Shown: one piece after another, positions 1 to 64,000 of the stretch
Layout of the letters: each line of letters starts with the position of its first letter
Numbering within the stretch: the stretch's first letter is position 1
Assembly (NCBI RefSeq): GCF_013283875.1
Contig: NZ_CP054139.1
Coordinates: 4,464,001-4,528,000 of the forward strand
Direction: 5' to 3'
Origin: Mucilaginibacter mali
GTDB lineage: Bacteria; Bacteroidota; Bacteroidia; Sphingobacteriales; Sphingobacteriaceae
DNA length: 64,000 bases
Notes under the pieces: model-generated
Databases searched by the model: none
Told to the model about the DNA's origin: nothing
What the model saw: only the letters and a program-made list of their open reading frames with translations
Position numbers and translations under genes: made by a program

Positions 1-2267
1 TTTATTAAAGGGATACTGTTGGTTATCAAGCCCTCCAGGTGTTGGGTGTAAGTTAATGATGCATAGCGATCGCTGGTGAACTCCAGAAAGCGCATGGTAT
101 TAAAGTTAAAACGGTGGTTTTCCAGCAGCGGCGAAGGCAGGCTGGACGGGATATAACCGCCGGTAACCGAGTATTCGCCCTTACCGAAAATACCCATATG
201 TATTTTTTGGGTGATATTAGCCGCATACTTATTGTACTCAAAATCGCCGCCGAAGGCTTTTACACCATGGGTATACCTAAAGGTAATTACCGGGTTATCG
301 GCACCGTTACCTAAAGTGATACGCTTGTTGATTTTGGACGATTGCAGCAGCCTGCGGCCCGGCGTCCATTGCAGTTCGCCAATTACTTCAGATACCTGGT
401 AGTTTTGATAGCGCTGGTTGTTAGCCGGGCTAAAATATTCGAAATTATACAGCGGATCGAACGAGCGACGGTCGGCTGTGATGGTGGCGCGCCAGTTAGG
501 GGCTACATCGGTTTGCACATAAGTACGCAGGTCGTTCTGCTCGAACGGGCCGCGGCGGGTGATCTTGCCGTTGCGGATAGAGGCACGGAATACGGTATTG
601 GCCTTAGCAAAATTCTCGAACTGGTAACCGGTCTGGTTCAGGTCGTGCGTGTACGATACTCCAAACTGTGACCAGGGCTTGCGCGAAAAGATATAATCGA
701 CCGAACCATTATAATTCCAGCGATGATCGGTAAAGCCGTAGCTTGCATAGCCGCCCAGTACCAGTTTATCGCTAAAGTATTTATTGGTCATGCCGCCAAA
801 GCGCAGTACGCTGCCCTGCACATCGTTATAGCTGTAAGTATAAGGGTATGGGCCAAGGCTTACCTTGCCCACCTTGTAATAACCGTTGATCAGCATGCCG
901 GCAATATCGGCATAGGTTTTAACAATAGGCAGGTTTTTCACGGTGTCTATCATCTGGTAAACCTTCACATCGGCCGGGGTTAAAGCTTCGGGACGGTTTT
1001 TTGCCCAGTAACTGTCATCTTTGCGGGTAATGCTGTCGCTCATGGTAAGCGGCTCCTTAAAGTGGTCTTTAGGGAATGTTTGATCGATGCGGATATTCTT
1101 GTTAGCTACATAAAAATTACCAATAAAACCCGACCAGCTTTTGTTGATGTTAGAGATGTGCAATACAATACGCGTTTTCTCGGGTATCCAGGCTGTGGTA
1201 CCGGCGGGCTGCACCATTTCTTCCTGGATCCTTATCTTATTCAAAAAGTCCAGGTTGGCATCGGGGGCTACCGATACGTCTATGCGGTATAAAGCATAGC
1301 TATCCTTGGTGATCCATATTACGCCCACAAATGCCAGGTCGTGATCGCGCTTGGGTTTAAACTCAATGCGATAAAGTTCGCGGCCGTCTAACTTATCGTT
1401 AGCTTCGGTTAGTTCGTAATTGTAAAATGTCTTCCAGCTATCGGTTATGGGCGATATAAAATCCTTACCGGCCAGGCGCACATAGTTTTTATAAAAGTTA
1501 TATTGTTGGAAGCTGGTGCCGATGATCTGCGATATCAGCGTTTCGTCCTCTATCCCAACCCCGCTCACCTTGGTGCGCAATACATGCTCGGTTTTTTGCT
1601 CAGGGCTTTTTTGGAAGGAAAAGTCGGATACGGTTTCGGACATGAACACCGGCAGGATTGGTTTACCCTCGTCGCCGGCCATTTTTTGCAGGCTGTCCAT
1701 CAACGGTAATATCTGCTTCATTACCTTGCGCTTCTTCATCTTCTCGCTGATGTTGGTAACGGCCAGTTCCAGGCGGTTATAGCTTTGGTACTGGTAGCTT
1801 TTCAGCTTATCAAGGTTGTTATCGTCCTTGTGCTTTACCACGTTATCTAAAATTGCCCAGGCCGGGTTTACGTAGCTTTTGGGGGTTACGGTAACCATGC
1901 TCAGCATCTGGTTATCGGCCTTCATCTGGAAATCAATAACGCCTGTATGTGTTTTTGGCAAAGGCTTTTTAGCCTGTACATAACCCACGTAGGTGGCGTA
2001 AATGCTATCGCCCGATGCCATTGGGGCAACCAGGTGGTAAAGGCCCGAAAAATCGGTAGTGGTGGCTTTGTTGGTATGATTGGGGAGTTTTACAAAAACC
2101 GTTACATAAGGCAGCGGTTCGCCGGTTTCGGCATCGGTGATCTTTCCTGAAAAATTTTTAAGTTCCTGGGCATTTGCCGTTCTGCATAGCATAAAAACAA
2201 GCGCCATGCAAAAAGCGGGGAAGTTCTTCCTCAAAACGTGCAGCACAAAATCAGTCTTGTTCCACAT
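1..2267 (-). CDS. DUF5686 / carboxypeptidase-regulatory-like surface protein (3' end outside window)
   Basis: The reverse strand is open from an ATG at 2267 to the left edge, about 755 codons, with the C-terminus missing. The N-terminus has a signal peptide (FCMALVFMLCRTANAQ), followed by a carboxypeptidase-D regulatory-like beta domain at about residues 35-110 (GKITDAETGEPLPYVTVFV). The rest matches the long DUF5686 repertoire of Bacteroidetes: a helical linker and then many beta-strands expected to form an outer-membrane barrel. No catalytic site is visible. I place it at the cell surface or outer membrane. Function is unknown for the family; the regulatory-like domain is shared with TonB receptors. 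The gene stands alone, with 200 bp of AT-rich sequence separating it from the divergent SDR gene. The family call is from remembered architecture, so moderately sure. Confidence 0.8.
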   Translation of the reverse strand, partial: MWNKTDFVLHVLRKNFPAFCMALVFMLCRTANAQELKNFSGKITDAETGEPLPYVTVFVKLPNHTNKATTTDFSGLYHLVAPMASGDSIYATYVGYVQAKKPLPKTHTGVIDFQMKADNQMLSMVTVTPKSYVNPAWAILDNVVKHKDDNNLDKLKSYQYQSYNRLELAVTNISEKMKKRKVMKQILPLMDSLQKMAGDEGKPILPVFMSETVSDFSFQKSPEQKTEHVLRTKVSGVGIEDETLISQIIGTSFQQYNFYKNYVRLAGKDFISPITDSWKTFYNYELTEANDKLDGRELYRIEFKPKRDHDLAFVGVIWITKDSYALYRIDVSVAPDANLDFLNKIRIQEEMVQPAGTTAWIPEKTRIVLHISNINKSWSGFIGNFYVANKNIRIDQTFPKDHFKEPLTMSDSITRKDDSYWAKNRPEALTPADVKVYQMIDTVKNLPIVKTYADIAGMLINGYYKVGKVSLGPYPYTYSYNDVQGSVLRFGGMTNKYFSDKLVLGGYASYGFTDHRWNYNGSVDYIFSRKPWSQFGVSYTHDLNQTGYQFENFAKANTVFRASIRNGKITRRGPFEQNDLRTYVQTDVAPNWRATITADRRSFDPLYNFEYFSPANNQRYQNYQVSEVIGELQWTPGRRLLQSSKINKRITLGNGADNPVITFRYTHGVKAFGGDFEYNKYAANITQKIHMGIFGKGEYSVTGGYIPSSLPSPLLENHRFNFNTMRFLEFTSDRYASLTYTQHLEGLITNSIPLI

Positions 2268-2482
2268 TATCTTATAGTTTACAGGGATTAGCGTTTAAAA
2301 ACTTCCAAAACAAGGTTCAATATACGCTTTTTTAGCGATTTGCCATCGTTCTGTCAAATTCGTGTTACTTATAAGGCAAGTATTGTACCCGTTTTTAAGT
2401 GGTAAGTATTAAGTAAAATTTATAAGTTAATTTAAGATTTGTGGGTTAGACTTTTCGGCTAAAGACTTTGTACTTTAGGCTT

Positions 2483-3232
2483 ATGAAGAAAACATACCTC
2501 ATCAGCGGCGCCGGCAGCGGCATTGGCCAGGCCATCGCCATTAAACTGGCAGCGGACGGCCACAACTGCATTTTGCTGGGCCGTAACGAAAAAAACCTGC
2601 ACCAAACATTTACCATGCTGCCCAACGGACAACGCATGGTACTTGCCGCCGATATAAGCGACAAGGAAAGCCTTGCCGACGCCGCATCGCAACTGGAAGA
2701 TACGCCAATTAACGGATTGATAGCCAATGCCGGCATAGGCGGCGAAAACCAATGGGGCGACGCCGACCGCTGGGCCGATATTATCAACACCAACCTTACC
2801 GGCACCTACAATTTTGTAAATACCTTTTTGCCTAATTTACGCCTGGCCGATGCGGATAAGCATATTATAATTACCTCATCGGTATTGGCACGGCTGGGGG
2901 TGGCTAACTATTCGGCGTATTGCGCATCTAAAGCTGGTTTGCTGGGGTTAATGCGATCGTGGGCTATCCAATTTGCGCCTGAGCAGATACTGGCGAATGC
3001 CATTTGCCCGGGATGGGTTGATACCGACATGGCGCAATCGGGCCTGCAGGGTATTGCCGATGGTATAGGAATAAGTAAAGATGAATTTTACGATATCGCC
3101 ATGCAAAGTGTCCCCCTGCGCCGCATGAGTAAACCCGGTGAAATTGCAGGATTAGTAGCGTATTTGTTAAGTCAGCGATCGATGACCGGACAAACTGTTG
3201 ATATGAATTGCGGGGCGATAATGAATAGTTAA
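2483..3232 (+). CDS. SDR family oxidoreductase
   Basis: A 249-residue classical short-chain dehydrogenase/reductase. The Rossmann nucleotide-binding motif GAGSGIG is at about residues 9-15, NAG at about 85-87, and the catalytic Ser...YxxxK is seen as SSVLARLGVANYSAYCASK (Tyr and Lys at about 152 and 156). Cytosolic; substrate not predictable. I chose the ATG at 2483, which begins MKKTYLISG, over an in-frame start 15 nt upstream, because the longer form adds five atypical residues and would lie inside the probable promoter. A TACTTTAG element sits four bases before the ATG, so the transcript could be leaderless. The C-terminal MTGQTVDMNCG matches the family ending. Confidence 0.9.
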   Translation: MKKTYLISGAGSGIGQAIAIKLAADGHNCILLGRNEKNLHQTFTMLPNGQRMVLAADISDKESLADAASQLEDTPINGLIANAGIGGENQWGDADRWADIINTNLTGTYNFVNTFLPNLRLADADKHIIITSSVLARLGVANYSAYCASKAGLLGLMRSWAIQFAPEQILANAICPGWVDTDMAQSGLQGIADGIGISKDEFYDIAMQSVPLRRMSKPGEIAGLVAYLLSQRSMTGQTVDMNCGAIMNS

Positions 3233-3344
3233 TATACGCTTTATTAAATATAAAGCTAAGCACAATTCGCAAACTTATATAGCTTAACATCAGTACACAC
3301 ATCATCCGTTTAACTAACCCCTTGATTGTTTGCGGATAAGTCCC

Positions 3345-3352
3345 TAAGTTTG
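3345..3352 (+). promoter_or_regulatory. Bacteroidetes -7 element of the efp promoter
   Basis: TAAGTTTG matches the TAnnTTTG consensus of Bacteroidetes housekeeping promoters. A TTG at 3322-3324, 20 bases upstream, fits the -33 element. The efp ATG follows 17 bases after the box. Confidence 0.6.
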
Positions 3353-3369
3353 CGCCTCAATAAATAAAT

Positions 3370-3930
3370 ATGGCTAAGGCATCAGATATTAAAAACGGAA
3401 ACATCCTGCGCTTTAACGGCGAGTTGGTGCAGGTGGAAGAATTTATACACCGTACCCCGGGCAACTTGCGTGCGTTTTACCAGGCGCGTATGCGTAACGT
3501 TAAAACCGGTAAGCTGGTTGAATACCGCTTCCGTGTTGACGAAGAGGTAAACATTGCCCGTGTTGAAACCAACGATTACCAATATCTGTACGACGAGGGC
3601 GACACGCTGGTAATTATGGATAACACCACTTACGAGCAGCATAACGTACCTAAGTTCTTATTCGGGAGCGGCATTAAATTCCTGAAAGAAGGGATGAACG
3701 TAATTGTTGCCTTTGAAAGCGAAGAGCCGATCATGGCATCGCTGCCAAACAGCGCCGAGCTGGAGATCACTTACACCGAGCCTGCTGTTAAAGGCGATAC
3801 CTCAAGCGGCGCCATGAAAAAGGCAACCGTTGAAACCGGTGCCGAGATCAACGTTCCCTTGTTTATTAACCAGGGCGATAGGGTACGTGTGGATACCGCT
3901 ACAGGTGCTTATATAGAGCGTGCTAAATAA
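3370..3930 (+). CDS. efp: elongation factor P
   Basis: A 186-residue EF-P, full length for the family. EF-P binds between the ribosomal P and E sites and relieves stalling at polyproline stretches. The three-domain pattern is clear: N-terminal KOW-like domain, then OB domains ending in FINQGDRVRVDTATGAYIERAK. The loop that reaches the peptidyl-transferase centre reads RTPGNLRAF; by alignment with E. coli KPGKGQAF, the modified Lys34 corresponds to Asn32 here. So neither a lysine (EpmA, or Bacillus-type) nor an arginine (EarP) is present at the tip. It is followed by a strong intrinsic terminator, so it is probably monocistronic. Confidence 0.97.
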   Translation: MAKASDIKNGNILRFNGELVQVEEFIHRTPGNLRAFYQARMRNVKTGKLVEYRFRVDEEVNIARVETNDYQYLYDEGDTLVIMDNTTYEQHNVPKFLFGSGIKFLKEGMNVIVAFESEEPIMASLPNSAELEITYTEPAVKGDTSSGAMKKATVETGAEINVPLFINQGDRVRVDTATGAYIERAK

Positions 3931-3950
3931 TAATTGCAAAACCGATCATA

Positions 3951-3988
3951 ACAAAAACGGCTTCTCTTTTCAGAGAAGCCGTTTTTGT
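3951..3988 (+). terminator. intrinsic terminator after efp
   Basis: A perfect 17-bp stem (3951-3967 with 3972-3988) around a TTTC loop. The stem has a GC core (GGCTTCTCT) and the descending arm ends in five T, so it would work as a rho-independent terminator for efp. The A-rich left side gives it potential on the other strand as well. Confidence 0.9.
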
Positions 3989-3991
3989 TAA

Positions 3992-4034
3992 CCTCTAACC
4001 TCTACCTTTTTGCCTTTTAACCTTTCGCCTCAAT
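3992..4034. repeat. copy of a TTTTTGCC...AACCTTTC intergenic repeat
   Basis: A short pyrimidine-rich stretch containing CTTTTTGCCTTTTAACC and TTTCGCC. The reverse complement of a closely related stretch lies at 47378-47440, where AGGTTAAGGCAAAAAG is found. It lies between the efp terminator and the next gene. Function unknown. Confidence 0.5.
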
Positions 4035-4059
4035 AACCTATCTTAGGGCATCAAAGCTA

Positions 4060-4365
4060 ATGGATAAGATCAGGCAAATATTGGGCAGTCCGGCCGCGGT
4101 TTACGGCTGGAGCATCGGTTTTTTTGTAGCCGTATTTTTTGCCCTGCCTTTTTTAAAGTATGTTATTGATGAAGCGCTGGTCATAAAACTTTCCCTATTA
4201 TCGGTAAAATACTTCACCGCGCTTTTGCTCGTAGTCAGCCTGCTTACCTCTATTGTTTTCTTCGATTGGTTTAGTCGCTACTGGTATATTAACCTGCTGG
4301 TGTTCGCAGTCGCTGCCCTGGTATTGGTAAGGCTTTACATGCTGCCTTATAACATATATTATTAA
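4060..4365 (+). CDS. small hydrophobic membrane protein
   Basis: A 101-residue protein with three probable transmembrane helices (about residues 17-35, 45-63 and 75-93: FFVAVFFALPFL, ALLLVVSLLTSIVFF, LLVFAVAALVLVRL). I do not recognise a named family. The ATG is preceded by TATCTTAG, resembling a -7 box. Its stop codon overlaps the ATG of a 29-codon reading frame (TAATG), suggesting coupled translation if that frame is real. Confidence 0.7.
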   Translation: MDKIRQILGSPAAVYGWSIGFFVAVFFALPFLKYVIDEALVIKLSLLSVKYFTALLLVVSLLTSIVFFDWFSRYWYINLLVFAVAALVLVRLYMLPYNIYY

Positions 4366-4454
4366 TGCCCGATCCATTTAAGTTTGATATGGAAAGTAAA
4401 ATAAACCTGAACGATATAACTAAGGCCCGAAACAATTTCAAATTAGTGTTTTGA
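4365..4454 (+). CDS. possible 29-residue coupled ORF
   Basis: The frame starts at the ATG that shares its A with the upstream stop (TAATG). It encodes MPDPFKFDMESKINL followed by NDITKARNNFKLVF. The codon choice looks like that of real genes in the window and there is no rare-codon run. The last third lies in the left arm of the terminator hairpin at 4424-4468, which is unusual for a coding region. It may be the remnant of a longer gene cut off by the hairpin, or not translated at all. Confidence 0.3.
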   Translation: MPDPFKFDMESKINLNDITKARNNFKLVF

Positions 4455-4468
4455 AATCGTTTCGGGCC
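4424..4468 (-). terminator. hairpin between convergent genes
   Basis: A 19-bp stem with one mismatched position, GGCCCGAAACAATTTC pairing with GAAATCGTTTCGGGCC. It lies between the end of the small membrane protein gene and the stop of the reverse-strand serine hydrolase. The mismatch becomes G-U on the reverse transcript, so pairing is slightly better there. No long T run follows on either strand, so the terminator role is inferred from position. Confidence 0.55.
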
Positions 4469-4491
4469 GTGTAAATTATTGCGGGGATAAA

Positions 4492-6312
4492 TTACATCCC
4501 CTTCTTTATAGCGCTTAGCGCCACATCTTCTATGCGGCCACGTATCTGCAAACTGCTTAGCTTATCAGTAACCTTGGGGTTTACCCGGTTTGAGAGGAAG
4601 ATGTATACCATATTATTTTTAGGGTCGACCCAAAAACAGGTGCCGGTATAGCCGGTATGGCCAAAGGTTTCTGGACCGGCAAGTTCGCTGGGATAGTGTT
4701 TGCTCACTTCAGGGTCCCAGCGGTCGAAACCCAGGCCGCGGCGGCTCACGTCTGATTGTTTGGCGGTGAACAGGTCTACCGTTTCGGGTTTAATGTATTG
4801 TGTACCCCCATAAGTACCACGGTTCAGTATCATTTGGTAAAGAATGGCGAGGTCGTTAGCACTGGCGAACAGACCGGCGTGGCCCGATACGCCACCCATC
4901 ATGCCCGCGCCCTGGTCGTGCACGTAGCCTATTAATAAGGTATGGCGGAAGGTTTCATCGTTCTCGGTAGGTACAATACGCTCCTTAGGGAAGCGTTGCA
5001 GCGGCAGGAAGCCGGCGGTTTGCATCCCCAGCGGGTTATAATAATTTTGCTGTACGTAAACATTAAGCGGGGTAGCGGTAATGGTTTCTACCACTTCCTT
5101 CATCATATACATGCTTACATCGCTATACACATATTTGCCCCGTGTTTTCATTGGTGATGTTAACATGCGCGGCCAAACTACGTTTTTAAAGTAATCTTTA
5201 CGCAGGAACATGTTATCGACGATCTTGGTTGGGAACACTGCCGATGAATCACGGCTTACATCGGTTGAATTTAGTTTTTCCCAGGTAGCCACGTCGGGTA
5301 TTAAACCGGCCTGGTGGGTAAGCAGTTCGCGCATGCGGATGTCGTTCTTATCGCTGGTACGGGCGGTAGCGATATAGCTGCCCAGGGTAGAATCTAAACC
5401 TAACTTTCCCTGATCGTACAGCTGCATCACCTCCATGGTAGTGGCCGATACCTTGGTTACCGATGCCAGGTCGAAGATATCGTTCAGCTTATCGGGCTGT
5501 GCCTTATCGTAGGTATGATAGCCGTAGGCTTTATTGAAGATCACTTTACCATCTTTGGCTATCAGCACCACACAGCCGGGTGTTGCGTGTTCGCGCATGG
5601 CTTCGGCGGCTACCTTGTCAATGCCGTTCAGGTTTTCGGTATTGATGTTTGCCGATTCGGGAACATTGTAACCCAAGCGGGTTTTACTGGTAATGGAACC
5701 GCTGTTGGCCGAAAACTGTGCCGAATAGGTTTTAGGCAGTTTTTGGGTGATGGCCACACCGCCAAACACCGCCTGCGCGCAAAAAGATGCCGATATCGGC
5801 GTTACTTTCTCCGACCAAATAATAGGTGCTGTAACATAGCCCAGTTTAGCCAGGTTTGTTCCGTTGCCAAATAATACGATCACCAGGCTTTTTAATTTTT
5901 GCGTATTGGTGATAAAACTCACCACCTGTGGGTTGTTCAGGTCGCTTTCACTTAATGATAAGATGATGGTATTGTACATCTTGATATCATCCGACAGGTT
6001 GGCCGAATTGCGGGCGCCGGTATACTCGCTGCCGTTAAAGCTGTCAACTTTAGTATACTTGTTCAGTAAGCTATCGAAGGGTGAAGCGAAGGGATACAGG
6101 AAGTGTACGCTGGCTACCTTGGCCTTATCCAGATCTTTCAGCGGCAGCAGAAATTGCTTATCGTTTAGCAGCGAAGTACTGGAGGCTACCTGCTGCTCAT
6201 CTTTAACATATTTTAGGTTTTGCTGATGTGGTGATTGGGCGCACGCGCAATTAAACATTACAATTACCGAACCCACGATGGGGATAATAACACCCCATTT
6301 ATTTTTTCTCAT
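4492..6312 (-). CDS. serine hydrolase (beta-lactamase class C fold) with GH3-C-like N-terminal region
   Basis: A 606-residue exported protein (signal peptide ending near NCACAQ). Residues about 225-600 are a class C beta-lactamase/penicillin-binding-protein fold: SVTK (the SxxK nucleophile motif, in DLASVTKVSA), YSD in place of YxN, and HTG (FGHTGYTGTCFWVDP) near the end. Residues about 65-210 resemble the C-terminal alpha/beta domain of family 3 glycoside hydrolases, as in the about 1000-residue GH3-lactamase fusions of Bacteroidetes, but the catalytic GH3 barrel is absent. A periplasmic peptidase or esterase acting on cell-wall material is the likely role. Its start lies 14 bp inside the end of the upstream amidohydrolase gene, so the two form an operon. 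Confidence 0.88.
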   Translation of the reverse strand: MRKNKWGVIIPIVGSVIVMFNCACAQSPHQQNLKYVKDEQQVASSTSLLNDKQFLLPLKDLDKAKVASVHFLYPFASPFDSLLNKYTKVDSFNGSEYTGARNSANLSDDIKMYNTIILSLSESDLNNPQVVSFITNTQKLKSLVIVLFGNGTNLAKLGYVTAPIIWSEKVTPISASFCAQAVFGGVAITQKLPKTYSAQFSANSGSITSKTRLGYNVPESANINTENLNGIDKVAAEAMREHATPGCVVLIAKDGKVIFNKAYGYHTYDKAQPDKLNDIFDLASVTKVSATTMEVMQLYDQGKLGLDSTLGSYIATARTSDKNDIRMRELLTHQAGLIPDVATWEKLNSTDVSRDSSAVFPTKIVDNMFLRKDYFKNVVWPRMLTSPMKTRGKYVYSDVSMYMMKEVVETITATPLNVYVQQNYYNPLGMQTAGFLPLQRFPKERIVPTENDETFRHTLLIGYVHDQGAGMMGGVSGHAGLFASANDLAILYQMILNRGTYGGTQYIKPETVDLFTAKQSDVSRRGLGFDRWDPEVSKHYPSELAGPETFGHTGYTGTCFWVDPKNNMVYIFLSNRVNPKVTDKLSSLQIRGRIEDVALSAIKKGM

Positions 6313-7933
6313 ACACTTGCTCTCCGTTTATATAAGTATTCAGCACTTTCACCTTTGGTATATCAGCGCCTTTTATTTTCATAATATCCTGGTCCAGTAT
6401 CACAAAGTCGGCGTATTTGCCGGGTTCGATACTGCCTTTTTCGGCTTCCTCAAAGTTTGATTTGGCCGCCCAGATGGTCATGCCCTTCAATGTTTCCTGG
6501 CGCGAAAGCGCGTTGTTCATCTGGAAACCATTAGCCGGACTACCTTGCAGATCCTTGCGAACCACTGCTGCATAAAACGTATACAGCGGGTTAATGTTTT
6601 CCACCGGGAAATCGGTACCAAGTGGTATCCAGCCGTTGGTGTTCAGCAGGGTTTTATAGGCGTAAGCGGTTTTAAGGCGCTCGTGGCCTAATCGTTGCAC
6701 AGCCCAACTCATATCCGATGTGGCATGGGTAGGTTGTACCGATGGGATCACGTTATAATCAGCAAAGTAATGCACATCCTCGTTAGCTACGATCTGCGAG
6801 TGCTCAATACGCCAGCGGCGATCATTATGGCCTTTCAGCACATTGGCATATATTTTAAGGATGGCGCGGTTGGCCGAATCGCCGATGGCATGGGTACACA
6901 TCTGGAAACCCTTATCGGCAATTTTCTGTGCTACCTCGGCAAAGTGTTGCTGACTGCTCAGCAAAAATCCCCGCCATTTTTTCTGGTCGCTGTAATCCTG
7001 CAACAAACAAGCCCCGCGCGAGCCTAAGGCGCCATCGGCATAAACTTTAAAGGCGCGTACATCCAACCCCGGGGTTTTAAATACGCCGCGTTTAAACAGG
7101 TAATCGTAATTTTCGGGCCTGTCCGATAACATTACATAGATGCGCATCTTCAGTAAGCCTTTATGTTGTAGCTGGGCAATGGTGTTTACCATGGGGTAGT
7201 CCAGCCCGCAATCATCAACCGTGGTTAAGCCTACTGCAAAGCAATTGGCTTGTGCCGCAATAAAGGCGTCCTGGGTAAATTGCTCGGTTGGTTCCGGTAT
7301 TTTGCGTTTTACAATGCCAACCGCGTTGTCAACCAAAATACCGGTTAGCTTACCTTTAATAGTTTCAATTTCGCCACCGGTAATGGTTTGGCCGGGCTTG
7401 ATGCCCGAAATATTTAAAGCAGCCTGGTTAACAATAGCGGCATGGCCATCAATCCGGGTCAGTATTACGGGGCGTACGGGGAACAGTGAATCCAGCTTGG
7501 CCTTATCAGGGAACTTCTTCACCTTCCAATCGTTCTGGTCCCAGCCGCGACCGATGATCCAGCCATCCGGGTTGTGACGGGCGTATTCTTTAACGGTATC
7601 TACAATGGCGTTCCAGCTGGTGGTGCCTACCAGGTCGGCGGCTTTCAGGTTCAGTCCATAATTATAAAAATGCGTATGTGCGTCTATAAAACCAGGGTAT
7701 ACCGCCTTGCCTTTAGCATCGATAGTATTTTTGGCGTAGTAGATCTTTTCCAAACTATCAGCCTTGCCTACCGCCAAAATTTTACCACCTTTCACCACAA
7801 AGGCATCGGCCATGGCAAATTTGGCGTTAACGGTATAAACAACGCCGTTTTTTACCAGCAAGTCGGCATTATACTCTTTTTGCTGGCAGGACGTTATGGC
7901 GGCAATCAGCAATAGTGGCAGCAGTTTTCTCAT
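6299..7933 (-). CDS. amidohydrolase family lipoprotein (YtcJ/Amidohydro_3 type)
   Basis: A 544-residue metal-dependent hydrolase. The start at 7933 (MRKLLPLLLIAAITSC) gives a standard lipoprotein signal with the lipid-modified Cys in the lipobox ITSC; a longer frame start seven codons upstream would spoil it. The metal-binding HTHFYNYG (H-x-H) is at about residue 85, the family's HAIGD motif lies in MCTHAIGDSANRA, and the C-terminal PGKYADFVILD is the composite-domain end. Such enzymes hydrolyse N-substituted or amide compounds; the exact substrate is unknown. Exported and anchored to a membrane. Overlaps the downstream serine hydrolase start. Confidence 0.9.
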   Translation of the reverse strand: MRKLLPLLLIAAITSCQQKEYNADLLVKNGVVYTVNAKFAMADAFVVKGGKILAVGKADSLEKIYYAKNTIDAKGKAVYPGFIDAHTHFYNYGLNLKAADLVGTTSWNAIVDTVKEYARHNPDGWIIGRGWDQNDWKVKKFPDKAKLDSLFPVRPVILTRIDGHAAIVNQAALNISGIKPGQTITGGEIETIKGKLTGILVDNAVGIVKRKIPEPTEQFTQDAFIAAQANCFAVGLTTVDDCGLDYPMVNTIAQLQHKGLLKMRIYVMLSDRPENYDYLFKRGVFKTPGLDVRAFKVYADGALGSRGACLLQDYSDQKKWRGFLLSSQQHFAEVAQKIADKGFQMCTHAIGDSANRAILKIYANVLKGHNDRRWRIEHSQIVANEDVHYFADYNVIPSVQPTHATSDMSWAVQRLGHERLKTAYAYKTLLNTNGWIPLGTDFPVENINPLYTFYAAVVRKDLQGSPANGFQMNNALSRQETLKGMTIWAAKSNFEEAEKGSIEPGKYADFVILDQDIMKIKGADIPKVKVLNTYINGEQVYEKK

Positions 7934-8214
7934 ATATAAACAGATGTAGCGCAAAGATGCGTGTTAATTATTTGTAAATGCTATATACAATTAAGTAAAC
8001 GTAAAGTTATTTGTTCGGTTATAATGACGGGCGTTTTTTTGATTTATTTCTGCAATGTTACGAACAAGTGTTAATATGTACCCGTTTAGGTTTTGATATG
8101 ACAAGTACAACAAGTGGCACAAGTTATGATGTACCGGTTTACGAACTATCAACCAGCCGTAATTTATGGTTCAAATAATTTAATTTAGCATCGAAATAGA
8201 AGGGAATTTTATAC

Positions 8215-10083
8215 ATGAGTGATATTATACAGCTTTTACCGGATGCCGTTGCTAACCAGATAGCAGCCGGTGAAGTTGTGCAGCGCCCCGCGTCGGCAGT
8301 GAAGGAATTGATAGAGAACGCCATAGATGCCGGGGCCGATAAGATACAATTGATACTAAAGGATGCAGGCAAGGCCCTTATACAGGTGATAGACAATGGC
8401 TGCGGCATGAGCATTACCGATGCCCGCATGTGTTTTGAACGCCATGCCACCTCAAAAATACGCAAGGCCGACGATCTGTTCGCTATCCGTACCATGGGTT
8501 TTAGGGGCGAGGCTATGGCCAGTATCGCCGCCATCGCGCAGGTAGAGTTGAAGACCCGCCGTCATGACGACGAGTTGGGTACCATGATATTGATAGAGGG
8601 GTCGGAGGTAATTAAGCAGGAGCCATGCTCGTGCAACGCAGGCACTTCCATCAGTATTAAAAACCTGTTTTATAATACGCCTGCCCGCCGCAACTTTCTG
8701 AAAAGCAACCCGGTGGAAACGAGGCACATTATCGACGAGTTTCAACGTGTGGCGTTGGCGCATCCTAATGTGTTTTTCAGTATGCACCACGATGGGCAGG
8801 AGGTTTACCACCTGCCGGCCTCGCCGCTGAAGCAGCGCATTATCCACCTGTTGGGTAATAACTATAACCAACGCCTGGTACCGGTAGAAGAGGATACCAC
8901 TATTATTAAACTGCATGGTTATGTAGGCAAGCCAGAGTTTGCCCGCAAAACCCGGGGTGAGCAGTTCTTTTTTGTGAACAACCGCTTTATTAAGGATGCC
9001 TATCTTAACCACGCGGTAGTAACGGCGTTTGAAGAACTACTGCCCGAGGAAAGCTACCCGCTGTACGTGCTGTTTATCGATATCGACCCATCGCGCATTG
9101 ATATCAACGTGCATCCCACCAAAACCGAAATTAAATACCAGGACGATAAGGCCATTTATGCCATTATCCGCTCGGCGGTGAAGCGGGCTTTGGGTAAGTA
9201 CAACATTACGCCGAGTTTGGATTTTGATATCGACAACAATATCCAGCACATGATAACCCCCATGCCGTTGGAGGATATCGTAGCGCCAAGCATCAGTTTT
9301 AACCCTGATTTTAACCCTTTTGTAAAAGAAAGTAAGGGCAGCATTACACCGGCGCCAAGTTATAGCGGTGGTAGCGGCAGCTATCAAAAAGCCAGCATCC
9401 CGGCTAACTGGGATACGCTTTACGAGATCAGCAAGCGCGAAGCGCATGTGCAGCACGCGCTGGAGATAGATACCGAACAACAAATTACAGTTGAAGATCA
9501 GCCGGTAAGCAAATCGAGCGAACGGAATTTGTTCCAGGTGCATAACCGGTTTATCCTGTCGCAAATTAAATCGGGCTTTATGCTCATTAGCCAGCAGGCC
9601 GCGCATGAACGTATTTTATACGAGCGCTTTTTGCATCAGTTGGAAAACCACTCGGGTGTGAGCCAGCAAAGCCTGTTCCCGCAAACGGTAACACTGAACA
9701 GCAGCGATTTTGAACTGCTGAAGGAATTGATGAACGATATCCGCGCGCTGGGTTTTGATATCCGCGAGTTTGGCCCGAATACGGTGGTGGTAGATGGTAT
9801 CCCTGCCGATTTGAACAATACCAGCGAACATGCATTGCTGGAACATTTGCTGGAGGGCTTTAAAAACAACCTGGCCATTTTAAAGTTAGATAAGCGCGAT
9901 AACCTGGCCCGCGCCCTGGCCCGCAACGCAGCCATAAAAACGGGTACCTGTTTATCTTTAGAAGAAATGAATGTGCTGATCGATCAGCTTTTTGCCTGCC
10001 AAATGCCTAACTTGGCACTGAACGGCAAACCGGTCATCAGTACCTTTAATATGAATGAATTGTTAGAACGATTTGAAAAATGA
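8215..10083 (+). CDS. mutL: DNA mismatch repair protein MutL
   Basis: A 622-residue MutL. The GHKL ATPase is clear: ELIENAIDAGAD (catalytic Glu), DNGCGM, and ATSKI/GFRGEA in the first 110 residues, then the S5-like domain with NVHPTKTE. MutL links MutS recognition to strand incision and excision. The C-terminal dimerisation domain is present, but the endonuclease motifs are altered: DQHA reads SQQA (residues 459-462) and the CPHGRP motif reads ALNGKP (601-606). So it probably lacks intrinsic nicking activity. The 260-bp upstream gap has no evident gene. The next gene, a rhomboid protease, starts 84 bp downstream. Confidence 0.97.
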   Translation: MSDIIQLLPDAVANQIAAGEVVQRPASAVKELIENAIDAGADKIQLILKDAGKALIQVIDNGCGMSITDARMCFERHATSKIRKADDLFAIRTMGFRGEAMASIAAIAQVELKTRRHDDELGTMILIEGSEVIKQEPCSCNAGTSISIKNLFYNTPARRNFLKSNPVETRHIIDEFQRVALAHPNVFFSMHHDGQEVYHLPASPLKQRIIHLLGNNYNQRLVPVEEDTTIIKLHGYVGKPEFARKTRGEQFFFVNNRFIKDAYLNHAVVTAFEELLPEESYPLYVLFIDIDPSRIDINVHPTKTEIKYQDDKAIYAIIRSAVKRALGKYNITPSLDFDIDNNIQHMITPMPLEDIVAPSISFNPDFNPFVKESKGSITPAPSYSGGSGSYQKASIPANWDTLYEISKREAHVQHALEIDTEQQITVEDQPVSKSSERNLFQVHNRFILSQIKSGFMLISQQAAHERILYERFLHQLENHSGVSQQSLFPQTVTLNSSDFELLKELMNDIRALGFDIREFGPNTVVVDGIPADLNNTSEHALLEHLLEGFKNNLAILKLDKRDNLARALARNAAIKTGTCLSLEEMNVLIDQLFACQMPNLALNGKPVISTFNMNELLERFEK

Positions 10084-10089
10084 TAGATT

Positions 10090-10120
10090 GTCATCCTTCG
10101 CTATCGCTCAGGATGACGAT
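10090..10120. repeat. short hairpin GTCATCCT...AGGATGAC
   Basis: An eight-base inverted repeat around TCGCTATCGCTC just after the mutL stop. The loop word CGCTATCGCT recurs (as GCGATAGCG) in repeats at 14280-14370 and 38567-38688, so this is a minimal member of the same family rather than a terminator. Confidence 0.45.
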
Positions 10121-10167
10121 TAACTCTTAAAAATAATATTTACAGCTTCAAAGAAGCATTTTAAACT

Positions 10168-10920
10168 ATGTTACAAAATCCCTTTGCTAATTTAACACCC
10201 GTAGTTAAAAACCTGCTGTTATTAAATGTGGTGTTTTATATTGCCGCTTATGTTTTTGGTCATGCCGGTATATTTGATATGGATGGCGCGCTGGCGGCCT
10301 ATTATCCCGGTTCGCCAAAATTCAGAATGTGGCAGATCATTACTTATATGTTTATGCATGCCCCCCCGGGCAACGGGATTGGGTTGGCGCATATCTTCTT
10401 TAACATGTTTGCCTTGGTCTCATTCGGCCCAATAATAGAGCAAACCATTGGCGATAAAAGGTTCTTCCTCTATTACTTTATCTGCGGGTTAGGCGCGCTG
10501 GCATGCCAAATAGCGGTGCAAGCATTTGAAATATATTCGGTTACCGGGCATCTATTCGTCCCTGGGGTTACTTTAGAAAATATGGCAACTTATGCTCCTT
10601 ACCTGGGTTACTCCGAGGCTGGCATTATGAAATTGGCAGGAGTATATAACGTTGGCCTTGTTGGGGCATCAGGAGCAATTTTTGGCGTGCTGGTAGCTTT
10701 TGGAATGCTTTATCCTGATCTGGAACTGATGGTGATCCCTATCCCGGTACCGGTAAAGGCGAAATACCTTATCCCTGTTTATATCGTTATCGAATTATAT
10801 TTAGGCTTTAAACAATTTGCCGGCGACTCGGTAGCGCATACGGCCCACTTAGGCGGCGCGCTGATTGGTTTTATCCTGATAAAAACATGGGGCTACAGCC
10901 GCCGCGACCGTTATTATTAA
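10168..10920 (+). CDS. rhomboid family intramembrane serine protease
   Basis: A 250-residue rhomboid with six or seven hydrophobic segments. The catalytic Ser168 is in GASGAIFG and the His227 partner is in HTAHLGG; the HIFFNMFAL segment supplies the oxyanion-side histidine and asparagine. It cleaves transmembrane substrates in the inner membrane; no substrate is apparent. A second rhomboid gene follows 34 bp downstream, an arrangement I recall as common in this phylum. Confidence 0.93.
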   Translation: MLQNPFANLTPVVKNLLLLNVVFYIAAYVFGHAGIFDMDGALAAYYPGSPKFRMWQIITYMFMHAPPGNGIGLAHIFFNMFALVSFGPIIEQTIGDKRFFLYYFICGLGALACQIAVQAFEIYSVTGHLFVPGVTLENMATYAPYLGYSEAGIMKLAGVYNVGLVGASGAIFGVLVAFGMLYPDLELMVIPIPVPVKAKYLIPVYIVIELYLGFKQFAGDSVAHTAHLGGALIGFILIKTWGYSRRDRYY

Positions 10921-10954
10921 TTTGGATGATTATCTTTGAGGTATCAGCTATCCT

Positions 10955-11815
10955 ATGAATAACCTGTGGAACGAGATCCGTTTTAAGATGCTGCATTCGG
11001 GCAGTAAGATCGGTTTGCTGATAGGCATAAACGTGCTTGTTTTTTTGCTGATCAATATCCCCGGCACCATCGAGCAACTGTTCTTTAAAACCACCAACAT
11101 CATCGATCTGTCGTTCAAATACCTGAAGCTTCCGGCCAGTCTGCCCGAATTGGCTAAACATTTCTGGACCCCCATTACCTACATGTTTATGCACGCGGGC
11201 GTGCTGCATATCCTGTATAATATGGTATGGCTGTATTGGATGGGGCAGATATTTGAAGAATACCTGGGCAACAAGCGCATTTTAGTATTGTATTTTTTAG
11301 GCGGGCTGGTAGGCGCCGCGTTTTTTGTAGCGGGGATGAACCTGATCCCTTTATTCCGTGAGCAGGGCATGACCGGTATTTCGGTAGTAGGCGCATCGGC
11401 CGGTGTAATGGCTGTTGTTGTGGCTACCGCTACGCTATTGCCCGATTACCAGCTATACCTGATGTTTATAGGCCCGGTACGCCTGAAGTGGCTGGCGATA
11501 GCTTTTGTGATCATGGATTTTTTAGGCACGGCTGGCCCTAATTCGGGCGGAGAAATGGCCCACCTGGGTGGCGCGCTGATAGGCTTTTTATATATTAAAC
11601 AATTACAAAGAGGTAACGATTGGAACAAACCTTTAAACAAACTGTTCAACCCCAAACCCAAACTTACCGTAGTTAAAGGCGGTGCCGGTAAAACTATCCA
11701 GCCCAGCCAGGCCGAAATTGACCGGATATTGGATAAAATTTCCGTAAGCGGAAAGGATAGCTTAAGCAAGCAGGAAAAAGAAACCCTATTACGTGCCAGT
11801 AAAAATGACAATTAA
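10955..11815 (+). CDS. rhomboid family intramembrane serine protease with C-terminal tail domain
   Basis: A 286-residue second rhomboid. Catalytic Ser148 lies in GASAG (a variant of the usual GxSG) and His203 in EMAHLGG; HILYNMVWLYW is the conserved second-helix motif. After the last membrane helix, a soluble tail of about 65 residues (IDRILDKISVSGKDSLSKQEKETLL) matches the small domain often attached to Bacteroidetes rhomboids (DUF6576-like). The end overlaps the start of the next gene, indicating cotranscription. Confidence 0.92.
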   Translation: MNNLWNEIRFKMLHSGSKIGLLIGINVLVFLLINIPGTIEQLFFKTTNIIDLSFKYLKLPASLPELAKHFWTPITYMFMHAGVLHILYNMVWLYWMGQIFEEYLGNKRILVLYFLGGLVGAAFFVAGMNLIPLFREQGMTGISVVGASAGVMAVVVATATLLPDYQLYLMFIGPVRLKWLAIAFVIMDFLGTAGPNSGGEMAHLGGALIGFLYIKQLQRGNDWNKPLNKLFNPKPKLTVVKGGAGKTIQPSQAEIDRILDKISVSGKDSLSKQEKETLLRASKNDN

Positions 11816-12902
11816 GAAGAAAGAGCTCACTTTTTTTGATCGGCTGGTGCTGTGGTTTAATTTTGCTATGGTGATTGCCATGCTTATTTGTTACCTGGCG
11901 CCTATTACCGACCCTCGTAAATTTTGGCCCGTCGCGTTTTTTGGACTGGCTTATCCCCCGTTGTTATTGGCTAACGCATTATTGATAGTTTATTGGCTAT
12001 TCCGAAAAAAAGCATGGGCATTCTTGTCATTGGTATGCATTCTTGCCGGGTGGAATATGCTGAATAATAATATCGGGTTTCGGCTGCCGACCACAAAAGT
12101 ACACTCTGATAGTACGACCTTTCGTTTAATGAATTACAATGTGCACAATTTCAGGAGAGACATAACTAAAGAGGATATACCTACCCGACGCGAGATCATG
12201 CAGATCATAACGCATGAACAACCTGATATCATTGGATTTGAAGAATTTCTTTCCAGGAAACGAACCTGGTTCACTATGGTCGATTCGGTACAGAAGGCGT
12301 TAAATACTAACCAGTATTATTTTCAGCCCTTTTTATACACCACAATGGGAATGGCCATTTTTTCTAAATACCCCATTGTTAATAAAGGTATAATATGGAT
12401 AAACGGCCCCGGAAACCTTAATCAATGCCTCTATATTGATGTAAAAAAGAACAACCGGATATTCAGGGTATACACCATTCATTTGCAATCTATACGCTTT
12501 AACCAGGACGATCGTAAGTATATTGATGGGGTAAAAGAAGGGAAGACCGTCATGCAAGGTTCGCAACGCATAGGTAGCAAACTGAAACAAGCTTTTTTAA
12601 AACGAAGCGACCAGGTCGATATGATTAAACAGCACATGGCAGCCTGTCCATACCCATATATTATAATGGGCGATTTTAATGACACACCATCGTCATATGC
12701 AGTTAATCAAATGTCGAAAGGTTTAAAGAATGCTTTTCGCGAAAAAGGCTCGGGCCTGGGGCGTACTTACAACGGCGATGTGCCTAACTACCAAATCGAT
12801 TATATTTTGGTGTCTAAACAGTTTAATGTGCTTACCTATGGGGTCATCCGAAAAAAGCTTTCCGATCATTACCCGGTTTACAGCGATCTGCAATTAAAAT
12901 AA
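11805..12902 (+). CDS. endonuclease/exonuclease/phosphatase family protein, membrane-anchored
   Basis: A 365-residue protein. The N-terminus has two to three transmembrane helices (about residues 12-85), then an EEP-fold catalytic domain: MNYNVHNF, GFEEFLS (metal-binding Glu), MGDFND, and the C-terminal SDHYPVYSDL with the catalytic His. The family includes nucleases, sphingomyelinases and phosphatases; the substrate is not determined. I chose the ATG at 11805, which overlaps the end of the rhomboid gene by 11 bp, over an in-frame GTG at 11793. Confidence 0.88.
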   Translation: MTIKKKELTFFDRLVLWFNFAMVIAMLICYLAPITDPRKFWPVAFFGLAYPPLLLANALLIVYWLFRKKAWAFLSLVCILAGWNMLNNNIGFRLPTTKVHSDSTTFRLMNYNVHNFRRDITKEDIPTRREIMQIITHEQPDIIGFEEFLSRKRTWFTMVDSVQKALNTNQYYFQPFLYTTMGMAIFSKYPIVNKGIIWINGPGNLNQCLYIDVKKNNRIFRVYTIHLQSIRFNQDDRKYIDGVKEGKTVMQGSQRIGSKLKQAFLKRSDQVDMIKQHMAACPYPYIIMGDFNDTPSSYAVNQMSKGLKNAFREKGSGLGRTYNGDVPNYQIDYILVSKQFNVLTYGVIRKKLSDHYPVYSDLQLK

Positions 12903-12912
12903 ACATAGCGTC

Positions 12913-13701
12913 ATGAAAATAGCCTTAGCTTCGCCACCCTTTCCAAAATCAATAAACGATGGTTTGCAATGGGTGCAAAAGCTGGCAAGTGAAGCAGCCG
13001 ATGCTGGCGCAAAAATAATTTGCTTCCCCGAATCGTACCTGCCCGGATATCCGGCCATTGAATATATCGTTGAAAAGCACAGCGAAGAGCAACTGCAGGA
13101 TGCCCTAAATAAGGTGTGCGGTATAGCTGCCGAAAATAGCATTGCTATCGTTATCCCCATGGATTGGTATCATGGTGGAAAGTTTTTAAATGTGGCCCAG
13201 GTAGTATCGGCAAAAGGTGAAGTGTTGGGCTATCAAAGCAAAAATCAGTTAGACCCAACCGAGGACAATATTTGGGAGCCGGGAACTGATCGCCATTTGT
13301 TTGAAGTTGACGGATTGAAATTCGGCATTACCATTTGCCACGAGGGATTCCGCTATCCTGAGTCGGTACGCTGGGCTGCCCGTAACGGCGCGCATATGGT
13401 ATTCCATCCACACCTGGCCGGCAGCGATGTGCAGGGTAATATCCCAACCGCATGGGGCAGTATAGACAACCCATATTACGAAAAAGCCATGATCATGCGG
13501 GCAGCCGAGAATACTATTTACTTTGCCAGCCTGAATTACGCCATGAAATACCCGGAATCTGCCACCTCATTAATTGGGCCTGATGGTAAATGCATCGCCC
13601 ATCAGCCATATACCGAAATTGGGGTTTTAGTAGTTGATATCGAGCTGGATAAAGCGACAGGTTTACTGGCCAGGCGATTTAAGCCGGGACTGTATGCATG
13701 A
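12913..13701 (+). CDS. carbon-nitrogen hydrolase (nitrilase superfamily)
   Basis: A 262-residue single-domain nitrilase-superfamily enzyme. The catalytic triad is visible: Glu in CFPESYLPGYP, Lys in QSKNQLDPTED, Cys in GITICHEGFRYPE. Such enzymes hydrolyse amides or nitriles in the cytosol; the substrate is unclear. It begins 10 bp after the EEP gene and is the last gene of a run that starts with the rhomboids. The stop lies at the edge of a CCACAAAG-type repeat. Confidence 0.9.
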   Translation: MKIALASPPFPKSINDGLQWVQKLASEAADAGAKIICFPESYLPGYPAIEYIVEKHSEEQLQDALNKVCGIAAENSIAIVIPMDWYHGGKFLNVAQVVSAKGEVLGYQSKNQLDPTEDNIWEPGTDRHLFEVDGLKFGITICHEGFRYPESVRWAARNGAHMVFHPHLAGSDVQGNIPTAWGSIDNPYYEKAMIMRAAENTIYFASLNYAMKYPESATSLIGPDGKCIAHQPYTEIGVLVVDIELDKATGLLARRFKPGLYA

Positions 13702-13841
13702 TGGCGATTTAACCACAAAGAGCGCAAAGGTTTTCACAAAGTACACAAAAGGTTTTAAGCCAAAGTTTTTGCAAAGCCTGGTGTTCTTTGTGGCTTATTC
13801 ATACGGCCAATCTTAGTGTTCTTTGTGGTTAAATTGCCACC
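13702..13841. repeat. CCACAAAG-family imperfect palindrome
   Basis: The left arm begins TGGCGATTTAACCACAAAG and the right arm ends CTTTGTGGTTAAATTGCCA; the body is made of repeated CACAAAG words and their complement. Related copies occur at 36015, 36444, 46706 (half), 53391, 53998 and 56093. It separates the nitrilase from the CoA-binding gene. A transcript would form a long hairpin. Confidence 0.85.
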
Positions 13842-13907
13842 ACGCAAAATCTACAATCAGCAAACAATAGAATTTAAAATTGGCACACCTTTGGCTGCTA
13901 CTTTATT

Positions 13908-14273
13908 ATGGCAAATAAAAAAACATTGATCTTAGGCGCTACGCCCGATAGTAGCCGTTACGCTTACCTGGCCGCTAATCGGTTGGCTAAGGCCGGTCAT
14001 GATATTATAAATGTAGGCATTAAAAAAGGAGATGTCGCCGGCGTGCCTATCGAACCTGCCGAAGATATCCATACCGATGTAGATACCATCACTTTATATA
14101 TAGGCCCGCAAAACCAACCGCCTTTATATGATTATATATTGAATACTCATCCAAAACGCATCATTTTTAATCCGGGTACCGAAAATAGTGAACTACGACG
14201 GATGGCTAACGAGAAGGGCATCGAAACAGAGTATGCCTGTACGCTGGTGATGTTGAGTATAGGGGCGTATTAA
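13908..14273 (+). CDS. CoA-binding domain protein
   Basis: A 121-residue CoA_binding_2-type Rossmann protein: LILGATPDSSRYAYLAANRL at the N-terminus, VDTITLYIGP in the middle and IIFNPGTENSELRRMA towards the end, as in the YccU-like family. It is expected to bind CoA or a nucleotide in the cytosol; no enzymatic activity is established for the family. It stands alone, with a repeat-rich intergenic region on each side. Confidence 0.88.
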   Translation: MANKKTLILGATPDSSRYAYLAANRLAKAGHDIINVGIKKGDVAGVPIEPAEDIHTDVDTITLYIGPQNQPPLYDYILNTHPKRIIFNPGTENSELRRMANEKGIETEYACTLVMLSIGAY

Positions 14274-14279
14274 AACACC

Positions 14280-14470
14280 GCGTCATCATGAGCGATAGCG
14301 AAGGAGCCCCGATGAGCAGAGCGGTAATATATAACCGGGGATGTTTCGCTATCGCTACCCATGACATGTTTGTTTTTCTGCTGAAGCCTCACCCTGCCCT
14401 CTCCAGAGGAGAGGGTTCCAAAGTCTCCCCCTTTGGGGGAGATTTAGAGGGGGCTTTCATCGGCATGTCA
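14280..14470. repeat. composite of two dispersed repeats in a 332-bp gap
   Basis: The gap between the CoA-binding gene and the NlpC/P60 gene holds no credible ORF. From 14280 to 14370 lie inverted words around GAGCGATAGCGAAGGAGCCCC and GTTTCGCTATCGCTACCC; from 14389 to 14455 lie CCCTCTCCAGAGGAGAGGG and CTCCCCCTTTGGGGGAG hairpins of the family also present at 18296, 30957, 45531 and 62459. Confidence 0.7.
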
Positions 14471-14547
14471 TAAAAACCATTAGAAGCCGCCGGGATTATA
14501 TTACTCAACATGACGGCTTATTTCGTTGTATAATTTCAGGCGTTTAG

Positions 14548-14580
14548 AGACTTACGAAGTTTTAAAAACTTCGTAAGTCT
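14548..14580. terminator. perfect 16-bp hairpin between convergent genes
   Basis: AGACTTACGAAGTTTT and its exact complement are separated by one base. It lies between the ends of the forward CoA-binding gene and the reverse NlpC/P60 gene, so a bidirectional terminator is likely, although no long T run follows. Confidence 0.6.
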
Positions 14581-14605
14581 GGCTTTAATAAATATAAGGG
14601 TATTG

Positions 14606-15187
14606 CTACTTATTCTGCGGAAACACCCTTACCACTTTAACAAATCGCTTTTTATATCCCGCAGTTAACGCGGATACCGTAACCCCCATATCGTGCCCCG
14701 ATGTGGCGTGGATAAACTGTAACGAATCGGCAAAACCGCTGGTGATGATACCCATGTGGCCAACGGTTCGCGTAAGGGTATCTGTCCCGGTAAATAAGAT
14801 CAGGTCGCCGGGACGGGCAATTTCCATGGGTACCTGATACTGTACATCAGTAAAATCAACCGAAGTGCGCGGTACTGCTATCCCAAAATGGTTAAATACA
14901 TAAGTGATAAATCCCGAGCAATCGAACCCCTGCTGCGGATCGGACGAGGCATATTTATAAGGCACGCCAATAGCCGTTTGCGCAAAATTGACCACCTGCT
15001 GTGGCGTGGTGTTGCCCGTGCGGATAACATTCATGCTGTCGGTGCCGTCGGTAGGGGCAAGTATAACGGTTTTGCGGCCGGCGGCGTCCCTCACGGTATC
15101 CTTTGGCTGCCGCTCAAATTCAAACGAGCCGGGATGATCGCATCCTGACAGTATAATACAACCTATTATTATTAGTGCAAACCGCAT
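14606..15187 (-). CDS. NlpC/P60 (C40) peptidase lipoprotein
   Basis: A 193-residue cell-wall hydrolase. Start at 15187 (MRFALIIIGCIILSGC) gives a lipoprotein signal; the longer frame adds 44 implausible residues. The NlpC/P60 catalytic Cys is in FDCSGFITYVF, the His in TVGHMGIITSG, and the third residue in FIHATSGHD. It is expected to cleave peptidoglycan stem peptides in the periplasm. No gene lies between it and the ABC ATPase upstream, but the 186-bp gap suggests its own promoter. Confidence 0.92.
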   Translation of the reverse strand: MRFALIIIGCIILSGCDHPGSFEFERQPKDTVRDAAGRKTVILAPTDGTDSMNVIRTGNTTPQQVVNFAQTAIGVPYKYASSDPQQGFDCSGFITYVFNHFGIAVPRTSVDFTDVQYQVPMEIARPGDLILFTGTDTLTRTVGHMGIITSGFADSLQFIHATSGHDMGVTVSALTAGYKKRFVKVVRVFPQNK

Positions 15188-15373
15188 GTTTATATAACAA
15201 ACAAGCGCGGTTGTGTTTGTATAATTTGTATAACATAAGTACAAATTGTCGTTTCGGCCATCGGGAGAAATCTTATACGCGCGACAAGCATAGTGGTATA
15301 AGATCTCTTCTAGAACCAAGGCGCTTTCCCTCGCTGGTCCGTCTGGATAACAATGTTTGATCAGGTAGCGGGC

Positions 15374-16003
15374 CTACTTATAATCCGTTATACGCAATTG
15401 TTCCTTGCAAAAGCTATACTCGTGCTCCTGGTTAGAGCAGATGATGGTGAGGCGCCCCTGCGCGTATTGCTGCACCAGGCTCAGGTACCAGTCGATGCCC
15501 TGGGTATCCAGGTTTGATGTCGGTTCATCCAGCATCAGCAGGGGGGTATCGGCACAAAAGGCCAGGGCCAGTTTAAGCCGCTGCTTCATACCCGATGAAA
15601 AGTATTTGATGAGTTTGTGTTTAGATGATTGCATCCCCAGCAAGTCGATGACCGCGCTACGGTTTAGTCCCGGGTGATAATTTTTAAACTTAAAATGAAA
15701 GTCTATCATTTCGGCCAGGGAAAACTCCTCTATCACCTCCAGGTAAGGCGCGGCTAAACTAAGATGCTTAAAAACATGCTCCGCTTCCAGCAACTGGCCA
15801 CCAAGTGTATAAGTAATAGTTCCTTCGGATGGCGTAAGGCTGCCGTTTAAGATCTGTAGCAAGGTAGATTTCCCCGAGCCGTTAGGCCCCAAAACGGCAT
15901 AGCTTCCCCCCTGCTGAAAAGTATATTCCACCCCCCTGAAGATCCACTCGCGGTTAAAGCGGCGGCCAATTTTATCGAGAGAGATGGTTATGGAAGTGTA
16001 CAT
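15374..16003 (-). CDS. ABC transporter ATP-binding protein
   Basis: A 209-residue ATPase: Walker A GPNGSGKST, signature SSGMKQR (YFSSGMKQRLKLALAF), Walker B LLMLDEPTSNLD. The short length fits a stand-alone ATP-binding subunit; no permease gene is next to it. It is the last gene after lpxA, a position I recall as usual in this family of bacteria. Its ATG (16003-16001) is formed at the edge of the GTTCAT repeat just upstream, so the native start region may have been reshaped by the repeat. Confidence 0.9.
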   Translation of the reverse strand: MYTSITISLDKIGRRFNREWIFRGVEYTFQQGGSYAVLGPNGSGKSTLLQILNGSLTPSEGTITYTLGGQLLEAEHVFKHLSLAAPYLEVIEEFSLAEMIDFHFKFKNYHPGLNRSAVIDLLGMQSSKHKLIKYFSSGMKQRLKLALAFCADTPLLMLDEPTSNLDTQGIDWYLSLVQQYAQGRLTIICSNQEHEYSFCKEQLRITDYK

Positions 16004-16080
16004 GGTTCATGGTTCATAGTTCATGGCTTTTTGTTACTGATGATCATGCTACCATGAACTATGAACCATAAACTATGAAC
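16001..16080. repeat. GTTCAT-family palindrome upstream of the ABC ATPase
   Basis: An imperfect inverted repeat built from TGAACTATGAACC words: CATGGTTCATGGTTCATAG on the left and CTATGAACCATAAACTATG on the right. A second copy lies at 44882-44971 before gmk. Both abut a start codon. Confidence 0.8.
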
Positions 16081-16088
16081 TTTTCTTA

Positions 16089-16871
16089 TTAATGGTTCCC
16101 AAACCCTTTCATGATACCGCGTTGCGAGCCTTGTATAAAGTTAAGGATCTCGTCGCGTTCCTGTGTTGGGCGAAAATCGGCTTCGATGATATCAAGCGCC
16201 TTGGTGGTATTGTTGTTACGCACAAACAGCGTGCGGTAAATATCCTGTATCTCGTTGATCTTGTCTTCGCTAAAACCACGACGGCGCAGGCCAACCGAGT
16301 TGATGCCGGCGTACGAAAGTGGTTCGCGGGCGGCCTTCACATAAGGCGGCACATCCTTGCGCACCAGCGAACCGCCGGTAACAAAGGCATGCGAACCCAC
16401 CTTTACAAACTGGTGTATAGCCACCATACCCGCCAGTACCACATAATCGCCCACGGTAATGTGGCCGGCCAGGGTGGTATTATTACTGAAGATGCAATTA
16501 TCGCCTACCAAACAATCGTGCGCTACGTGGCAGTAAGCCATAATAAGGCAGTTACTGCCAATCTCGGTCTTAAAGCGGTCGTTAGTACCACGGTTAATGG
16601 TTACGCATTCGCGGATGGTGGTATTATCGCCAATCACCACATGGGTATTCTCGCCCTTATATTTCAGATCCTGCGGGATGGCCGAAATAACCGCCCCCGG
16701 GAAAATGCGGCAATTTTTACCAATGCGCGCGCCATCCATAATCGTAACGTTAGATCCTATCCAGGTGCCCTCGCCTATTTCCACATCCTTGTGGATGGTA
16801 ACAAACGGGTCTATCACTACATTTTCGGCTATGCGGGCCTGCGGGTGTATATATGCTAAAGGCTGGATCAT
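16089..16871 (-). CDS. lpxA: acyl-ACP--UDP-N-acetylglucosamine O-acyltransferase
   Basis: A 260-residue LpxA, first enzyme of lipid A synthesis, adding the 3-O-acyl chain to UDP-GlcNAc in the cytosol. The left-handed beta-helix hexapeptide repeats occupy about residues 1-185 (IDPFVTIHKDVEIGEGTWIG), with the catalytic His region in MAYCHVAHDCLVGDN, and the C-terminal helical domain (RRRGFSEDKINEIQDIYR) is intact. Start overlaps the stop of lpxC-fabZ by four bases (ATGA), showing coupled translation. Confidence 0.97.
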   Translation of the reverse strand: MIQPLAYIHPQARIAENVVIDPFVTIHKDVEIGEGTWIGSNVTIMDGARIGKNCRIFPGAVISAIPQDLKYKGENTHVVIGDNTTIRECVTINRGTNDRFKTEIGSNCLIMAYCHVAHDCLVGDNCIFSNNTTLAGHITVGDYVVLAGMVAIHQFVKVGSHAFVTGGSLVRKDVPPYVKAAREPLSYAGINSVGLRRRGFSEDKINEIQDIYRTLFVRNNNTTKALDIIEADFRPTQERDEILNFIQGSQRGIMKGFGNH

Positions 16872-18280
16872 TCTTCGGTGGTTTTATTGGTTTTCTTAAC
16901 AATTTGCGCCATCAGTTCGGCTTCAACAACAACGCGCGAGCCTACCATGCCTACGCCTTTCATCTGGGCTATACCCCGCCTTATCGGCGCTATCAGGTTA
17001 CAATGGAAGATCACGGTATCGCCCGGTTGCACTTTATCTTTAAAACGGGCATTCTCTATTTTCAGGAACAAGGTGATATAATTTTCCGGATCGGGAACAG
17101 TGTTTAACACCAGGATACCGCCGGTTTGGGCCATCGCTTCTATCTGCAATACGCCCGGGAACAAAGGCGAACCAGGGAAGTGGCCCATAAACAGGTCCTC
17201 GTTCATGGTAACGTTCTTTAAACCTACTACGTGGCTTTTAGAAAGTTCCAGGATCTTATCGATCATCAGGAATGGCTGCCTGTGCGGCAATATTTCCATG
17301 ATCTGCACGGTATCATATACCGGCTTCATATTCGGGTCGTACACCTTCAGGTGCTTGCGGCCGCGTTCTTTCTTGATCAGCGCTTTTATCTTTTTAGCGA
17401 AGGCAACGTTAGCGGCATGGCCCGGACGGGCAGCCATAATATGGCCTTTCAGCGGCACGCCAACCAGCGCCAGGTCGCCAATCATATCCAACAGTTTATG
17501 ACGGGCCGGCTCGTTTTGGTGGCGCAGTTCAATATTATTCAGGATACCTTGCGGAGCAACGCTGATATCTTTACGGTTAAACAGTTTGGCCAGATGATCT
17601 AATTCCTCCTGGTCAACATCCTTATCAACCACAACAATGGCATTATTAAGGTCGCCGCCTTTTATCAGGTCGTGCTTCAGCAGCATTTCCAGTTCGTGCA
17701 AAAAACAGAAGGTACGGCAACTCGCTATCTCTTTTTTAAACTCGCCGATGGTTGATATACTGGCGTGCTGGCTACCCAACACGGCCGAGTTATAGTCAAC
17801 CATACAGGTAAAGCGGTAATCATCAAGCGGCATGGCTACCATTTCTACCTTACGGTCGGCTTCCGAGTAATGGATGTTATAGGGAATGTGGTAATATTCA
17901 CGATCAGCTTCCTGGTCAACAGCGCCGGCTTCGGTCAGCGCGTCAACAAACAGGATCGAACTGCCGTCCATGATCGGGGTTTCCGGTCCGTCGATATCTA
18001 TCAGCACGTTATCTATCTCCATACCCACCAGTGATGCCAGCACGTGTTCAACAGTGCTTACGCTGGCGCCATTTTGCGATATGGTGGTGCCGCGCGATGT
18101 ATCGGTAACGTTATCGGCATCAGCGTCAATAACCGGCTGCCCCTCAACATCCACACGCCTGAATTTGTAGCCGTGGTTCTCGGGCGCGGGGTTAAAAGTC
18201 ATGGTCACCTTCTCGCCGGTGTGCAAACCCGTTCCGGATACGGATACCGGGTTTTTGATAGTTCTTTGTTTTACGTTCAT
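16868..18280 (-). CDS. lpxC/fabZ: bifunctional LpxC deacetylase / FabZ dehydratase
   Basis: A 470-residue fusion typical of Bacteroidetes. Residues 1-about 310 are LpxC (zinc-dependent deacetylation of UDP-3-acyl-GlcNAc, the committed step of lipid A): GLHTGEKV, STVEHVLASL (zinc His), FLHELEMLL...HDLIKGGDLNNAIVV, and RHKLLDMIGDLAL. Residues about 320-465 are FabZ, 3-hydroxyacyl-ACP dehydratase: LPHRQPFLMIDKI, GHFPGSPLFPGVLQIEAMAQ with catalytic His and Glu. It acts in the cytosol, where both activities compete for the same 3-hydroxyacyl-ACP. Start ATG at 18280. Confidence 0.97.
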   Translation of the reverse strand: MNVKQRTIKNPVSVSGTGLHTGEKVTMTFNPAPENHGYKFRRVDVEGQPVIDADADNVTDTSRGTTISQNGASVSTVEHVLASLVGMEIDNVLIDIDGPETPIMDGSSILFVDALTEAGAVDQEADREYYHIPYNIHYSEADRKVEMVAMPLDDYRFTCMVDYNSAVLGSQHASISTIGEFKKEIASCRTFCFLHELEMLLKHDLIKGGDLNNAIVVVDKDVDQEELDHLAKLFNRKDISVAPQGILNNIELRHQNEPARHKLLDMIGDLALVGVPLKGHIMAARPGHAANVAFAKKIKALIKKERGRKHLKVYDPNMKPVYDTVQIMEILPHRQPFLMIDKILELSKSHVVGLKNVTMNEDLFMGHFPGSPLFPGVLQIEAMAQTGGILVLNTVPDPENYITLFLKIENARFKDKVQPGDTVIFHCNLIAPIRRGIAQMKGVGMVGSRVVVEAELMAQIVKKTNKTTEE

Positions 18281-18295
18281 AAATTATACTTTCAC

Positions 18296-18385
18296 CTCTC
18301 CCCAACCCTCTCCAAAGGGGGGGGTAGAAGTTTTTGTTTTATTTAAGCCCTCCCCCTCGGGGAGGGTTTGGGAGGGGTCCGGGGT
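18296..18385. repeat. CCCTCTCC-family palindrome between lpxD and lpxC-fabZ
   Basis: Direct and inverted words CCTCTCCCCAACCCTCTCC and GGGAGGGTTTGGGAGGGG form a long hairpin. It fills almost the whole gap in the lipid A operon, so it would be transcribed within the mRNA. Confidence 0.8.
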
Positions 18386-19432
18386 CTAATTCCCCTGGTT
18401 CTTATTCAGTTCAGCAATTATTTTCTCTAATTCCTGTATTCTTTTCTCCAGTTCGGGCAGGCGCTGAAACACTACCTGGCTCCGCATATGGTCTTTATAT
18501 GGCGCGGCGGGCGAACCCATCCACGGTTTATTTTCTTCTTTAATTACACGGCTCACACCTGATTGCGCCTGCACCTGTGTGCCGTTGGCAATGGTGATAT
18601 GCCCTACCACGCCAACCTGTCCGCCCAATACCACCCGTTCGCCAATTTTGGTACTGCCCGATATACCGGTTTGCGCTGCCACTACCGTGTTGGCACCAAC
18701 CTCTACATTGTGCGCAATCTGCACCAAATTATCCAGCTTAACGCCTTTGCGTATTACTGTCGATCCCATGGTGGCCCTGTCAACCGTCGTGTTCGACCCG
18801 ATCTCCACATCGTCCTCAATCACAACGTTGCCTATCTGGGCAATTTTGTTGTAGCTGCCATCCGCATTAGGCGCAAAACCAAAACCATCGGCACCAATTA
18901 TCGTACCCGAATGGATAATGACGTTGTTACCCAGCACACAATCAAAGTATACGGTAACACCGGGAAAAAGTGTTACATTATTTCCCAGGGTAACATTATC
19001 GGCTATAAAAGTATTGGGGTAAATTTTGCAATTATCGCCCACGGTAACCCCCGGACCAACGTATGCGAACGCGCCCACATAAGCATTCCCGCCAATTTTA
19101 GCGGTTGGATGGATGAACGATGGTTGTTCGATACCAGTTTTATTCAGCTTAAGCGCGTTATACTTTTCAAGCAGCACCGCGAATGAACTGTAGGCGTTCT
19201 CTACCCGTACCAGCGTAGCGCTTACGGGCGATGCCAGCACCTGGTCTTTATTTACGATCACCACCGAAGCGCCGGTAGTGTATAAAAAACTCTCGTATTT
19301 AGGGTTAGCCAAAAAAGAAAGCGCGCCTTCGGTGGCTTCTTCAATTTTTGCCAGCCGGTTTACTGTTGCCGAGGCATCACCTTCAACAGTACCGTTAAGC
19401 AGAAAACTTATATCGCGGGCAGTAAATTGCAT
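18386..19432 (-). CDS. lpxD: UDP-3-O-acylglucosamine N-acyltransferase
   Basis: A 348-residue LpxD, third enzyme of lipid A synthesis, N-acylating UDP-3-O-acyl-GlcN. The N-terminal uridine-binding domain (to about residue 100) ends at AVLLEKY; hexapeptide repeats follow (IHPTAKIGGNAYVGAFAYVG), with catalytic His in NLVQIAHNVEVG and the C-terminal helix LPELEKRIQELEKIIAELNK. Member of the lpxD, lpxC-fabZ, lpxA operon. Confidence 0.97.
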   Translation of the reverse strand: MQFTARDISFLLNGTVEGDASATVNRLAKIEEATEGALSFLANPKYESFLYTTGASVVIVNKDQVLASPVSATLVRVENAYSSFAVLLEKYNALKLNKTGIEQPSFIHPTAKIGGNAYVGAFAYVGPGVTVGDNCKIYPNTFIADNVTLGNNVTLFPGVTVYFDCVLGNNVIIHSGTIIGADGFGFAPNADGSYNKIAQIGNVVIEDDVEIGSNTTVDRATMGSTVIRKGVKLDNLVQIAHNVEVGANTVVAAQTGISGSTKIGERVVLGGQVGVVGHITIANGTQVQAQSGVSRVIKEENKPWMGSPAAPYKDHMRSQVVFQRLPELEKRIQELEKIIAELNKNQGN

Positions 19433-19492
19433 CCGGCAAATTTAGTTGTTAAATGGTTAATGGGCAAATTACAAAAATCGGCCCAAATATGG

Positions 19493-20719
19493 TTATAAAA
19501 GGTCTTTGCTATAGCAAAATATGTATTTTTTTACAGTTTTAGCCAACGCGCCCAAGGTAGAGTCATCACTGGCCGTAGTGATATCCCTCACCGAACCATC
19601 CTTCATCAGGATGCGGATATTGCCATCGCCAACACGGTAAGCATTGTTGCTGATAGTATCGGTAAACACAAAATAACTTGCCTCGGCTTCGCTGATGTTG
19701 AACTTTTTTACGGCTTTCTTCAGCAGTTCGTCAACCTTTTGCTGCGATGTGGCTTTACTGCCCATATCGGTATGGTAAAGCTTACGGCCTATCAGGTTTT
19801 GGCAAAGTGTAGAAAGTACCAGGTCTTCGCACTTTTGCCACACCTTAATGGCCGACATGATATCGCTGTCATCTAGCGCAGAAAAGATATCCAGGTTCTT
19901 TTCATCGCGCACAAAAGCTTCCTTGTTGATGGTGTTTACCAAAAAATGGTTTAACGCCGGCGTAGCGAAAAGTGGTTTGCCGTTCAGCGCCAACTCGCGG
20001 GCGCGCTTCAGTATCTTACCCAAAAGCTGTTCGGCCGCTATAACGGTTTTATGCAGGTAAACCTGCCAGTACATCAGGCGGCGGCTGATCAGGAAGTTCT
20101 CTATCGAATAGATGCCTTTCTCTTCCACCACAATATGGTCGTCTACCACGTTCAGCATTTTGATGATCCGTTCGGAACTGATCACGCCTTCGGATACCCC
20201 GGTAAAAAAGCTGTCGCGGTTCAGGTAATCCATCCGGTCCATATCCAGCTGGCTGGACACCAACTGGTGCAGGAATTTCTTATGATAGGTATCATTAAAA
20301 ATATCCATGGCCATTTGCAGCTTGCCGTCCAGATCGCGGTTGATGCAATCCATCATGGCGGTAGAGATATCCTCGTGCGAGATCCCCTGCACAATACTTT
20401 CCTCCAGCGCGTGCGAAAACGGGCCGTGGCCGATATCGTGCAGCAAAATGGCAATGGTTACGGCTTCCTGCTCTTCACCGGTAATATCCTGCCCCTTGTT
20501 ACACAGCGTCTCAATGGCGGTGCTCATGAGGTGCATAGCGCCAAGGGCATGATGAAAACGGGTATGCAGCGCACCGGGATATACCAGGTGGGTCATGCCC
20601 AGTTGTTTGATATAACGCAGGCGTTGGAAGTACGGGTGCTCGATCAGGTCGAAAACCAGTTCGGATGGTATACTGATAAACCCGTAAACCGGGTCGTTGA
20701 TGATCTTCTTTTTATTCAA
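19493..20719 (-). CDS. HD domain phosphohydrolase (dGTPase-like)
   Basis: A 408-residue protein beginning LNKKKIINDPVYGFI (TTG start at 20719), the point where homologues I recall begin; the open frame extends 28 codons further to another TTG at 20803, so the start is uncertain. The HD motif is complete: TRFHHALGAMHL (H), LLHDIGHGPFSHALE (HD), and DMDRMDYLNRDSFFTG. The family hydrolyses phosphate esters or dNTPs in the cytosol; the substrate here is unproven. It is first in the lipid A operon and divergent from porX. Confidence 0.87.
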   Translation of the reverse strand: MNKKKIINDPVYGFISIPSELVFDLIEHPYFQRLRYIKQLGMTHLVYPGALHTRFHHALGAMHLMSTAIETLCNKGQDITGEEQEAVTIAILLHDIGHGPFSHALEESIVQGISHEDISTAMMDCINRDLDGKLQMAMDIFNDTYHKKFLHQLVSSQLDMDRMDYLNRDSFFTGVSEGVISSERIIKMLNVVDDHIVVEEKGIYSIENFLISRRLMYWQVYLHKTVIAAEQLLGKILKRARELALNGKPLFATPALNHFLVNTINKEAFVRDEKNLDIFSALDDSDIMSAIKVWQKCEDLVLSTLCQNLIGRKLYHTDMGSKATSQQKVDELLKKAVKKFNISEAEASYFVFTDTISNNAYRVGDGNIRILMKDGSVRDITTASDDSTLGALAKTVKKYIFCYSKDLL

Positions 20720-20931
20720 AGCGGCAATATTGGATGCAAAAGTGCCAAATAAAGCTGAGTTTGGGGTAAAAGCAAGGGTAAAAATTTGAGAGTAATCAAC
20801 CAAATCGGACTAAGCATTTTCAACCGACGGTCATATTTGTTAATTTTTGTTAATTACCTTTATAAAGCCATAACAAAAGGCGTGCTTTGGGGTTATACCT
20901 GAACCAAAATTTTTTGACTTTTAAATACAAC

Positions 20932-22482
20932 ATGGATACGAATATACTTTGGGCCGACGACGAAATTGATTTGCTGAAACCCCATATACTTTTTTTGAAC
21001 GAAAAAGGCTACAAGGTGACTACCGCCACCAACGGCCACGACGCATTAGACGCCTTTAAAAATGGTTACTACGACCTTGTTTTTCTGGACGAGAACATGC
21101 CCGGCCTTACCGGCCTGGAAACCCTGTCGGAAATTAAGAATATCAACAGCGATGTACCAGTGGTAATGATCACCAAAAGCGAGGAGGAATACCTGATGGA
21201 GGATGCCATCGGATCGAAAATTGCCGATTATCTCATTAAACCGGTTAACCCGCGCCAGGTGCTGATGACCATTAAAAAGCTGACCGAAAATAAGAAGCTG
21301 GTGGGCGCTAAAACCACCATGGCCTATCAGCAGGACTTTCGTACGCTGGGCATGACGCTGAACGATAACCTCAGCTTCCAGGAATGGGTTGATGTATACA
21401 AAAAACTGATCTACTGGGAACTGGAACTGGAAAGCCTGGAAGATGCCGGCATGCACGAGATCCTTACCCTGCAAAAAGCAGAGGCCAACGTACAGTTTTG
21501 CAAGTTTGTGGAGAAGAACTACCTCAACTGGCTGAAGAACCCCGATTCGGCGCCGACCTTTTCGCACCAGCTGTTTAAAAAGAAGGTGTTCCCTAAGATT
21601 GATGACAGCGGCCCGGTATTTTTTATCCTGATAGATAACCTGCGGTACGATCAGTTTAAACTCATCAACCCGCTTATTTCCGAGTACTTCCGCATGGAGG
21701 AGGAGGATACCTATTATAGTATTCTGCCGACTGCTACCCAATATGCCCGCAACGCCATTTTTGCCGGCCTGATGCCGCTGGAAATGGAAAAACGCTTCCC
21801 AGGCATGTGGCAAAACGACGAGGACGAAGGTGGCAAAAATCTGCACGAAGAAGCCTTCCTGGGCGACCAGATCAAGCGGGTAATGCGCAAGGATTGCAAA
21901 TTCTCTTACACCAAGATCCTGAACATAGACGAGGGCCGCGCGCTGAACGAATCGGTAAACAACCTGATGCGTAACGAACTGAACGTGGTAGTATACAACT
22001 TTGTAGATATGCTGAGCCATGCCCGCACCGATATGCAGATGATCCGCGAACTGGCCAGCGATGACGCCGCCTACCGTTCGTTAACCCTATCCTGGTTCGA
22101 GCATTCACCTCTGTTCGAGTTATTGAAATTCCTGGCCAGTAAACAGGTAAAAGTGATCATCAGTACCGACCACGGCACCATCAAGGTAAAAAACCCAAGC
22201 AAGATCATCGGCGACCGTAATACCAATACCAACCTGCGTTACAAGCAAGGCAAAAACCTCAACTTTAACGCTAAGGATGTTTTCCACGTAAAAAATCCGC
22301 ACGATGCCATGCTGCCCAAACTGCATGTAAGCAGCAGCTTTGTTTTTGCCAAGGTTGATAATTATTTTGTTTACCCTAACAACTACAACCAGTTTGTTAA
22401 CTTCTATAACGAAACCTTTCAGCATGGAGGGATTTCGCTTGAAGAGATGATCATCCCGGTGATCACTTACGGGCCTAAATAG
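20932..22482 (+). CDS. porX: PorX-type response regulator with PglZ (alkaline-phosphatase-fold) effector
   Basis: A 516-residue protein: receiver domain (residues about 3-120; phosphoacceptor Asp in LVFLDENMPG, Lys in YLIKPVNP), a helical linker, and a PglZ alkaline-phosphatase-like domain (about 190-510; FILIDNLRYDQ, FVDMLSHARTD, ISTDHGTIKVK). PorX with sensor PorY regulates the type IX secretion system in Bacteroidetes; the PglZ domain acts on oligonucleotides in the studied homologue. I chose ATG at 20932 (MDTNILWADDE) instead of the frame start at 20887. No porY is adjacent. Confidence 0.92.
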   Translation: MDTNILWADDEIDLLKPHILFLNEKGYKVTTATNGHDALDAFKNGYYDLVFLDENMPGLTGLETLSEIKNINSDVPVVMITKSEEEYLMEDAIGSKIADYLIKPVNPRQVLMTIKKLTENKKLVGAKTTMAYQQDFRTLGMTLNDNLSFQEWVDVYKKLIYWELELESLEDAGMHEILTLQKAEANVQFCKFVEKNYLNWLKNPDSAPTFSHQLFKKKVFPKIDDSGPVFFILIDNLRYDQFKLINPLISEYFRMEEEDTYYSILPTATQYARNAIFAGLMPLEMEKRFPGMWQNDEDEGGKNLHEEAFLGDQIKRVMRKDCKFSYTKILNIDEGRALNESVNNLMRNELNVVVYNFVDMLSHARTDMQMIRELASDDAAYRSLTLSWFEHSPLFELLKFLASKQVKVIISTDHGTIKVKNPSKIIGDRNTNTNLRYKQGKNLNFNAKDVFHVKNPHDAMLPKLHVSSSFVFAKVDNYFVYPNNYNQFVNFYNETFQHGGISLEEMIIPVITYGPK

Positions 22483-22572
22483 TACCTTGATTTAAGGATT
22501 TAGGGATCATAAGGATTTTTGTGCCACTGTTGTCATTTTTTACGGGATAGGTTTCGTTTAAATAAATTTCAG

Positions 22573-22580
22573 TAAATTTG
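22573..22580 (+). promoter_or_regulatory. -7 box directly before the antitoxin gene
   Basis: TAAATTTG matches TAnnTTTG, and the antitoxin ATG comes three bases later, so the transcript would be leaderless or nearly so. No clear -33 TTG is seen at the usual distance. Confidence 0.5.
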
Positions 22581-22583
22581 GGT

Positions 22584-22757
22584 ATGGTAATAGAGATCAA
22601 AAAAGGCGATTCCCCTGAAAAGATCGACAAGGAGTTAAAAAAAATACTTGACAAAGCTGCTGCGGAAAAAAAACAGCACCTCGAAAAGTTTTTTGGCATT
22701 TTAAAACTCGATGAAGATCCGGTAACGTTGCAAAGAAGATGGCGCGATGAGTGGTAA
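22584..22757 (+). CDS. small antitoxin-like protein (partner of VapC)
   Basis: A 57-residue protein, MVIEIKKGDSPEKIDKEL and then KKILDKAAAEKKQHLEKFFG, rich in Lys and Glu and likely helical. The C-terminus, LQRRWRDEW, resembles the toxin-binding tail of VapB-like antitoxins. Its end overlaps the PIN toxin gene by 11 bp. Position, size and overlap make it the antitoxin; the fold class is not recognised by sequence alone. The gene is too short for standard ORF cut-offs. Confidence 0.75.
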   Translation: MVIEIKKGDSPEKIDKELKKILDKAAAEKKQHLEKFFGILKLDEDPVTLQRRWRDEW

Positions 22758-23130
22758 CGATATTTTAATTGATACTAATATCTTGTTATACTTTTTGAAC
22801 GGCGATAAAGATGTAAAAAAGTTCTTCATTGATTACAATCCCATAATTTCCTTTATCACCGAGTTAGAAGTGTTGTCATCCCCCGAACTCACAGACGATG
22901 ATAAAGCTAATATCGGGCATTTGTTAAACGGCCTGACTATACTTACTTATAACGACAAACACAAACAGGCCGTTTTAAATATAAGGGCAGCTAAAAGGCT
23001 AAAATTACCGGATGCTATTATTGCCGCCACAGCCATAACCGCCGGTATACCTTTGGTTACTGCCGATGAGTCGTTTAAGAATACCAAGTCTCTTCATACT
23101 ATTTTTTATCGTCCTGTAATTAATGAATAG
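22747..23130 (+). CDS. PIN domain toxin, VapC-like
   Basis: A 127-residue PIN nuclease: ILIDTNILLYFLNG (first acidic residue, Asp), ITELEVLSS (Glu), KLKLPDAIIAATAI-type Asp (LPDAIIAAT) and VTADESF. VapC toxins cleave RNA, commonly initiator tRNA or 23S rRNA. The pair sits between porX and tsaE, and the toxin stop overlaps the tsaE start by eight bases, so tsaE may be read through from the toxin operon. Confidence 0.9.
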   Translation: MSGNDILIDTNILLYFLNGDKDVKKFFIDYNPIISFITELEVLSSPELTDDDKANIGHLLNGLTILTYNDKHKQAVLNIRAAKRLKLPDAIIAATAITAGIPLVTADESFKNTKSLHTIFYRPVINE

Positions 23131-23539
23131 CTTTTTATTTCAACTCGATCAGATCAATACCATTGCTTCGCAGATCCTGGCTGAAGCCGCCAACCAAACG
23201 ATCTTTCTTTTTTATGGCGAGATGGGCGCGGGTAAAACCACCCTTATTAAAGCCATGGCCGAGGCTTTAGGTATCGAAGGCCAGGCCAGCAGCCCTACCT
23301 TTGCCATAGTGAACGAATATGCGGGCAAATCAGGCCCTGTCTACCACTTCGATTTTTACCGCCTCAAGAACCAAACCGAGGCCCTGGATATGGGCTACGA
23401 AGAATATTTCTACTCGGGTAATTATTGCTTTATCGAGTGGCCCGAGCGCATACCCGACCTGCTGCCGCTCAATTATATAGAAATACATATCAGTGCCAAT
23501 GCCGATAGTTCGCGGCAAATAACTTTAGTAAAAATTTAA
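23123..23539 (+). CDS. tsaE: tRNA threonylcarbamoyladenosine biosynthesis ATPase TsaE
   Basis: A 138-residue TsaE. Walker A GEMGAGKTT, then SSPTFAIVNEY and YHFDFYRL, and CFIEWPERIPDLLP at the end, all as in the family. It is the ATPase partner of TsaB/TsaD in making t6A at position 37 of ANN-decoding tRNAs. Its start overlaps the PIN toxin gene, an unusual neighbour. Followed 43 bp later by ald. Confidence 0.96.
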   Translation: MNSFLFQLDQINTIASQILAEAANQTIFLFYGEMGAGKTTLIKAMAEALGIEGQASSPTFAIVNEYAGKSGPVYHFDFYRLKNQTEALDMGYEEYFYSGNYCFIEWPERIPDLLPLNYIEIHISANADSSRQITLVKI

Positions 23540-23582
23540 CGTAATAATACCTATTTTTACATAGATTAAACCAACGCTAAGA

Positions 23583-24812
23583 ATGGGTTCAGGCAAATAC
23601 AGCGGATTTTCTGACGTGGCCAAACAGGCTATGATGCAGCCCCAGGAATCGATGCTGGAAGTGAAAAACAGGAAGAATAAACTGTATATCGGCATCCCGA
23701 AGGAAACCTCATTCCAGGAGAACCGGGTACCTTTAACGCCGCTGTCTGTTGCCCTGCTTATCCATAACGGGCACGAGGTGATCCTGGAAAGCAATGCCGG
23801 TAAAGCCGCCAATTTTTCGGACAAGGACTATAGCGAGCAGGGTGCCCGCATTGTTTACGATCATAAAGCGGTTTACGAGGCTTCGGACATTATTATGAAA
23901 GTGGCCCCGCCTACCATGGCCGAGATCGGGCTGATGAAATCGCACCAGATACTGATCTCTACCCTGCAATTAGCCACACTTACCGCCGAATGTGTAAACG
24001 CCATGATGAGTAAAAAGATCACGGCGCTTAGCTACGAGCATTTGCAGGATGAGGGTGGTTCGCTTACCGTTATCCGCGCCATGAGCGAGATCGTAGGCGC
24101 TACATCCATACTCATCGCCGCCGAATACCTAAGCAATGTGTTTGATGGCAAGGGCCTGATGCTGGGCGGTATCACCGGCGTACCCCCTACCGAAATTGTG
24201 ATACTGGGCGCCGGCACCGTTGGCGAATATGCCGCCCGCACCGCCATATCATTAGGCGCTCAGGTAAAGGTGTTCGATCCGTCCATCTATAAACTCCGCC
24301 GCCTGCAAAATAATATCGGCAGCCGCGTATTTACATCGGTAGTGCAGCCTATCGTATTAGAGAAAGCCATTACCACCTGCGATGTAGCCATCGGCGCCAT
24401 GCGCGCCAAGGATGGCCGCAGCCCCTGCATCGTATCCGAAGAGACCGTAAGCCGAATGAAGCCAAACTCAGTAATTATTGATGTAAGTATCGACCAGGGC
24501 GGCTGCTTCGAAACATCCGAAGTAACCAACCATACCCACCCGGTTTTCCGCAAGTACGATGTGATCCATTATTGCGTGCCTAACATCGCGTCGCGCGTGG
24601 CCCGTACCGCTACTTACGCGCTCACTAACATCTTCACGCCCATTTTGCTGGACATTGGCGAGCAGGGCGGCATTAAAAATGTAATATGGCACAACGCCGG
24701 CATCCGCAACGCGGTGTATTTATATCAGGGCCAGCTCACCAACAAATACATTGGCGAACGCTTTAACATCCCCTGCAAAGACCTTGACCTGTTAGTGGTA
24801 TCGCATCAATAG
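23583..24812 (+). CDS. ald: alanine dehydrogenase
   Basis: A 409-residue enzyme of the alanine dehydrogenase/transhydrogenase family: IGIPKETSFQENRVPLTP (substrate-binding Arg and Lys), the Rossmann loop GAGTVGEYAARTAISLG, and IDVSIDQGGCFETS. It interconverts L-alanine and pyruvate with NAD in the cytosol. The first 30 residues (MGSGKYSGFSDVAKQAMMQ) form an N-terminal extension relative to B. subtilis Ald, which I recall as common in Bacteroidetes. The D-Ala-D-Ala dipeptidase gene begins eight bases later. Confidence 0.93.
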   Translation: MGSGKYSGFSDVAKQAMMQPQESMLEVKNRKNKLYIGIPKETSFQENRVPLTPLSVALLIHNGHEVILESNAGKAANFSDKDYSEQGARIVYDHKAVYEASDIIMKVAPPTMAEIGLMKSHQILISTLQLATLTAECVNAMMSKKITALSYEHLQDEGGSLTVIRAMSEIVGATSILIAAEYLSNVFDGKGLMLGGITGVPPTEIVILGAGTVGEYAARTAISLGAQVKVFDPSIYKLRRLQNNIGSRVFTSVVQPIVLEKAITTCDVAIGAMRAKDGRSPCIVSEETVSRMKPNSVIIDVSIDQGGCFETSEVTNHTHPVFRKYDVIHYCVPNIASRVARTATYALTNIFTPILLDIGEQGGIKNVIWHNAGIRNAVYLYQGQLTNKYIGERFNIPCKDLDLLVVSHQ

Positions 24813-24820
24813 ATCTCAAC

Positions 24821-25486
24821 ATGCGCGGTTTAATTCTTATTTTATTAACAAGCGTTCTTTGCTTCAACGTACCGGCGCAGCACAAGCCGCATATATTAAG
24901 TGTGCAGGATTATACCCGGCAAATAAAAACCGCGCCCGATAAGCGCCTGGTAGAGATCGGTAAGGTAGTCCCCGGCATTAAGCTGGATATTAAATACGCC
25001 ACCACCGATAATTTTATGCACCGGGTGATGTATGCCCAAGCCCGCGCCTTTGCCCGCGCCCCGGTAGCCGAAGCGCTGAAACAGGTACAGGCCGATCTGA
25101 AGGCCAAAGGTTTGGGGTTGAAAATTTACGATGCCTACCGCCCTTACGCGGTTACCGTAGATTTTTATAAGATGACGCCCGACACCAATTTTGTAGCCGA
25201 CCCGCGCTACGGATCGAAACATAACCGCGGCTGCGCGATAGACCTCAGCATCATCAATTTAAAAACCGGCAGGGAATTAAATATGCCCACCCCATTCGAC
25301 AGCTTCAGCCGCAAAGCAGCATCTGATTACGCCGGCCTCCCCCCCGAACAGTTACAAAATCGCGAATTATTAAAAGCGGTGATGGAAGCCCACGGCTTCA
25401 AAGCCCTTCGCACCGAGTGGTGGCATTTTGATTTCACCGGCTGGCAGGGGTACGAGTTGCTGGATGTGCCGTTTGGGATGTTGTAG
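24821..25486 (+). CDS. ddpX: D-alanyl-D-alanine dipeptidase (VanX/DdpX family, M15D)
   Basis: A 221-residue exported peptidase (signal peptide MRGLILILLTSVLCFNVPAQ). Zinc ligands are seen in SKHNRGCAID (His, Asp; note Cys where Ala is usual) and EWWHFDF (Glu as base and the second His); YDAYRPY is the conserved Arg motif. It hydrolyses D-Ala-D-Ala to D-Ala, in the periplasm here, in peptidoglycan turnover. The eight-base spacing to ald suggests one transcript linking D-Ala-D-Ala hydrolysis with alanine use, although Ald acts on the L form. Confidence 0.92.
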   Translation: MRGLILILLTSVLCFNVPAQHKPHILSVQDYTRQIKTAPDKRLVEIGKVVPGIKLDIKYATTDNFMHRVMYAQARAFARAPVAEALKQVQADLKAKGLGLKIYDAYRPYAVTVDFYKMTPDTNFVADPRYGSKHNRGCAIDLSIINLKTGRELNMPTPFDSFSRKAASDYAGLPPEQLQNRELLKAVMEAHGFKALRTEWWHFDFTGWQGYELLDVPFGML

Positions 25487-25506
25487 CGAACGCCGGTGAT
25501 TGGTGA

Positions 25507-25632
25507 GGCTTTGTAAACGAACGTCAACCCTTCACGGCGCCGGTAGCCCCGTTTTCTGTCCAAGTTTTGCCCCCGGCCCGCAGCTCACCGCATGCAAAAG
25601 CTTTCCCGCCAATCGGGTTTAGGGGTGTGAGG
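25507..25632 (+). repeat. left inverted-repeat arm of the XRE cassette
   Basis: About 125 bp with GGCTTTGT, GAACG, CCGGTAGCCCCG, TTTCCCGCCAATCGG and GTTTAGG in this order. The reverse complement of 26781-26925 contains the same words in the same order, so the two stretches are degenerate inverted copies enclosing the cassette. A partial copy occurs at 43020-43090. Confidence 0.65.
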
Positions 25633-25646
25633 ATACTACAGCAATG

Positions 25647-25684
25647 ATACATATTGTATGTTGACTAATGCATACAATATGTAT
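25647..25684. promoter_or_regulatory. paired palindromic operators of the XRE regulator
   Basis: ATACATATTGTATG (25647-25660) and its exact inverse CATACAATATGTAT (25671-25684) are separated by 10 bases. Each half is itself nearly palindromic (ATACA-ta-TTGTAT), so each can hold a dimer, as in the two-operator control regions of restriction-modification C proteins. The start codon follows 12 bases later. A third copy lies before the convergent gene. Confidence 0.75.
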
Positions 25685-25695
25685 ACAATTGTTGT

Positions 25696-25965
25696 GTGAT
25701 AAATCAGTTTCTTTTAAAAGAGTTTGGTACACGTGTTAAAACGCTAAGGGCTAATAAAAAACTTAGCCAGGAAGCACTTTCCCGCAATACCGGCTTTCAT
25801 CGCACTTATATTGGGATGATTGAGCGTGGGGAGCGAAATATTTCACTTATAAACATTGCTGTATTCGCCAAGGCTTTTGAGATTTCAATATCCCAACTAC
25901 TGGATTTTGCATCACAACAGGACAGTCGTCCTTTATCGGATTATGAAACTAAATCGGGTAATTAA
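25696..25965 (+). CDS. XRE-family regulator, C-protein-like
   Basis: An 89-residue protein with one helix-turn-helix domain: LSQEALSRNTGFHRTYIGMIERG at about residues 22-45, then SLINIAVFAKAFEISISQLL. Size and structure match controller (C) proteins of restriction-modification systems. A GTG start at 25696 is the only start compatible with the operator upstream. Its stop overlaps the ATG of the next gene (TAATG). It probably binds the paired operators at 25647-25684 and the matching site at 26673. Confidence 0.9.
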   Translation: MINQFLLKEFGTRVKTLRANKKLSQEALSRNTGFHRTYIGMIERGERNISLINIAVFAKAFEISISQLLDFASQQDSRPLSDYETKSGN

Positions 25966-26435
25966 TGTCAAGGGCGCACTCATTTTTAATTACTGTTTCC
26001 AATAACCTCACCGAAAAGGAGGGCATCAACTATTTGATAGAACACCATACCGGCTTCTTTAAAATAGATCGCTCATTTAAAAAGGAATTACTTGACGCAT
26101 TAGCGTTAAACCACAAGTTTTTAAATGCATTTGATATGATTTATATTCCGGAATATGTTGGGAAAGTTATTGGGGACGGATTTATCGAGGCTAATCTGGA
26201 AAGCATAATTTTAATTGAATTAAAAACCACAAAGAAATACCTCCCTAATAACCCAAAAGGGTTTTTCTTTGGTGCAACAGAGAACGAGTTTAAGTTTGGC
26301 GAGTTATTAGGTGAGAAGTTTAGGTTTTGCTTTGTTTGTCTTAATGAGCAATCATTATCGTATTCCTTAATGTCGGTACCTGAATTAGAACAAATAATCA
26401 GAACCAGGCGAATACAATTTCAAATCAACCTATAA
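25965..26435 (+). CDS. PD-(D/E)XK-like protein, candidate restriction nuclease or effector
   Basis: A 156-residue protein that I cannot assign to a named family. The segment IGDGFIEANLESIILIELK (Asp71, Glu85-Leu-Lys87) followed by TTKKYLP looks like a PD-(D/E)XK nuclease core, and ATENEFKFGELLGEKFRFCFVCL (about 104-126) resembles the region following the active site in DUF3883-type domains. It is coupled to the XRE gene by TAATG. No DNA methyltransferase gene is in the window, so a normal type II system is not supported. The gene ends overlapping the convergent gene by 11 bp. AT-rich base composition compared with the flanking genes suggests transfer. Confidence 0.55.
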   Translation: MSRAHSFLITVSNNLTEKEGINYLIEHHTGFFKIDRSFKKELLDALALNHKFLNAFDMIYIPEYVGKVIGDGFIEANLESIILIELKTTKKYLPNNPKGFFFGATENEFKFGELLGEKFRFCFVCLNEQSLSYSLMSVPELEQIIRTRRIQFQINL

Positions 26436-26667
26436 CGGTGTCTATTAACCAGTAAAAATCTTTATACTTCTCTAAAAATTCGATTTTGGAATAACCCATT
26501 CCTTTCTTCAAGAAAAATTTGTCTTCCATATTAAATAAGTAAATCTCGTCGCCTTTTGTGTATAAAGCTTTTGTCGATTTTAATAATCCATTTTTTAGAG
26601 TTATTTCCAACCCGGCAGGTTTAACCCTTTCCAATTCAGACAGTAAACTTTCGGTACCTATAAACAT
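26425..26667 (-). CDS. 80-residue protein of unknown function, convergent with the PD-(D/E)XK-like gene
   Basis: MFIGTESLLSELERVKPAGLE begins the frame from the ATG at 26667; the longer open frame extends through the operator and is rejected. It encodes a small soluble protein with predicted alternating strand/helix character (YTKGDEIYLFNMEDKFFLKK) and no motif I know. Its promoter region has an operator identical to the XRE operators, so it is likely co-regulated with that pair. Being an antitoxin-like or inhibitor protein would fit but is not shown by the sequence. Confidence 0.6.
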   Translation of the reverse strand: MFIGTESLLSELERVKPAGLEITLKNGLLKSTKALYTKGDEIYLFNMEDKFFLKKGMGYSKIEFLEKYKDFYWLIDTVIG

Positions 26668-26672
26668 AATTG

Positions 26673-26686
26673 ATACATATTGTATG
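26673..26686. promoter_or_regulatory. third copy of the XRE operator, upstream of the 80-residue protein
   Basis: ATACATATTGTATG, identical in all 14 bases to the left operator at 25647-25660. It lies five bases upstream of the reverse-strand start codon at 26667, so a bound regulator should block transcription or translation initiation there. Confidence 0.7.
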
Positions 26687-26739
26687 CAAATATACCATGT
26701 CTGCTTTACATTAGATATATTATAATATTCGCAATCTTT

Positions 26740-26762
26740 CATGGTGAGCCTGTCGAACCATG
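26740..26762. repeat. short hairpin ATGGT...ACCAT
   Basis: ATGGTGAGCCTGTCGAACCAT pairs ATGGT with ACCAT around a TCGACAGGCTC-type core. I recall this phrase as a dispersed repeat in many Bacteroidetes. Confidence 0.4.
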
Positions 26763-26780
26763 GCGCACGAGCCAATTACT

Positions 26781-26925
26781 GCACAACCCCTCAACCTAAA
26801 CTCCGATTGCAGCGGAAAACCCGCAGCCTGTGCAGGCCCCGCGGGCGGGCCAGGCGAGGATTTGTAGCGTAAAGCGGGGCTACCGGCCGCCCAATGTTGC
26901 TACCGTTCATTTTCAAAACAAAGCC
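26781..26925 (-). repeat. right inverted-repeat arm of the XRE cassette
   Basis: A GC-rich stretch whose reverse complement matches the left arm (25507-25632) in ordered words: GGCTTTGT, GAACG, CCGGTAGCCCCG, TTTTCCG, CAATCGG, GTTTAGG. It also shares GCGAGG-TTTGTAGCGTA with 43030-43060. Confidence 0.65.
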
Positions 26926-27339
26926 TTAACCGCTCTAATCAACCATTTGCATATCCACCAAATTTTTGCTATATTGTATCAGCCGGGACAGCAGTTGCTG
27001 CCTGTTCAAAGCCCATTATTATACTATCCTGCAAACGAAATTTTCGTATAATGGCCAAAATCTAACAAAGTTAAGTTGTTTTTAATCTCAATTTCTGGCT
27101 AAAATACTACAGTTTATACCCGCTCTTTGACATCCTGATTAGTTAAATACCCTATTTGTATGCTTGTTATCTGATGCTTTATAGGAAAGCAGACAGTTAT
27201 GGTGAGGAATCAAGCATTTATATTTTAAAACTTCAGCGAAAAGTTTTTTATGACAAGATGCTACACTCTAAAGCAAAGAATGCAAACAAAAGAGAATTGC
27301 ATTAAGAATGTGGAACGAAAACAGGAAAACCAAACCCTA
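26926..27339. other. gap without recognisable gene
   Basis: About 415 AT-rich bases between the right repeat arm and the tRNA-like terminator. I see no frame with plausible coding character, no tRNA and no clear TAnnTTTG promoter here. It could be decayed sequence from the accessory island. Confidence 0.5.
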
Positions 27340-27380
27340 TAAAAACAGTAAAGCCACCTGATGGGCAGGCGGCCTTTACT
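27340..27380 (-). terminator. intrinsic terminator of the tRNA-like gene
   Basis: On the reverse strand, AGTAAAGGCCGCCTG pairs with CAGGTGGCTTTACT across a short loop and is followed by GTTTTTATAG. The T run lies only on the reverse-strand side, showing that it ends reverse-strand transcription, 32 bases after the tRNA-like sequence. Confidence 0.8.
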
Positions 27381-27411
27381 AACCAATTATAAACCTAAAT
27401 TATGAGAAGAG

Positions 27412-27523
27412 CTGTTGGGGAAGGGTTCGAACCTTCACAGAGTGGTTAGCCCGCTTCGGGTTTTCCATGATCTCCGCCACCGGGACAAGGAGGTGTGTCT
27501 GCCAAAAATTTCACCACCCAACA
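27412..27523 (-). tRNA. unusual type-II tRNA-like RNA, anticodon position GUC, 40-nt variable region
   Basis: The 112-nt reverse-strand sequence folds as a cloverleaf: acceptor TGTTGGG pairs perfectly with CCCAACA; D arm GTG/CAC with a GG-containing 14-nt loop; anticodon arm CCTCC-TTGTCCC-GGTGG (one T-T mismatch, U33 kept, anticodon GUC); T arm GAAGG-TTCGAAC-CCTTC is perfect. Body resembles bacterial tRNA-Leu, but the discriminator is G, as in tRNA-Ser, and the variable region has 40 nt with its own stems (CCCG-AAG-CGGG, GAG/CTC, TGG/CCA). CCA is not encoded. A promoter and terminator flank it. It may be a degenerated tRNA, a tRNA-like regulatory RNA, or a mis-coding tRNA; a normal tRNA-Asp is excluded. 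Confidence 0.6.
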
Positions 27524-27571
27524 GTGTGTTTTGCTTAAAGAACGCGCTCCCTTTTTATCGTTTGCTTGATA

Positions 27572-27603
27572 CAAATTTAGGGTGGTTTGCTATTTCTTGC
27601 AAA
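27572..27603 (-). promoter_or_regulatory. promoter of the tRNA-like gene
   Basis: Reverse strand: TTTG (27603-27600), 20 bases, then TAAATTTG (27579-27572), a full match to the Bacteroidetes -33/-7 consensus. Transcription would start near 27566, giving a leader of about 40 nt before the cloverleaf. Confidence 0.75.
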
Positions 27604-27676
27604 TATTTCAACAAAATAATTTTATTTTTATTCAAATTTTAATTAAACTTGTATTTCAATAGCGATATCAAAATTT

Positions 27677-28153
27677 ATGCCTCACAAGAAACCTCAAAAT
27701 TTAGAAATTGATAATCTGGATATACAGATTTTATCGATCCTGATGAAAAACGCGACCACTCCGTACACCGAAATTGCCAAGGAGTTGATCGTTTCGGGCG
27801 GAACCATACACGTGCGCATGAAGAAGCTGGAGGAGATGGGTGTAATAAAAGGGGCCAGCCTTGAAGTGAACCCACAAAAGCTGGGTTACGATATTACCGC
27901 GTTCCTGGGTATCTTCCTGGAGAAAGGATCGCAGTATAACGAAGCCGTTAAACAGCTGGCCGCTGTGCCCGAGATAGTTGAATTGCACTACACTACCGGT
28001 AGCTACAGCATTTTTGCCAAAATAGTATGCCACGATACCAACCACCTGCGCGAAGTACTGAACGAGCAGATACAAAGCGTAAAGGGCATTCAGCGTACCG
28101 AAACCTTTATCTCGCTGGAAGAAAGCATCAGGAGACAGATCAGCCTGGACTAA
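27677..28153 (+). CDS. Lrp/AsnC family transcriptional regulator
   Basis: A 158-residue regulator with an N-terminal winged helix (NLDIQILSILMKNATTPYTE, IVSGGTIHVRMKKLEEMGVI) and a RAM ligand-binding domain (LGIFLEKGSQYNEAVKQL, YTTGSYSIFAKIVC). These proteins form octamers and respond to amino acids. Its target is unknown; it is divergent from the tRNA-like gene, with AT-rich sequence between that carries the tRNA-like promoter. Confidence 0.93.
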   Translation: MPHKKPQNLEIDNLDIQILSILMKNATTPYTEIAKELIVSGGTIHVRMKKLEEMGVIKGASLEVNPQKLGYDITAFLGIFLEKGSQYNEAVKQLAAVPEIVELHYTTGSYSIFAKIVCHDTNHLREVLNEQIQSVKGIQRTETFISLEESIRRQISLD

Positions 28154-28171
28154 ACGTTTACTAAGCTATTT

Positions 28172-28696
28172 TTAGGGATGCAGTAACTGGTCTAACCGTT
28201 CGGCGGTGAGGCTGAGCCCGTCGGCGATTACGTTGGCGCGGCTGTAAAAGGGTTCGCGTTCGGCCAGCTTTTCATCAATAAAGGCAACCAGTTCATCGCC
28301 GTGCTTATGGCGCAGGATGGGGCGGTCGTCTTTATTGTTTTCCAGTCGCCCGGCAAGGGTTTTGGCGTTAAGTTTAATGTAAACCACCTTGCCGTGGGCT
28401 TTCATCCAGTCCATGTTATCAAAAAAGCAAGGCAGCCCGCCCCCGGTAGATACCACCGCTTTATCGGGGTAAACGGTATCTTTCAGTACCGACGATTCCA
28501 GCTCACGAAAAGCGGCCTCGCCATGGTCGGCAAAGTATTGGGTGATAGTTTTGCCAGCCTGCGCCTCCAGTACATGGTCCAGATCGATAAAAGCATAGCC
28601 CAGCCGCGAGGCCAGTTTTTTACCCATAGTAGTTTTGCCGCAGCCCATATAGCCAACAAGGAAGATACGCGAGATATTATCAGAAGTGTTGCTCAT
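28172..28696 (-). CDS. aroK: shikimate kinase
   Basis: A 174-residue kinase that phosphorylates shikimate in the pathway to chorismate and aromatic amino acids. P-loop GYMGCGKTTMGK, the shikimate-binding FIDLDHVLE and STGGGLPCF, and the lid region RPILRHKHGDELVAF are present. Cytosolic. Nine bases separate it from the upstream permease gene, so it appears to be the last gene of that operon. Confidence 0.95.
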   Translation of the reverse strand: MSNTSDNISRIFLVGYMGCGKTTMGKKLASRLGYAFIDLDHVLEAQAGKTITQYFADHGEAAFRELESSVLKDTVYPDKAVVSTGGGLPCFFDNMDWMKAHGKVVYIKLNAKTLAGRLENNKDDRPILRHKHGDELVAFIDEKLAEREPFYSRANVIADGLSLTAERLDQLLHP

Positions 28697-28704
28697 TTAA
28701 TTTA

Positions 28705-29763
28705 TCAGGCCAGTTTCACCCTTGGGTCTATCCACACATAAACAAAATCTACCAGGATATTGATCACCACAAATATAAAGGCGATGAACAGGATGGCGCC
28801 CATAATCACCGGGAAATCGGAATTCTCCAGCGCATCTACCGTGGTTTTGCCTAATCCGTTGTAGCCGAATACATATTCTACAAAAAAAGAACCCGCCAGC
28901 AGCGATGCAAACCAGTTGGCAATAGCGGTTATCACGGGGTTAAGCGCGTTCTTTAAAGCGTGGCGATAGATAATAGCGTTGCGGCCTAATCCTTTGGCGC
29001 GGGCGGTGCGAATATAATCCTGCCCCAAAACATCCAGCATGGCATTACGGGTTAGCTGCACAATAATGGCCAGCGGGCGTAGCCCCAGCGTAAGTACCGG
29101 CAACACCAGGTTACGCAGGTTCAATACTTCGCCGCGAAAAGGGTCGTAATTATACAAACTGCCCGACATGTTTAAGCCGGTGTATTTACTTAGCACAAAG
29201 CCAAAGATCCAGGCGATGATGATCCCCGCGAAGAAAGACGGCGCCGAGATCCCCAAAATACTCAGACTGATAGAAAACTTATCTATCCACGAGTTTTGAT
29301 GCACGGCGCTCATCACGCCCATAAACACACCTATAATAATAGCAAACAGCATAGATGCCGTTGCCAGGATCAGCGTATTGGGGATCACATCTATCAGCAA
29401 TTGGGCAACATCCTTATGGGTTTGGTAGCTGCGGCGCAGGTAAGGCCATTTTAAGGCCAGCACCTCCGTTTTTGATACCGGGAAAAGCCTGGCGTAATGA
29501 TACCGCTGCTGCTCTTCGGGGGTATTGGCGTGTATGCCAATGGCCGAAAGATCGTTAATATAATAAGCAAACTGCACCGGCAGCGACTTATCCAACCCAA
29601 ACTCCTTACGTACGGCCTGCAGCGATTGCACATCGGCACGTTGCCCCATGGTCATGCGGGCGGGATCTACCGGTAAAATATTGAACAGGAAAAACACCAC
29701 TACCACAATCCCCAGCATCACAGCCAGGGCATAACCAATTTTGCGGAGCAGGTAGGCTATCAT
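28705..29763 (-). CDS. ABC transporter permease, OppB/DppB type
   Basis: A 352-residue inner-membrane permease with about six helices. The N-terminal signature MIAYLLRKIGYALAVMLGIV and the EAA-loop DYIRTARAKGLGRNAIIYRHALKNALNPVI identify the dipeptide/oligopeptide class. A periplasmic insertion of about 60 residues (about 60-125) is longer than in E. coli OppB. No OppC, OppD/F or binding protein is nearby, so the rest of the transporter must lie elsewhere. Its start overlaps the upstream gene by four bases (ATGA). Confidence 0.92.
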   Translation of the reverse strand: MIAYLLRKIGYALAVMLGIVVVVFFLFNILPVDPARMTMGQRADVQSLQAVRKEFGLDKSLPVQFAYYINDLSAIGIHANTPEEQQRYHYARLFPVSKTEVLALKWPYLRRSYQTHKDVAQLLIDVIPNTLILATASMLFAIIIGVFMGVMSAVHQNSWIDKFSISLSILGISAPSFFAGIIIAWIFGFVLSKYTGLNMSGSLYNYDPFRGEVLNLRNLVLPVLTLGLRPLAIIVQLTRNAMLDVLGQDYIRTARAKGLGRNAIIYRHALKNALNPVITAIANWFASLLAGSFFVEYVFGYNGLGKTTVDALENSDFPVIMGAILFIAFIFVVINILVDFVYVWIDPRVKLA

Positions 29764-30929
29764 TTTTGGAAATAGGTTTTTACCAGTACATCATAACTGG
29801 GCATATTGTGGTAATGCCATTTGTTAATGACAACGCCATTCTTCATCAGCAATACGCCGGGGTTTGATCGTACCATGGTTTTCAGCGGCACACCATCAGC
29901 ATAAAATATCTCCGATACCAGCTTATGTGCCCTGGCAAATGCGGCCGCATCGGTAGGCGAGTTTGAAGTAAGCAGGACAGTGCGGGTGTTGAAGTTTTGG
30001 TGAAGGTTAATGGCCAGCGCGTTCAGCCGGTTAATGGCATCCTCGTCGGTATGGTTAAGATTGTAAGCTACGATGACCAGGTTATAGAAGGGGTTGCCCA
30101 TCAATTCCTGCGTGTAGTTATTGCCCTGCGCATCGTTGATGACCAGGTCGCGAATTTTTGGGGTGAAACCCACTTTTACCAGTTTGCTTTCAGGCTGCCC
30201 GACGATCTCCCAATTGTTATCCTTCCAGATATTGGTTTTCAGGTATTCGGTATTGTTCATCACCTTGGTTTGGCCGGTAGCTTTATTTTTAAGGTGATAG
30301 GTGATCTCGTACTCATCGGGTTGTGCTCCGGGCGGGGTCTTCATCTCATCGGGGATATTGGCGCCTACTTTATACGGCAGGAAATCCAGCACGGGCAAAA
30401 AGTTATAAGTATAGATACCTATGCCGAACGAGAACAGCACCGCTATAATAAATGCCCTTTGCGCCGCCACAGGTTTCAATACAGGTTTAAGTGCATATCG
30501 GGTCACGAACAGCACCAACACCAGCGCCAGCAGCACCATATCTTTACTGAACGATTGCCATGGCGTAAGCGGGATGGCATCGCCAAAGCAGCCGCAGGTT
30601 TGCACCACTTTAAAAAAGGCCGAGTAAAAGGTAAGGAAGCCGAAGAAGATGATGAGCAGCAGCAATCCCCAGGTAACGGTTACTGCCCGCCAGCCGATCA
30701 GCAGCGCGAAGCCTAATATCATTTCCAGCGCGCATAAAAATATGGCGAAGCCCAAAGCATAATTGCTAAGGAACAGCATATGGAACACCTCGAAATACTC
30801 TTCCAGCTTGTACGAAAAGCCCAGTGGATCGTTGGCCTTTATCAGGCCCGAGAAGATGAACAGCAGGCCTACCGCTACGCGGCAAAACCAAACCAGGGCT
30901 GGCGGGAATATCGTATTTTGTTTTTTCAT
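29760..30929 (-). CDS. BT_3928-like DoxX/MauE membrane protein with thioredoxin-like tail
   Basis: A 389-residue protein from ATG 30929 (MKKQNTIFPPAL); another ATG eight codons upstream is next to a repeat and is less likely. Four or five helices at about residues 10-150 form a DoxX/MauE-like domain with VQTCGCFGDAIPL, the conserved Cys-Gly-Cys-Phe-Gly-Asp motif. Residues about 250-385 look like a thioredoxin-fold domain without CxxC (TRTVLLTSNSP, NPGVLLMKNGVVINKWHYHN). Likely involved in periplasmic redox or folding, but unproven. Overlaps the permease start. Confidence 0.87.
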   Translation of the reverse strand: MKKQNTIFPPALVWFCRVAVGLLFIFSGLIKANDPLGFSYKLEEYFEVFHMLFLSNYALGFAIFLCALEMILGFALLIGWRAVTVTWGLLLLIIFFGFLTFYSAFFKVVQTCGCFGDAIPLTPWQSFSKDMVLLALVLVLFVTRYALKPVLKPVAAQRAFIIAVLFSFGIGIYTYNFLPVLDFLPYKVGANIPDEMKTPPGAQPDEYEITYHLKNKATGQTKVMNNTEYLKTNIWKDNNWEIVGQPESKLVKVGFTPKIRDLVINDAQGNNYTQELMGNPFYNLVIVAYNLNHTDEDAINRLNALAINLHQNFNTRTVLLTSNSPTDAAAFARAHKLVSEIFYADGVPLKTMVRSNPGVLLMKNGVVINKWHYHNMPSYDVLVKTYFQK

Positions 30930-30956
30930 ATGTATGGTATTCTTTCCTTTCATTAG

Positions 30957-31064
30957 TTCCCTCCCTTGGGAGGGCTGCGTTGCTCGTGTTGTGGCAGGGA
31001 GGGGTTTATACGTTGTGGCAAAACCCCTCCTTACACCCTCCCTGTGGGAGGGAATCGCGCAAGC
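30957..31064. repeat. CCCTCCC-family palindrome
   Basis: CCCTCCCTTGGGAGGG at one end, CCCTCCCTGTGGGAGGG at the other, with GGGAGGGGTTT and AAACCCCTCC in between. It separates the BT_3928-like gene from DUF1599 and lies within one presumed transcript. Confidence 0.8.
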
Positions 31065-31073
31065 CCGGCGCTT

Positions 31074-31607
31074 TTAACTCAATTTTATCAACGCAAAAAC
31101 CGCGTAGTTCAGCATATCCTGGTAGTTGGCCTTTACGCCTTCCGATGCCAGGGTCTCGCCCTTATTATCTTCAATTTGTTTAACGCGCAGCAGCTTCATC
31201 AGTATCAGGTCGGTTAACGAACTGATACGCATATCGCGCCAGGCCTCGCCATAATCATGGTTTTTGGCGAACATCAGTTCTTTGGTCTCCAGTACTTTGG
31301 CATCAAAATGCTTTTCTACATGCTCGGGCGTAAGCTCATAAGGTGTTTCGGGCGTACTTTCCAGTTGCATCATGGCTATCACGCAGTAATTAATAATACC
31401 GATGTATTCGCCAATAACATCATCGCCCACTTTCGATACTTTCTTCTCTTCCAGCGTACGGATGCGCTGGGCTTTAATAAAGATCTGATCGGTGATCGAT
31501 TCCGGACGTAAGATGCGCCAGGCCGTGCCATAGTCGCGGGTCTTTTTCATAAAAAGCCCTTTACATGTTGCTATTACCGCGTCGTATTCTGCTGATGTGT
31601 TTTTCAA
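31074..31607 (-). CDS. DUF1599 domain protein
   Basis: A 177-residue protein with two copies of a short helical motif: KKTRDYGTAWRILRPESITDQI near residue 18 and AKNHDYGEAWRDMRISSLTDLI near residue 115, each followed by KxxRxxxLE-type stretches. This duplicated pattern is DUF1599 (nucleotide-modification-associated). Activity unknown. It is divergent from folP, an arrangement I recall as conserved in Bacteroidetes. Confidence 0.92.
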   Translation of the reverse strand: MKNTSAEYDAVIATCKGLFMKKTRDYGTAWRILRPESITDQIFIKAQRIRTLEEKKVSKVGDDVIGEYIGIINYCVIAMMQLESTPETPYELTPEHVEKHFDAKVLETKELMFAKNHDYGEAWRDMRISSLTDLILMKLLRVKQIEDNKGETLASEGVKANYQDMLNYAVFALIKLS

Positions 31608-31611
31608 ATTT

Positions 31612-31729
31612 TGTTGAAATGTTATAATGTTGCAAAGTTGGAATGTTGCTGATCAAGCATGATGTAAAGCGGATGGATATGCACTAACTTTACAACCTTA
31701 AAACTGTCCAACATTACAACAACTGTCCA
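31612..31729. repeat. TGTTGCAAAGTTGG-type inverted repeat at the DUF1599/folP divergent promoter
   Basis: Words AATGTTATAATGTTGC and AAAGTTGGAATGTTG on the left answer to AACTGTCCAACATTAC and AACAACTGTCC on the right. It fills the whole divergent gap and runs up to the folP start codon, so it must contain or abut both promoters. Confidence 0.6.
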
Positions 31730-32584
31730 GTGGCTAAAGATACATTTTTTCAGAAAAAGCTAAACATTAACGCGGGAGGTAAACTCATCGATATGTCTAC
31801 ACCCAAAGTGATGGGTATTATCAACCTCACACCCGATTCATTCTATGCCGGCAGCCGCAAACCCGCCGTTGAAGAAGCCCTGCAACAAGCCGAAAAAATG
31901 CTGAACGATGGCGCCACGTTCCTGGACCTGGGCGCCTACTCATCACGCCCGGGTGCCGAAGATATTTCTGTTCAGGAAGAGGCCGATCGTCTGCTGCCTG
32001 TTGTTGAAGCCATTGTTGCAAAGTATAGTAATGCCATTTTATCTATCGATACCTTTCGATCCTCCGTTGCCGAAGCCGCTATTAAAGCCGGCGCGCATAT
32101 CATTAACGATATTTCAGGCGGGCAGTTAGATGATGTGATGTTCGAGACCGTAGCGCGCCTACAGGTTCCTTATATATTAATGCATATGAAAGGTACGCCG
32201 CAAACCATGGTGCAACTGGCTCAGTACGATGATGTTTTTAACGATGTACTGGCCTACTTTGCCCAACGCTATGAAAAATTAAGGGCGATGGGTGTACATG
32301 ATGTCATCATCGACCCGGGCTTCGGTTTTGCTAAAACGCACGAACATGGCTACGAACTGATGAGCAAGATGCAAGGCTTTGATATGCTGCAATTGCCGGT
32401 ACTGGTGGGCGTGTCCCGCAAGCGAATGGTTTATGGAATTACAGGTGGTACCGCAGCCGACGCCTTGAACGGAACTACCGCTTTAAATACCATCGCCCTT
32501 ACCAAAGGCGCTAACATTTTACGGGTACATGATGTAAAGGAAGCGGTGGAAGCGGTGAAGATTTGGGAGATGTGTAAAAGTTGA
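31730..32584 (+). CDS. folP: dihydropteroate synthase
   Basis: A 284-residue DHPS condensing 6-hydroxymethyl-dihydropterin diphosphate with p-aminobenzoate, in folate synthesis. Motifs: MGIINLTPDSFYAGS (pterin and phosphate loop), DLGAYSSRPGA, DPGFGFAKTHEHGY, GVSRKRM. The start is GTG at 31730 (MAKDTFFQKK); an ATG at codon 25 would remove the first strand. Downstream, cdaA, which I recall often following folP in the phylum, is absent; a repeat-rich gap follows. Confidence 0.95.
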   Translation: MAKDTFFQKKLNINAGGKLIDMSTPKVMGIINLTPDSFYAGSRKPAVEEALQQAEKMLNDGATFLDLGAYSSRPGAEDISVQEEADRLLPVVEAIVAKYSNAILSIDTFRSSVAEAAIKAGAHIINDISGGQLDDVMFETVARLQVPYILMHMKGTPQTMVQLAQYDDVFNDVLAYFAQRYEKLRAMGVHDVIIDPGFGFAKTHEHGYELMSKMQGFDMLQLPVLVGVSRKRMVYGITGGTAADALNGTTALNTIALTKGANILRVHDVKEAVEAVKIWEMCKS

Positions 32585-32598
32585 TCTGTGTGTCAGCT

Positions 32599-32627
32599 GT
32601 AGCGATGGGTTTGAAACCCATCGCTAC
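32599..32627. repeat. perfect 14-bp hairpin GTAGCGATGGGTTT
   Basis: GTAGCGATGGGTTT and its exact complement around one G, 15 bases after folP. The same hairpin core is nested in the loop of the repeat inside the RND adaptor gene (51983-52009), so it is a separate mobile unit. It may also end the folP transcript, but no T run follows. Confidence 0.75.
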
Positions 32628-32728
32628 GGTGTAAACCTATCGCCAATTCAGGCATTTACGTTTTTCGTGATTGGACTTTTGACGCTGCGGAAATGGATGA
32701 TTAACCGTGAATAATCAGTATGGCGTAG

Positions 32729-32866
32729 ACTCACCCCGACTGCGCTACGCTGGTCGACCCTCTCTTCGCTTCGCGGAAAGAGGGCGGGAATAGTATCGAA
32801 ACCACTGTTCCCCTCTTTCCGCGAAGCGGAGAGAGGGTGGTCGGGCGAAGCAACGACCGGGTGAGT
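32729..32866. repeat. ACTCACCC...GGGTGAGT palindrome (PR1 family)
   Basis: Left arm ACTCACCCCGAC...CCCTCTCTTCGC, right arm GAGAGAGGGTGGTCGGG...ACCGGGTGAGT. Copies also at 35113, 40148, 41020/42900 (split by the insertion sequence), 51916 (inside a gene) and 57454. With the hairpin at 32599 it accounts for the 308-bp gap between folP and the BrkB gene. Confidence 0.9.
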
Positions 32867-32892
32867 AAAAGCGTGTGCAAGGCTCGAAAAGC

Positions 32893-33870
32893 CTATTCCA
32901 AATCCTTCTTCAACTCCCCTTTCAATTCCGGGTTTTGCGCCGGCAGCTTCTTCACTACGTGCTCAATTTCGGTTTGCTGTACGTGTACGGCATACTCGGC
33001 AGGCTGTATCACGCTGCCGCTGGCTTCGGCGTATACCTGGGTAAACTCCGCGCCAATAAACAGGATAGCCGCCGTGTAGTAGATCCACACCAATATAATG
33101 ATAATAGAACCCGCCGCCCCATAGGCCGAACCCTGTGCTGTAAACTCGATATAAAGACCGATCAGGTATTTACCAATCATAAACAGGATAGCTGTAAAAA
33201 TGGCGCCTGAACGTACATCCTTCCATTTGATCTCGGCATCGGGCAGAAATTTGAAAATGATAGCGAACAGTGTTGATATTACGATAAAAGCCAATGCCAT
33301 ATTGATACCGTTAAACACCCATACGGTTAATACCGGCAAAAAATGCTCCAGCCGGTTACTAATGGCCAGCACTAATAAGTTAAGGATCAGCGACACCAAT
33401 AACAAAAAGCCCAGTGAGATGATCAGCGAGAACGACAGGAAGCGGTTTTGCAGCATCTTTACCCAGCCCCGTTTTGGCTTGGCCTTTACCCGCCAGATAA
33501 TATTAAGCGAATCCTGGATCTCTAAAAACATGCTGGTTGCACCTATTACCAATGTAATTGCGCCCGCCACAACCGCGATACCCGATTTACCCGAGAGGCT
33601 AAGCTTGATAATAACATCCTGTATCTGTTTAGCGGCGCCATCACCCACAAATGATACCAGTTCGGGGTATACCTTATTGCTGAACGCATCGTGCCCGAAT
33701 ACTAAACTTACAATGGATACGACAAGAATAAGGAGGGGCGCCAGCGAAAATACGGTATAATACGCAAGGGATGCACTTAGCTTTAGGCCGTTATCGGCTA
33801 TGAAGCCGTTAAAGGTTGCTATTAACACTTTCCATATTTTTTTGAGGAACTCGCGGTTGAAAATTTTCAT
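32893..33870 (-). CDS. YihY/virulence factor BrkB family protein
   Basis: A 325-residue inner-membrane protein with six helices between about residues 30 and 275. The N-terminal DNGLKLSASLAYYTVFSLAPLLIL and the later YGAAGSIIIILVWIYYTAAILFIGAEFTQVYAE are typical of the YihY/BrkB (formerly RNase BN) family. Its function is unknown; RNase activity was assigned to it in error. Cytosolic tail is rich in charged residues. Single gene facing the PR1 repeat. Confidence 0.92.
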   Translation of the reverse strand: MKIFNREFLKKIWKVLIATFNGFIADNGLKLSASLAYYTVFSLAPLLILVVSIVSLVFGHDAFSNKVYPELVSFVGDGAAKQIQDVIIKLSLSGKSGIAVVAGAITLVIGATSMFLEIQDSLNIIWRVKAKPKRGWVKMLQNRFLSFSLIISLGFLLLVSLILNLLVLAISNRLEHFLPVLTVWVFNGINMALAFIVISTLFAIIFKFLPDAEIKWKDVRSGAIFTAILFMIGKYLIGLYIEFTAQGSAYGAAGSIIIILVWIYYTAAILFIGAEFTQVYAEASGSVIQPAEYAVHVQQTEIEHVVKKLPAQNPELKGELKKDLE

Positions 33871-33929
33871 ATCAACAAATTCAATATTAGGATATTATCT
33901 TTACTTTTAATCGTTCCGTACTTTTTGCT

Positions 33930-34526
33930 ATGAAAAGAAACACCGTAAAGGCTATCCTGTTTAAGTTGTTTTTTATTTGCTTAGCGTTAAGCAATTTTAA
34001 TGCCCTTGCACAAAAAACAACCATCTATATTGTGCGCCATGCCGAAAAAGCGGCTAATCCGGCGGATGACCCGGACCTGACCTCTGCCGGGCAAAAGCGC
34101 GCAAAGGATTTGATAAAAGCACTTAAGCGCGAAAAGATAGCAGGTATTTACGTTACTAATTATAAACGCGTAACCCAAACCGCTAAGCCCACCGCTGATA
34201 AATTTACACTTATGCCCGAAAAATATGACCCAACTGATTTGAAGGCGTTTGCAAAAAAGGTATATCAATATTATAGCGGGCATAGTGTCCTGATTGTGGG
34301 GCATTCAAACACGGTTATCCCTACACTGGTTGCGCTTGGCGGGCCACAGCCCTTTAACACTTTAACCGACGACGATTACGACATGCTGTTTAAGCTGACA
34401 ATAAAAGACGGTAAACCCGAACTGGAAATAAGTTATTACGGTGAGCCCCATCACACCACCATGATACCCGAGCAATACCTGGGCTACACTACCGAGCATT
34501 TTGTGAAGCCACCGGTAAGATTTTAG
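33930..34526 (+). CDS. exported histidine phosphatase family protein
   Basis: A 198-residue phosphatase of the phosphoglycerate-mutase-like superfamily. Signal peptide MKRNTVKAILFKLFFICLALS...ALAQ; catalytic His in YIVRHAEKAA, Arg in TNYKRVTQTA, second His in VLIVGHSNTV. Expected periplasmic phosphatase; substrate unknown. ATG is preceded by TACTTTTTG, an approximate -7 box two bases before the start. Confidence 0.9.
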   Translation: MKRNTVKAILFKLFFICLALSNFNALAQKTTIYIVRHAEKAANPADDPDLTSAGQKRAKDLIKALKREKIAGIYVTNYKRVTQTAKPTADKFTLMPEKYDPTDLKAFAKKVYQYYSGHSVLIVGHSNTVIPTLVALGGPQPFNTLTDDDYDMLFKLTIKDGKPELEISYYGEPHHTTMIPEQYLGYTTEHFVKPPVRF

Positions 34527-34638
34527 GGAGATCGTTTATCAATTTTCGGCAACAAGCGGCTTCAGGTCTAAAACAAGTAGTTGCGGTCTATCAACAGTAT
34601 TGCCACTGTCATCCTCATTTAATATTATTGCAAGCATT

Positions 34639-35097
34639 ATGAAAAAATTCAATACCCACATGCTAACCTTGCTTTTGTGTATCCCTGTATTCGTTTTCGC
34701 GCAAAAACGTTTACCGGCCGATGAAGCGCTGAAGCTTTTTAAACCCACCATCCCTGCTATAGAAAAGCAGACCAAGGGGATTGTTCAGGAGCCTAACGTT
34801 TTTATAGGCGATATCAATGGCGATAAAAAACCCGATTGCATTGTAAGTTATGTAGTTACCCCAAAAGAGGGCGGCAACGCCATTATGCAGCATACCAGCG
34901 TGATCTACCTGAACACCGGCAACGGCATGCGCAACGCCGGCAGCTTCCCCGATCTGAAGTTTTGCTACGGCATCAGCGCTATTAAGGATGGACTGATCAT
35001 GATAGATAAGATAAAATGCGCCCCGCCTTATATGGAGGTTACAGGCCGCGGTAAGCTGGCTTACCGTGATGGGAAGATTGTGGAAGTGAAGAAATAA
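34639..35097 (+). CDS. secreted protein of unknown function
   Basis: A 152-residue protein with a clear signal peptide (MKKFNTHMLTLLLCIPVFVFAQ); the upstream in-frame start is rejected because it precedes the Met of this signal by 13 untypical residues. The mature part contains VFIGDINGDKKPDCIVSYV, an FG-GAP/EF-hand-like DxNxDxxxD calcium-type loop. No named family recognised. Located in periplasm or outside. Confidence 0.75.
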   Translation: MKKFNTHMLTLLLCIPVFVFAQKRLPADEALKLFKPTIPAIEKQTKGIVQEPNVFIGDINGDKKPDCIVSYVVTPKEGGNAIMQHTSVIYLNTGNGMRNAGSFPDLKFCYGISAIKDGLIMIDKIKCAPPYMEVTGRGKLAYRDGKIVEVKK

Positions 35098-35112
35098 GCA
35101 ACCGCACAATTT

Positions 35113-35252
35113 ACTCACCCCGACTACGCTTCGCTGGTCGGCCCTCTCTTCGCTGCGCGGAAAGAGGGCAGGAGCAAATATTGGCAAATTTTATATCCCT
35201 CTTTGCGCGTAACGAAGAGAGGATGATTGAGCGAAGTAACGACCGGGTGAGT
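35113..35252. repeat. PR1-family palindrome
   Basis: ACTCACCCCGACTACGCTTCG at the left and GACCGGGTGAGT at the right, with CTTTCCGCGCAGCGAAG-like inner arms. Lies right after the secreted-protein stop and before the bidirectional terminator. Confidence 0.88.
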
Positions 35253-35273
35253 AAACTCTCCGGGCACATAAAC

Positions 35274-35306
35274 AAAACGCCCCCGCTTAACACGGGGGCA
35301 TTTTTT
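35274..35306. terminator. bidirectional intrinsic terminator
   Basis: GCCCCCG (35279-35285) pairs with CGGGGGC (35293-35299), with A run on the left and T6 on the right. It lies between the forward secreted-protein gene and the reverse porin-like gene and can stop both. Confidence 0.85.
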
Positions 35307-35337
35307 ATACAAAACGTTTGCGGCCTGTTATAACCTG

Positions 35338-35916
35338 TTAAAATATTTTAAAGCCCACACTCACAGCCCACAGGCTTGGTCGCTGACCGTAACTGTCGTT
35401 TATTTTGGTCAGGTTACCTTCGTAGCGTACGTCGGCAGTTATCGCGCCAATATCAACACCGGCGCCGGCCTGGTAACCTAAGGTGCTTTTTTTATAGTTG
35501 CCAAAATCTACATAGGCGCTATTAAACTGGGCGGTAAAGTTTTGACTTTTATCAAGGTTGTAGCTGTAAATAGGCCCGGCCATTACGCGCAGGTTCACCT
35601 TATCGTTACCAACAATGCGGCCACCTAATAACAGCGGAACGTTAAGCGTAGTAAACTTCACATCGCCGCTCACATTGTTGTTGTTCGATTCGAATTTACC
35701 GCCGCGGCTGCCCAGATAAAGCTCGGGCTGCAGGTAAACGCCACCACCAAAACGGGCAAACAAACCGGCCTGGTAACCAGTCTTGGTCGATTCGTTCAGG
35801 TTATCGGTATTGATCTTCGAAAAATTCACCCCGCCTTTTATCCCGAGGTTAAACTGTGCTTTAGCACCAATGGCCACCGCCATCAGCATTGCTATACTTA
35901 ATACATACTTTTTCAT
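35338..35916 (-). CDS. outer-membrane beta-barrel (porin family) protein
   Basis: A 192-residue protein with signal peptide (MKKYVLSIAMLMAVAIGAKAQ) followed by FNLGIKGGVNFSKIN, the typical opening of PorT/OMP_b-brl_2-like Bacteroidetes barrels. Alternating strands (GVYLQPELYLGSRG, YQAGAGVDIGAITADVRYEG) end in aromatic VGFKIF as needed for barrel assembly. Eight strands are likely. Function unknown. Confidence 0.88.
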   Translation of the reverse strand: MKKYVLSIAMLMAVAIGAKAQFNLGIKGGVNFSKINTDNLNESTKTGYQAGLFARFGGGVYLQPELYLGSRGGKFESNNNNVSGDVKFTTLNVPLLLGGRIVGNDKVNLRVMAGPIYSYNLDKSQNFTAQFNSAYVDFGNYKKSTLGYQAGAGVDIGAITADVRYEGNLTKINDSYGQRPSLWAVSVGFKIF

Positions 35917-36014
35917 AATTCAGAGATGTTTTTTGGATACTAAAACTAATTAGTGTCCATTTTATTGTATCGGGGATATTACAATAGTCTTGCCAATTTT
36001 GAAATGAGATGCTT

Positions 36015-36158
36015 GGTGGTGATTTAACCACAAAGGGCGCAAAGGTTTTTCACAAAGATTACAAAGGCTTGTGTAAACTAATAAGGGGGGGGATTTTCCC
36101 TTTGTGTGCTTTGTGTCTCACCCGTTTGCTTATCTTGGTGTACTTTGTGGTTAAATAA
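36015..36158. repeat. CCACAAAG-family palindrome
   Basis: GGTGATTTAACCACAAAGGG starts the left arm and CTTTGTGGTTAAATAACG ends the right. It makes up most of the 301-bp gap between the porin gene and the CsbD-like gene; nothing else is seen in that gap except an approximate TATTTTTG box near 36192. Confidence 0.85.
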
Positions 36159-36217
36159 CGACCTAAGGCCTAACTGCTAATCACTAAAATTTATATTTTT
36201 GCACAAAATAATTATCC

Positions 36218-36433
36218 ATGGCAGAGATCAGCATCAGCAATAAAGACTGGCCGCGCGTTAAAATAAAGCTGCAGCGCAAATACAACCACCTTACCGACGA
36301 GCAGCTACAATATACCGAGGGCCAGGAAGAAGGCCTGATCAGCAAGCTGGAAGGTCTGGTGAACCGCAACCGCGCCTACGTGGTATTCACGCTGAAAAAA
36401 GCGTTGGTTAATATTGATAATAATCGTTTGTAA
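36218..36433 (+). CDS. CsbD-like small protein
   Basis: A 71-residue charged helical protein: DWPRVKIKLQRKYNHLTDEQ, then EGQEEGLISKLEGLVNRNR. This matches the CsbD-like pattern (W..K..L...Y..LTDDDL....G....L...I). CsbD proteins are associated with general stress in other phyla; the molecular function is unknown. It is flanked on both sides by CCACAAAG repeats. Confidence 0.8.
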   Translation: MAEISISNKDWPRVKIKLQRKYNHLTDEQLQYTEGQEEGLISKLEGLVNRNRAYVVFTLKKALVNIDNNRL

Positions 36434-36443
36434 TATTGTGCTT

Positions 36444-36634
36444 TGTGGTAATTTAACCACAAAGGGGGCAAAGATCTTTCACAAAGATTACAAAGAAATA
36501 TAAAGACAGTTTTAATAACTGTGCTTTTACATTTTGACTTTATTACCCCAAGGCTTGTGTCCTCACAGGCCTTTTTCAGTTTTCAAGTATATCTATTTAT
36601 AAAGCCACAAAAGCCTTTGTGGTTAAATTGCCAC
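36444..36634. repeat. CCACAAAG-family palindrome
   Basis: GTGGTAATTTAACCACAAAGG on the left and CCTTTGTGGTTAAATTGCCACC on the right; the middle (36510-36600) is unrelated sequence containing TGTCCTCACAGGCC. This is the longest copy, about 190 bp. With the S41 promoter it explains the 297-bp gap. Confidence 0.8.
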
Positions 36635-36703
36635 CAACCCTATCTCCCACACAATTGTAAGTTTTAGGCGATATCACAAAAACTTATTGCTTTTTTGTAA
36701 CTT

Positions 36704-36711
36704 TATATTTG
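36704..36711 (+). promoter_or_regulatory. -7 box before the S41 peptidase gene
   Basis: TATATTTG fits TAnnTTTG and lies 19 bases before the ATG at 36731. A TTG at 36687 is closer than usual (14 bases), so only the -7 element is convincing. Confidence 0.5.
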
Positions 36712-36730
36712 CGATAAAGCATCATTGCAT

Positions 36731-38467
36731 ATGAAGAACATAGCGAAGGTAAAAGGCAGCTATAAAGCGGCGGGATTTTCGGCAGGTGTAATTGGGTTGG
36801 CCCTGCTGGTGTTTAGTTTTCAAGACGACCTTTTCCAGGTATCCAAAAATCTGGATGTGTTTGCCTCGCTGTATAAGGAGGTGAATATTAATTATGTTGA
36901 TGATATCAACTCGGCCAAAATGCTAAAAAATGGCGTGGATGCCATGCTGGACAATTTGGATCCTTACACCGAGTTCGTCCCCGAATCGGAAATTGAAGAT
37001 TATAAGCTAAAATATGTAAGCACGCAGTACGGTGGCATCGGCTCGGGTATTTTTATACGCGATGGCAAGATCCTCGTGTCCGATGTATTTGAGGGCTTCC
37101 CGGCCCAAAAAGCTGACGTGCGCCCCGGCGACGAGTTGCTGAAGATCAACGACGTTGACCTAAAAGGCAAAAACAACGACCAGGTGAGCCTGCTGCTAAA
37201 AGGCGCAAAAGGCGCGGCCATTAAACTGCTCATTAAACGTGATGGGGCGGCACAGCCCATGGAAAAAAACCTGGTGCGCGAAGAGATCAAGCAGCCTAAC
37301 GTAACCTATTACGGCATGGTTGATGGCAATATGGGTTACATTAAGCTGGATAAATTCCTCGAAAACTCTGCCGATGAGGTCACCAGCGCGCTGGTGGCTT
37401 TGAAAAAGAATAACCCAAGTGGTATTATATTGGATCTGCGATCGAACGGTGGCGGGATTTTGCAGGAGGCGGTGAAGATCGTAAACCTGTTTGTACCCAA
37501 GGATGTGGAAGTGGTATCGCAAAAAGGCAAGGTAAAGGAGAAGAATTACGTATACCGCACTGCTACTGACGCCATGGAACCTAACCTGCCATTAACTGTA
37601 CTGGTGAACGGGCATTCGGCTTCGGCATCTGAAATTGTAGCCGGTTCGCTGCAGGATCTCGATCGCGCTGTAATTATCGGTCAGCGCAGCTACGGCAAGG
37701 GCCTGGTGCAGCAAACTTTTAACCTGCCTTATAATAGTTTGGTGAAGATCACCATCGCTAAATACTTTATTCCATCCGGTCGCTGCGTGCAGGAGGTGGA
37801 TTATGCCCACCGTAAGGACGATGGCAGCCTGAGCAAAATTGCCGATTCGCTGATGCGCGAGTTTAAAACCAAGGATGGCCGCTCGGTTTACGACGGCAGC
37901 GGCGTTTACCCCGATTTGTTTATCAAGCAGGAAACCTTTGCCAACGTTACCCAAACGCTGGTAAGCAAAATGTTGATATTTGATTACGCCAACAAATACC
38001 GCAACGCCCACCCGCAAATTGCCGATGTAAAAACCTTTAAACTGGGCGATGCCGACTATGCCGATTTTGTAAAATACCTGGGCGATAAAAACTATACATA
38101 TACCACCACTACCGAAAAGGTATTATCAGCCTTGAAAACTGAGGCCACCAAAGAAAAAGGCTTTACCGAGATACAAGCCGAATATGATGCCCTGAAGGCC
38201 AAAATGATGGCCAGCAAAAAGAACGATCTGCAGCAACATAAGGAAGAAATTCGCCAGGTGCTGGAGAACGAAATTGCCTCGCGCTATTATTTTGAAAAAG
38301 GGCGCTACCAGATAAACTTTAAATACGATAAGGAACTGGCCACCGCCGTAAAAACCATGCAGGATAAAAACCAGCTGGCAGCCATACTAAAAGGCGAAGG
38401 CAACTATAAGGTGATCGGCAAGCCGACGCTGGCTATGGTAGGAAAAAAGGATAGTAACGATAATTAG
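36731..38467 (+). CDS. S41 family C-terminal processing peptidase
   Basis: A 578-residue periplasmic protease. One N-terminal transmembrane segment (AAGFSAGVIGLALLVFSF), a PDZ domain at about residues 95-190 (GIGSGIFIRDGKILVSDVFEG), and the S41 catalytic domain with Ser in NGHSASASEIVAGS and Lys in GQRSYGKGLVQQ. The C-terminal helical region is typical of CtpA/Prc of Bacteroidetes. It degrades or trims proteins in the periplasm. ATG at 36731; a TTG two codons upstream is not needed. Confidence 0.95.
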   Translation: MKNIAKVKGSYKAAGFSAGVIGLALLVFSFQDDLFQVSKNLDVFASLYKEVNINYVDDINSAKMLKNGVDAMLDNLDPYTEFVPESEIEDYKLKYVSTQYGGIGSGIFIRDGKILVSDVFEGFPAQKADVRPGDELLKINDVDLKGKNNDQVSLLLKGAKGAAIKLLIKRDGAAQPMEKNLVREEIKQPNVTYYGMVDGNMGYIKLDKFLENSADEVTSALVALKKNNPSGIILDLRSNGGGILQEAVKIVNLFVPKDVEVVSQKGKVKEKNYVYRTATDAMEPNLPLTVLVNGHSASASEIVAGSLQDLDRAVIIGQRSYGKGLVQQTFNLPYNSLVKITIAKYFIPSGRCVQEVDYAHRKDDGSLSKIADSLMREFKTKDGRSVYDGSGVYPDLFIKQETFANVTQTLVSKMLIFDYANKYRNAHPQIADVKTFKLGDADYADFVKYLGDKNYTYTTTTEKVLSALKTEATKEKGFTEIQAEYDALKAKMMASKKNDLQQHKEEIRQVLENEIASRYYFEKGRYQINFKYDKELATAVKTMQDKNQLAAILKGEGNYKVIGKPTLAMVGKKDSNDN

Positions 38468-38505
38468 TCTTTGAATTTCGGAATTCGGATTTTCAATTTC
38501 GAATA

Positions 38506-38555
38506 TTAAAGCAAAAGGGATAATTGTACAAGTACAATTATCCCTTTTGCTTTAA
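38506..38555 (+). terminator. perfect 24-bp hairpin after the S41 peptidase gene
   Basis: 38506-38529 pairs exactly with 38532-38555 around AA; core AAAGCAAAAGGGATAATTG. The descending arm includes TTTTGCTTTAATT. Strong intrinsic terminator for the forward gene. Confidence 0.88.
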
Positions 38556-38566
38556 TTATAACCTGT

Positions 38567-38688
38567 CATTGCGAGCGATAGCGCGGCAATCTCGTAGTGT
38601 GCACAGCGAATAAGATAGCTACGAGATTGCCGCGTCGCCCCATTCCACAGGCTTCCCCGCTGCTCCTCGCAATGACAAGCTGTAGTTG
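38567..38688. repeat. TCATTGCGAG palindromic repeat
   Basis: GTCATTGCGAGCGATAGCG on the left, CTCCTCGCAATGAC on the right, with an inner perfect CGGCAATCTCGTAG / CTACGAGATTGCCG pair. I recall this phrase as a REP-like element widespread in bacteria, including Bacteroidetes. Lies between convergent genes. Confidence 0.85.
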
Positions 38689-38700
38689 AATTAGCTTACT

Positions 38701-39453
38701 TTACACCAACACCGCCCCGCCATCAACCACCACACACTGCCCGGTGCTGAAGGTTTGCCGCATCAGGTAGAGGTAGGTTTGCGCTATTTCATCAACCATG
38801 CCCACATGTTTTACCGGCAGGCTTTGCGCTACAGATTGATACATCGCTTCACGGTCAGCTTCGGGAATGCTATCCCATAGCGGACTGCGCACAAAGCCGG
38901 GCGATACCAGGTTTATACGAACCGGGGCCAACTCAACAGCCATAGCGCGGGTGAAGCCCTCCATTGCTGCACATATACTGGCACCCATTCCCCAACCAGC
39001 CTGCGGCCGCAAACTGGCAACACCGCTGGTTAACACGATGGACCCTCCGGGGTTGATACTTGGCGCGGCATATTTTACCGTGCTCACGGCGCCCCAATAG
39101 CGGATGTTAAAGTATTGACGTGCATCATCGATATTGGTATCGCTGATATTGCCCAGTTTGATATTCTCACCGGCGGTGTATACCAGGTGATCGATAGCGC
39201 CCACTTTAGTTATAACAGCTTTGATGGCCTCCTCAACCGAAAGATCGGCTGCGTAACCCACGCTGTTTGCGGGTAATTGCTGAAGTGCTTCGTTAACACG
39301 TTGTTGATTGCCGGATACGATGATCACCTGCGCGCCCTCTGCCGCGGCGGCTTTGGCTGTCGCCAGGCCAATACCCGAACTGCCGCCCATTATCAATACC
39401 CGTTTACCTGTTAAAAACCCGGCTGATGTTGCCGATACTATTTGTTTTTCCAT
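38701..39453 (-). CDS. SDR family oxidoreductase
   Basis: A 250-residue enzyme: GGSSGIGLATA (cofactor loop, in VLIMGGSSGIGLATAKAA), YTAGEN (replacing NNAG), and catalytic region SGVASLRPQAGWGMGASICAAMEG, where the usual YxxxK cannot be seen clearly (Trp-Gly-Met-Gly-Ala-Ser-Ile-Cys in its place). That suggests altered catalysis or a non-canonical member. It follows a Crp/Fnr-type gene on the same strand, which might regulate it. Confidence 0.85.
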   Translation of the reverse strand: MEKQIVSATSAGFLTGKRVLIMGGSSGIGLATAKAAAAEGAQVIIVSGNQQRVNEALQQLPANSVGYAADLSVEEAIKAVITKVGAIDHLVYTAGENIKLGNISDTNIDDARQYFNIRYWGAVSTVKYAAPSINPGGSIVLTSGVASLRPQAGWGMGASICAAMEGFTRAMAVELAPVRINLVSPGFVRSPLWDSIPEADREAMYQSVAQSLPVKHVGMVDEIAQTYLYLMRQTFSTGQCVVVDGGAVLV

Positions 39454-39528
39454 ACGTTGATTATTTTGACGCTACAAAATTCATCAACATTAAACAGGCG
39501 GCAATTACCAAATGGTAAAAACGGATGG

Positions 39529-40101
39529 TTAGTGCAGATTTTTGCGGATGCGGCTAAGCGATTGCGGCGTAATACCCAGGTACGATGCCATATCACTTAC
39601 CGACACGCGCATGGCCACATCAGGCTGCTGGTTGAGGAATAGTTTGTATTGTTCAGTAGCATCCAAACCTACGTAGGCATTGCGGGTGCTTATTTTATCC
39701 AGCAAACCCTGGTGGGTAATTTGGGTGATGAGTTCCTGCAGGTAAGGTATCTGCCCGTAAAGTTCCATTAGTTTGTGGTAACTGATAGCCAATACTTCGG
39801 CATTGGTGGCGGCCTGGATCATTTCGGTAGCGGGCACCTGATTGTTAAAGCTGTTCAAAATGCTGCAAAATCGGCCCTCACTTACAAAAAAGTAAGTAAA
39901 CTGCCGGCCATCCTCCATCGGTTTAATGATGCGCAGCACCCCATCGCAAACAAAAAACAGTTCCCGGCACACGCTATCGCCATTGAAAAGAGTATCACCC
40001 TCTTTAAACTGCTTTTGCTTAAACTCGCCCAGGATCAGTCGCGCTTCGGCCCCGGGGATGGTTTTATGCTTTTGAAGGAAGTTGATCAGCAGGTTGTTCA
40101 T
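39529..40101 (-). CDS. Crp/Fnr family transcriptional regulator
   Basis: A 190-residue protein with a cyclic-nucleotide-binding-like beta roll (about residues 25-115: GDTLFNGDSVCRELFFVCDG) and a C-terminal helix-turn-helix (VSVSDMASYLGITPQSLSRIRK). No Cys cluster of Fnr, so ligand unknown. It lies 75 bp upstream of the SDR gene, in the same direction. Confidence 0.88.
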   Translation of the reverse strand: MNNLLINFLQKHKTIPGAEARLILGEFKQKQFKEGDTLFNGDSVCRELFFVCDGVLRIIKPMEDGRQFTYFFVSEGRFCSILNSFNNQVPATEMIQAATNAEVLAISYHKLMELYGQIPYLQELITQITHQGLLDKISTRNAYVGLDATEQYKLFLNQQPDVAMRVSVSDMASYLGITPQSLSRIRKNLH

Positions 40102-40147
40102 TGGCGCAATTTAATAAATATGTGTGGGTGCTTTGCATACGTAGTCT

Positions 40148-40297
40148 ACTCACCCGACAGCGCTTCGCCGGTCGGCCCTCTCTCCGCTGCACGAAAAGAG
40201 GGCAGGAATTGTATCGGGTATGCAATATCGAAAATCCATTCCCCTCTTTCGCCACAGGCGAGAGAGGGTGGTCCAGCGAAGCGAGGACCGGGTGAGT
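40148..40297. repeat. PR1-family palindrome
   Basis: ACTCACCCGACAGCGCTTCG at the left and GACCGGGTGAGT at the right, complete with loop. It is the closest intact reference for the copy split by the insertion sequence at 41097. Confidence 0.9.
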
Positions 40298-40425
40298 CTA
40301 CGCCCCTTTGCACGATCGCCGTAATACCCAACAAATGTTTAAACAACAATTGTAACCAAACCTATACAATAATATTTTAAACTTTTTGACGGGCGGTTTG
40401 TCCTATATTCCAAATAACTAAAACT

Positions 40426-40938
40426 ATGAAAAAGCTCATCTTCGCAAGCGCTTTAGTATTAAGCAGCTTGATGTTTAAAACCGCCGATGCCCAGTTAAAA
40501 ATAAACTTTAATTTAAACATTGGCAGTCAGCCCGATTGGGGCCCAACCGGTTACGACCATGTAGAATATTACTATATGCCCGATATCGATGCGTACTACT
40601 ACGTTCCGGGGCACCAATACATCTATTTGCAAAACAACGCCTGGGTGCGTACTACTACCCTGCCTGCGCGTTACCGTAACTACGATGTTTACCACGGCTA
40701 CAAGGTTGTAATTAACCAACCCGATCCATGGCGCAACAATACCGCCATCCGTGCTAAATATGCAAGGTATAAAGGCGTGCGTACCCAAACCGTTATTCGC
40801 GACAGCCGCGATAAAAAGTACAAAGACCACTGGCATGGTGATGCCAACGGTGGCCACTACGATAACGGCCGCGGGCACGATGACCACGGTCGCGGTAACG
40901 ACCACGGCCGCCCGGACCGAGGCCATGGCCACAACTAA
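40426..40938 (+). CDS. secreted His-rich protein of unknown function
   Basis: A 170-residue exported protein (MKKLIFASALVLSSLMFKTADA). The middle is rich in Tyr (DHVEYYYMPDIDAYYYVPGH, residues about 43-62). The C-terminal 40 residues are a Gly/His/Asp repeat (GGHYDNGRGHDDHGRGNDHG), suitable for binding metal ions. No named domain recognised. It would act in the periplasm or outside. Composition of the tail is low-complexity, so homology there is not informative. Confidence 0.75.
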   Translation: MKKLIFASALVLSSLMFKTADAQLKINFNLNIGSQPDWGPTGYDHVEYYYMPDIDAYYYVPGHQYIYLQNNAWVRTTTLPARYRNYDVYHGYKVVINQPDPWRNNTAIRAKYARYKGVRTQTVIRDSRDKKYKDHWHGDANGGHYDNGRGHDDHGRGNDHGRPDRGHGHN

Positions 40939-41019
40939 AATTTGTTAATGTGTTAAGTTTTGATAAAAGGCAGGCCGCGAAAGCAGTCTGTTTTTTTGTG
41001 GGCTTTGCATAGCGGGTAT

Positions 41020-41096
41020 ACTCACCCCGGTTATGCTAAGCCGGTCGGCTCTCTTTGCTGCGCGTAACAGCGGGCAGGAGTTGTGATGTATCTGCA
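41020..41096. repeat. left half of a PR1 palindrome, interrupted by an insertion sequence
   Basis: ACTCACCCCGG...GGTCGGCTCTCTTTGCTGCG...GGGCAGGAGTTGTGATGTATCTGCA, matching the left arm and part of the loop of the intact copies. The right half continues at 42900 after the element. Confidence 0.88.
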
Positions 41097-42899
41097 TGAG
41101 GCTGTATCATAAATCATGGTATGGCCTCTTTTTTATTTGTGCATAATTTATTGGAATAAAGAGGGGTATTTAGTTGATATAATAATCTGATTTTCATATA
41201 TTTATGTATCGAAAGTAGCGTAGTATGTCCTCTAAAAGACCTGTATTCAAGCCCTACCAGCAACGGCAGTTGATGGCTATTCCTCCAACACTTGACGAAT
41301 TAGTTCCGGCATCGCACCCGGTGCGTGTAGTTAACGATGTGATCGACAGGCTCTATCTGGAACCATTGCTGAAAGCTTATCATATCCGCGGGAGTTCAAG
41401 CTATCACCCGCAAATGTTGTTAAAGGTGCTGGTATATGGGTATGTAACCAACACCTACTCCAGCCGAAAGCTGGCAGCAGCCTGCCGGGAAAGCGTTTAC
41501 CTGATGTGGCTGAGTTCGATGAACTATCCTGATCATAATACGATCAACCGTTTCCGGGGCGTACGTTTGAAGCATGCGCTGCGTGATGTGTTCGAAGATG
41601 TGGTGAAACTTTTGGCAGAGGAAGGCCTGCTCAGTATTGAAGAAGTGAATACGGACGGGACAAAGATAGAGGCGAATGCAAACCGGTATACCTTTGTCTG
41701 GAAGAAAGCGATTCAGACCAATAAGGAAAAGATGAAAAAGCAGCTGTCAGAGATATGGGACTATGCCCAAAGCGTAGCAAAAGAAGAAGACAGGCTGCCT
41801 GATCCGCCTGACTTTACTGTTATTGACAGTGAAAAGGTCAATGCCGCAGTAGATAAACTCAATGAGAAGCTTTCCTCGCGTGAGGATGTTTCCAAACAGG
41901 TCAAAAGCAAGCTGCGGTATATCAGCAAACATTACCCGCAGGCCATTGCCCGCTATGAGCAGCAGGAAGCTCTGCTGGGTGAACGCAACAGCTATTCCAA
42001 GACCGATACGGATGCCACATTCATGCGGATGAAGGAAGACCACATGAAAAACGGCCAGTTAAAACCGGGGTATAATGTTCAGATATCCACATCCAACCAG
42101 TTCATTGTCAATTACACCATTCACTCCAACACCACAGACACCAATACATTAAGTGCTCATTTAGCGCAGCATGAAGTCAGCTTTGGCAAAGCACCGCAAG
42201 TGCTTACAGCCGATGCCGGATATGGCTCCGAGGAGAACTACACGCGGTTGGAACAAAAAGGAACAATCGCCTTTGTAAAGTATGGGATGTTCGATAAGGA
42301 ACAAAATGAGAATCACAACAACAAGCACCCTTTTGCAGCAAATAAGCTTTTTTACAACCAGGAGAAAGATTGTTACATCTGCCCGATGGGCCAGCAAATG
42401 AATTTCATCGGAACAAGTAAAAGAAAAACAAGCACGGAGTTTGAACAAACGGTAAAAAGATACCAGGCAGTTAACTGCGCTAACTGTCCGCTGAACGGTA
42501 TTTGCCATAAATCAAAAGGGAATCGGATCATTGAAATCAATGAAAACCTGAACCGCCTGAAACAAAAGGCGCACGAGCTGTTAAACAGTGAAGAAGGCAT
42601 ACAACGGCGAAAGAAACGCTGCTTTGATGTAGAACCTGTATTTGGTAATATTAAGCAGAACCATGGCTTTAAACGGTTTATGCTCCGCGGCAAGGAAAAA
42701 GTAGAAATAGAATGGGGTTTAGTTGCAATCGCACAAAATCTAAGGAAAAAAGCGGCTTAAATGAGTCGTTTTACCACTCAGGTTCGCCCAAGAAAGCTAC
42801 CCCCTCCCCCTCAAAAAATTCTATAGAAACTCAATACCAAATTCAGCTATTAGGCTAAAAAAATAAAGACCGCATCATTTGATTTATGATACGGCCTCA
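41097..42899 (+). mobile_element. IS1182-family insertion sequence
   Basis: An 1803-bp element bounded by imperfect inverted repeats: TGAGGCTGTATCATAAATCA on the left, and the complement of the right end reads TGAGGCCGTATCATAAATCA. Contains a single transposase gene. I see no direct target repeat at the ends (TCTGCA on the left, CTTTAATA on the right). It lies inside the loop of a PR1 repeat. Confidence 0.9.
41225..42760 (+). CDS. IS1182-family transposase
   Basis: A 511-residue DDE transposase, full length with no frameshift, so possibly active. The N-terminal domain (KPYQQRQLMAIPPTLDELVP, DUF772-like) is followed by the catalytic region: Asp in VNTDGTKIEANANRYT, Asp in VLTADAGYGSEENY, and Glu in FDVEPVFGNIKQNHGFKRF. 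A cysteine cluster (CYICPMGQQ, CANCPLNGIC) probably binds zinc. Belongs to IS1182/IS5-like groups; other copies elsewhere in the genome are expected. Confidence 0.95.
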   Translation: MSSKRPVFKPYQQRQLMAIPPTLDELVPASHPVRVVNDVIDRLYLEPLLKAYHIRGSSSYHPQMLLKVLVYGYVTNTYSSRKLAAACRESVYLMWLSSMNYPDHNTINRFRGVRLKHALRDVFEDVVKLLAEEGLLSIEEVNTDGTKIEANANRYTFVWKKAIQTNKEKMKKQLSEIWDYAQSVAKEEDRLPDPPDFTVIDSEKVNAAVDKLNEKLSSREDVSKQVKSKLRYISKHYPQAIARYEQQEALLGERNSYSKTDTDATFMRMKEDHMKNGQLKPGYNVQISTSNQFIVNYTIHSNTTDTNTLSAHLAQHEVSFGKAPQVLTADAGYGSEENYTRLEQKGTIAFVKYGMFDKEQNENHNNKHPFAANKLFYNQEKDCYICPMGQQMNFIGTSKRKTSTEFEQTVKRYQAVNCANCPLNGICHKSKGNRIIEINENLNRLKQKAHELLNSEEGIQRRKKRCFDVEPVFGNIKQNHGFKRFMLRGKEKVEIEWGLVAIAQNLRKKAA

Positions 42900-42964
42900 C
42901 TTTAATATCCCTCTTTCGCCAAAGGTGAGAGAGGGTGGTATAGCGAAGCGTAGACCGGGTGAGT
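42900..42964. repeat. right half of the split PR1 palindrome
   Basis: CTTTAATATCCCTCTTTCGCC then GAGAGAGGGTGG...AGACCGGGTGAGT, the right arm that belongs with 41020-41096. Confidence 0.85.
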
Positions 42965-43019
42965 CCACGCCACAACAGCTCAACATAAACCCGGGCGAAA
43001 CGGAAACCCCACAGCGAAA

Positions 43020-43092
43020 CGGTAGCCCTTGCACCAGGAGCGAGGTTTGTAGCGTAGCACGGGAACAACCACTTAACAGTAGCACCGGCATT
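43020..43092. repeat. partial copy of the cassette-arm repeat
   Basis: GAGCGAGGTTTGTAGCGTAGC, followed by AACAACC...AGTAGCACCGGCATTGC and TTTTCAAAAAG, resembles the right arm of the XRE cassette (26855-26920). With the split PR1 repeat this fills the 359-bp gap between the transposase and the next gene. Confidence 0.55.
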
Positions 43093-43119
43093 GCTTTTCA
43101 AAAAGAATAAACAGAAATT

Positions 43120-43893
43120 TTAGGGCTGTTTTACAGGCGGTGTAACATCGTTTAATTTGGGTTGGGATACCACACCTAATTCCTTATAGCTTTTGTACGA
43201 TTTACGGATATACTCGATCACCTCATAATCGCCCCATTTCAGCAGGTCTTCGTGCGATGGGGTGTAAGCTTCCATAAAGCGGGGGATCTCTTCGTCGGAC
43301 ATATTGGTTACCCGCTTTACGATCATCTTATTGTATTTACGGCTGTCCTGCGCCGCTTCAAGATCTTTTTTAGACATGGCCGCGAAGTGGCGGGCATCTT
43401 TAGCATCCTTACCAAATACCGAATACAAGGCATTAAGCGGCGAAGTTACCGCCGACAAGGCCGATGGCTTACCACCAGCGTAAACGCCTTTTTTACGGTA
43501 ATCATCTATATAGCTGTTTACCTCCTGCTGCTTGGTTTGGCCCACAATATCCACCTGCTTAAGCATGATAGCCTTTTGAATGAAGACAACCATGTCTGAT
43601 GTATTATTCACCAATACCTTCAGCGGTGTATATTCGGTTTTGGCAAATTCAAGCGTATCGCCAATGGCGGCTTTGATGGTAAAGCTGCCCAACTCGTCGG
43701 TTACGATAACGGCGTTGGTGTTTTTGTTGGTTACCAGCCCCTGCGCCACACGCACGGTAGTGCCCCTGGTACATACAAAGCCGGCAATATTATGCTCGAT
43801 ACGGGTTTGCGCCCGCAAGCCGATGGCAAAGCAACTGGCCACTATTAGCAGCAGCCATTTTTTATGAGTTAAAAGCATTCTTGTTATTCCCAT
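43120..43893 (-). CDS. carboxypeptidase-regulatory-like domain protein
   Basis: A 257-residue exported protein (signal LLLIVASCFAIGLRAQ). Residues about 35-110 form a CarboxypepD_reg-like beta-sandwich (IAGFVCTRGTTVRVAQGLV, TDELGSFTIKAAIGDTLEF). The rest is helical (KKDLEAAQDSRKYNKMIVKR) and ends in a Pro-rich tail. No enzyme motif. The family is found with outer-membrane proteins; role unknown. The start could also be the second ATG (MLLTHKK). Confidence 0.82.
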   Translation of the reverse strand: MGITRMLLTHKKWLLLIVASCFAIGLRAQTRIEHNIAGFVCTRGTTVRVAQGLVTNKNTNAVIVTDELGSFTIKAAIGDTLEFAKTEYTPLKVLVNNTSDMVVFIQKAIMLKQVDIVGQTKQQEVNSYIDDYRKKGVYAGGKPSALSAVTSPLNALYSVFGKDAKDARHFAAMSKKDLEAAQDSRKYNKMIVKRVTNMSDEEIPRFMEAYTPSHEDLLKWGDYEVIEYIRKSYKSYKELGVVSQPKLNDVTPPVKQP

Positions 43894-43990
43894 GTAAAAG
43901 TAAACATTACCAGCATTTTAAAATGCTAAAAAATGTTAAAGTATATGTGCCTCTGTTAAAGGCGCTAAGCGCCAAGCCAAAATTATTTCC

Positions 43991-43998
43991 TATCTTTG
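43991..43998 (+). promoter_or_regulatory. -7 box directly before yicC
   Basis: TATCTTTG matches TAnnTTTG; the yicC ATG follows after three bases (GCG would be read as CGC). This implies a leaderless transcript. Confidence 0.55.
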
Positions 43999-44001
43999 CG
44001 C

Positions 44002-44877
44002 ATGATAAAATCCATGACAGGGTATGGAATTGCCAGTTTTGACGCGGGCACAACAAAGTATACCGTCGAGATCAAATCCCTGAACAGCAAATTTCTTGAG
44101 CTATCGCTGCGCATCCCCAAAAACTTTTCGGATAAGGAATTTCAGCTTCGCACCGAGTGTAACAAGCAGATAGAGCGCGGCAAGGTAAGCCTTTCCATCA
44201 ACGTTGAAAAAACCGATGCTACCGTTAAGGCGGCCGGTATTAACACGCAATTGCTGAAACAATACTTCGATCAGCTAAAGGCGGTTAGTATTGATTTAAA
44301 CGAGCCGACCGGCAATTTATTACAATTGGCGCTGGGTTTGCCCGATGTGGTTAGGTTTGATGAAGACAGCGTATCGGAAGAGGAATGGAAGATAGTAGAG
44401 AAGACTTTTCAGCAAGCGTTGAAAAACTTTCAGCAGTTCCGCGCCGATGAGGGCAGCGTGCTGGAGCAGGATGCCAAACACCGCATCGGCCTGATCATGA
44501 ATAACCTGGCGGCCGTTGCCGTTGAAGAACCAAAGCGTGTACCGGTGATCCGCGAACGCCTGAACAACTTTTTGGCAGAAGCCGCCGGCCGAGAGAATGT
44601 AGACCAGAACCGCCTGGAGCAGGAACTGATCTATTACATTGATAAGCTGGATATTACCGAAGAGAAAACAAGATTAAGCACCCATTGTAATTATTTTTTA
44701 GAGACGCTGCAAAGCGCCGATGCCAATGGCAAAAAGCTGGGCTTTATATCGCAGGAGATAGGTCGCGAGATCAATACCATCGGCTCTAAAGCCAACGATG
44801 CCGGCATACAAAAGCTGGTAGTGGGCATGAAGGAAGAATTGGAGAAAATAAAGGAACAACTGCTTAACGTTTTATAA
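44002..44877 (+). CDS. yicC: YicC family endoribonuclease
   Basis: A 291-residue YicC protein. N-terminal MIKSMTGYGIASFDAGTTKY and VEIKSLNSKFLELSLRIP, and C-terminal DIEEE-type stretch (LDITEEKTRLSTHCNYFLE, GFISQEIGREINTIGSKAND) are hallmarks of the family; E. coli YicC is an endoribonuclease. ATG at 44002 (a TTG two codons upstream lies in the promoter box). It stands upstream of gmk, as I recall in many bacteria. Confidence 0.94.
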   Translation: MIKSMTGYGIASFDAGTTKYTVEIKSLNSKFLELSLRIPKNFSDKEFQLRTECNKQIERGKVSLSINVEKTDATVKAAGINTQLLKQYFDQLKAVSIDLNEPTGNLLQLALGLPDVVRFDEDSVSEEEWKIVEKTFQQALKNFQQFRADEGSVLEQDAKHRIGLIMNNLAAVAVEEPKRVPVIRERLNNFLAEAAGRENVDQNRLEQELIYYIDKLDITEEKTRLSTHCNYFLETLQSADANGKKLGFISQEIGREINTIGSKANDAGIQKLVVGMKEELEKIKEQLLNVL

Positions 44878-44881
44878 ATGC

Positions 44882-44971
44882 GTTCATAGTTGATGGTTCA
44901 TAGTTTATGGTAGGATACCAGAAGCTATGGCCCAACAAAATGCTATGAACCATGAACAATGAACTATGAAC
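44882..44971. repeat. GTTCAT-family palindrome spanning the gmk start codon
   Basis: GTTCATAGTTGATGGTTCATAG on the left and CTATGAACCATGAACAATG, CTATGAAC on the right, with GGCCC-type loop. The gmk ATG at 44966 is one of four ATG words produced by the repeat. Confidence 0.85.
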
Positions 44972-45538
44972 CCAGACGGTAAACTCATTATATTTTCGGC
45001 GCCATCGGGGGCAGGCAAAACCACTATTGTGCGGCACCTGCTGGGTAAATTCCCCGAGCTGGAGTTTTCTATATCGGCCACCACGCGCGAACCACGCGGC
45101 ACCGAGGTTGACCAAAAGGATTACTACTTCATCAGCAAAGAAGAATTTCTGCACCGCATTGCCAAAAAGCAGTTTGTGGAGTTTGAGGAAGTTTACTCAG
45201 GCACCTTTTACGGCACCCTGCGCGAAGAGATCGAGCGTATTTGGGCCAAAGGCAAAACCGTGATATTTGATATAGATGTAGAAGGCGGCATGCACCTGAA
45301 GCGTAAATACGATGGACAAGCTATGGCCATATTCGTTCAGCCACCGTCGCTTGAGGTGTTGAAGCAACGCCTGTCTGGCCGTGGTACCGATAGTCCTGAG
45401 AAATTGCAGGAGCGTTTTGATAAAGCGGAGAAGGAACTGAACTACGCGCCGCAATTTGATATTATCTTAAAAAATCACGATCTTCAGACAGCGTGCCAGG
45501 AAGCTGAGGATCTGGTAAAACAATTTTTAGCCCCCTAA
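44966..45538 (+). CDS. gmk: guanylate kinase
   Basis: A 190-residue guanylate kinase converting GMP to GDP. P-loop APSGAGKTT, GMP-binding STTREPRGTEVDQKDYYF (S/ATTREPR) and FEEVYSGTFYGT, then IFDIDVEGG. Full length. The first three codons come from the right arm of the GTTCAT repeat (ATG AAC CCA), and an in-frame stop lies just before them, so no other start exists upstream. The last residues (Leu-Ala-Pro) and the stop codon come from the CCCCCTAA repeat downstream. Confidence 0.96.
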   Translation: MNPDGKLIIFSAPSGAGKTTIVRHLLGKFPELEFSISATTREPRGTEVDQKDYYFISKEEFLHRIAKKQFVEFEEVYSGTFYGTLREEIERIWAKGKTVIFDIDVEGGMHLKRKYDGQAMAIFVQPPSLEVLKQRLSGRGTDSPEKLQERFDKAEKELNYAPQFDIILKNHDLQTACQEAEDLVKQFLAP

Positions 45539-45596
45539 CCCCCTAAGGGGGGACAGGATTTCAAAGCTCCCCCTTTAGGGGGCCCGGGGGGCTTGA
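45531..45596. repeat. CCCCCTAA hairpin repeat at the gmk end
   Basis: GCCCCCTAACCCCCTAAGGGG and CCCCCTTTAGGGGG form a hairpin between gmk and nadD. The first TAA is the gmk stop. Confidence 0.8.
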
Positions 45597-45607
45597 GGTC
45601 GTTGCAG

Positions 45608-46183
45608 ATGAAAATAGGTTTATTTTTCGGTTCGTTTAATCCCATCCATATTGGCCATTTAATTATAGCCAACTATATGGCCAATCATACCGAGCTCGAC
45701 AAGGTATGGCTGGTGGTATCGCCGCAAAATCCTTTTAAAAAATATGGCGACCTGGTAAACACCTACGATCGCCTGGAGATGGCCAAACTGGCTACCGATA
45801 ATTCTAATAACATTAAGGTAAGTGATGTAGAGCTGAAACTGCCGCAGCCATCGTACACCATTGATACCCTTGCCCACCTGAAGGAAAAATACCCTGAGCA
45901 CGAATTCGCCATTATTATGGGATCCGACAATTTGGCCAGCCTGCACAAGTGGAAGAATTATAAACTCATTCTGCGCGATTACCGCATTTATGTATACCCC
46001 CGCCCCGGCTATGAAAATGCCGAACTGGCATCGCATCCATCGGTAACCATCACTATGACGCCGTTGATGGAGCTATCGGCCACCTTTATCCGTAAATCAC
46101 TGGCCGAGGGGAAGAATATACAGTACTTTGTTCCTGACCCAGTGCTGGAGTTTATAGATAGCAAGAGCTTGTATAAGCATTGA
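45608..46183 (+). CDS. nadD: nicotinate-nucleotide adenylyltransferase
   Basis: A 191-residue NadD making deamido-NAD from nicotinate mononucleotide and ATP. GLFFGSFNPIHIGHLIIA (the GxFxPxHxGH nucleotidyl-transferase motif), VSPQNPFKK, and C-terminal ELSATFIRKSLAEGKNIQYFVP (ISSTxxR). Start at ATG 45608; the upstream TTG frame lies in the repeat. Cytosolic. It follows gmk after the hairpin repeat, presumably on one transcript. Confidence 0.96.
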   Translation: MKIGLFFGSFNPIHIGHLIIANYMANHTELDKVWLVVSPQNPFKKYGDLVNTYDRLEMAKLATDNSNNIKVSDVELKLPQPSYTIDTLAHLKEKYPEHEFAIIMGSDNLASLHKWKNYKLILRDYRIYVYPRPGYENAELASHPSVTITMTPLMELSATFIRKSLAEGKNIQYFVPDPVLEFIDSKSLYKH

Positions 46184-46217
46184 TATTTTGCTAACTTTAT
46201 AAAAAGGAGAAAAGGGA

Positions 46218-46394
46218 ATGATCACTAAGGACACATTACACCAATTAATAGATCACATGCCGGAGGATTTTTCGCCATCTGATGTTATTGAGGAGATCAA
46301 ATTACTGCAAAAGTTAGAGATATCCGAACAACAAATAGCCGATGGTGAAGGTGAAGATTGGGAGGATATAAAAAAGGAAATGGACCTGTGGTGA
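46218..46394 (+). CDS. small antitoxin, partner of the ParE/RelE-like toxin
   Basis: A 58-residue acidic protein, MITKDTLHQLIDHMPEDFS and VIEEIKLLQKLEISEQQIA, too short for standard ORF cut-offs. It overlaps the toxin start (GTGGTGA). Preceded by AAGGAGAAAAGGGA, a good Shine-Dalgarno sequence, unlike most genes in the window. It resembles ParD-like or DUF-type addiction antitoxins without a visible ribbon-helix-helix. Function is inferred from position. Confidence 0.75.
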   Translation: MITKDTLHQLIDHMPEDFSPSDVIEEIKLLQKLEISEQQIADGEGEDWEDIKKEMDLW

Positions 46395-46702
46395 AAATTA
46401 TCTTTTCAAAGATTGCCAAGAGGGATCTAAAGCATATCTACAATTATATCAAACAAGATTCTGTAAGATATGCTATCCTTGAAAAGGAAAAGCTCAAAAC
46501 AGCTATCGATAAACTATATTTTCAACCTGATTTAGGCAAGGTCTTCCCTAAGTTTAATGATGAACGGTATCGGGAATTAATTCATAGTCATTATAGCATA
46601 ATTTATAAAATCGAGTCTTCAAAACAAATACTAATACTTAGTATCCATCACCACGCCCGTTTGTTATCGAATAATCCAGCCTTTTCGGATGACGATGAAT
46701 AA
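46391..46702 (+). CDS. ParE/RelE-family toxin
   Basis: A 103-residue toxin. VKIIFSKIAKRDLKHIYNYI is the classic ParE N-terminus (strand, then paired helices), DLGKVFPKFNDERYRELIHS and HYSIIYKIESSKQILILSIHHHARL form the C-terminal sheet. Starts at GTG 46391 (46388 is possible); the coding start overlaps the antitoxin stop. ParE members target DNA gyrase, RelE members ribosome-bound mRNA; which applies is unknown. Followed directly by a CCACAAAG half-repeat. Confidence 0.88.
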   Translation: MKIIFSKIAKRDLKHIYNYIKQDSVRYAILEKEKLKTAIDKLYFQPDLGKVFPKFNDERYRELIHSHYSIIYKIESSKQILILSIHHHARLLSNNPAFSDDDE

Positions 46703-46705
46703 CTT

Positions 46706-46756
46706 TCTTTGTGATCTTTGTGATTCTCTCTTTGTGCCCTTTGTGGTTAAATAACC
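46706..46756. repeat. half copy of the CCACAAAG repeat
   Basis: CTTTGTGATCTTTGTGATTC, then CCTTTGTGGTTAAATAACC; only the right arm is present. It ends just before the miaE promoter. Confidence 0.7.
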
Positions 46757-46762
46757 ATATGC

Positions 46763-46770
46763 TACCTTTG
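46763..46770 (+). promoter_or_regulatory. -7 box before miaE
   Basis: TACCTTTG matches TAnnTTTG, four bases before the GTG start, giving a leaderless or almost leaderless mRNA. Confidence 0.5.
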
Positions 46771-46774
46771 CTCC

Positions 46775-47374
46775 GTGAGCGAGAAAACCATCCTTAAACT
46801 GCAACTCCCTACCGACCCGCAATGGGTAAAAAACGTGGTAGAAGGCAATATTGAAGAGATATTGACCGACCATGCTTACTGCGAGCAGAAGGCGGCCAGC
46901 AATGCCATTACCCTCATTATCCAAAACCCTGAAATGAATGACCTGGTGCAGGAAATGGCCCTGCTGGTTCAGGAAGAGATGGACCACTTTAAACGTGTAC
47001 ACGATATCATCCTTCAGCGTGGCTATGTTTTGGGTAAAGAACGTAAAGACGATTATGTTGGCGAACTGGTGAAGTTTATGAAAAAGGGCGGTTCACGCAG
47101 CCAGCAAAGGGTAGACAGGTTACTGTTCTCGGCCATGATAGAGGCCCGCAGCTGTGAGCGTTTTAAGGTATTGTCCGAAAACATCAACGATGCGCAACTA
47201 TCCGATTTTTACTACGAACTGATGGTGAGCGAAGCTACCCATTATGCCACCTTTATACGCCTGGCCCGCAAATATGCCGATGGCATTGATGTGGATACCC
47301 GCTGGGCCGAATACCTGGCCTACGAAGCCGAAGTGATCAAGAATTACGGTAAGCGGGAAACGATACACGGGTAG
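46775..47374 (+). CDS. miaE: tRNA-(ms2io6A)-hydroxylase
   Basis: A 199-residue non-haem diiron monooxygenase acting on ms2i6A at position 37 of UNN-decoding tRNAs. Iron ligands are in DHAYCEQKA (Glu, preceded by His), LVQEEMDHF (ExxH), EARSCERF (Glu) and SEATHYATF (ExxH). GTG start at 46775 fits the family length. Cytosolic. Probably has its own promoter. Confidence 0.93.
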   Translation: MSEKTILKLQLPTDPQWVKNVVEGNIEEILTDHAYCEQKAASNAITLIIQNPEMNDLVQEMALLVQEEMDHFKRVHDIILQRGYVLGKERKDDYVGELVKFMKKGGSRSQQRVDRLLFSAMIEARSCERFKVLSENINDAQLSDFYYELMVSEATHYATFIRLARKYADGIDVDTRWAEYLAYEAEVIKNYGKRETIHG

Positions 47375-47377
47375 GAC

Positions 47378-47440
47378 GGCGAAAAGCTGAAAGGTTAAGG
47401 CAAAAAGCTTTTGGCCTTGTGCTTTCTGCTTTCCGCTTGC
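47378..47440. repeat. copy of the TTTTTGCC repeat (inverse orientation)
   Basis: GAAAAGCTGAAAGGTTAAGGC followed by AAAAAGCTTTTGGCC; its complement matches 3992-4034 in CTTTTTGCC, AACCTTTC and CGCC words. Confidence 0.5.
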
Positions 47441-47453
47441 TATATTTACCCCT

Positions 47454-47828
47454 ATGAAAAAGCTATTACTATTCTGCATTCCGCTGGCTTTGCTTTTCGC
47501 TTGCGATAAAGCCCATAAAACCGAATTAATTAACGATGGCGGCAGCGACAGCCTGGTGATCACCAGCGTGCGCGATACATTCAACAAATTTAAGAGCAGC
47601 TATTACGTAAACGTAATGCTGAAGAATACCGCTAAAACCAAGGCCGAAGGCTTTGTGGTAACTGCCAAATACATGGATCAGACCGACGGTATCGTTGCCG
47701 AATCATCAGGCGGCGCGGGCAAGACCCTTGCCCCCGGCGATAGCTTGCTGATCGAGAATTCGTACAGCTTTTCTTCGATGAAGGAACTGCCTTATAAGGT
47801 TAAGGTATCGGCTAAGAAGATGTTTTAA
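47454..47828 (+). CDS. small lipoprotein with FxLYD-like domain
   Basis: A 124-residue lipoprotein: signal MKKLLLFCIPLALLFACDK with the lipid-modified Cys in LLFAC. The mature part (LVITSVRDTFNKFKSSYYVNVM, NTAKTKAEGFVVTAKYMD, KTLAPGDSLLIEN) looks like a single immunoglobulin-like FxLYD domain with alternating strands. Role unknown. Followed by a large nested palindrome. Confidence 0.8.
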   Translation: MKKLLLFCIPLALLFACDKAHKTELINDGGSDSLVITSVRDTFNKFKSSYYVNVMLKNTAKTKAEGFVVTAKYMDQTDGIVAESSGGAGKTLAPGDSLLIENSYSFSSMKELPYKVKVSAKKMF

Positions 47829-47835
47829 ATTATAT

Positions 47836-47970
47836 AGTCCGAAAGTCAGTAAAGACCGGTAGTCCGAAAGAGCAGCTTCAAAAGATCAAAAGCGCATTGG
47901 TCCCCAATGCGCTTTTATTGTATGCATACTTTTATCTTTCGGACTACCGGTCTTTACTGACTTTCGGACT
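47836..47970. repeat. 36-bp perfect inverted repeat around a terminator hairpin
   Basis: 47836-47871 and 47935-47970 are exact reverse complements (AGTCCGAAAGTCAGTAAAG ... TAGTCCGAAAGA). Each arm contains two copies of TAGTCCGAAAG-type words. Within the 63-bp centre, AAAAGCGCATTGG (47888-47900) pairs with CCAATGCGCTTTT (47904-47916). It lies between convergent genes and would terminate both. Confidence 0.92.
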
Positions 47971-50900
47971 TTCTATACACCACCCTCAACATACTCGGCA
48001 GCACAATAAGCAACAACGGCAAAGCCACAATAAACCCGCCTATAACCGCTATGGCTAATGGCTGGTGCAATTGCGCGCCGGCACCTATGCCTAAAGCCAG
48101 CGGCATCAGGGCTATAATGGCGCCTAAGGCGGTCATCAGTTTTGGGCGAAGGCGGGTGGAGATGGAATAGATAATGGCTTCATCCACACTTTGCTTTGCA
48201 GCACTTTCCTTAAACTGCAGGAAGGTGAAGATGGCGTTCTCGCCAATGATACCTACAATCATAATTAAGCCGGTGTAGCTGCCTACATTTAATGGCGTTT
48301 TGGTGAGGTATAAGGCAAGCATGCTGCCTGCTACACCCAGTACGGATATGGCCAGTATCAGCAGCGCTATCCTGAACTGTTTGAACAGGAATAGTATCAC
48401 CCCAAATACCAGCAAACTGGCGGTAATCAGTATCAGTAATAACTCTTTGAACGATTGCTGTTGCTCGGCATAAGCGCCGCCATATTCTACATGATAGCCC
48501 GATGGCAGGCTAACCTTTTCGGCAATGCCTTTTTTAATGGCGGGCATTACACTGCCCAAGTCGGCGCCCTCCAGGCGGGCAGTGATAACACCCATAGATT
48601 GCAGGTCCTGCCGGTTAATTTCTGCATCACCGGGGTGCAGTTCTACTGTGGCCAACTGATCTATGGGCAGCAGGTTGCCGTTGGGTAAAAACACGTTCAG
48701 GTTTTTAATGCCGGCAATATTCAGCGAACGGTTGCCCGGATATACCATGCGGATGGGAGCTAATTGCTGGCTTTCGTAAATATTGCCTGCCAAATTACCC
48801 TCTAAGGCGGTTTGCGCCTGGTATTGCAGGCTGGCAGGGTTCAATCCATACTGCGCCAGTTGACTATACCGCGGCACAATACTTACCGACGGACCAGCAA
48901 TAGTAATACCATCGAAAACATCGGCAGTACCCTTTACACCACCTACTACGGCAGCTATTTGTTTAGATAGTTCCTGTAATTTTTGCTGATCGGTACCAAA
49001 TACTTTTACCTCTATCGGTTGGGTCGAACTCATCAGGTCGCCCAGCATATCGCCTATCACCTGGCCAAAATCAACCCGCAGGGCAGGCTGGCTTTCGGCT
49101 ATCCTGGTGCGCAAATCGGCCGATACTTCTTCGGTGCTTTTATCGCGTTCTTTTTTTAGTTGAATAAGGTAATCGCCGGTATTAGGTTCGGTGATAAAGA
49201 AGCCCATTTGCGTACCTGTACGGCGTGAATAAGCGGCTACTTCGGGCTGTTTAGCCAGTATCTTCTCCACCTCTCGCAGCATACGGTCGGTCTCCTCCAA
49301 CGATGTACCGGGTGGCGATGTATAATCCAAAACAATAGCGCCCTCGTCCATTTCGGGCAGGAACCCTGTTTCTAATTTACCAGGAACAACCACCAGCACA
49401 GCTATCAGGGCTACCGCTATAGCCACACCAACATAAGGGTGCAGGATAAAAAACGACACCCATTTCTGCCTTTTTACCTCGTGCGCTTCTTCTTCCTTTT
49501 TCACAAGGCCAAGCTTATCCCTGCTCAATAACAGGTACACCACCGGCAAACCTATCCATGTAACAAAGAACGAACAGGTAAGGGTAATGATCATGGTATT
49601 GGTCAGCACCTTAAAATAGGCCCCCGCCACACCCGTCATCAGCAGGAAGGGGATAAATATCACAATGGTACTGATGGACGAACCCACCATGGCCGGGAAC
49701 AGGTAATCGATAGCTTTGCGCAGCAGGTGGCGGGTCAGCTCGTTAGGGTGCTCCTCGTGTGTGCGGTGTATCTGCTCTACCACTACAATAGCATCATCGA
49801 TGATCAAACCAATGGCCGCCGCAATGGCGCCCAGCGTCATGATATTGATGGTGTAACCGATACTGTAAAGTACAATCAGCGTCAATCCTAAAGTAATAGG
49901 GATAGTGATCAGGATGGTAGCGCTTGCCTTTACCGACCGCAGGAAGATAATTGCCACAATAATAGCCAGCACCAAACCTATCCATAAACTATCACTCACG
50001 CTTTTTACCGATTCGTTTACAAAGTCGGCCTGTATATAATAGGGTTTAATGCTCACATCAGCCGGTAATATCTTTTTAAGCGCGGCTACCTTTACGGCCA
50101 TATCGTTTGATAGGTCGATAAGGTTGGCATCCGGTTGTTTAATTACGGCTATCAGCACCCCATCGTGCCCGTTGGCGTTTATTTTGGTGTACTCTATGCC
50201 CTCGCTGATCTTTACTTCGGCAATATCTTTAAGCCGGGTAATGCGTTTGCGGTTATCTGTAATCACCAGGTTTTCCAGTTGATCTTTGGCGCTTAGTGTC
50301 GCATCGGTAACGGTGAGGTACAGCATCTTATAATCGGCCAGGTAACCGCCCGATTTGATAAAGTTAGTTTGCGCTAAGGCCGTGTTGATATTATCGGGCG
50401 TGAGCGATAAGGCGCTCATCTTAGCCCTGTCCAGCACCAGCCAATACTCTTTGGTTTTACCGCCGATCACCCGTATCTCTGATACGCCCGCCACCTGCGA
50501 TAAGAAAGGCTTTACCGTAAAGGTAGCCAGCATCTTTAGTTCAATAGGCGAACGGTTGTGGCTTTCCAGCGTGTAGCCACTAACAGGCAGTATCGATGGG
50601 TTCATCTTCTCTACCGCTATGTTCACATCGGCAGGCAGATCGTTCTTTATCTTATCTATCTGGGCCTGTATGCGCTGCTGACTCAGGTCTATGTCGGCGC
50701 TCCATTTCATAAAGGCCGATATTTCGCAACTGCCGCGACTGGTGGTACTGCGCACTACTTCCAGGTCGGGCACCTGCTTTACGGCATTCTCCAGCGGCTT
50801 GGTAACCGTGATCATCATCTTGTTCACAGGTTGCAGGCCTTCATCGGCAATGATCTTTATTTTGGGGAAGGTAATATCCGGAAACAGCGATGTTTGCAGT

Positions 50901-50998
50901 TTGGTATAAACAAACACGCCGCCCATCAATATCAGCGCCAATACCAGGCTAATGGGCTTTTTGTGCGATATAAAGTAGTCTTTTACAGGCGTGCTCAT
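47954..50998 (-). CDS. efflux RND transporter permease (CusA/CzcA-like)
   Basis: A 1014-residue inner-membrane pump with 12 helices in two halves, each followed by a large periplasmic domain. N-terminus DYFISHKKPISLVLALILMGG, GLIIDDAIVVVEQIHR in helix 4 (acidic residues for proton relay), DYLFPAMVGSSISTIVIF, and the second half MIVGIIGENAIFTFLQF. Sequence is closer to heavy-metal efflux pumps than to AcrB, but the metal ligands of CusA are not obvious, so the substrate is open. Start overlaps the adaptor stop (ATGA). The final codons lie within the right arm of the nested palindrome. Confidence 0.92.
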   Translation of the reverse strand: MSTPVKDYFISHKKPISLVLALILMGGVFVYTKLQTSLFPDITFPKIKIIADEGLQPVNKMMITVTKPLENAVKQVPDLEVVRSTTSRGSCEISAFMKWSADIDLSQQRIQAQIDKIKNDLPADVNIAVEKMNPSILPVSGYTLESHNRSPIELKMLATFTVKPFLSQVAGVSEIRVIGGKTKEYWLVLDRAKMSALSLTPDNINTALAQTNFIKSGGYLADYKMLYLTVTDATLSAKDQLENLVITDNRKRITRLKDIAEVKISEGIEYTKINANGHDGVLIAVIKQPDANLIDLSNDMAVKVAALKKILPADVSIKPYYIQADFVNESVKSVSDSLWIGLVLAIIVAIIFLRSVKASATILITIPITLGLTLIVLYSIGYTINIMTLGAIAAAIGLIIDDAIVVVEQIHRTHEEHPNELTRHLLRKAIDYLFPAMVGSSISTIVIFIPFLLMTGVAGAYFKVLTNTMIITLTCSFFVTWIGLPVVYLLLSRDKLGLVKKEEEAHEVKRQKWVSFFILHPYVGVAIAVALIAVLVVVPGKLETGFLPEMDEGAIVLDYTSPPGTSLEETDRMLREVEKILAKQPEVAAYSRRTGTQMGFFITEPNTGDYLIQLKKERDKSTEEVSADLRTRIAESQPALRVDFGQVIGDMLGDLMSSTQPIEVKVFGTDQQKLQELSKQIAAVVGGVKGTADVFDGITIAGPSVSIVPRYSQLAQYGLNPASLQYQAQTALEGNLAGNIYESQQLAPIRMVYPGNRSLNIAGIKNLNVFLPNGNLLPIDQLATVELHPGDAEINRQDLQSMGVITARLEGADLGSVMPAIKKGIAEKVSLPSGYHVEYGGAYAEQQQSFKELLLILITASLLVFGVILFLFKQFRIALLILAISVLGVAGSMLALYLTKTPLNVGSYTGLIMIVGIIGENAIFTFLQFKESAAKQSVDEAIIYSISTRLRPKLMTALGAIIALMPLALGIGAGAQLHQPLAIAVIGGFIVALPLLLIVLPSMLRVVYRKSESQ

Positions 50999-52116
50999 GG
51001 TTTTACTATTTTAACCTTAGCGGTATCGCTTAAACCATAATTACCCGTCACCACAATGCGGTCGGCGGCTGTAAACTGGGGCGATAATATCTCTACCCGA
51101 TCGCTGGTTTCGATGCCTTTGGTTACCGGCACTTTTACAGCCAGGGTATCTTTTATCAGCTTCATCACCCAAAATTCGGTTTGGGTCTCGTTGGCCAGTA
51201 CGGCTTGTTTAGGCAGCGAAACGGTGTTTTGCTTAGCGGTTTTCACCAGCTTTGCTCTTGCTGTCAGGTTTTCGGGGATGGGGTGGCTGCTGTTTACTTT
51301 CAGCACTACGCCCTGTGTTTGCGACAGGGTATCTACCGCCGGCATCAACGAGGCTACGTGTCCGGTCAGTTTTTCGCCGTCGGGCAGGGTGAGCGGGATA
51401 TCCTGTCCCAATTTCACCAGCGCGCGATATTCGTATGGAACTTGAAGTACGAATGCGAAGCTCGACTCATCGCTGATGATGGCCAACTGTTCGCCATCCT
51501 GCACATAATCGCCCACCTGGTGGTTAAGTTGGGTGATGTAGCCATGCTGCGATGCTTTGATCTTGTTAACCCCCGAAAATTTGAAGGTGGTATCCAGTAT
51601 ATTGATGCTATTGCCAATGCTTTGCGCCTCTTTGGTTTTGATGGTGAACAGGGTAGTTCCCTTGCTTACCATTTGGCCCGGCTTGGCATTAGCTACTTCG
51701 ATATAGCCGTTGGCATTGGCCTTCACATAGTTTTTTTGCTGAAAGACCGATGTGGCGTTCATCTCTACGTAATCGGTCATGGCATTTTGATCGATAGTGG
51801 TTATGGTAACCGGTGTTTGCGATTTTACATCCACTTCTTCATCAGCCGCTGGCTTATCGGCGCTGGAACAGGCGGATAGGAAGAGGGCTGCGGCGAGGAG
51901 GAGCAAGGTGGATAGACTTAACCGTCCGTGGCTACGCCCGGACACCCTCTCTTCGCCTGCGGCGGAAAAGGGGGATGCATTGTTAGCGATGGGTTTAAAA
52001 CCCATCGCTATGTGGGTAGCACTGCTTCCGCCCTCTTTACACGCAGCGAAGAGAGGGCCGGCCAGCGAAGCGTTGCCGGGGTGAGTATATGCGGGATATG
52101 TAAAAAACTTCTTCAT
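50995..52116 (-). CDS. RND efflux periplasmic adaptor with palindromic repeat in its signal peptide
   Basis: A 373-residue membrane-fusion protein: lipoyl/barrel-sandwich halves GYIEVANAKPGQMVSKGTTLF and SQHGYITQLNHQVGDYVQDGEQL around a short hairpin, then beta-barrel (FAFVLQVPYEYRALVKLGQ) and membrane-proximal domains. It links the RND pump to TolC. Codons 11-67 (51916-52086) are a PR1 repeat of exactly 171 bp, placed between MKKFFTYPAY and LSTLLLLAAALFLSAC; without it the N-terminus is a normal lipoprotein signal with Cys in LSAC. With it, the signal peptide is 73 residues long before the lipobox, unless an ATG in the repeat (codon 38) is used. Export may be impaired. Confidence 0.92.
   Translation of the reverse strand: MKKFFTYPAYTHPGNASLAGPLFAACKEGGSSATHIAMGFKPIANNASPFSAAGEERVSGRSHGRLSLSTLLLLAAALFLSACSSADKPAADEEVDVKSQTPVTITTIDQNAMTDYVEMNATSVFQQKNYVKANANGYIEVANAKPGQMVSKGTTLFTIKTKEAQSIGNSINILDTTFKFSGVNKIKASQHGYITQLNHQVGDYVQDGEQLAIISDESSFAFVLQVPYEYRALVKLGQDIPLTLPDGEKLTGHVASLMPAVDTLSQTQGVVLKVNSSHPIPENLTARAKLVKTAKQNTVSLPKQAVLANETQTEFWVMKLIKDTLAVKVPVTKGIETSDRVEILSPQFTAADRIVVTGNYGLSDTAKVKIVKP
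51916..52086. repeat. PR1-family palindrome inside a coding region
   Basis: ACTTAACCGTCCGTGG at one end and CCGGGGTGAGT at the other, with the GCGATGGGTTTTAAACCCATCGC-type hairpin nested in the loop (51983-52009). Length is 171 bp, a multiple of three, without stop codon in the adaptor frame. Confidence 0.9.
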
Positions 52117-52117
52117 G

Positions 52118-53344
52118 CTATTTGTTCCAGTAATTTAACTGATTGATGAGCTGTAGTTTGCTGATATTGGTTTGCGTAAGCAGGTTCCTTACCGACATGT
52201 AGTTGTTGATGGCGATGATCAGGTCGGCCATGCGGACGTCGCCGGTCTGCATCAGTTGGGTATCCACCTTGATCAGGCTTTCCGAATATTTGAACTGGTC
52301 TTTTATCTGCTGCTCCAACTGGGCGTTATCGTTTATCTGCTGGTTCAACTGCGCTATTTGCTGGCGGTATTGGGTATTAAAAAATGTCTTATAGTTTTGG
52401 CGGGTATCCTCTTCAAGTGTTATCTTTTTTTGCTGTAGTTTGCGCTGACCACCATCGTATATCGGGATAGATATGCTGAAGCCAACGCTGGTACCAAAGT
52501 TTTTATAAGGTTGGTATGAAAAATCGGAATTGTAACCACCATCGGCAAAAACGTTGATCTTGGGTTTATAACTCTGATCTATCAAACTGCGGTTGTTGGC
52601 CAGGCGCATACTGTCTGTACGAAACTGCTGGAAATAGATGCTGTTGCGGGTATCCATAGGGAAACTGCGCTTTAAGTCCGGATCTTTTATTTCCAGCACG
52701 GCGGTATCTACAATTCCCGAAAGATAATTGAGCGTGGTCAGGTCGTTTTTATATTGCAGGCGCGACTGGGACAGCGTTAACTGCTGCTGTTTCAGGGTTA
52801 CCAGGAAAGTGAGGTAATCGCTTTGGCGGTATACGTTGCCGCGGGTTAGTTTTTTTAACAGGTCTTCCTCTTTGGTCAGCAGGTCTACCACCTCTTTATT
52901 AAACTGGTATTGCTGCAGGCTGCCATAGGCCGTAATGTATTGGGTGGTGACGGCCTTTTTAAGATCCTGCTCGGATATTTTAATGGCATTCCCCAGCGAA
53001 TCTTTCGATAGTTTCAAAGCCGATAACTGGGCGGCCAAATAATTTTTGTTGATGATCTGCTGATTAACCCCTACCAGCGCATTCAAAGTTTGCCCGTTGG
53101 TAATGGCCGATTCATACCCAAAACCACCGATGACCGGGGCATATGTACCGGTGCTGCTACCTATTACCTGTGGCTTTAGCCCAGCCCGTAACCGCAGGCT
53201 ATCCAATTTGCCCGACGCGATCTGGTTGTTCAGGTCCTTAAGCAGGGGGCTGCTTTTTAAGGCGGCATTAAGGTAATGATCCAAGTCTTGTGCCCGGGTA
53301 GTAAAGGCAAAGGCGCAAATAATAATGCCGAGGATATATTTCAT
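52118..53344 (-). CDS. TolC family outer-membrane protein
   Basis: A 408-residue protein with a signal peptide (MKYILGIIICAFAFTTRAQ) and two long coiled-coil repeats: SPLLKDLNNQIASGKLDSL in the first half, and FNTQYRQQIAQLNQQINDN in the second. It forms the outer-membrane channel of the RND pump whose adaptor starts one base after its stop. First gene of the operon. Confidence 0.93.
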   Translation of the reverse strand: MKYILGIIICAFAFTTRAQDLDHYLNAALKSSPLLKDLNNQIASGKLDSLRLRAGLKPQVIGSSTGTYAPVIGGFGYESAITNGQTLNALVGVNQQIINKNYLAAQLSALKLSKDSLGNAIKISEQDLKKAVTTQYITAYGSLQQYQFNKEVVDLLTKEEDLLKKLTRGNVYRQSDYLTFLVTLKQQQLTLSQSRLQYKNDLTTLNYLSGIVDTAVLEIKDPDLKRSFPMDTRNSIYFQQFRTDSMRLANNRSLIDQSYKPKINVFADGGYNSDFSYQPYKNFGTSVGFSISIPIYDGGQRKLQQKKITLEEDTRQNYKTFFNTQYRQQIAQLNQQINDNAQLEQQIKDQFKYSESLIKVDTQLMQTGDVRMADLIIAINNYMSVRNLLTQTNISKLQLINQLNYWNK

Positions 53345-53390
53345 CCGGATGTTGGGGGTATTTATTGTGTTAAATTTATAAATAATATAC

Positions 53391-53497
53391 TTAGGTTTTT
53401 AACCACAGAGGGCACAGAGAGAAAAATCACGGAGAACACAGAGGTATAGTTTATATTGAATATGATCTCTGTGTCCTCTGTGGTTAAAAAACCTAAT
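53391..53497. repeat. CCACAGAG subfamily palindrome
   Basis: TTAGGTTTTTAACCACAGAGG on the left and CTCTGTGGTTAAAAAACCTAA on the right. It separates TolC from the PepSY gene, and its right edge contains the stop codon of the latter (53493). Confidence 0.88.
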
Positions 53498-53933
53498 CTT
53501 TTACTTCCTTAATAAAACTGCCTTTGGCATCAAATATCATATCCTTGCCGTTCACCTGGGCTTCGTAGTTCACTTCGCCGCCGGCTTTGGTAATTTTTGC
53601 TGCTTCCTTAATTTTTGCCCCTTTGCGGTTAGCGCTTACATAGCTTAATACACTGGTTGGCAATTCCGACACTTTTATCCCCATTTCCGATTCGGTCATG
53701 GTGCCATTGGCATCGTAAAGGGCCGACATTTCGTGGCCACCCATGGTATAGCCAGCTTCAAATTTGCCGTCTTCTTTCTCCCATTTTACGTTTGTTACGC
53801 CGGGGTTAGTTTTGGCAAACGCAGCCTTAACCGCAGCCGGAACTTTAGCCGCAGTGATTTTTTGCGCATAAGCGCCTGATGATACCGCGCCGGTTAGCAC
53901 GGCCATCAACATTAATTTTTTCAGGTTTTTCAT
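53493..53933 (-). CDS. PepSY-like periplasmic protein
   Basis: A 146-residue protein with signal MKNLKKLMLMAVLTGAVSSGAYAQ. Two repeats of a PepSY/BLIP-like unit: VPAAVKAAFAKTNPGVTNVKWEKED and LPTSVLSYVSANRKGAKIKEA, each followed by GKFEAGY- or GEVNYEAQV-like strands. This DUF2874-type (PepSY-like) family is common in Bacteroidetes, with unknown role. The last codons and stop lie in the repeat. Confidence 0.85.
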   Translation of the reverse strand: MKNLKKLMLMAVLTGAVSSGAYAQKITAAKVPAAVKAAFAKTNPGVTNVKWEKEDGKFEAGYTMGGHEMSALYDANGTMTESEMGIKVSELPTSVLSYVSANRKGAKIKEAAKITKAGGEVNYEAQVNGKDMIFDAKGSFIKEVKD

Positions 53934-53997
53934 AATTTATTTGTTTTTATGAAAGCAAGATAGATGGGGATTTTGGAGATATTTTGTTGGAGATGAT

Positions 53998-54124
53998 TTT
54001 TAACCACAGAGAACACAGCGGTTTCACAAAGGGCACGGAGGTTCTGATTAATAATTTCTTTTCTAAGCTTTGCCTCCGTGTCCTCTGTGGTTTTTTCTAT
54101 CTGTGCCCTTTGTGGTTAAAAAAC
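53998..54124. repeat. CCACAGAG/CCACAAAG mixed palindrome
   Basis: TTTAACCACAGAGAACACAG at the left and GTGCCCTTTGTGGTTAAAAA at the right, combining words of the two subfamilies. Ends one base before the histidine kinase stop. Confidence 0.85.
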
Positions 54125-55372
54125 TCAAAACACCACTGTAAAATAATGAAACGGCGCACGGTAACGGTAATCCAGCATCCAATCGTAATTGCCGCATATT
54201 TGGGTGGAGATGGTAAGACCCAGCCCTGTCCCTTCAGAATTGGCCGATTTACTGAAGCGCTTAAAGATATCCTGGGTCGACATATCCCGGTCCTCGCCTG
54301 TGTTTTTTATCACCAGTTTATCTTTGGTTAGCGTGATATCAATTTGCCCCTGCGGCACATTATGTTTTATGGCATTAACCAGCAGGTTATTCACCAGTAT
54401 TTCAACCAGGTAGCGGCTGGCCTGTACTTCTTTTTCTTCAGCAAAAACAGATACATTGATCTCCTTATCGGCATACAATTCCTGCAATTGCGCTACCTTT
54501 TCTTCCAGCAACCATTTTAGGTTTACAGGCTCATAGCCCGATATTACCTGGTTCTCTATCCGTGCCAGCAACAACATACTTTGGTTAAGACGGGTAAGGC
54601 GCGAAACCGAAGTGTACAGATCATTCAGCAGCATGCTTTGACGTTCGTTAAAGTTTTCGGTCTGTACAAGGGTATCCAGTTTGGAGTTGATGATAGCAAT
54701 GGGGGTCAGCAATTCGTGCGAAGCATTTTCGGTAAACGCCTTCAGTTCGCCATAATCCTTTTTTACCCGGGTAGCCATACTGGTGATGGCATCGTTCAAC
54801 TCGTTAAACTCGTCAATATTGGTGCGCTGGGGGGCTATATCGTTCTTTTCGGCCACATTAAAAGCTTTCACCTGTTGTAATATGCCATAAAAAGGCTGCC
54901 ATATACGGCCCAGTACCAGGCGGTTAACCATAAGCAGCACAAACAACAGCAATAAAACAACCACTATAGTGATGCTAAAAATAACCCGGATCAGGTCATC
55001 CGTTTCAACCGAAGACTGCACCACTACAATTTTGTAAAGCACGCCATTAACATTAACGCTGCTTATCAGGCCACGCCCCTGCTCGTTTTCCCTTTCCTTA
55101 GGATTATAATAACTGGTATTGATGTATTCGCGCTTAACAGGCCCGCTAACCTTCGCAAAGCTGATCTGTTGGTCTTTAGATTCGAAAACCTGGGGCAGGC
55201 GATGGTTAGCGCGCACATACTCAAATATCTCCGATTCTTCTACCACCAGGTCCTTATCTGCCACGCCTATTAATATCCGGCTGATAGCCCAATAATAAAC
55301 CATGCTGGTGAGCAGCATTACCACAATGGTAGATAACAGGTTAACGCGATAGTATCGGGTAAATAGCTTCAT
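54125..55372 (-). CDS. two-component sensor histidine kinase
   Basis: A 415-residue kinase: two transmembrane helices (about residues 12-32 and 135-160) flanking a periplasmic sensor of about 100 residues, HAMP-like linker, dimerisation helix with phosphoacceptor His in ASHELLTPIAI, and ATPase domain with N-box LLVNAIKHN, and G-box SANSEGTGLGLTI. The signal is unknown. Start overlaps the regulator stop (ATGA), so regulator and kinase are cotranslated. Confidence 0.95.
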   Translation of the reverse strand: MKLFTRYYRVNLLSTIVVMLLTSMVYYWAISRILIGVADKDLVVEESEIFEYVRANHRLPQVFESKDQQISFAKVSGPVKREYINTSYYNPKERENEQGRGLISSVNVNGVLYKIVVVQSSVETDDLIRVIFSITIVVVLLLLFVLLMVNRLVLGRIWQPFYGILQQVKAFNVAEKNDIAPQRTNIDEFNELNDAITSMATRVKKDYGELKAFTENASHELLTPIAIINSKLDTLVQTENFNERQSMLLNDLYTSVSRLTRLNQSMLLLARIENQVISGYEPVNLKWLLEEKVAQLQELYADKEINVSVFAEEKEVQASRYLVEILVNNLLVNAIKHNVPQGQIDITLTKDKLVIKNTGEDRDMSTQDIFKRFSKSANSEGTGLGLTISTQICGNYDWMLDYRYRAPFHYFTVVF

Positions 55373-56046
55373 TGGTCGGTAAACTTGTAGCCCATGCCGT
55401 ACGATGCCTGTATGTAATCGTTACTGCCGGCCTCTACCAGTTTTTTGCGGATATTTTTGATATGCGAATATATGAAATCAAAGTTGTTGGCCGCGTCGAT
55501 ACTGTCGCCCCACAAATGTTCGGCAATAGCGTTTTTTGTGATCACTTTGCCTTTATTGGCTATAAAGTACAACAGCAATTCGTACTCTCGCTTGGTAAAT
55601 TTCACTTGTTGGTTATTCACCGATACGGATTTTGATTGCAGATCTAAAGCGATCTCGTTAAACACTACGATGTGGTTACCATCAAATGAACGCCGGCGTA
55701 CGATGGCCGTTACACGCGCCCGCAATTCAGAAAGATGGAATGGTTTGGACAGGTAATCGTCGGCACCCAGATCAAGCCCCTGCAAGCGGTCATCCAGCGC
55801 ATTGCGCGCCGATATGATCAGCACCGCATCTGGGTGGCGGTTCTGTTTCAGCGCTTTCAGGATATCCAGTCCGTTACCATTGGGCAGGGTAATATCCAGG
55901 ATAATGCAATCGTAACGGTACAGATTGATCTTTTGCAGGGCCGAGGTATAATCGCCCACGGTTTCGCATACGTTGCCCGCCTCGGTAAAATAATCGCGGA
56001 TGCTATCCCGAAGGCCGGGTTCGTCTTCAACTACCAATAACTTCAC
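55369..56046 (-). CDS. OmpR-family response regulator
   Basis: A 225-residue regulator: receiver domain with acidic pocket (VVEDEPGLRD), phosphoacceptor Asp in CIILDITLPNG and Lys in YLSKPFHL; C-terminal winged helix (VKFTKREYELLLYFIANKGK, NFDFIYSHIKNIRKKLVEAG). It pairs with the kinase downstream on the same strand. Targets unknown; the RND and PepSY genes next to it are candidates by neighbourhood only. Confidence 0.96.
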   Translation of the reverse strand: MKLLVVEDEPGLRDSIRDYFTEAGNVCETVGDYTSALQKINLYRYDCIILDITLPNGNGLDILKALKQNRHPDAVLIISARNALDDRLQGLDLGADDYLSKPFHLSELRARVTAIVRRRSFDGNHIVVFNEIALDLQSKSVSVNNQQVKFTKREYELLLYFIANKGKVITKNAIAEHLWGDSIDAANNFDFIYSHIKNIRKKLVEAGSNDYIQASYGMGYKFTDQ

Positions 56047-56092
56047 AAGGTAAATTTAGTTGAAAAATCTGTAGGAAATCTGTGGTGTAGCT

Positions 56093-56231
56093 GGCAATTT
56101 AACCACAAAGTACACAAAGGGAGGAGCCACAAAGTTCACAAAGATTTTGTTTTTACAGCGATATGCTTTTAAATCTTCGTGTACTTTGTGCTTGATCGTA
56201 TTGAATATCTTTGTGCCCTTTGTGGTTAAAT
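56093..56231. repeat. CCACAAAG-family palindrome
   Basis: GGCAATTTAACCACAAAG at the left, CCCTTTGTGGTTAAA at the right. Lies between the divergent response regulator and EamA genes, so it probably overlaps or separates their promoters. Confidence 0.85.
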
Positions 56232-56319
56232 CTCAAAAAATCCCAGCACGCCAAAAACCAAATCCCCCCATCCCATATTTATACAAAATCGGTTAACACA
56301 TTTGCTTAAACATTTTACT

Positions 56320-56736
56320 ATGTGGTGGATATACGCATTACTATCGGCCGCCTTTGCGGCGCTGACGGCCATTTTTGCCAAGGTGGGCATCAAGGGGGTG
56401 GATACTAACCTGGCTACGGCCATCCGCACGGTGGTGATACTGGTGCTGGCCTGGGCTATTGTATTGGTTAGGGGTAATTACAGCATCGGCAGCCTCACTA
56501 AAACCAACTGGATCTTCCTGATATTGTCGGGTGTGGCCACAGGTTTGTCGTGGATATTCTACTTTAAGGCCCTGCAACTGGGCAAGGTAGAGCAGGTAGC
56601 CCCGCTGGATAAGCTGAGCGTGCCGCTGGCCATTATCTTAGCTACCATTTTTTTAGGCGAAAAGTTAACTTTAAAAGATTCCATCGGCGCATTTCTCATC
56701 ATATCGGGTACATTTGTGTTGATATTAAAATTTTAA
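56320..56736 (+). CDS. EamA-type small transporter
   Basis: A 138-residue membrane protein with four or five helices, one EamA domain only (half the usual DMT length of 10 helices): MWWIYALLSAAFAALTAIFAKVG and PLAIILATIFLGEKLT near the end. Such half-length transporters work as dimers. Substrate unknown. ATG 56320 is preferred to TTG 56302. The PAP2 gene begins directly after its stop. Confidence 0.88.
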   Translation: MWWIYALLSAAFAALTAIFAKVGIKGVDTNLATAIRTVVILVLAWAIVLVRGNYSIGSLTKTNWIFLILSGVATGLSWIFYFKALQLGKVEQVAPLDKLSVPLAIILATIFLGEKLTLKDSIGAFLIISGTFVLILKF

Positions 56737-57420
56737 ATGACCACAACGCCGTTCGAAAAAACCACCTTAGCTAAATTATTCAACAAGGTTTGGCTGTTCC
56801 TGGTGCCGTACCTGCTTATTCTTACCGGCTGCCTGATCATTAAAAGCCTCTACACACGCGAGCAGATCTATTTTTACATCAACGGACTGCATACCAACTG
56901 GGGCGATGTGGTGTTCCCATTCTTCACCATGCTGGGCGACGGGTTGGCACTGATCACATTGGCGGCCATCATCGCGTTGTTCAGCTACCGGCGGGCCTTC
57001 CTGCTCATTTCGGGATACCTGTTTACCGCCCTCTTCGCGCAGGTGCTGAAGTTTATGTTCGATATGCCGCGCCCTTACCTGTATTTTAAGGATATGCACA
57101 GCAAAATGCACTTTGTTAAGGGGATAGATATGCTCAGCTACCACAGCTTCCCATCAGGCCATACGGTAACGGCATTTTCGGCCTGCCTAACGCTGGCCTA
57201 CCTGTTCCGCAATAAGTTTTTAGATGTGCTGATGTTGGCGCTGGCTTGCTGCATTGGCTACTCGCGCATGTACCTTAGTCAACACTTTTTCGAGGATGTT
57301 ACCGCCGGATCGGCCGTGGGCGTATTTGTTACCTTGTTTTGGCTATACTGGCTGGATAATAAGCACATCTTCCATACTGAAAGGTGGCGTGGTGGGTTGA
57401 TACGAAGGTTTGGGAATTAG
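56737..57420 (+). CDS. PAP2 family phosphatase
   Basis: A 227-residue membrane phosphatase. The tripartite signature is complete: KFMFDMPRPY (K-x6-RP), FPSGHTVTAF (PSGH), and SRMYLSQHFFEDV (SR-x5-H-x3-D). Five or six helices. Substrates are lipid phosphates such as undecaprenyl diphosphate or PgpB-type substrates; not determined. It shares a junction with the EamA gene without a gap (TAA then ATG). Confidence 0.93.
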   Translation: MTTTPFEKTTLAKLFNKVWLFLVPYLLILTGCLIIKSLYTREQIYFYINGLHTNWGDVVFPFFTMLGDGLALITLAAIIALFSYRRAFLLISGYLFTALFAQVLKFMFDMPRPYLYFKDMHSKMHFVKGIDMLSYHSFPSGHTVTAFSACLTLAYLFRNKFLDVLMLALACCIGYSRMYLSQHFFEDVTAGSAVGVFVTLFWLYWLDNKHIFHTERWRGGLIRRFGN

Positions 57421-57453
57421 TACTTGCATAGGTATTGCCTTGCATAGCGGCTG

Positions 57454-57591
57454 ACTCACCCGTCCGTGGCTCCGCCCGGACACCCTCTCTTGCCTTTGGC
57501 AAAAGAGGGATGGGGGTTATACGATACTCTTTCTTCTCTCTTTCCGCAAAGCGGAGAGAGGGTGGTCGAGTGAAGCCACGACCGGGTGAGT
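57454..57591. repeat. PR1-family palindrome
   Basis: ACTCACCCGTCCGTGGCTCCG at the left, ACCGGGTGAGT at the right. Its left arm shares the CGTCCGTGGCT word with the copy in the adaptor gene, so these two form a subgroup. Lies between convergent genes. Confidence 0.9.
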
Positions 57592-57635
57592 AATTGCCTT
57601 GGTTAGTTTAAATATCACATTCAGATAGCCTCTCC

Positions 57636-60473
57636 CTACCGCATAATAATCAACCCGCCATGCCCGTTCTGCTCTTTACTTGCGCCAACCTTTGTTATCT
57701 TATAGATCAGCTTCATGTAGAAGTAGCGGCCCAGGGTATTTGTCTCGTTGTTAGTGATCACACCCGTGCTGCTGATGGAGCGCTGGATCCCCGAGTTTTG
57801 ATTCAACAGGTCGAACGCGTTAAACTGTAGGGTGAGGTTCTGATTTTTCAGGAAATAATGCTCTACACCCGCGTTCCACAAATAGTACGATGTATTGGCG
57901 CTGGCCGGTTGGCCCCGGTACAGGTTCTGGTTAATATCGCTGAAGATGCGCCAGGTTTTGGTGGGTAGCACACTCGCGCTGGCATTGTTGTTATAGCTAA
58001 AATAGTTACGATCCGCAGCGTGCTGATACGAGTTGCTGGCCGTATTATAGTTGCCGCTAAAGCGCAGGCTTAGCTGTACATTATCCCTATCGAACGACGG
58101 ACCGAAGTTTACGCCCGGCGAGTAGCGGGTTACCGCGTTACGGTTGCCATTAATAAAATTAATATTGCGATTAGCCGATGAGTAGCTGCCCACGTTAAAC
58201 TTCAGACCCTTAATTTTTGTAGGCTGACCAATGTTAAAGCCCAGACCAGCGTTAAAGTTACCGTCAACATTTATCGGTTTCGAGGTGGTGATCCCGTTGC
58301 CATCAACCGTGCTTGATGTAGAGAAGCCATTCCAGGTAGTACTGTAATTACTGTAGATGTTGATGTAATTATTGGTCTTAAAATCAAAATAATTATAATT
58401 CAGGTTAAAATTCAGCGATCGCGACATCGTTAGATCGGCGTTACCCTGGCGGATGTACAGCGGGTTTGTATTGTTAAACACCGTTTGCAGATCGGTAGCC
58501 GACGGTAGCGATACATTGGTATTTATGCTAAAGTTAAGATTACGGCCATTTTTTTGGCGATAGTTGAAGCTGGCATTAGGTACCAGGGCCCAGGCATCGC
58601 GACTAACATCGTTACGGATATTATTGGCAAACGATATGCCGTGAAGGCCCAATTCGGCCACGGCCATATTAACCGAAGCGGTGTACGACTCGCCCGATTT
58701 GCTAATGCCCGCCGTAGTGGTATAACGGTGGTTGGTATTATCTGAATTGCCGGAATATTGCGGGTTAAACACTTCATAGTTACCGGTTACAGCATTATAA
58801 TCAACCGTGTACTGATTGGCGTTTTGCTTGCGCAAGTCGGCGGTTTGGCTGATATTAAGATTGATCTTCTTCTTTTTATTCAATGACCTAACGAACGACG
58901 CAGTACTGGTTAAAAAGCTGGCATTATTATCCTGCGATGCCTGCTGGTTGGTATTGGTGCTGGGCTGGCTGCTTACATAATAGCGGGTGGTGGCCTGGTT
59001 CAGGTAGTCGGCATTATTGGCCGAGTAGTTACCCGTAGTATAAAAATTAACCGAGCCATTACCGTTATGGAAGCGGTGGTTAAAGGTAAACTGCCCCCCT
59101 ACTGCCGGGCTATGCGTGGTTTGATCCAACAACTGGCGGATGCTATTCACACTATCGGCTGTTTGTTTAGTGGTGCCCGATGCCGACAGCGAGTAATTCT
59201 TTTTATAGGTGAACGAGAAGTTGGGCTTAAAATTCAGGTTGTTCAGGCTGTCTATTTTGTACTCCAGGTTAACCGAGTAGCGGTAGCTGTTGCTCACATT
59301 ATTACCACTGCTCAGCTGATTGGTGAACAGATTATTGGGCACATCCTGCAGATCGGACGCCTGGGTGATATTGTTTTTAGATATCACCGTGATAAAACTG
59401 GTGTTAAACTTAATTTGCCCCTTTTTGCCCCATTCGTCGCTATAGTTTACACCCGCGGTGTGGTTAGTGATCAGGCCACCGTTCACGCCCGAGAACGCCC
59501 CGTTGATATTAGCACGGCCATTATTGCTGATATTGATGGAAACCCCACCATCGGCCGAACCAAACGCGCTGAAGGCGTTACCACCCGCAAAATTGTTGAT
59601 ATCCTCGAACGCGAAGCCGCTCTCGTTCATATTATTACTCAGCGACAGGATAGAGAATTGCTTTTTATTATCGAAGCGGTTCATGTTAAACTGTCCCAAA
59701 TAACGGTTGTCATTGCCACCGGCAACCGACATGTTACCGAACCAACCCTTTTTCTTATCGGCTTTTAAGGTAACGTTCATTACCTTGTTACGGTCGCCAT
59801 CGTCAATACCGGTGTTTTTGGCTTTATCTGTCTTATCGTCGATGATCTGTACCTTATCTATCGCGTCGGCAGGCAGATTTTTGGTTACAGCTTTGGGGTC
59901 GTTACCAAAGAATTCCTTACCATCCACCAATACCTTGCTTACCTCCTTGCCCTGGGCGGTAATCTTGCCGTCCTTATCCACATCAACACCGGGGATCTTT
60001 TTAAATAACTGTTCAACGTTATCGTTCTTCTGCGTTTTGTACGATCCGGCATTGAATTCAATGGTATCCTTTTTTATCGTCACAGGGGCCTTTTCGCCGG
60101 TTACGTTTACCTCCTTCAAATTTTTAGAGGCCAGTTCCATAGGCAGGGTGCCCAAATCCACAAACGGTTTTTGCGCGGTAATTTCAAAATGCTCTACCCG
60201 GTTTTTTAACCCAAATTGCGATACGATCATACGGTAGTTGCCGTTTGCCAGTCCGGGTATTTCCAGCAAGCCATCTTTGCCGGTCATAGTGCTTTTTACA
60301 ACCGACGAGTCGGCCCCGTTAAGGATAACCGAGGCGGTAGCGAATTCAACGGGTTGATTTTTGTCGTCGACTATTTTCGCTTTAACCAGCCTTTTCTGGG
60401 CCTGGGCAAACGAACTAAGCGCGACGCACATCGTAAACAGTAGAAATAAAGGAGCGTAAAAATGTTTCTTCAT
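57636..60473 (-). CDS. outer-membrane beta-barrel protein (TonB-receptor-like)
   Basis: A 945-residue protein. Signal peptide MKKHFYAPLFLLFTMCVALSSFAQ (ATG 60473; the longer frame is rejected because it adds 25 residues before the signal). Carboxypeptidase-regulatory-like domain at about residues 28-110 (KAKIVDDKNQPVEFATASVI), plug-like part (KKIPGVDVDKDGKITAQGKE, VLVDGKEFFGNDPKAVTKNL), then about 20 strands ending FMKLIYKITKVG. The family (TonB-dependent receptor-like, Outer_membrane_beta-barrel) lacks a clear TonB box here, and the substrate is unknown. Confidence 0.9.
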   Translation of the reverse strand: MKKHFYAPLFLLFTMCVALSSFAQAQKRLVKAKIVDDKNQPVEFATASVILNGADSSVVKSTMTGKDGLLEIPGLANGNYRMIVSQFGLKNRVEHFEITAQKPFVDLGTLPMELASKNLKEVNVTGEKAPVTIKKDTIEFNAGSYKTQKNDNVEQLFKKIPGVDVDKDGKITAQGKEVSKVLVDGKEFFGNDPKAVTKNLPADAIDKVQIIDDKTDKAKNTGIDDGDRNKVMNVTLKADKKKGWFGNMSVAGGNDNRYLGQFNMNRFDNKKQFSILSLSNNMNESGFAFEDINNFAGGNAFSAFGSADGGVSINISNNGRANINGAFSGVNGGLITNHTAGVNYSDEWGKKGQIKFNTSFITVISKNNITQASDLQDVPNNLFTNQLSSGNNVSNSYRYSVNLEYKIDSLNNLNFKPNFSFTYKKNYSLSASGTTKQTADSVNSIRQLLDQTTHSPAVGGQFTFNHRFHNGNGSVNFYTTGNYSANNADYLNQATTRYYVSSQPSTNTNQQASQDNNASFLTSTASFVRSLNKKKKINLNISQTADLRKQNANQYTVDYNAVTGNYEVFNPQYSGNSDNTNHRYTTTAGISKSGESYTASVNMAVAELGLHGISFANNIRNDVSRDAWALVPNASFNYRQKNGRNLNFSINTNVSLPSATDLQTVFNNTNPLYIRQGNADLTMSRSLNFNLNYNYFDFKTNNYINIYSNYSTTWNGFSTSSTVDGNGITTSKPINVDGNFNAGLGFNIGQPTKIKGLKFNVGSYSSANRNINFINGNRNAVTRYSPGVNFGPSFDRDNVQLSLRFSGNYNTASNSYQHAADRNYFSYNNNASASVLPTKTWRIFSDINQNLYRGQPASANTSYYLWNAGVEHYFLKNQNLTLQFNAFDLLNQNSGIQRSISSTGVITNNETNTLGRYFYMKLIYKITKVGASKEQNGHGGLIIMR

Positions 60474-60663
60474 AAAATTGCGATAACGTAATAATAGGGT
60501 TGACGCCAAAATAACTAAATGATTAGTTTTATCAATATGCGTTAACATACTTTAACATCCGGTTATTGGACCAACGCCTAAAGAGACGTTGCCGGGAATG
60601 AAGTGTTACAGGTTGTGCCTATAAATTTAGTTTATCGTTAAAAATGTTACAGAGAGGAATGAT

Positions 60664-60810
60664 GTAACTCTTTTGAGAAGGCTTTCGGCTAAAGCCATTT
60701 CGTTTGTTGAGATGCTCCGTACCATAAATTGGTCGGCAATGAATTCAGAAAGGTTTTCGGAAAAGCAGATCGAAAACTTCATTGCCGTTGGCTTTAGCCA
60801 ACGGATATAT
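60664..60810. repeat. two hairpins in a 368-bp gap without genes
   Basis: GGCTTTCGGCTAAAGCC near 60680 and CCGTTGGCTTTAGCCAACGG at about 60785 are related hairpin words. No credible gene lies between the barrel protein start and the tiny lipoprotein gene. The upstream part (60474-60600) may hold the promoter of the barrel protein. Confidence 0.5.
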
Positions 60811-60841
60811 ATCAAGCCAGGGGAACTTTAGCTTCAAATAA

Positions 60842-60979
60842 TTAAGCTAAACCCGCAACCTTGCTTTGCTCTATTTTCAGCATACCAAAATGCGGGCAGC
60901 CGCATCCCTTTTTAAAGATGCCGCAACCACCCAGGCCCAGGCAGGCCGCTGCAATAATCAAGTATTTAATCCTTCGCAT
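60842..60979 (-). CDS. 45-residue lipoprotein-like peptide
   Basis: MRRIKYLIIAAACLGLGGCG then IFKKGCGCPHFG and MLKIEQSKVAGLA. The first 19 residues form a lipoprotein signal with lipobox LGGC. The mature part carries CGCPHF, with two Cys and one His that could bind metal. Its ATG overlaps the end of the VanZ gene by 14 bp, so translation is probably coupled. Too short for ORF cut-offs. Family unknown. Confidence 0.65.
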   Translation of the reverse strand: MRRIKYLIIAAACLGLGGCGIFKKGCGCPHFGMLKIEQSKVAGLA

Positions 60980-61361
60980 TTGCTGATGCATATAACGTTA
61001 CCAATATAGCAAATATTGCCATGCCGGCGCCAACCGCGTCGCAGAAAAGGTCATCCCATTCGCCACTGCGCCAGGTGAATACATATCGCTGCAACAGTTC
61101 GATAATGCCGCCGTATAGTACTACTATAAAAAACGCCCTGATACCGGCCATCAAAGTAAAATGCCGCACGCCGTATTGCCTGATAAAACCGCTGCCTAAA
61201 AACACGGCCTGCACAAAAAACAGCCCGCAGTGGGTTACCTTATCAAAACCCGGGAAAAACAGGTGCGACTTCCCTACTGAACCGAACTGGATATTACAGA
61301 TGATAAAAATAAATAAGGCCCACCATAAAGCGGGCCTTTGATATTTTAAAACTTGTTTCAT
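60966..61361 (-). CDS. VanZ family protein
   Basis: A 131-residue membrane protein with four helices: WWALFIFIICNIQFG, DKVTHCGLFFVQAVFLG (VanZ-typical K-xx-H motif), FFIVVLYGGIIELLQRYVFTWRSGEWDDLFCDAVGAG (family hallmark EWDDLxAD), FAILVTLYAS. Role in envelope; function unknown outside glycopeptide resistance. Follows gcvH by eight bases. Confidence 0.92.
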   Translation of the reverse strand: MKQVLKYQRPALWWALFIFIICNIQFGSVGKSHLFFPGFDKVTHCGLFFVQAVFLGSGFIRQYGVRHFTLMAGIRAFFIVVLYGGIIELLQRYVFTWRSGEWDDLFCDAVGAGMAIFAILVTLYASANAKD

Positions 61362-61369
61362 TAGTGCAA

Positions 61370-61750
61370 TTATGCGCCTACAATTTCCTGGTAAGCGTCG
61401 GCGGTTAATAAACCGTCAACATCGGCAACGTTAGCAAGGCTAATTTTTACCATCCAGCCATCGCCATAAGGATCTGTATTTACCAGTTCGGGCTGGCTAT
61501 CCAGCATTTTATTTACCTCCAGCACTTTGCCGGCAACAGGCATAAACAGGTCAGATACGGTTTTAACTGCTTCAACAGTACCAAAAACATCCTCGGCGGC
61601 AACATCCTGCCCTACCGAAGTAATATCAACGTAAACAATATCGCCCAATTCGCGCTGTGCGAATTCGGTAATGCCAATAATGGCCTCGTTGCCTTCAACG
61701 CGTATCCACTCGTGGTCTTTAGTGTACTTCAGTTCTGCTGGAAAGTTCAT
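61370..61750 (-). CDS. gcvH: glycine cleavage system protein H
   Basis: A 126-residue lipoyl carrier that shuttles the methylamine group among the P, T and L proteins. The lipoylated Lys is in [20 protein letters not shown], and [19 protein letters not shown] is the conserved N-terminal part. Cytosolic. The other gcv genes are not in this window. Confidence 0.97.
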
Positions 61751-61792
61751 GTTTGTCTTTAGTTTTTTGTCCGCTCAAAAATAGAAAAATTG

Positions 61793-61985
61793 TCTGAACC
61801 ATGATTAACAGATGAATAAGATTTGCAGGATTTTTATATCTTGTAAATTAGGAGGCGATATATAAGCATGATAATCCTAAAATCTGTTTAATCGTGGTTC
61901 AGAACCATGATTAAACAGATTAGTTTGATTACAAGATTTTTAATAACATATGGATCATGGCAAATCCTAAAATCCTTTAATCATG
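61793..61985. repeat. TCTGAACCATGATT-family repeat
   Basis: CTGAACCATGATTAACAGATG, CCTAAAATCTGTTTAATCG, AGAACCATGATTAAACAG and CCTAAAATCCTTTAATCATGG alternate in both orientations. It occupies most of the 327-bp gap upstream of the YciI gene; no ORF is seen there. Confidence 0.75.
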
Positions 61986-62077
61986 GCCCTTTTTTTATCA
62001 TCAATGTCCAATTCCGTAAAACCCGTTTGTTATTGGGGTGTAGTTCACATAAATAAATAACATTAAAAACTAACAAA

Positions 62078-62431
62078 ATGGATGAGTACCTTTTAATTAT
62101 GCGCCATGAAGACGGCACCAGGATCGCATCGCCCGAGCAGATGCAGGCATGGATGAAGCAAACCATGGATTGGATAGGCGGCATTGCCGCGCAAAATAAA
62201 TTTGTAAACGGCACCGGTTTACCGATGGATGGCGCTAAAATAGTGCACCACGGCGGCCTGGTTACCAATGGCCCATTCGGGGATATTAAAGAAACCATCG
62301 GCGGTTTTATAACCGTGCGGGCCGATAGTTACGAAGAAGCCGCCGAACTGGCCAAGGGCTGCCCGGTGCTGCAAGGCGAAGGCAATACCGTGGAGGTGCG
62401 CAAGGTGGCTAAGAATGACGGAACGCATTAA
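62078..62431 (+). CDS. DGPF/YciI-family protein
   Basis: A 117-residue protein of the YciI/DGPF family: MDEYLLIMRHEDGTRIASPEQM, then GGLVTNGPFGDIKETIGGF, in which NGPF stands for the DGPF tetrapeptide. Companion of the downstream sigma factor gene, an ECF42-type pair in which the DGPF gene is usually a target of the sigma. Function unknown. 22 bases separate it from the sigma gene. Confidence 0.92.
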   Translation: MDEYLLIMRHEDGTRIASPEQMQAWMKQTMDWIGGIAAQNKFVNGTGLPMDGAKIVHHGGLVTNGPFGDIKETIGGFITVRADSYEEAAELAKGCPVLQGEGNTVEVRKVAKNDGTH

Positions 62432-62453
62432 TGAGTAGAATTTAAACACAGCG

Positions 62454-63767
62454 ATGAAGCCTCACCCTAAATCCCTCTCCAAAGGAGAGGGACTTGAAAA
62501 TCCTGCCTCCCTCTCCAAAGGAGAGGGCCGGGGTGAGGCCAACCAGCAAACCCTCATCCCCCACTTATTCCGCACCGAGTTTGGTAAAATTACAGCGGTG
62601 CTATGCAAGTTGTTTGGGTTTGCGCATGTGGAGGTTGCCGAAGATATCGCCGGCGAAGCCTTCCTTTCGGCTATGGAAAGCTGGCCTTATAAGGGTATCC
62701 CCGAAAACCCCACGGCCTGGTTGTATGCCGTGGCGAAGAACAAGGCGAAGAATCACCTCCATCGCCATCAATTATTTACCGATAAGGTGATGCCGAATAT
62801 AGACACTACGGATACTGTATCGTTGGAGATCGACCTGTCGGATACCCATATTGCCGATAGCCAGTTGCAGATGCTGTTTGCGATCTGCCATCCGGCCATC
62901 GCGGCAGAAGCGCAGATTGGCCTGGCCCTGCGGATACTTTGCGGCTTTGGGATAGATGAGATCGCCAACGCCTTTTTATCTAACAAGGAAACGATAAATA
63001 AGCGACTATTTCGTGCGAAAGAGAAGTTGCGCAGTGAACAGGTGGCGATAATGTTTCCGCCACCGGCAGAAATTGATAAGCGGCTGGAAACGGTGCTGAC
63101 CACGCTCTACCTGCTTTACAACGAAGGCTATTATTCTGAAAGCAAGGACAGTGTTTTGCGGGAAGATCTTTGCGTGGAAGCTATGCGCCTAACCACTTTA
63201 CTGATGGGAAACATCCGGACAAATCAGCCCAACGTGAATGCGTTATATGCATTAATGTGTTTTCACTCCTCACGCTTCGCGGCACGCAAGGGTTTGGAGG
63301 GAGAACTGGTGCTTTATGATGACCAAGACGAAACACTGTGGAATCAGGGATTGATAACCAGGGGTGCTTTCCATCTGCACCAGGCATCGCAGGGTGAGCA
63401 TCTTTCCAAATATCATTTAGAGGCCGGCATTGCCTACTGGCATACCCAAAAGACCGATGCGCCGGAGAAATGGGAGAACATCCTGCAATTATATAACCGT
63501 TTGCTGCAAATAGCCTATTCGCCGGTGGCAGCGCTTAACCGTACTTATGCGCTGGCCAAGGTAAAGGGCAACGCGGCTGCCATCACCGAAGCGGAGAAAC
63601 TGGGATTAACCGGTAATCATTTTTATTATACCCTGCTGGGCGAGTTATACCGGGATATCGATATAACTATCGCCAAAAAACATTTTGAAACCGCGCTTAC
63701 CCTAAGTAAAACCCTGGCCGACAGGCAAACCATCCAAAAAAAACTGGACGCTTTTGATGCATTTTGA
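62454..63767 (+). CDS. ECF42-type RNA polymerase sigma factor with repeat-encoded N-terminus
   Basis: A 437-residue sigma factor. Region 2 (LCKLFGFAHVEVAEDIAGEAFL, NPTAWLYAVAKNKAKNHLHR) and region 4 (LALRILCGFGIDEIANAFLSNKETINKRLFRAKEKLR) are present, followed by a 240-residue C-terminal extension (DUF6596-like, tetratricopeptide-like helices: NEGYYSESKDSVLREDL). Codons 2-29 come from an 81-bp CCCTCTCC repeat (62459-62539) with no stop in frame. Removing it gives MNNQQTLIPHLFR, the normal family start. So the extension MKPHPKSLSKGEG... is a repeat product. Confidence 0.93.
   Translation: MKPHPKSLSKGEGLENPASLSKGEGRGEANQQTLIPHLFRTEFGKITAVLCKLFGFAHVEVAEDIAGEAFLSAMESWPYKGIPENPTAWLYAVAKNKAKNHLHRHQLFTDKVMPNIDTTDTVSLEIDLSDTHIADSQLQMLFAICHPAIAAEAQIGLALRILCGFGIDEIANAFLSNKETINKRLFRAKEKLRSEQVAIMFPPPAEIDKRLETVLTTLYLLYNEGYYSESKDSVLREDLCVEAMRLTTLLMGNIRTNQPNVNALYALMCFHSSRFAARKGLEGELVLYDDQDETLWNQGLITRGAFHLHQASQGEHLSKYHLEAGIAYWHTQKTDAPEKWENILQLYNRLLQIAYSPVAALNRTYALAKVKGNAAAITEAEKLGLTGNHFYYTLLGELYRDIDITIAKKHFETALTLSKTLADRQTIQKKLDAFDAF
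62459..62539. repeat. CCCTCTCC-family palindrome inside the sigma factor gene
   Basis: Outer pair GCCTCACCC / GGGTGAGGC, inner CCCTCTCCAAAGGAGAGGG twice. 81 bp, exactly 27 codons. Confidence 0.9.
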
Positions 63768-63830
63768 TAAAAATTAAATCCATTGCCGATGCGATTTTAT
63801 CAACATCATCGTTTTATTAAGATCAATTAT

Positions 63831-63838
63831 TAAATTTG
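63831..63838 (+). promoter_or_regulatory. -7 box before the ROK gene
   Basis: TAAATTTG, 16 bases before the ATG at 63855, matches TAnnTTTG. No convincing -33 TTG at the usual distance. Confidence 0.45.
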
Positions 63839-63854
63839 GTCTCAATCTAATTTC

Positions 63855-64000
63855 ATGGACACAGCCTCTTCAGCCAACGATAACGTTTTGGGTGTTTATA
63901 TCAGCGGGTACCACATTACCACACTGATCGTAAACCTGCGCACACGCGGTGTGCTCAGCACATCGCACCAGCGTAAAGCCATCAACTCCAGGGGCACCGC
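63855..64000 (+). CDS. ROK family protein (5' part only)
   Basis: 49 codons before the right edge: MDTASSANDNVLGVYISGYH, then ITTLIVNLRTRGVLSTSHQRKAINSRG. The opening hydrophobic strand followed by G-x-H-ITTLIV resembles the N-terminal phosphate-binding strand of ROK kinases/regulators (GVDIGGTHI-like). The remaining sequence is outside the window, so kinase or regulator cannot be decided. Confidence 0.65.
   Translation, partial: MDTASSANDNVLGVYISGYHITTLIVNLRTRGVLSTSHQRKAINSRGT

Follow-up and report, generated by a model that had tools for sequence, protein, structure and literature searches.

A composite REPIN-like palindrome lies in frame in the predicted signal sequence of an efflux adaptor of Mucilaginibacter mali

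Mucilaginibacter mali is a soil bacterium, and the stretch of its genome considered here (64,000 nucleotides, hereafter the window) carries on its minus strand a three-gene efflux operon, consisting of a TolC-type gene, an RND adaptor and an RND pump. The features relevant to this study are listed below in window coordinates.

47954 to 50998, minus strand: RND pump gene (ACR_tran), with a 4-nt overlap with the adaptor end
50995 to 52116, minus strand: RND adaptor (373 aa; HlyD_D23/HlyD_3 matches), predicted lipoprotein and host of the insertion
51868 to 51915, minus strand: hydrophobic core and lipobox of the adaptor signal, LSTLLLLAAALFLSAC, codons 68-83
51916 to 52086, no strand assigned: composite palindromic (REPIN-like) element of 171 nt, adaptor codons 11-67
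51917 to 51972, minus strand: left hairpin unit of the inverted pair, 19.6 bits, the lowest score among 191 units
51983 to 52011, no strand assigned: central GTAG-REP-type hairpin, (T/A)TAGCGATGGGTTT-n-AAACCCATCGCTA, with exact 13-nt arms at 51984-51996 and 51998-52010
52030 to 52086, plus strand: right hairpin unit of the inverted pair, 56.5 bits
52087 to 52117, minus strand: spacer from the tolC stop to the element, 31 nt, being a 1-nt gap plus adaptor codons 1-10 (MKKFFTYPAY)
52118 to 53344, minus strand: TolC-type outer membrane efflux gene (OEP), ending 1 nt before the adaptor ATG

With the ATG at 52116, the element (52086 to 51916) makes up precisely adaptor codons 11-67 and contains no stop, and the adaptor reading frame is intact over 373 codons despite the additional 171 nt. 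An earlier note on this DNA had described a 171-nt repeat of 57 stop-free codons dividing MKKFFTYPAY from LSTLLLLAAALFLSAC; coordinates, length, frame and both flanks read as it claimed. Sequence and hydropathy give the adaptor signal a charged n-region, a hydrophobic core and a lipobox Cys, with the top hydropathy window (TLLLLAAALFL) at 2.75 and codons 1-66 reaching at most 1.57. The predicted export signal is lengthened by the element from about 26 to 82 residues. The adaptor body is under purifying selection, with a pN of 0.104 versus a pS of 0.699 to the orthologue in genome G047 (290 codons; synonymous sites near saturation). A pseudogene is ruled out by the intact frame and by a pN far below pS. 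Further upstream, between tolC and the next gene, an inverted repeat (CACAGAGGGCACAGAG ... CTCTGTGTCCTCTGTGG) lies at 53400-53490 and resembles the kind of repeat found in genome G099.

The element is composite: a REPIN-like inverted pair of ~56-nt units encloses a nested GTAG-type REP hairpin in its centre. The palindromic repeat proposed earlier is real, and this architecture refines its description. Predicted folding of the 171 nt beats 200 of 200 dinucleotide shuffles (z -6.0). At least 74 BLAST matches (E<=0.001) to the 171-nt query have been detected in the 6.04-Mb single-contig M. mali genome (40 of 129 first-look candidates scored), and the 27-nt right-end core occurs there at 84 places with at most three mismatches, while a reversed-pattern control gives none. 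An alignment of the copies shows the family boundary ACTCACCC...GGGTGAGT, and the ends of the adaptor copy fit it, its left end being mutated to ACTTAACC. These terminal inverted repeats are almost fixed across 71 two-ended copies, among which no exact border repeats of 4 nt or more have been found, and shifted borders stay within the shuffle range. A MITE of a DDE transposase is rejected: the terminal inverted repeats are present, but without target-site duplication. An Rfam search of 51400-52600 gave no match up to E 1.

Copies in the genome were delineated by scanning a profile of the ~56-nt unit over 92 stretches (386,262 bases), comprising the window and the surroundings of the places hit by BLAST or by either pattern. 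The scan returned 191 units, which form 87 inverted pairs and 17 singles, i.e. 104 copies or half-copies, a count located by pattern and BLAST from which old diverged copies within genes may be missing. Pair lengths fall mainly into two classes, 128-141 nt (61 of 87) and 167-181 nt (18 of 87), and in alignment the surplus length of the long copies is the second, central hairpin, GTAGCGATGGGTTTNAAACCCATCGCTA in most. This hairpin occurs at 35 distinct places of the genome at up to three mismatches, 14 of which are within pairs. The tag beside it is of the GTAG type in many copies and TTAG/ATAG in the adaptor copy, while the outer units have a weak GTA(G/T) flank only, preceding ACTCACCC. The window holds further copies of the outer family, namely four pairs and two single units, at 32729-32866, 35113-35252, 40148-40297, 41020-41067, 42909-42964 and 57454-57591.

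Comparison with orthologues indicates that an insertion of this family at this place is particular to the M. mali genome. An adaptor match (E<=1e-80) is present in 107 of 149 Mucilaginibacter genomes, and N-termini were read in 62 of them; in the remaining 45 no open frame exceeds 327 aa, which is too short for a long frame-keeping insert. These 62, together with 80 further loci and a few more distant relatives, make up 148 loci with 111 distinct N-termini, leaving out L055-L060 (weak adaptor match) and L050 (cut by a contig end). The distance from the first in-frame Met to the lipobox Cys is 16-28 residues in 105 of the 111. The six exceptions are the insertion-bearing adaptor itself (83), L045 (51), L105 (41), L098 (39), L229 (39, apparently just an upstream in-frame Met) and L252 (unscored, short by eye). 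In none of the other 147 orthologue loci does the family occur within the adaptor N-terminus. The best-matching two (83 and 77% identity) carry signals of the ordinary kind, 24 residues long, at this position. These comparisons bear out the earlier reading that a lipoprotein signal has received an in-frame insertion; a search for an unrelated extension of equal length shared by the orthologues found none. A shared ancestral extension is likewise ruled out, as the other orthologues read lack one. The right-end core is present in 72 of the 149 genus genomes (M. mali included, the richest with its 84 places) and absent from G047, the genome of the closest adaptor (83% identity). An exact empty site was not found among the orthologues, the nearest one having 83% identity and two codons fewer between the flanks.

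Placement of the family in the M. mali genome is mostly extragenic. The 104 copies or half-copies comprise 58 between same-strand genes, 25 between convergent genes, 15 between divergent genes and 6 at stretch edges, with gene calls made by a simple codon score that is not an annotation. This caller placed no copy inside genes; it set the adaptor start 82 nt beyond the element and so scored even the adaptor copy as intergenic. Direct frame reading showed that in two copies an open frame crosses the element and continues into a coding frame, namely in the adaptor copy and in the copy at 157896-158032; the latter has possible ATG starts within and behind the element and none upstream. Of the 104 copies or half-copies examined, the adaptor copy alone lies in a coding sequence whose ATG precedes the element, and the rest look intergenic, mostly a short way behind stop codons. 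At another place (L006), the element G000:C1:1383208-1383377 adjoins a dinB-like frame (HIVHIDLDSFFVSVE), and the interval from the element to the conserved start contains no in-frame ATG.

These counts bear directly on the likeness to Rickettsia palindromic elements that the earlier note had drawn. Those elements are reported in 19 reading frames (PMC2229807), and the analogy stands in so far as both place a palindrome of 100-200 nt within the reading frame of a conserved protein gene. It does not extend, in a comparison by description, to the gene-invading habit, with one of the 104 M. mali copies examined in a gene. A gene-invading class whose frames are kept open for life inside proteins could draw on the frequency of open element frames, 168 of 510 in 85 pairs, where 200 shuffling trials average 119 and never exceed 142 (the copies are related and not independent). 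Nevertheless, the single copy in coding sequence and the positions mostly behind stops, seen across the 104 copies or half-copies of the M. mali genome, mostly refute this idea, and we regard it as very improbable.

The position of the family relative to stop codons is markedly uneven. Among 57 same-strand clusters, 46 have the upstream stop nearer than the downstream start, with median distances of 26 and 139 nt (p 3e-6), and 32 lie within 35 nt of the upstream stop, where uniform placement in the same gaps expects 13.3 and gives at most 23 in 2000 trials. At 31 nt from the tolC stop, the adaptor copy falls within this range. The bias may have been produced by selection and not by a preference at insertion. 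The same family also occurs behind the adaptor's own stop in other genomes, at 5 nt in M. pineti (L238), 8 nt at both L073 and L209, and 34 nt at L108 (L209 and L034 are the same contig and counted once). The pump match starts behind the element at L238, L073 and L209, and L108 has no pump match in the fetched part; at L241, a family copy is found far upstream of the adaptor. As a separate observation, the element at L238, L073 and L209 parts adaptor and pump genes that overlap or almost touch in other species, and at L238 the element seems to stand after the old pump ATG and before a new one.

Seven Y1_Tnp matches are present in the M. mali genome. GTAG-type hairpins like the central one are located ~50 and ~120 nt upstream of one of these frames, 5647095-5647529 (locus L180, G000:C1:5647095-5647675). 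The motifs of this transposase (DHVH, WQ and YIYRQQIHH) look by eye like those of subclass 1.2 of PMC6006769, a subclass listed in that paper without hairpins. The outer units have no transposase gene directly flanking them, the nearest Y1_Tnp being ~0.7 kb off. We infer that the element has been spread by a Y1/RAYT-type transposase.

The reading that we consider probable combines the placement of the family with the spacing of the operon. A REPIN-like miniature element, one of ~100 in the genome, would have inserted 31 nt behind the tolC stop, the usual place of its family. Because the adaptor starts 1 nt after the tolC stop, this usual post-stop site is also the n-region of the adaptor signal, and tight spacing would make it coding. 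The insertion presumably survived because it is a multiple of three, is open in the adaptor frame and falls in a length-tolerant region before the core. With the frame kept in one of three landings and about one-third of element frames open, roughly 1 in 9 landings would leave the frame intact. Translation would proceed from the conserved tolC-coupled ATG straight through the element, giving an 82-residue signal cleaved before the lipobox Cys, and the charges beside the core (R57, R61 and R65) would be supplied by the element's own end. Most likely, the insertion is neutral and tolerated; the start codon used, the lipoprotein processing and the neutrality are all inferred.

Alternatively, translation could start within the element, using the GTG at codon 58, with codons 1-57 as a leader and the element giving both the start and the n-region. 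The resulting 25-residue signal before the Cys (VSGRSHGRLSLSTLLLLAAALFLSA) would serve equally well as a lipoprotein signal and is within the length range of the orthologues, and codons 58-69 hold two K+R and no D+E, with core and lipobox following. In the predicted mRNA fold, however, this GTG is inside the hairpins, with its first and third base paired, whereas the upstream ATG is outside the element hairpins, with its G and the four bases after it paired to the opposite end of the folded stretch. Relatives, moreover, have the tolC-coupled ATG in common, and these points together favour translation through the element. In addition, all 57 upstream codons are open, an openness that a mere leader does not need. 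A start at codon 58 therefore seems unlikely, and passage through the element from the tolC-coupled ATG is the preferred reading.

Selection for the element is the alternative to neutrality, either with the hairpin between tolC and adaptor tuning the protein ratio of the operon or with the long n-region altering export. In E. coli, REPs are known to occur near stop codons, and those close behind stops can lower translation (PMC12306157); the effect is described there for distances below 16 nt, whereas the distance here is 31 nt and the element is within the translated frame. The low score of the left unit, the lowest of 191, might be taken as a trace of adaptation. Yet this unit retains its hairpin and is 87% identical over 53 nt to its closest other copy (57460-57509), so that it may be a mere subfamily member. 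Two other repeat families are found in the same n-region in other species, but the other orthologues read manage without the element. Overall, we consider maintenance by selection quite unlikely, and tolerance of a neutral insertion stays the favoured account.

Other dispersed repeats lie in this n-region in other species. L045 (genome G019) and L105 (G129) carry a palindrome of the GTGTTCC... type 37-39 nt behind the tolC stop, in the signal n-region, and the pattern occurs at 16 places in G019, 2 in G129 and none in G000 (M. mali), G047 and G099. The equal position suggests one shared event, plus a tandem copy in G019. The n-region of L098 (G099) carries TGTGCCTCCTCTGTTTCTCTGCGGTAAA, which occurs at 22 places in its own genome and at none in G000; the tolC match ends some 250 nt upstream, so the post-stop rule fails to explain this case. 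The adaptor n-region thus hosts three unrelated dispersed repeats, the M. mali element and those at L098/L247 and at L045/L232 plus L105/L245.

Several features of the Mucilaginibacter family are shared with REPINs and BIMEs, including an inverted hairpin pair in many copies, mostly extragenic and close behind stops, without target duplication, and a Y1 transposase gene with GTAG hairpins alongside in the same genome. The family differs in its ~56-nt units, compared with 20-40 bp given for REPs in PMC3733652, in the separate GTAG hairpin nested in some pairs, and in an adaptor copy that is probably translated. Similarly, in enterobacterial ERIC/YPAL fusions, a miniature palindrome adds residues to a predicted signal peptide; in Yersinia YPO1552, a palindromic element fused in frame makes up part of the signal in a putative new exported protein (PMC2229807), whereas the M. 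mali element lengthens the n-region of a conserved adaptor lipoprotein. The earlier remark that no description was known in this group is borne out in part for Mucilaginibacter, for which no account of this family or of in-frame palindromes was found in a partial coverage of the literature with subscription journals mostly outside the search. In-frame palindromes are already described in other bacteria (PMC2229807). As far as our searches show, what is new here is the composite family of Mucilaginibacter, the proposal that an in-frame insertion arose through post-stop placement, and the presence of three repeat families within a single n-region.

The M. mali case offers a simple, testable rule, in which an 'extragenic' palindrome stays at its post-stop place and tight operon spacing makes that place coding. 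It suggests that signal-peptide n-regions are permissive landing zones, and it provides a natural test of the n-region length that a lipoprotein can bear. For annotation it is a warning: where a conserved lipoprotein has an oddly long signal, the cause may be a repeat and not a wrongly assigned start. A bolder idea, which we consider unlikely, is that the adaptor gene start is a recurrent landing zone in Mucilaginibacter where repeats are taken into use, with three unrelated repeats having become signal parts in different species, and with the end of the M. mali element giving the charges next to the core and its hairpin setting the adaptor-to-TolC ratio. If true, packed operons could gain new signal-peptide n-regions from mobile hairpins.
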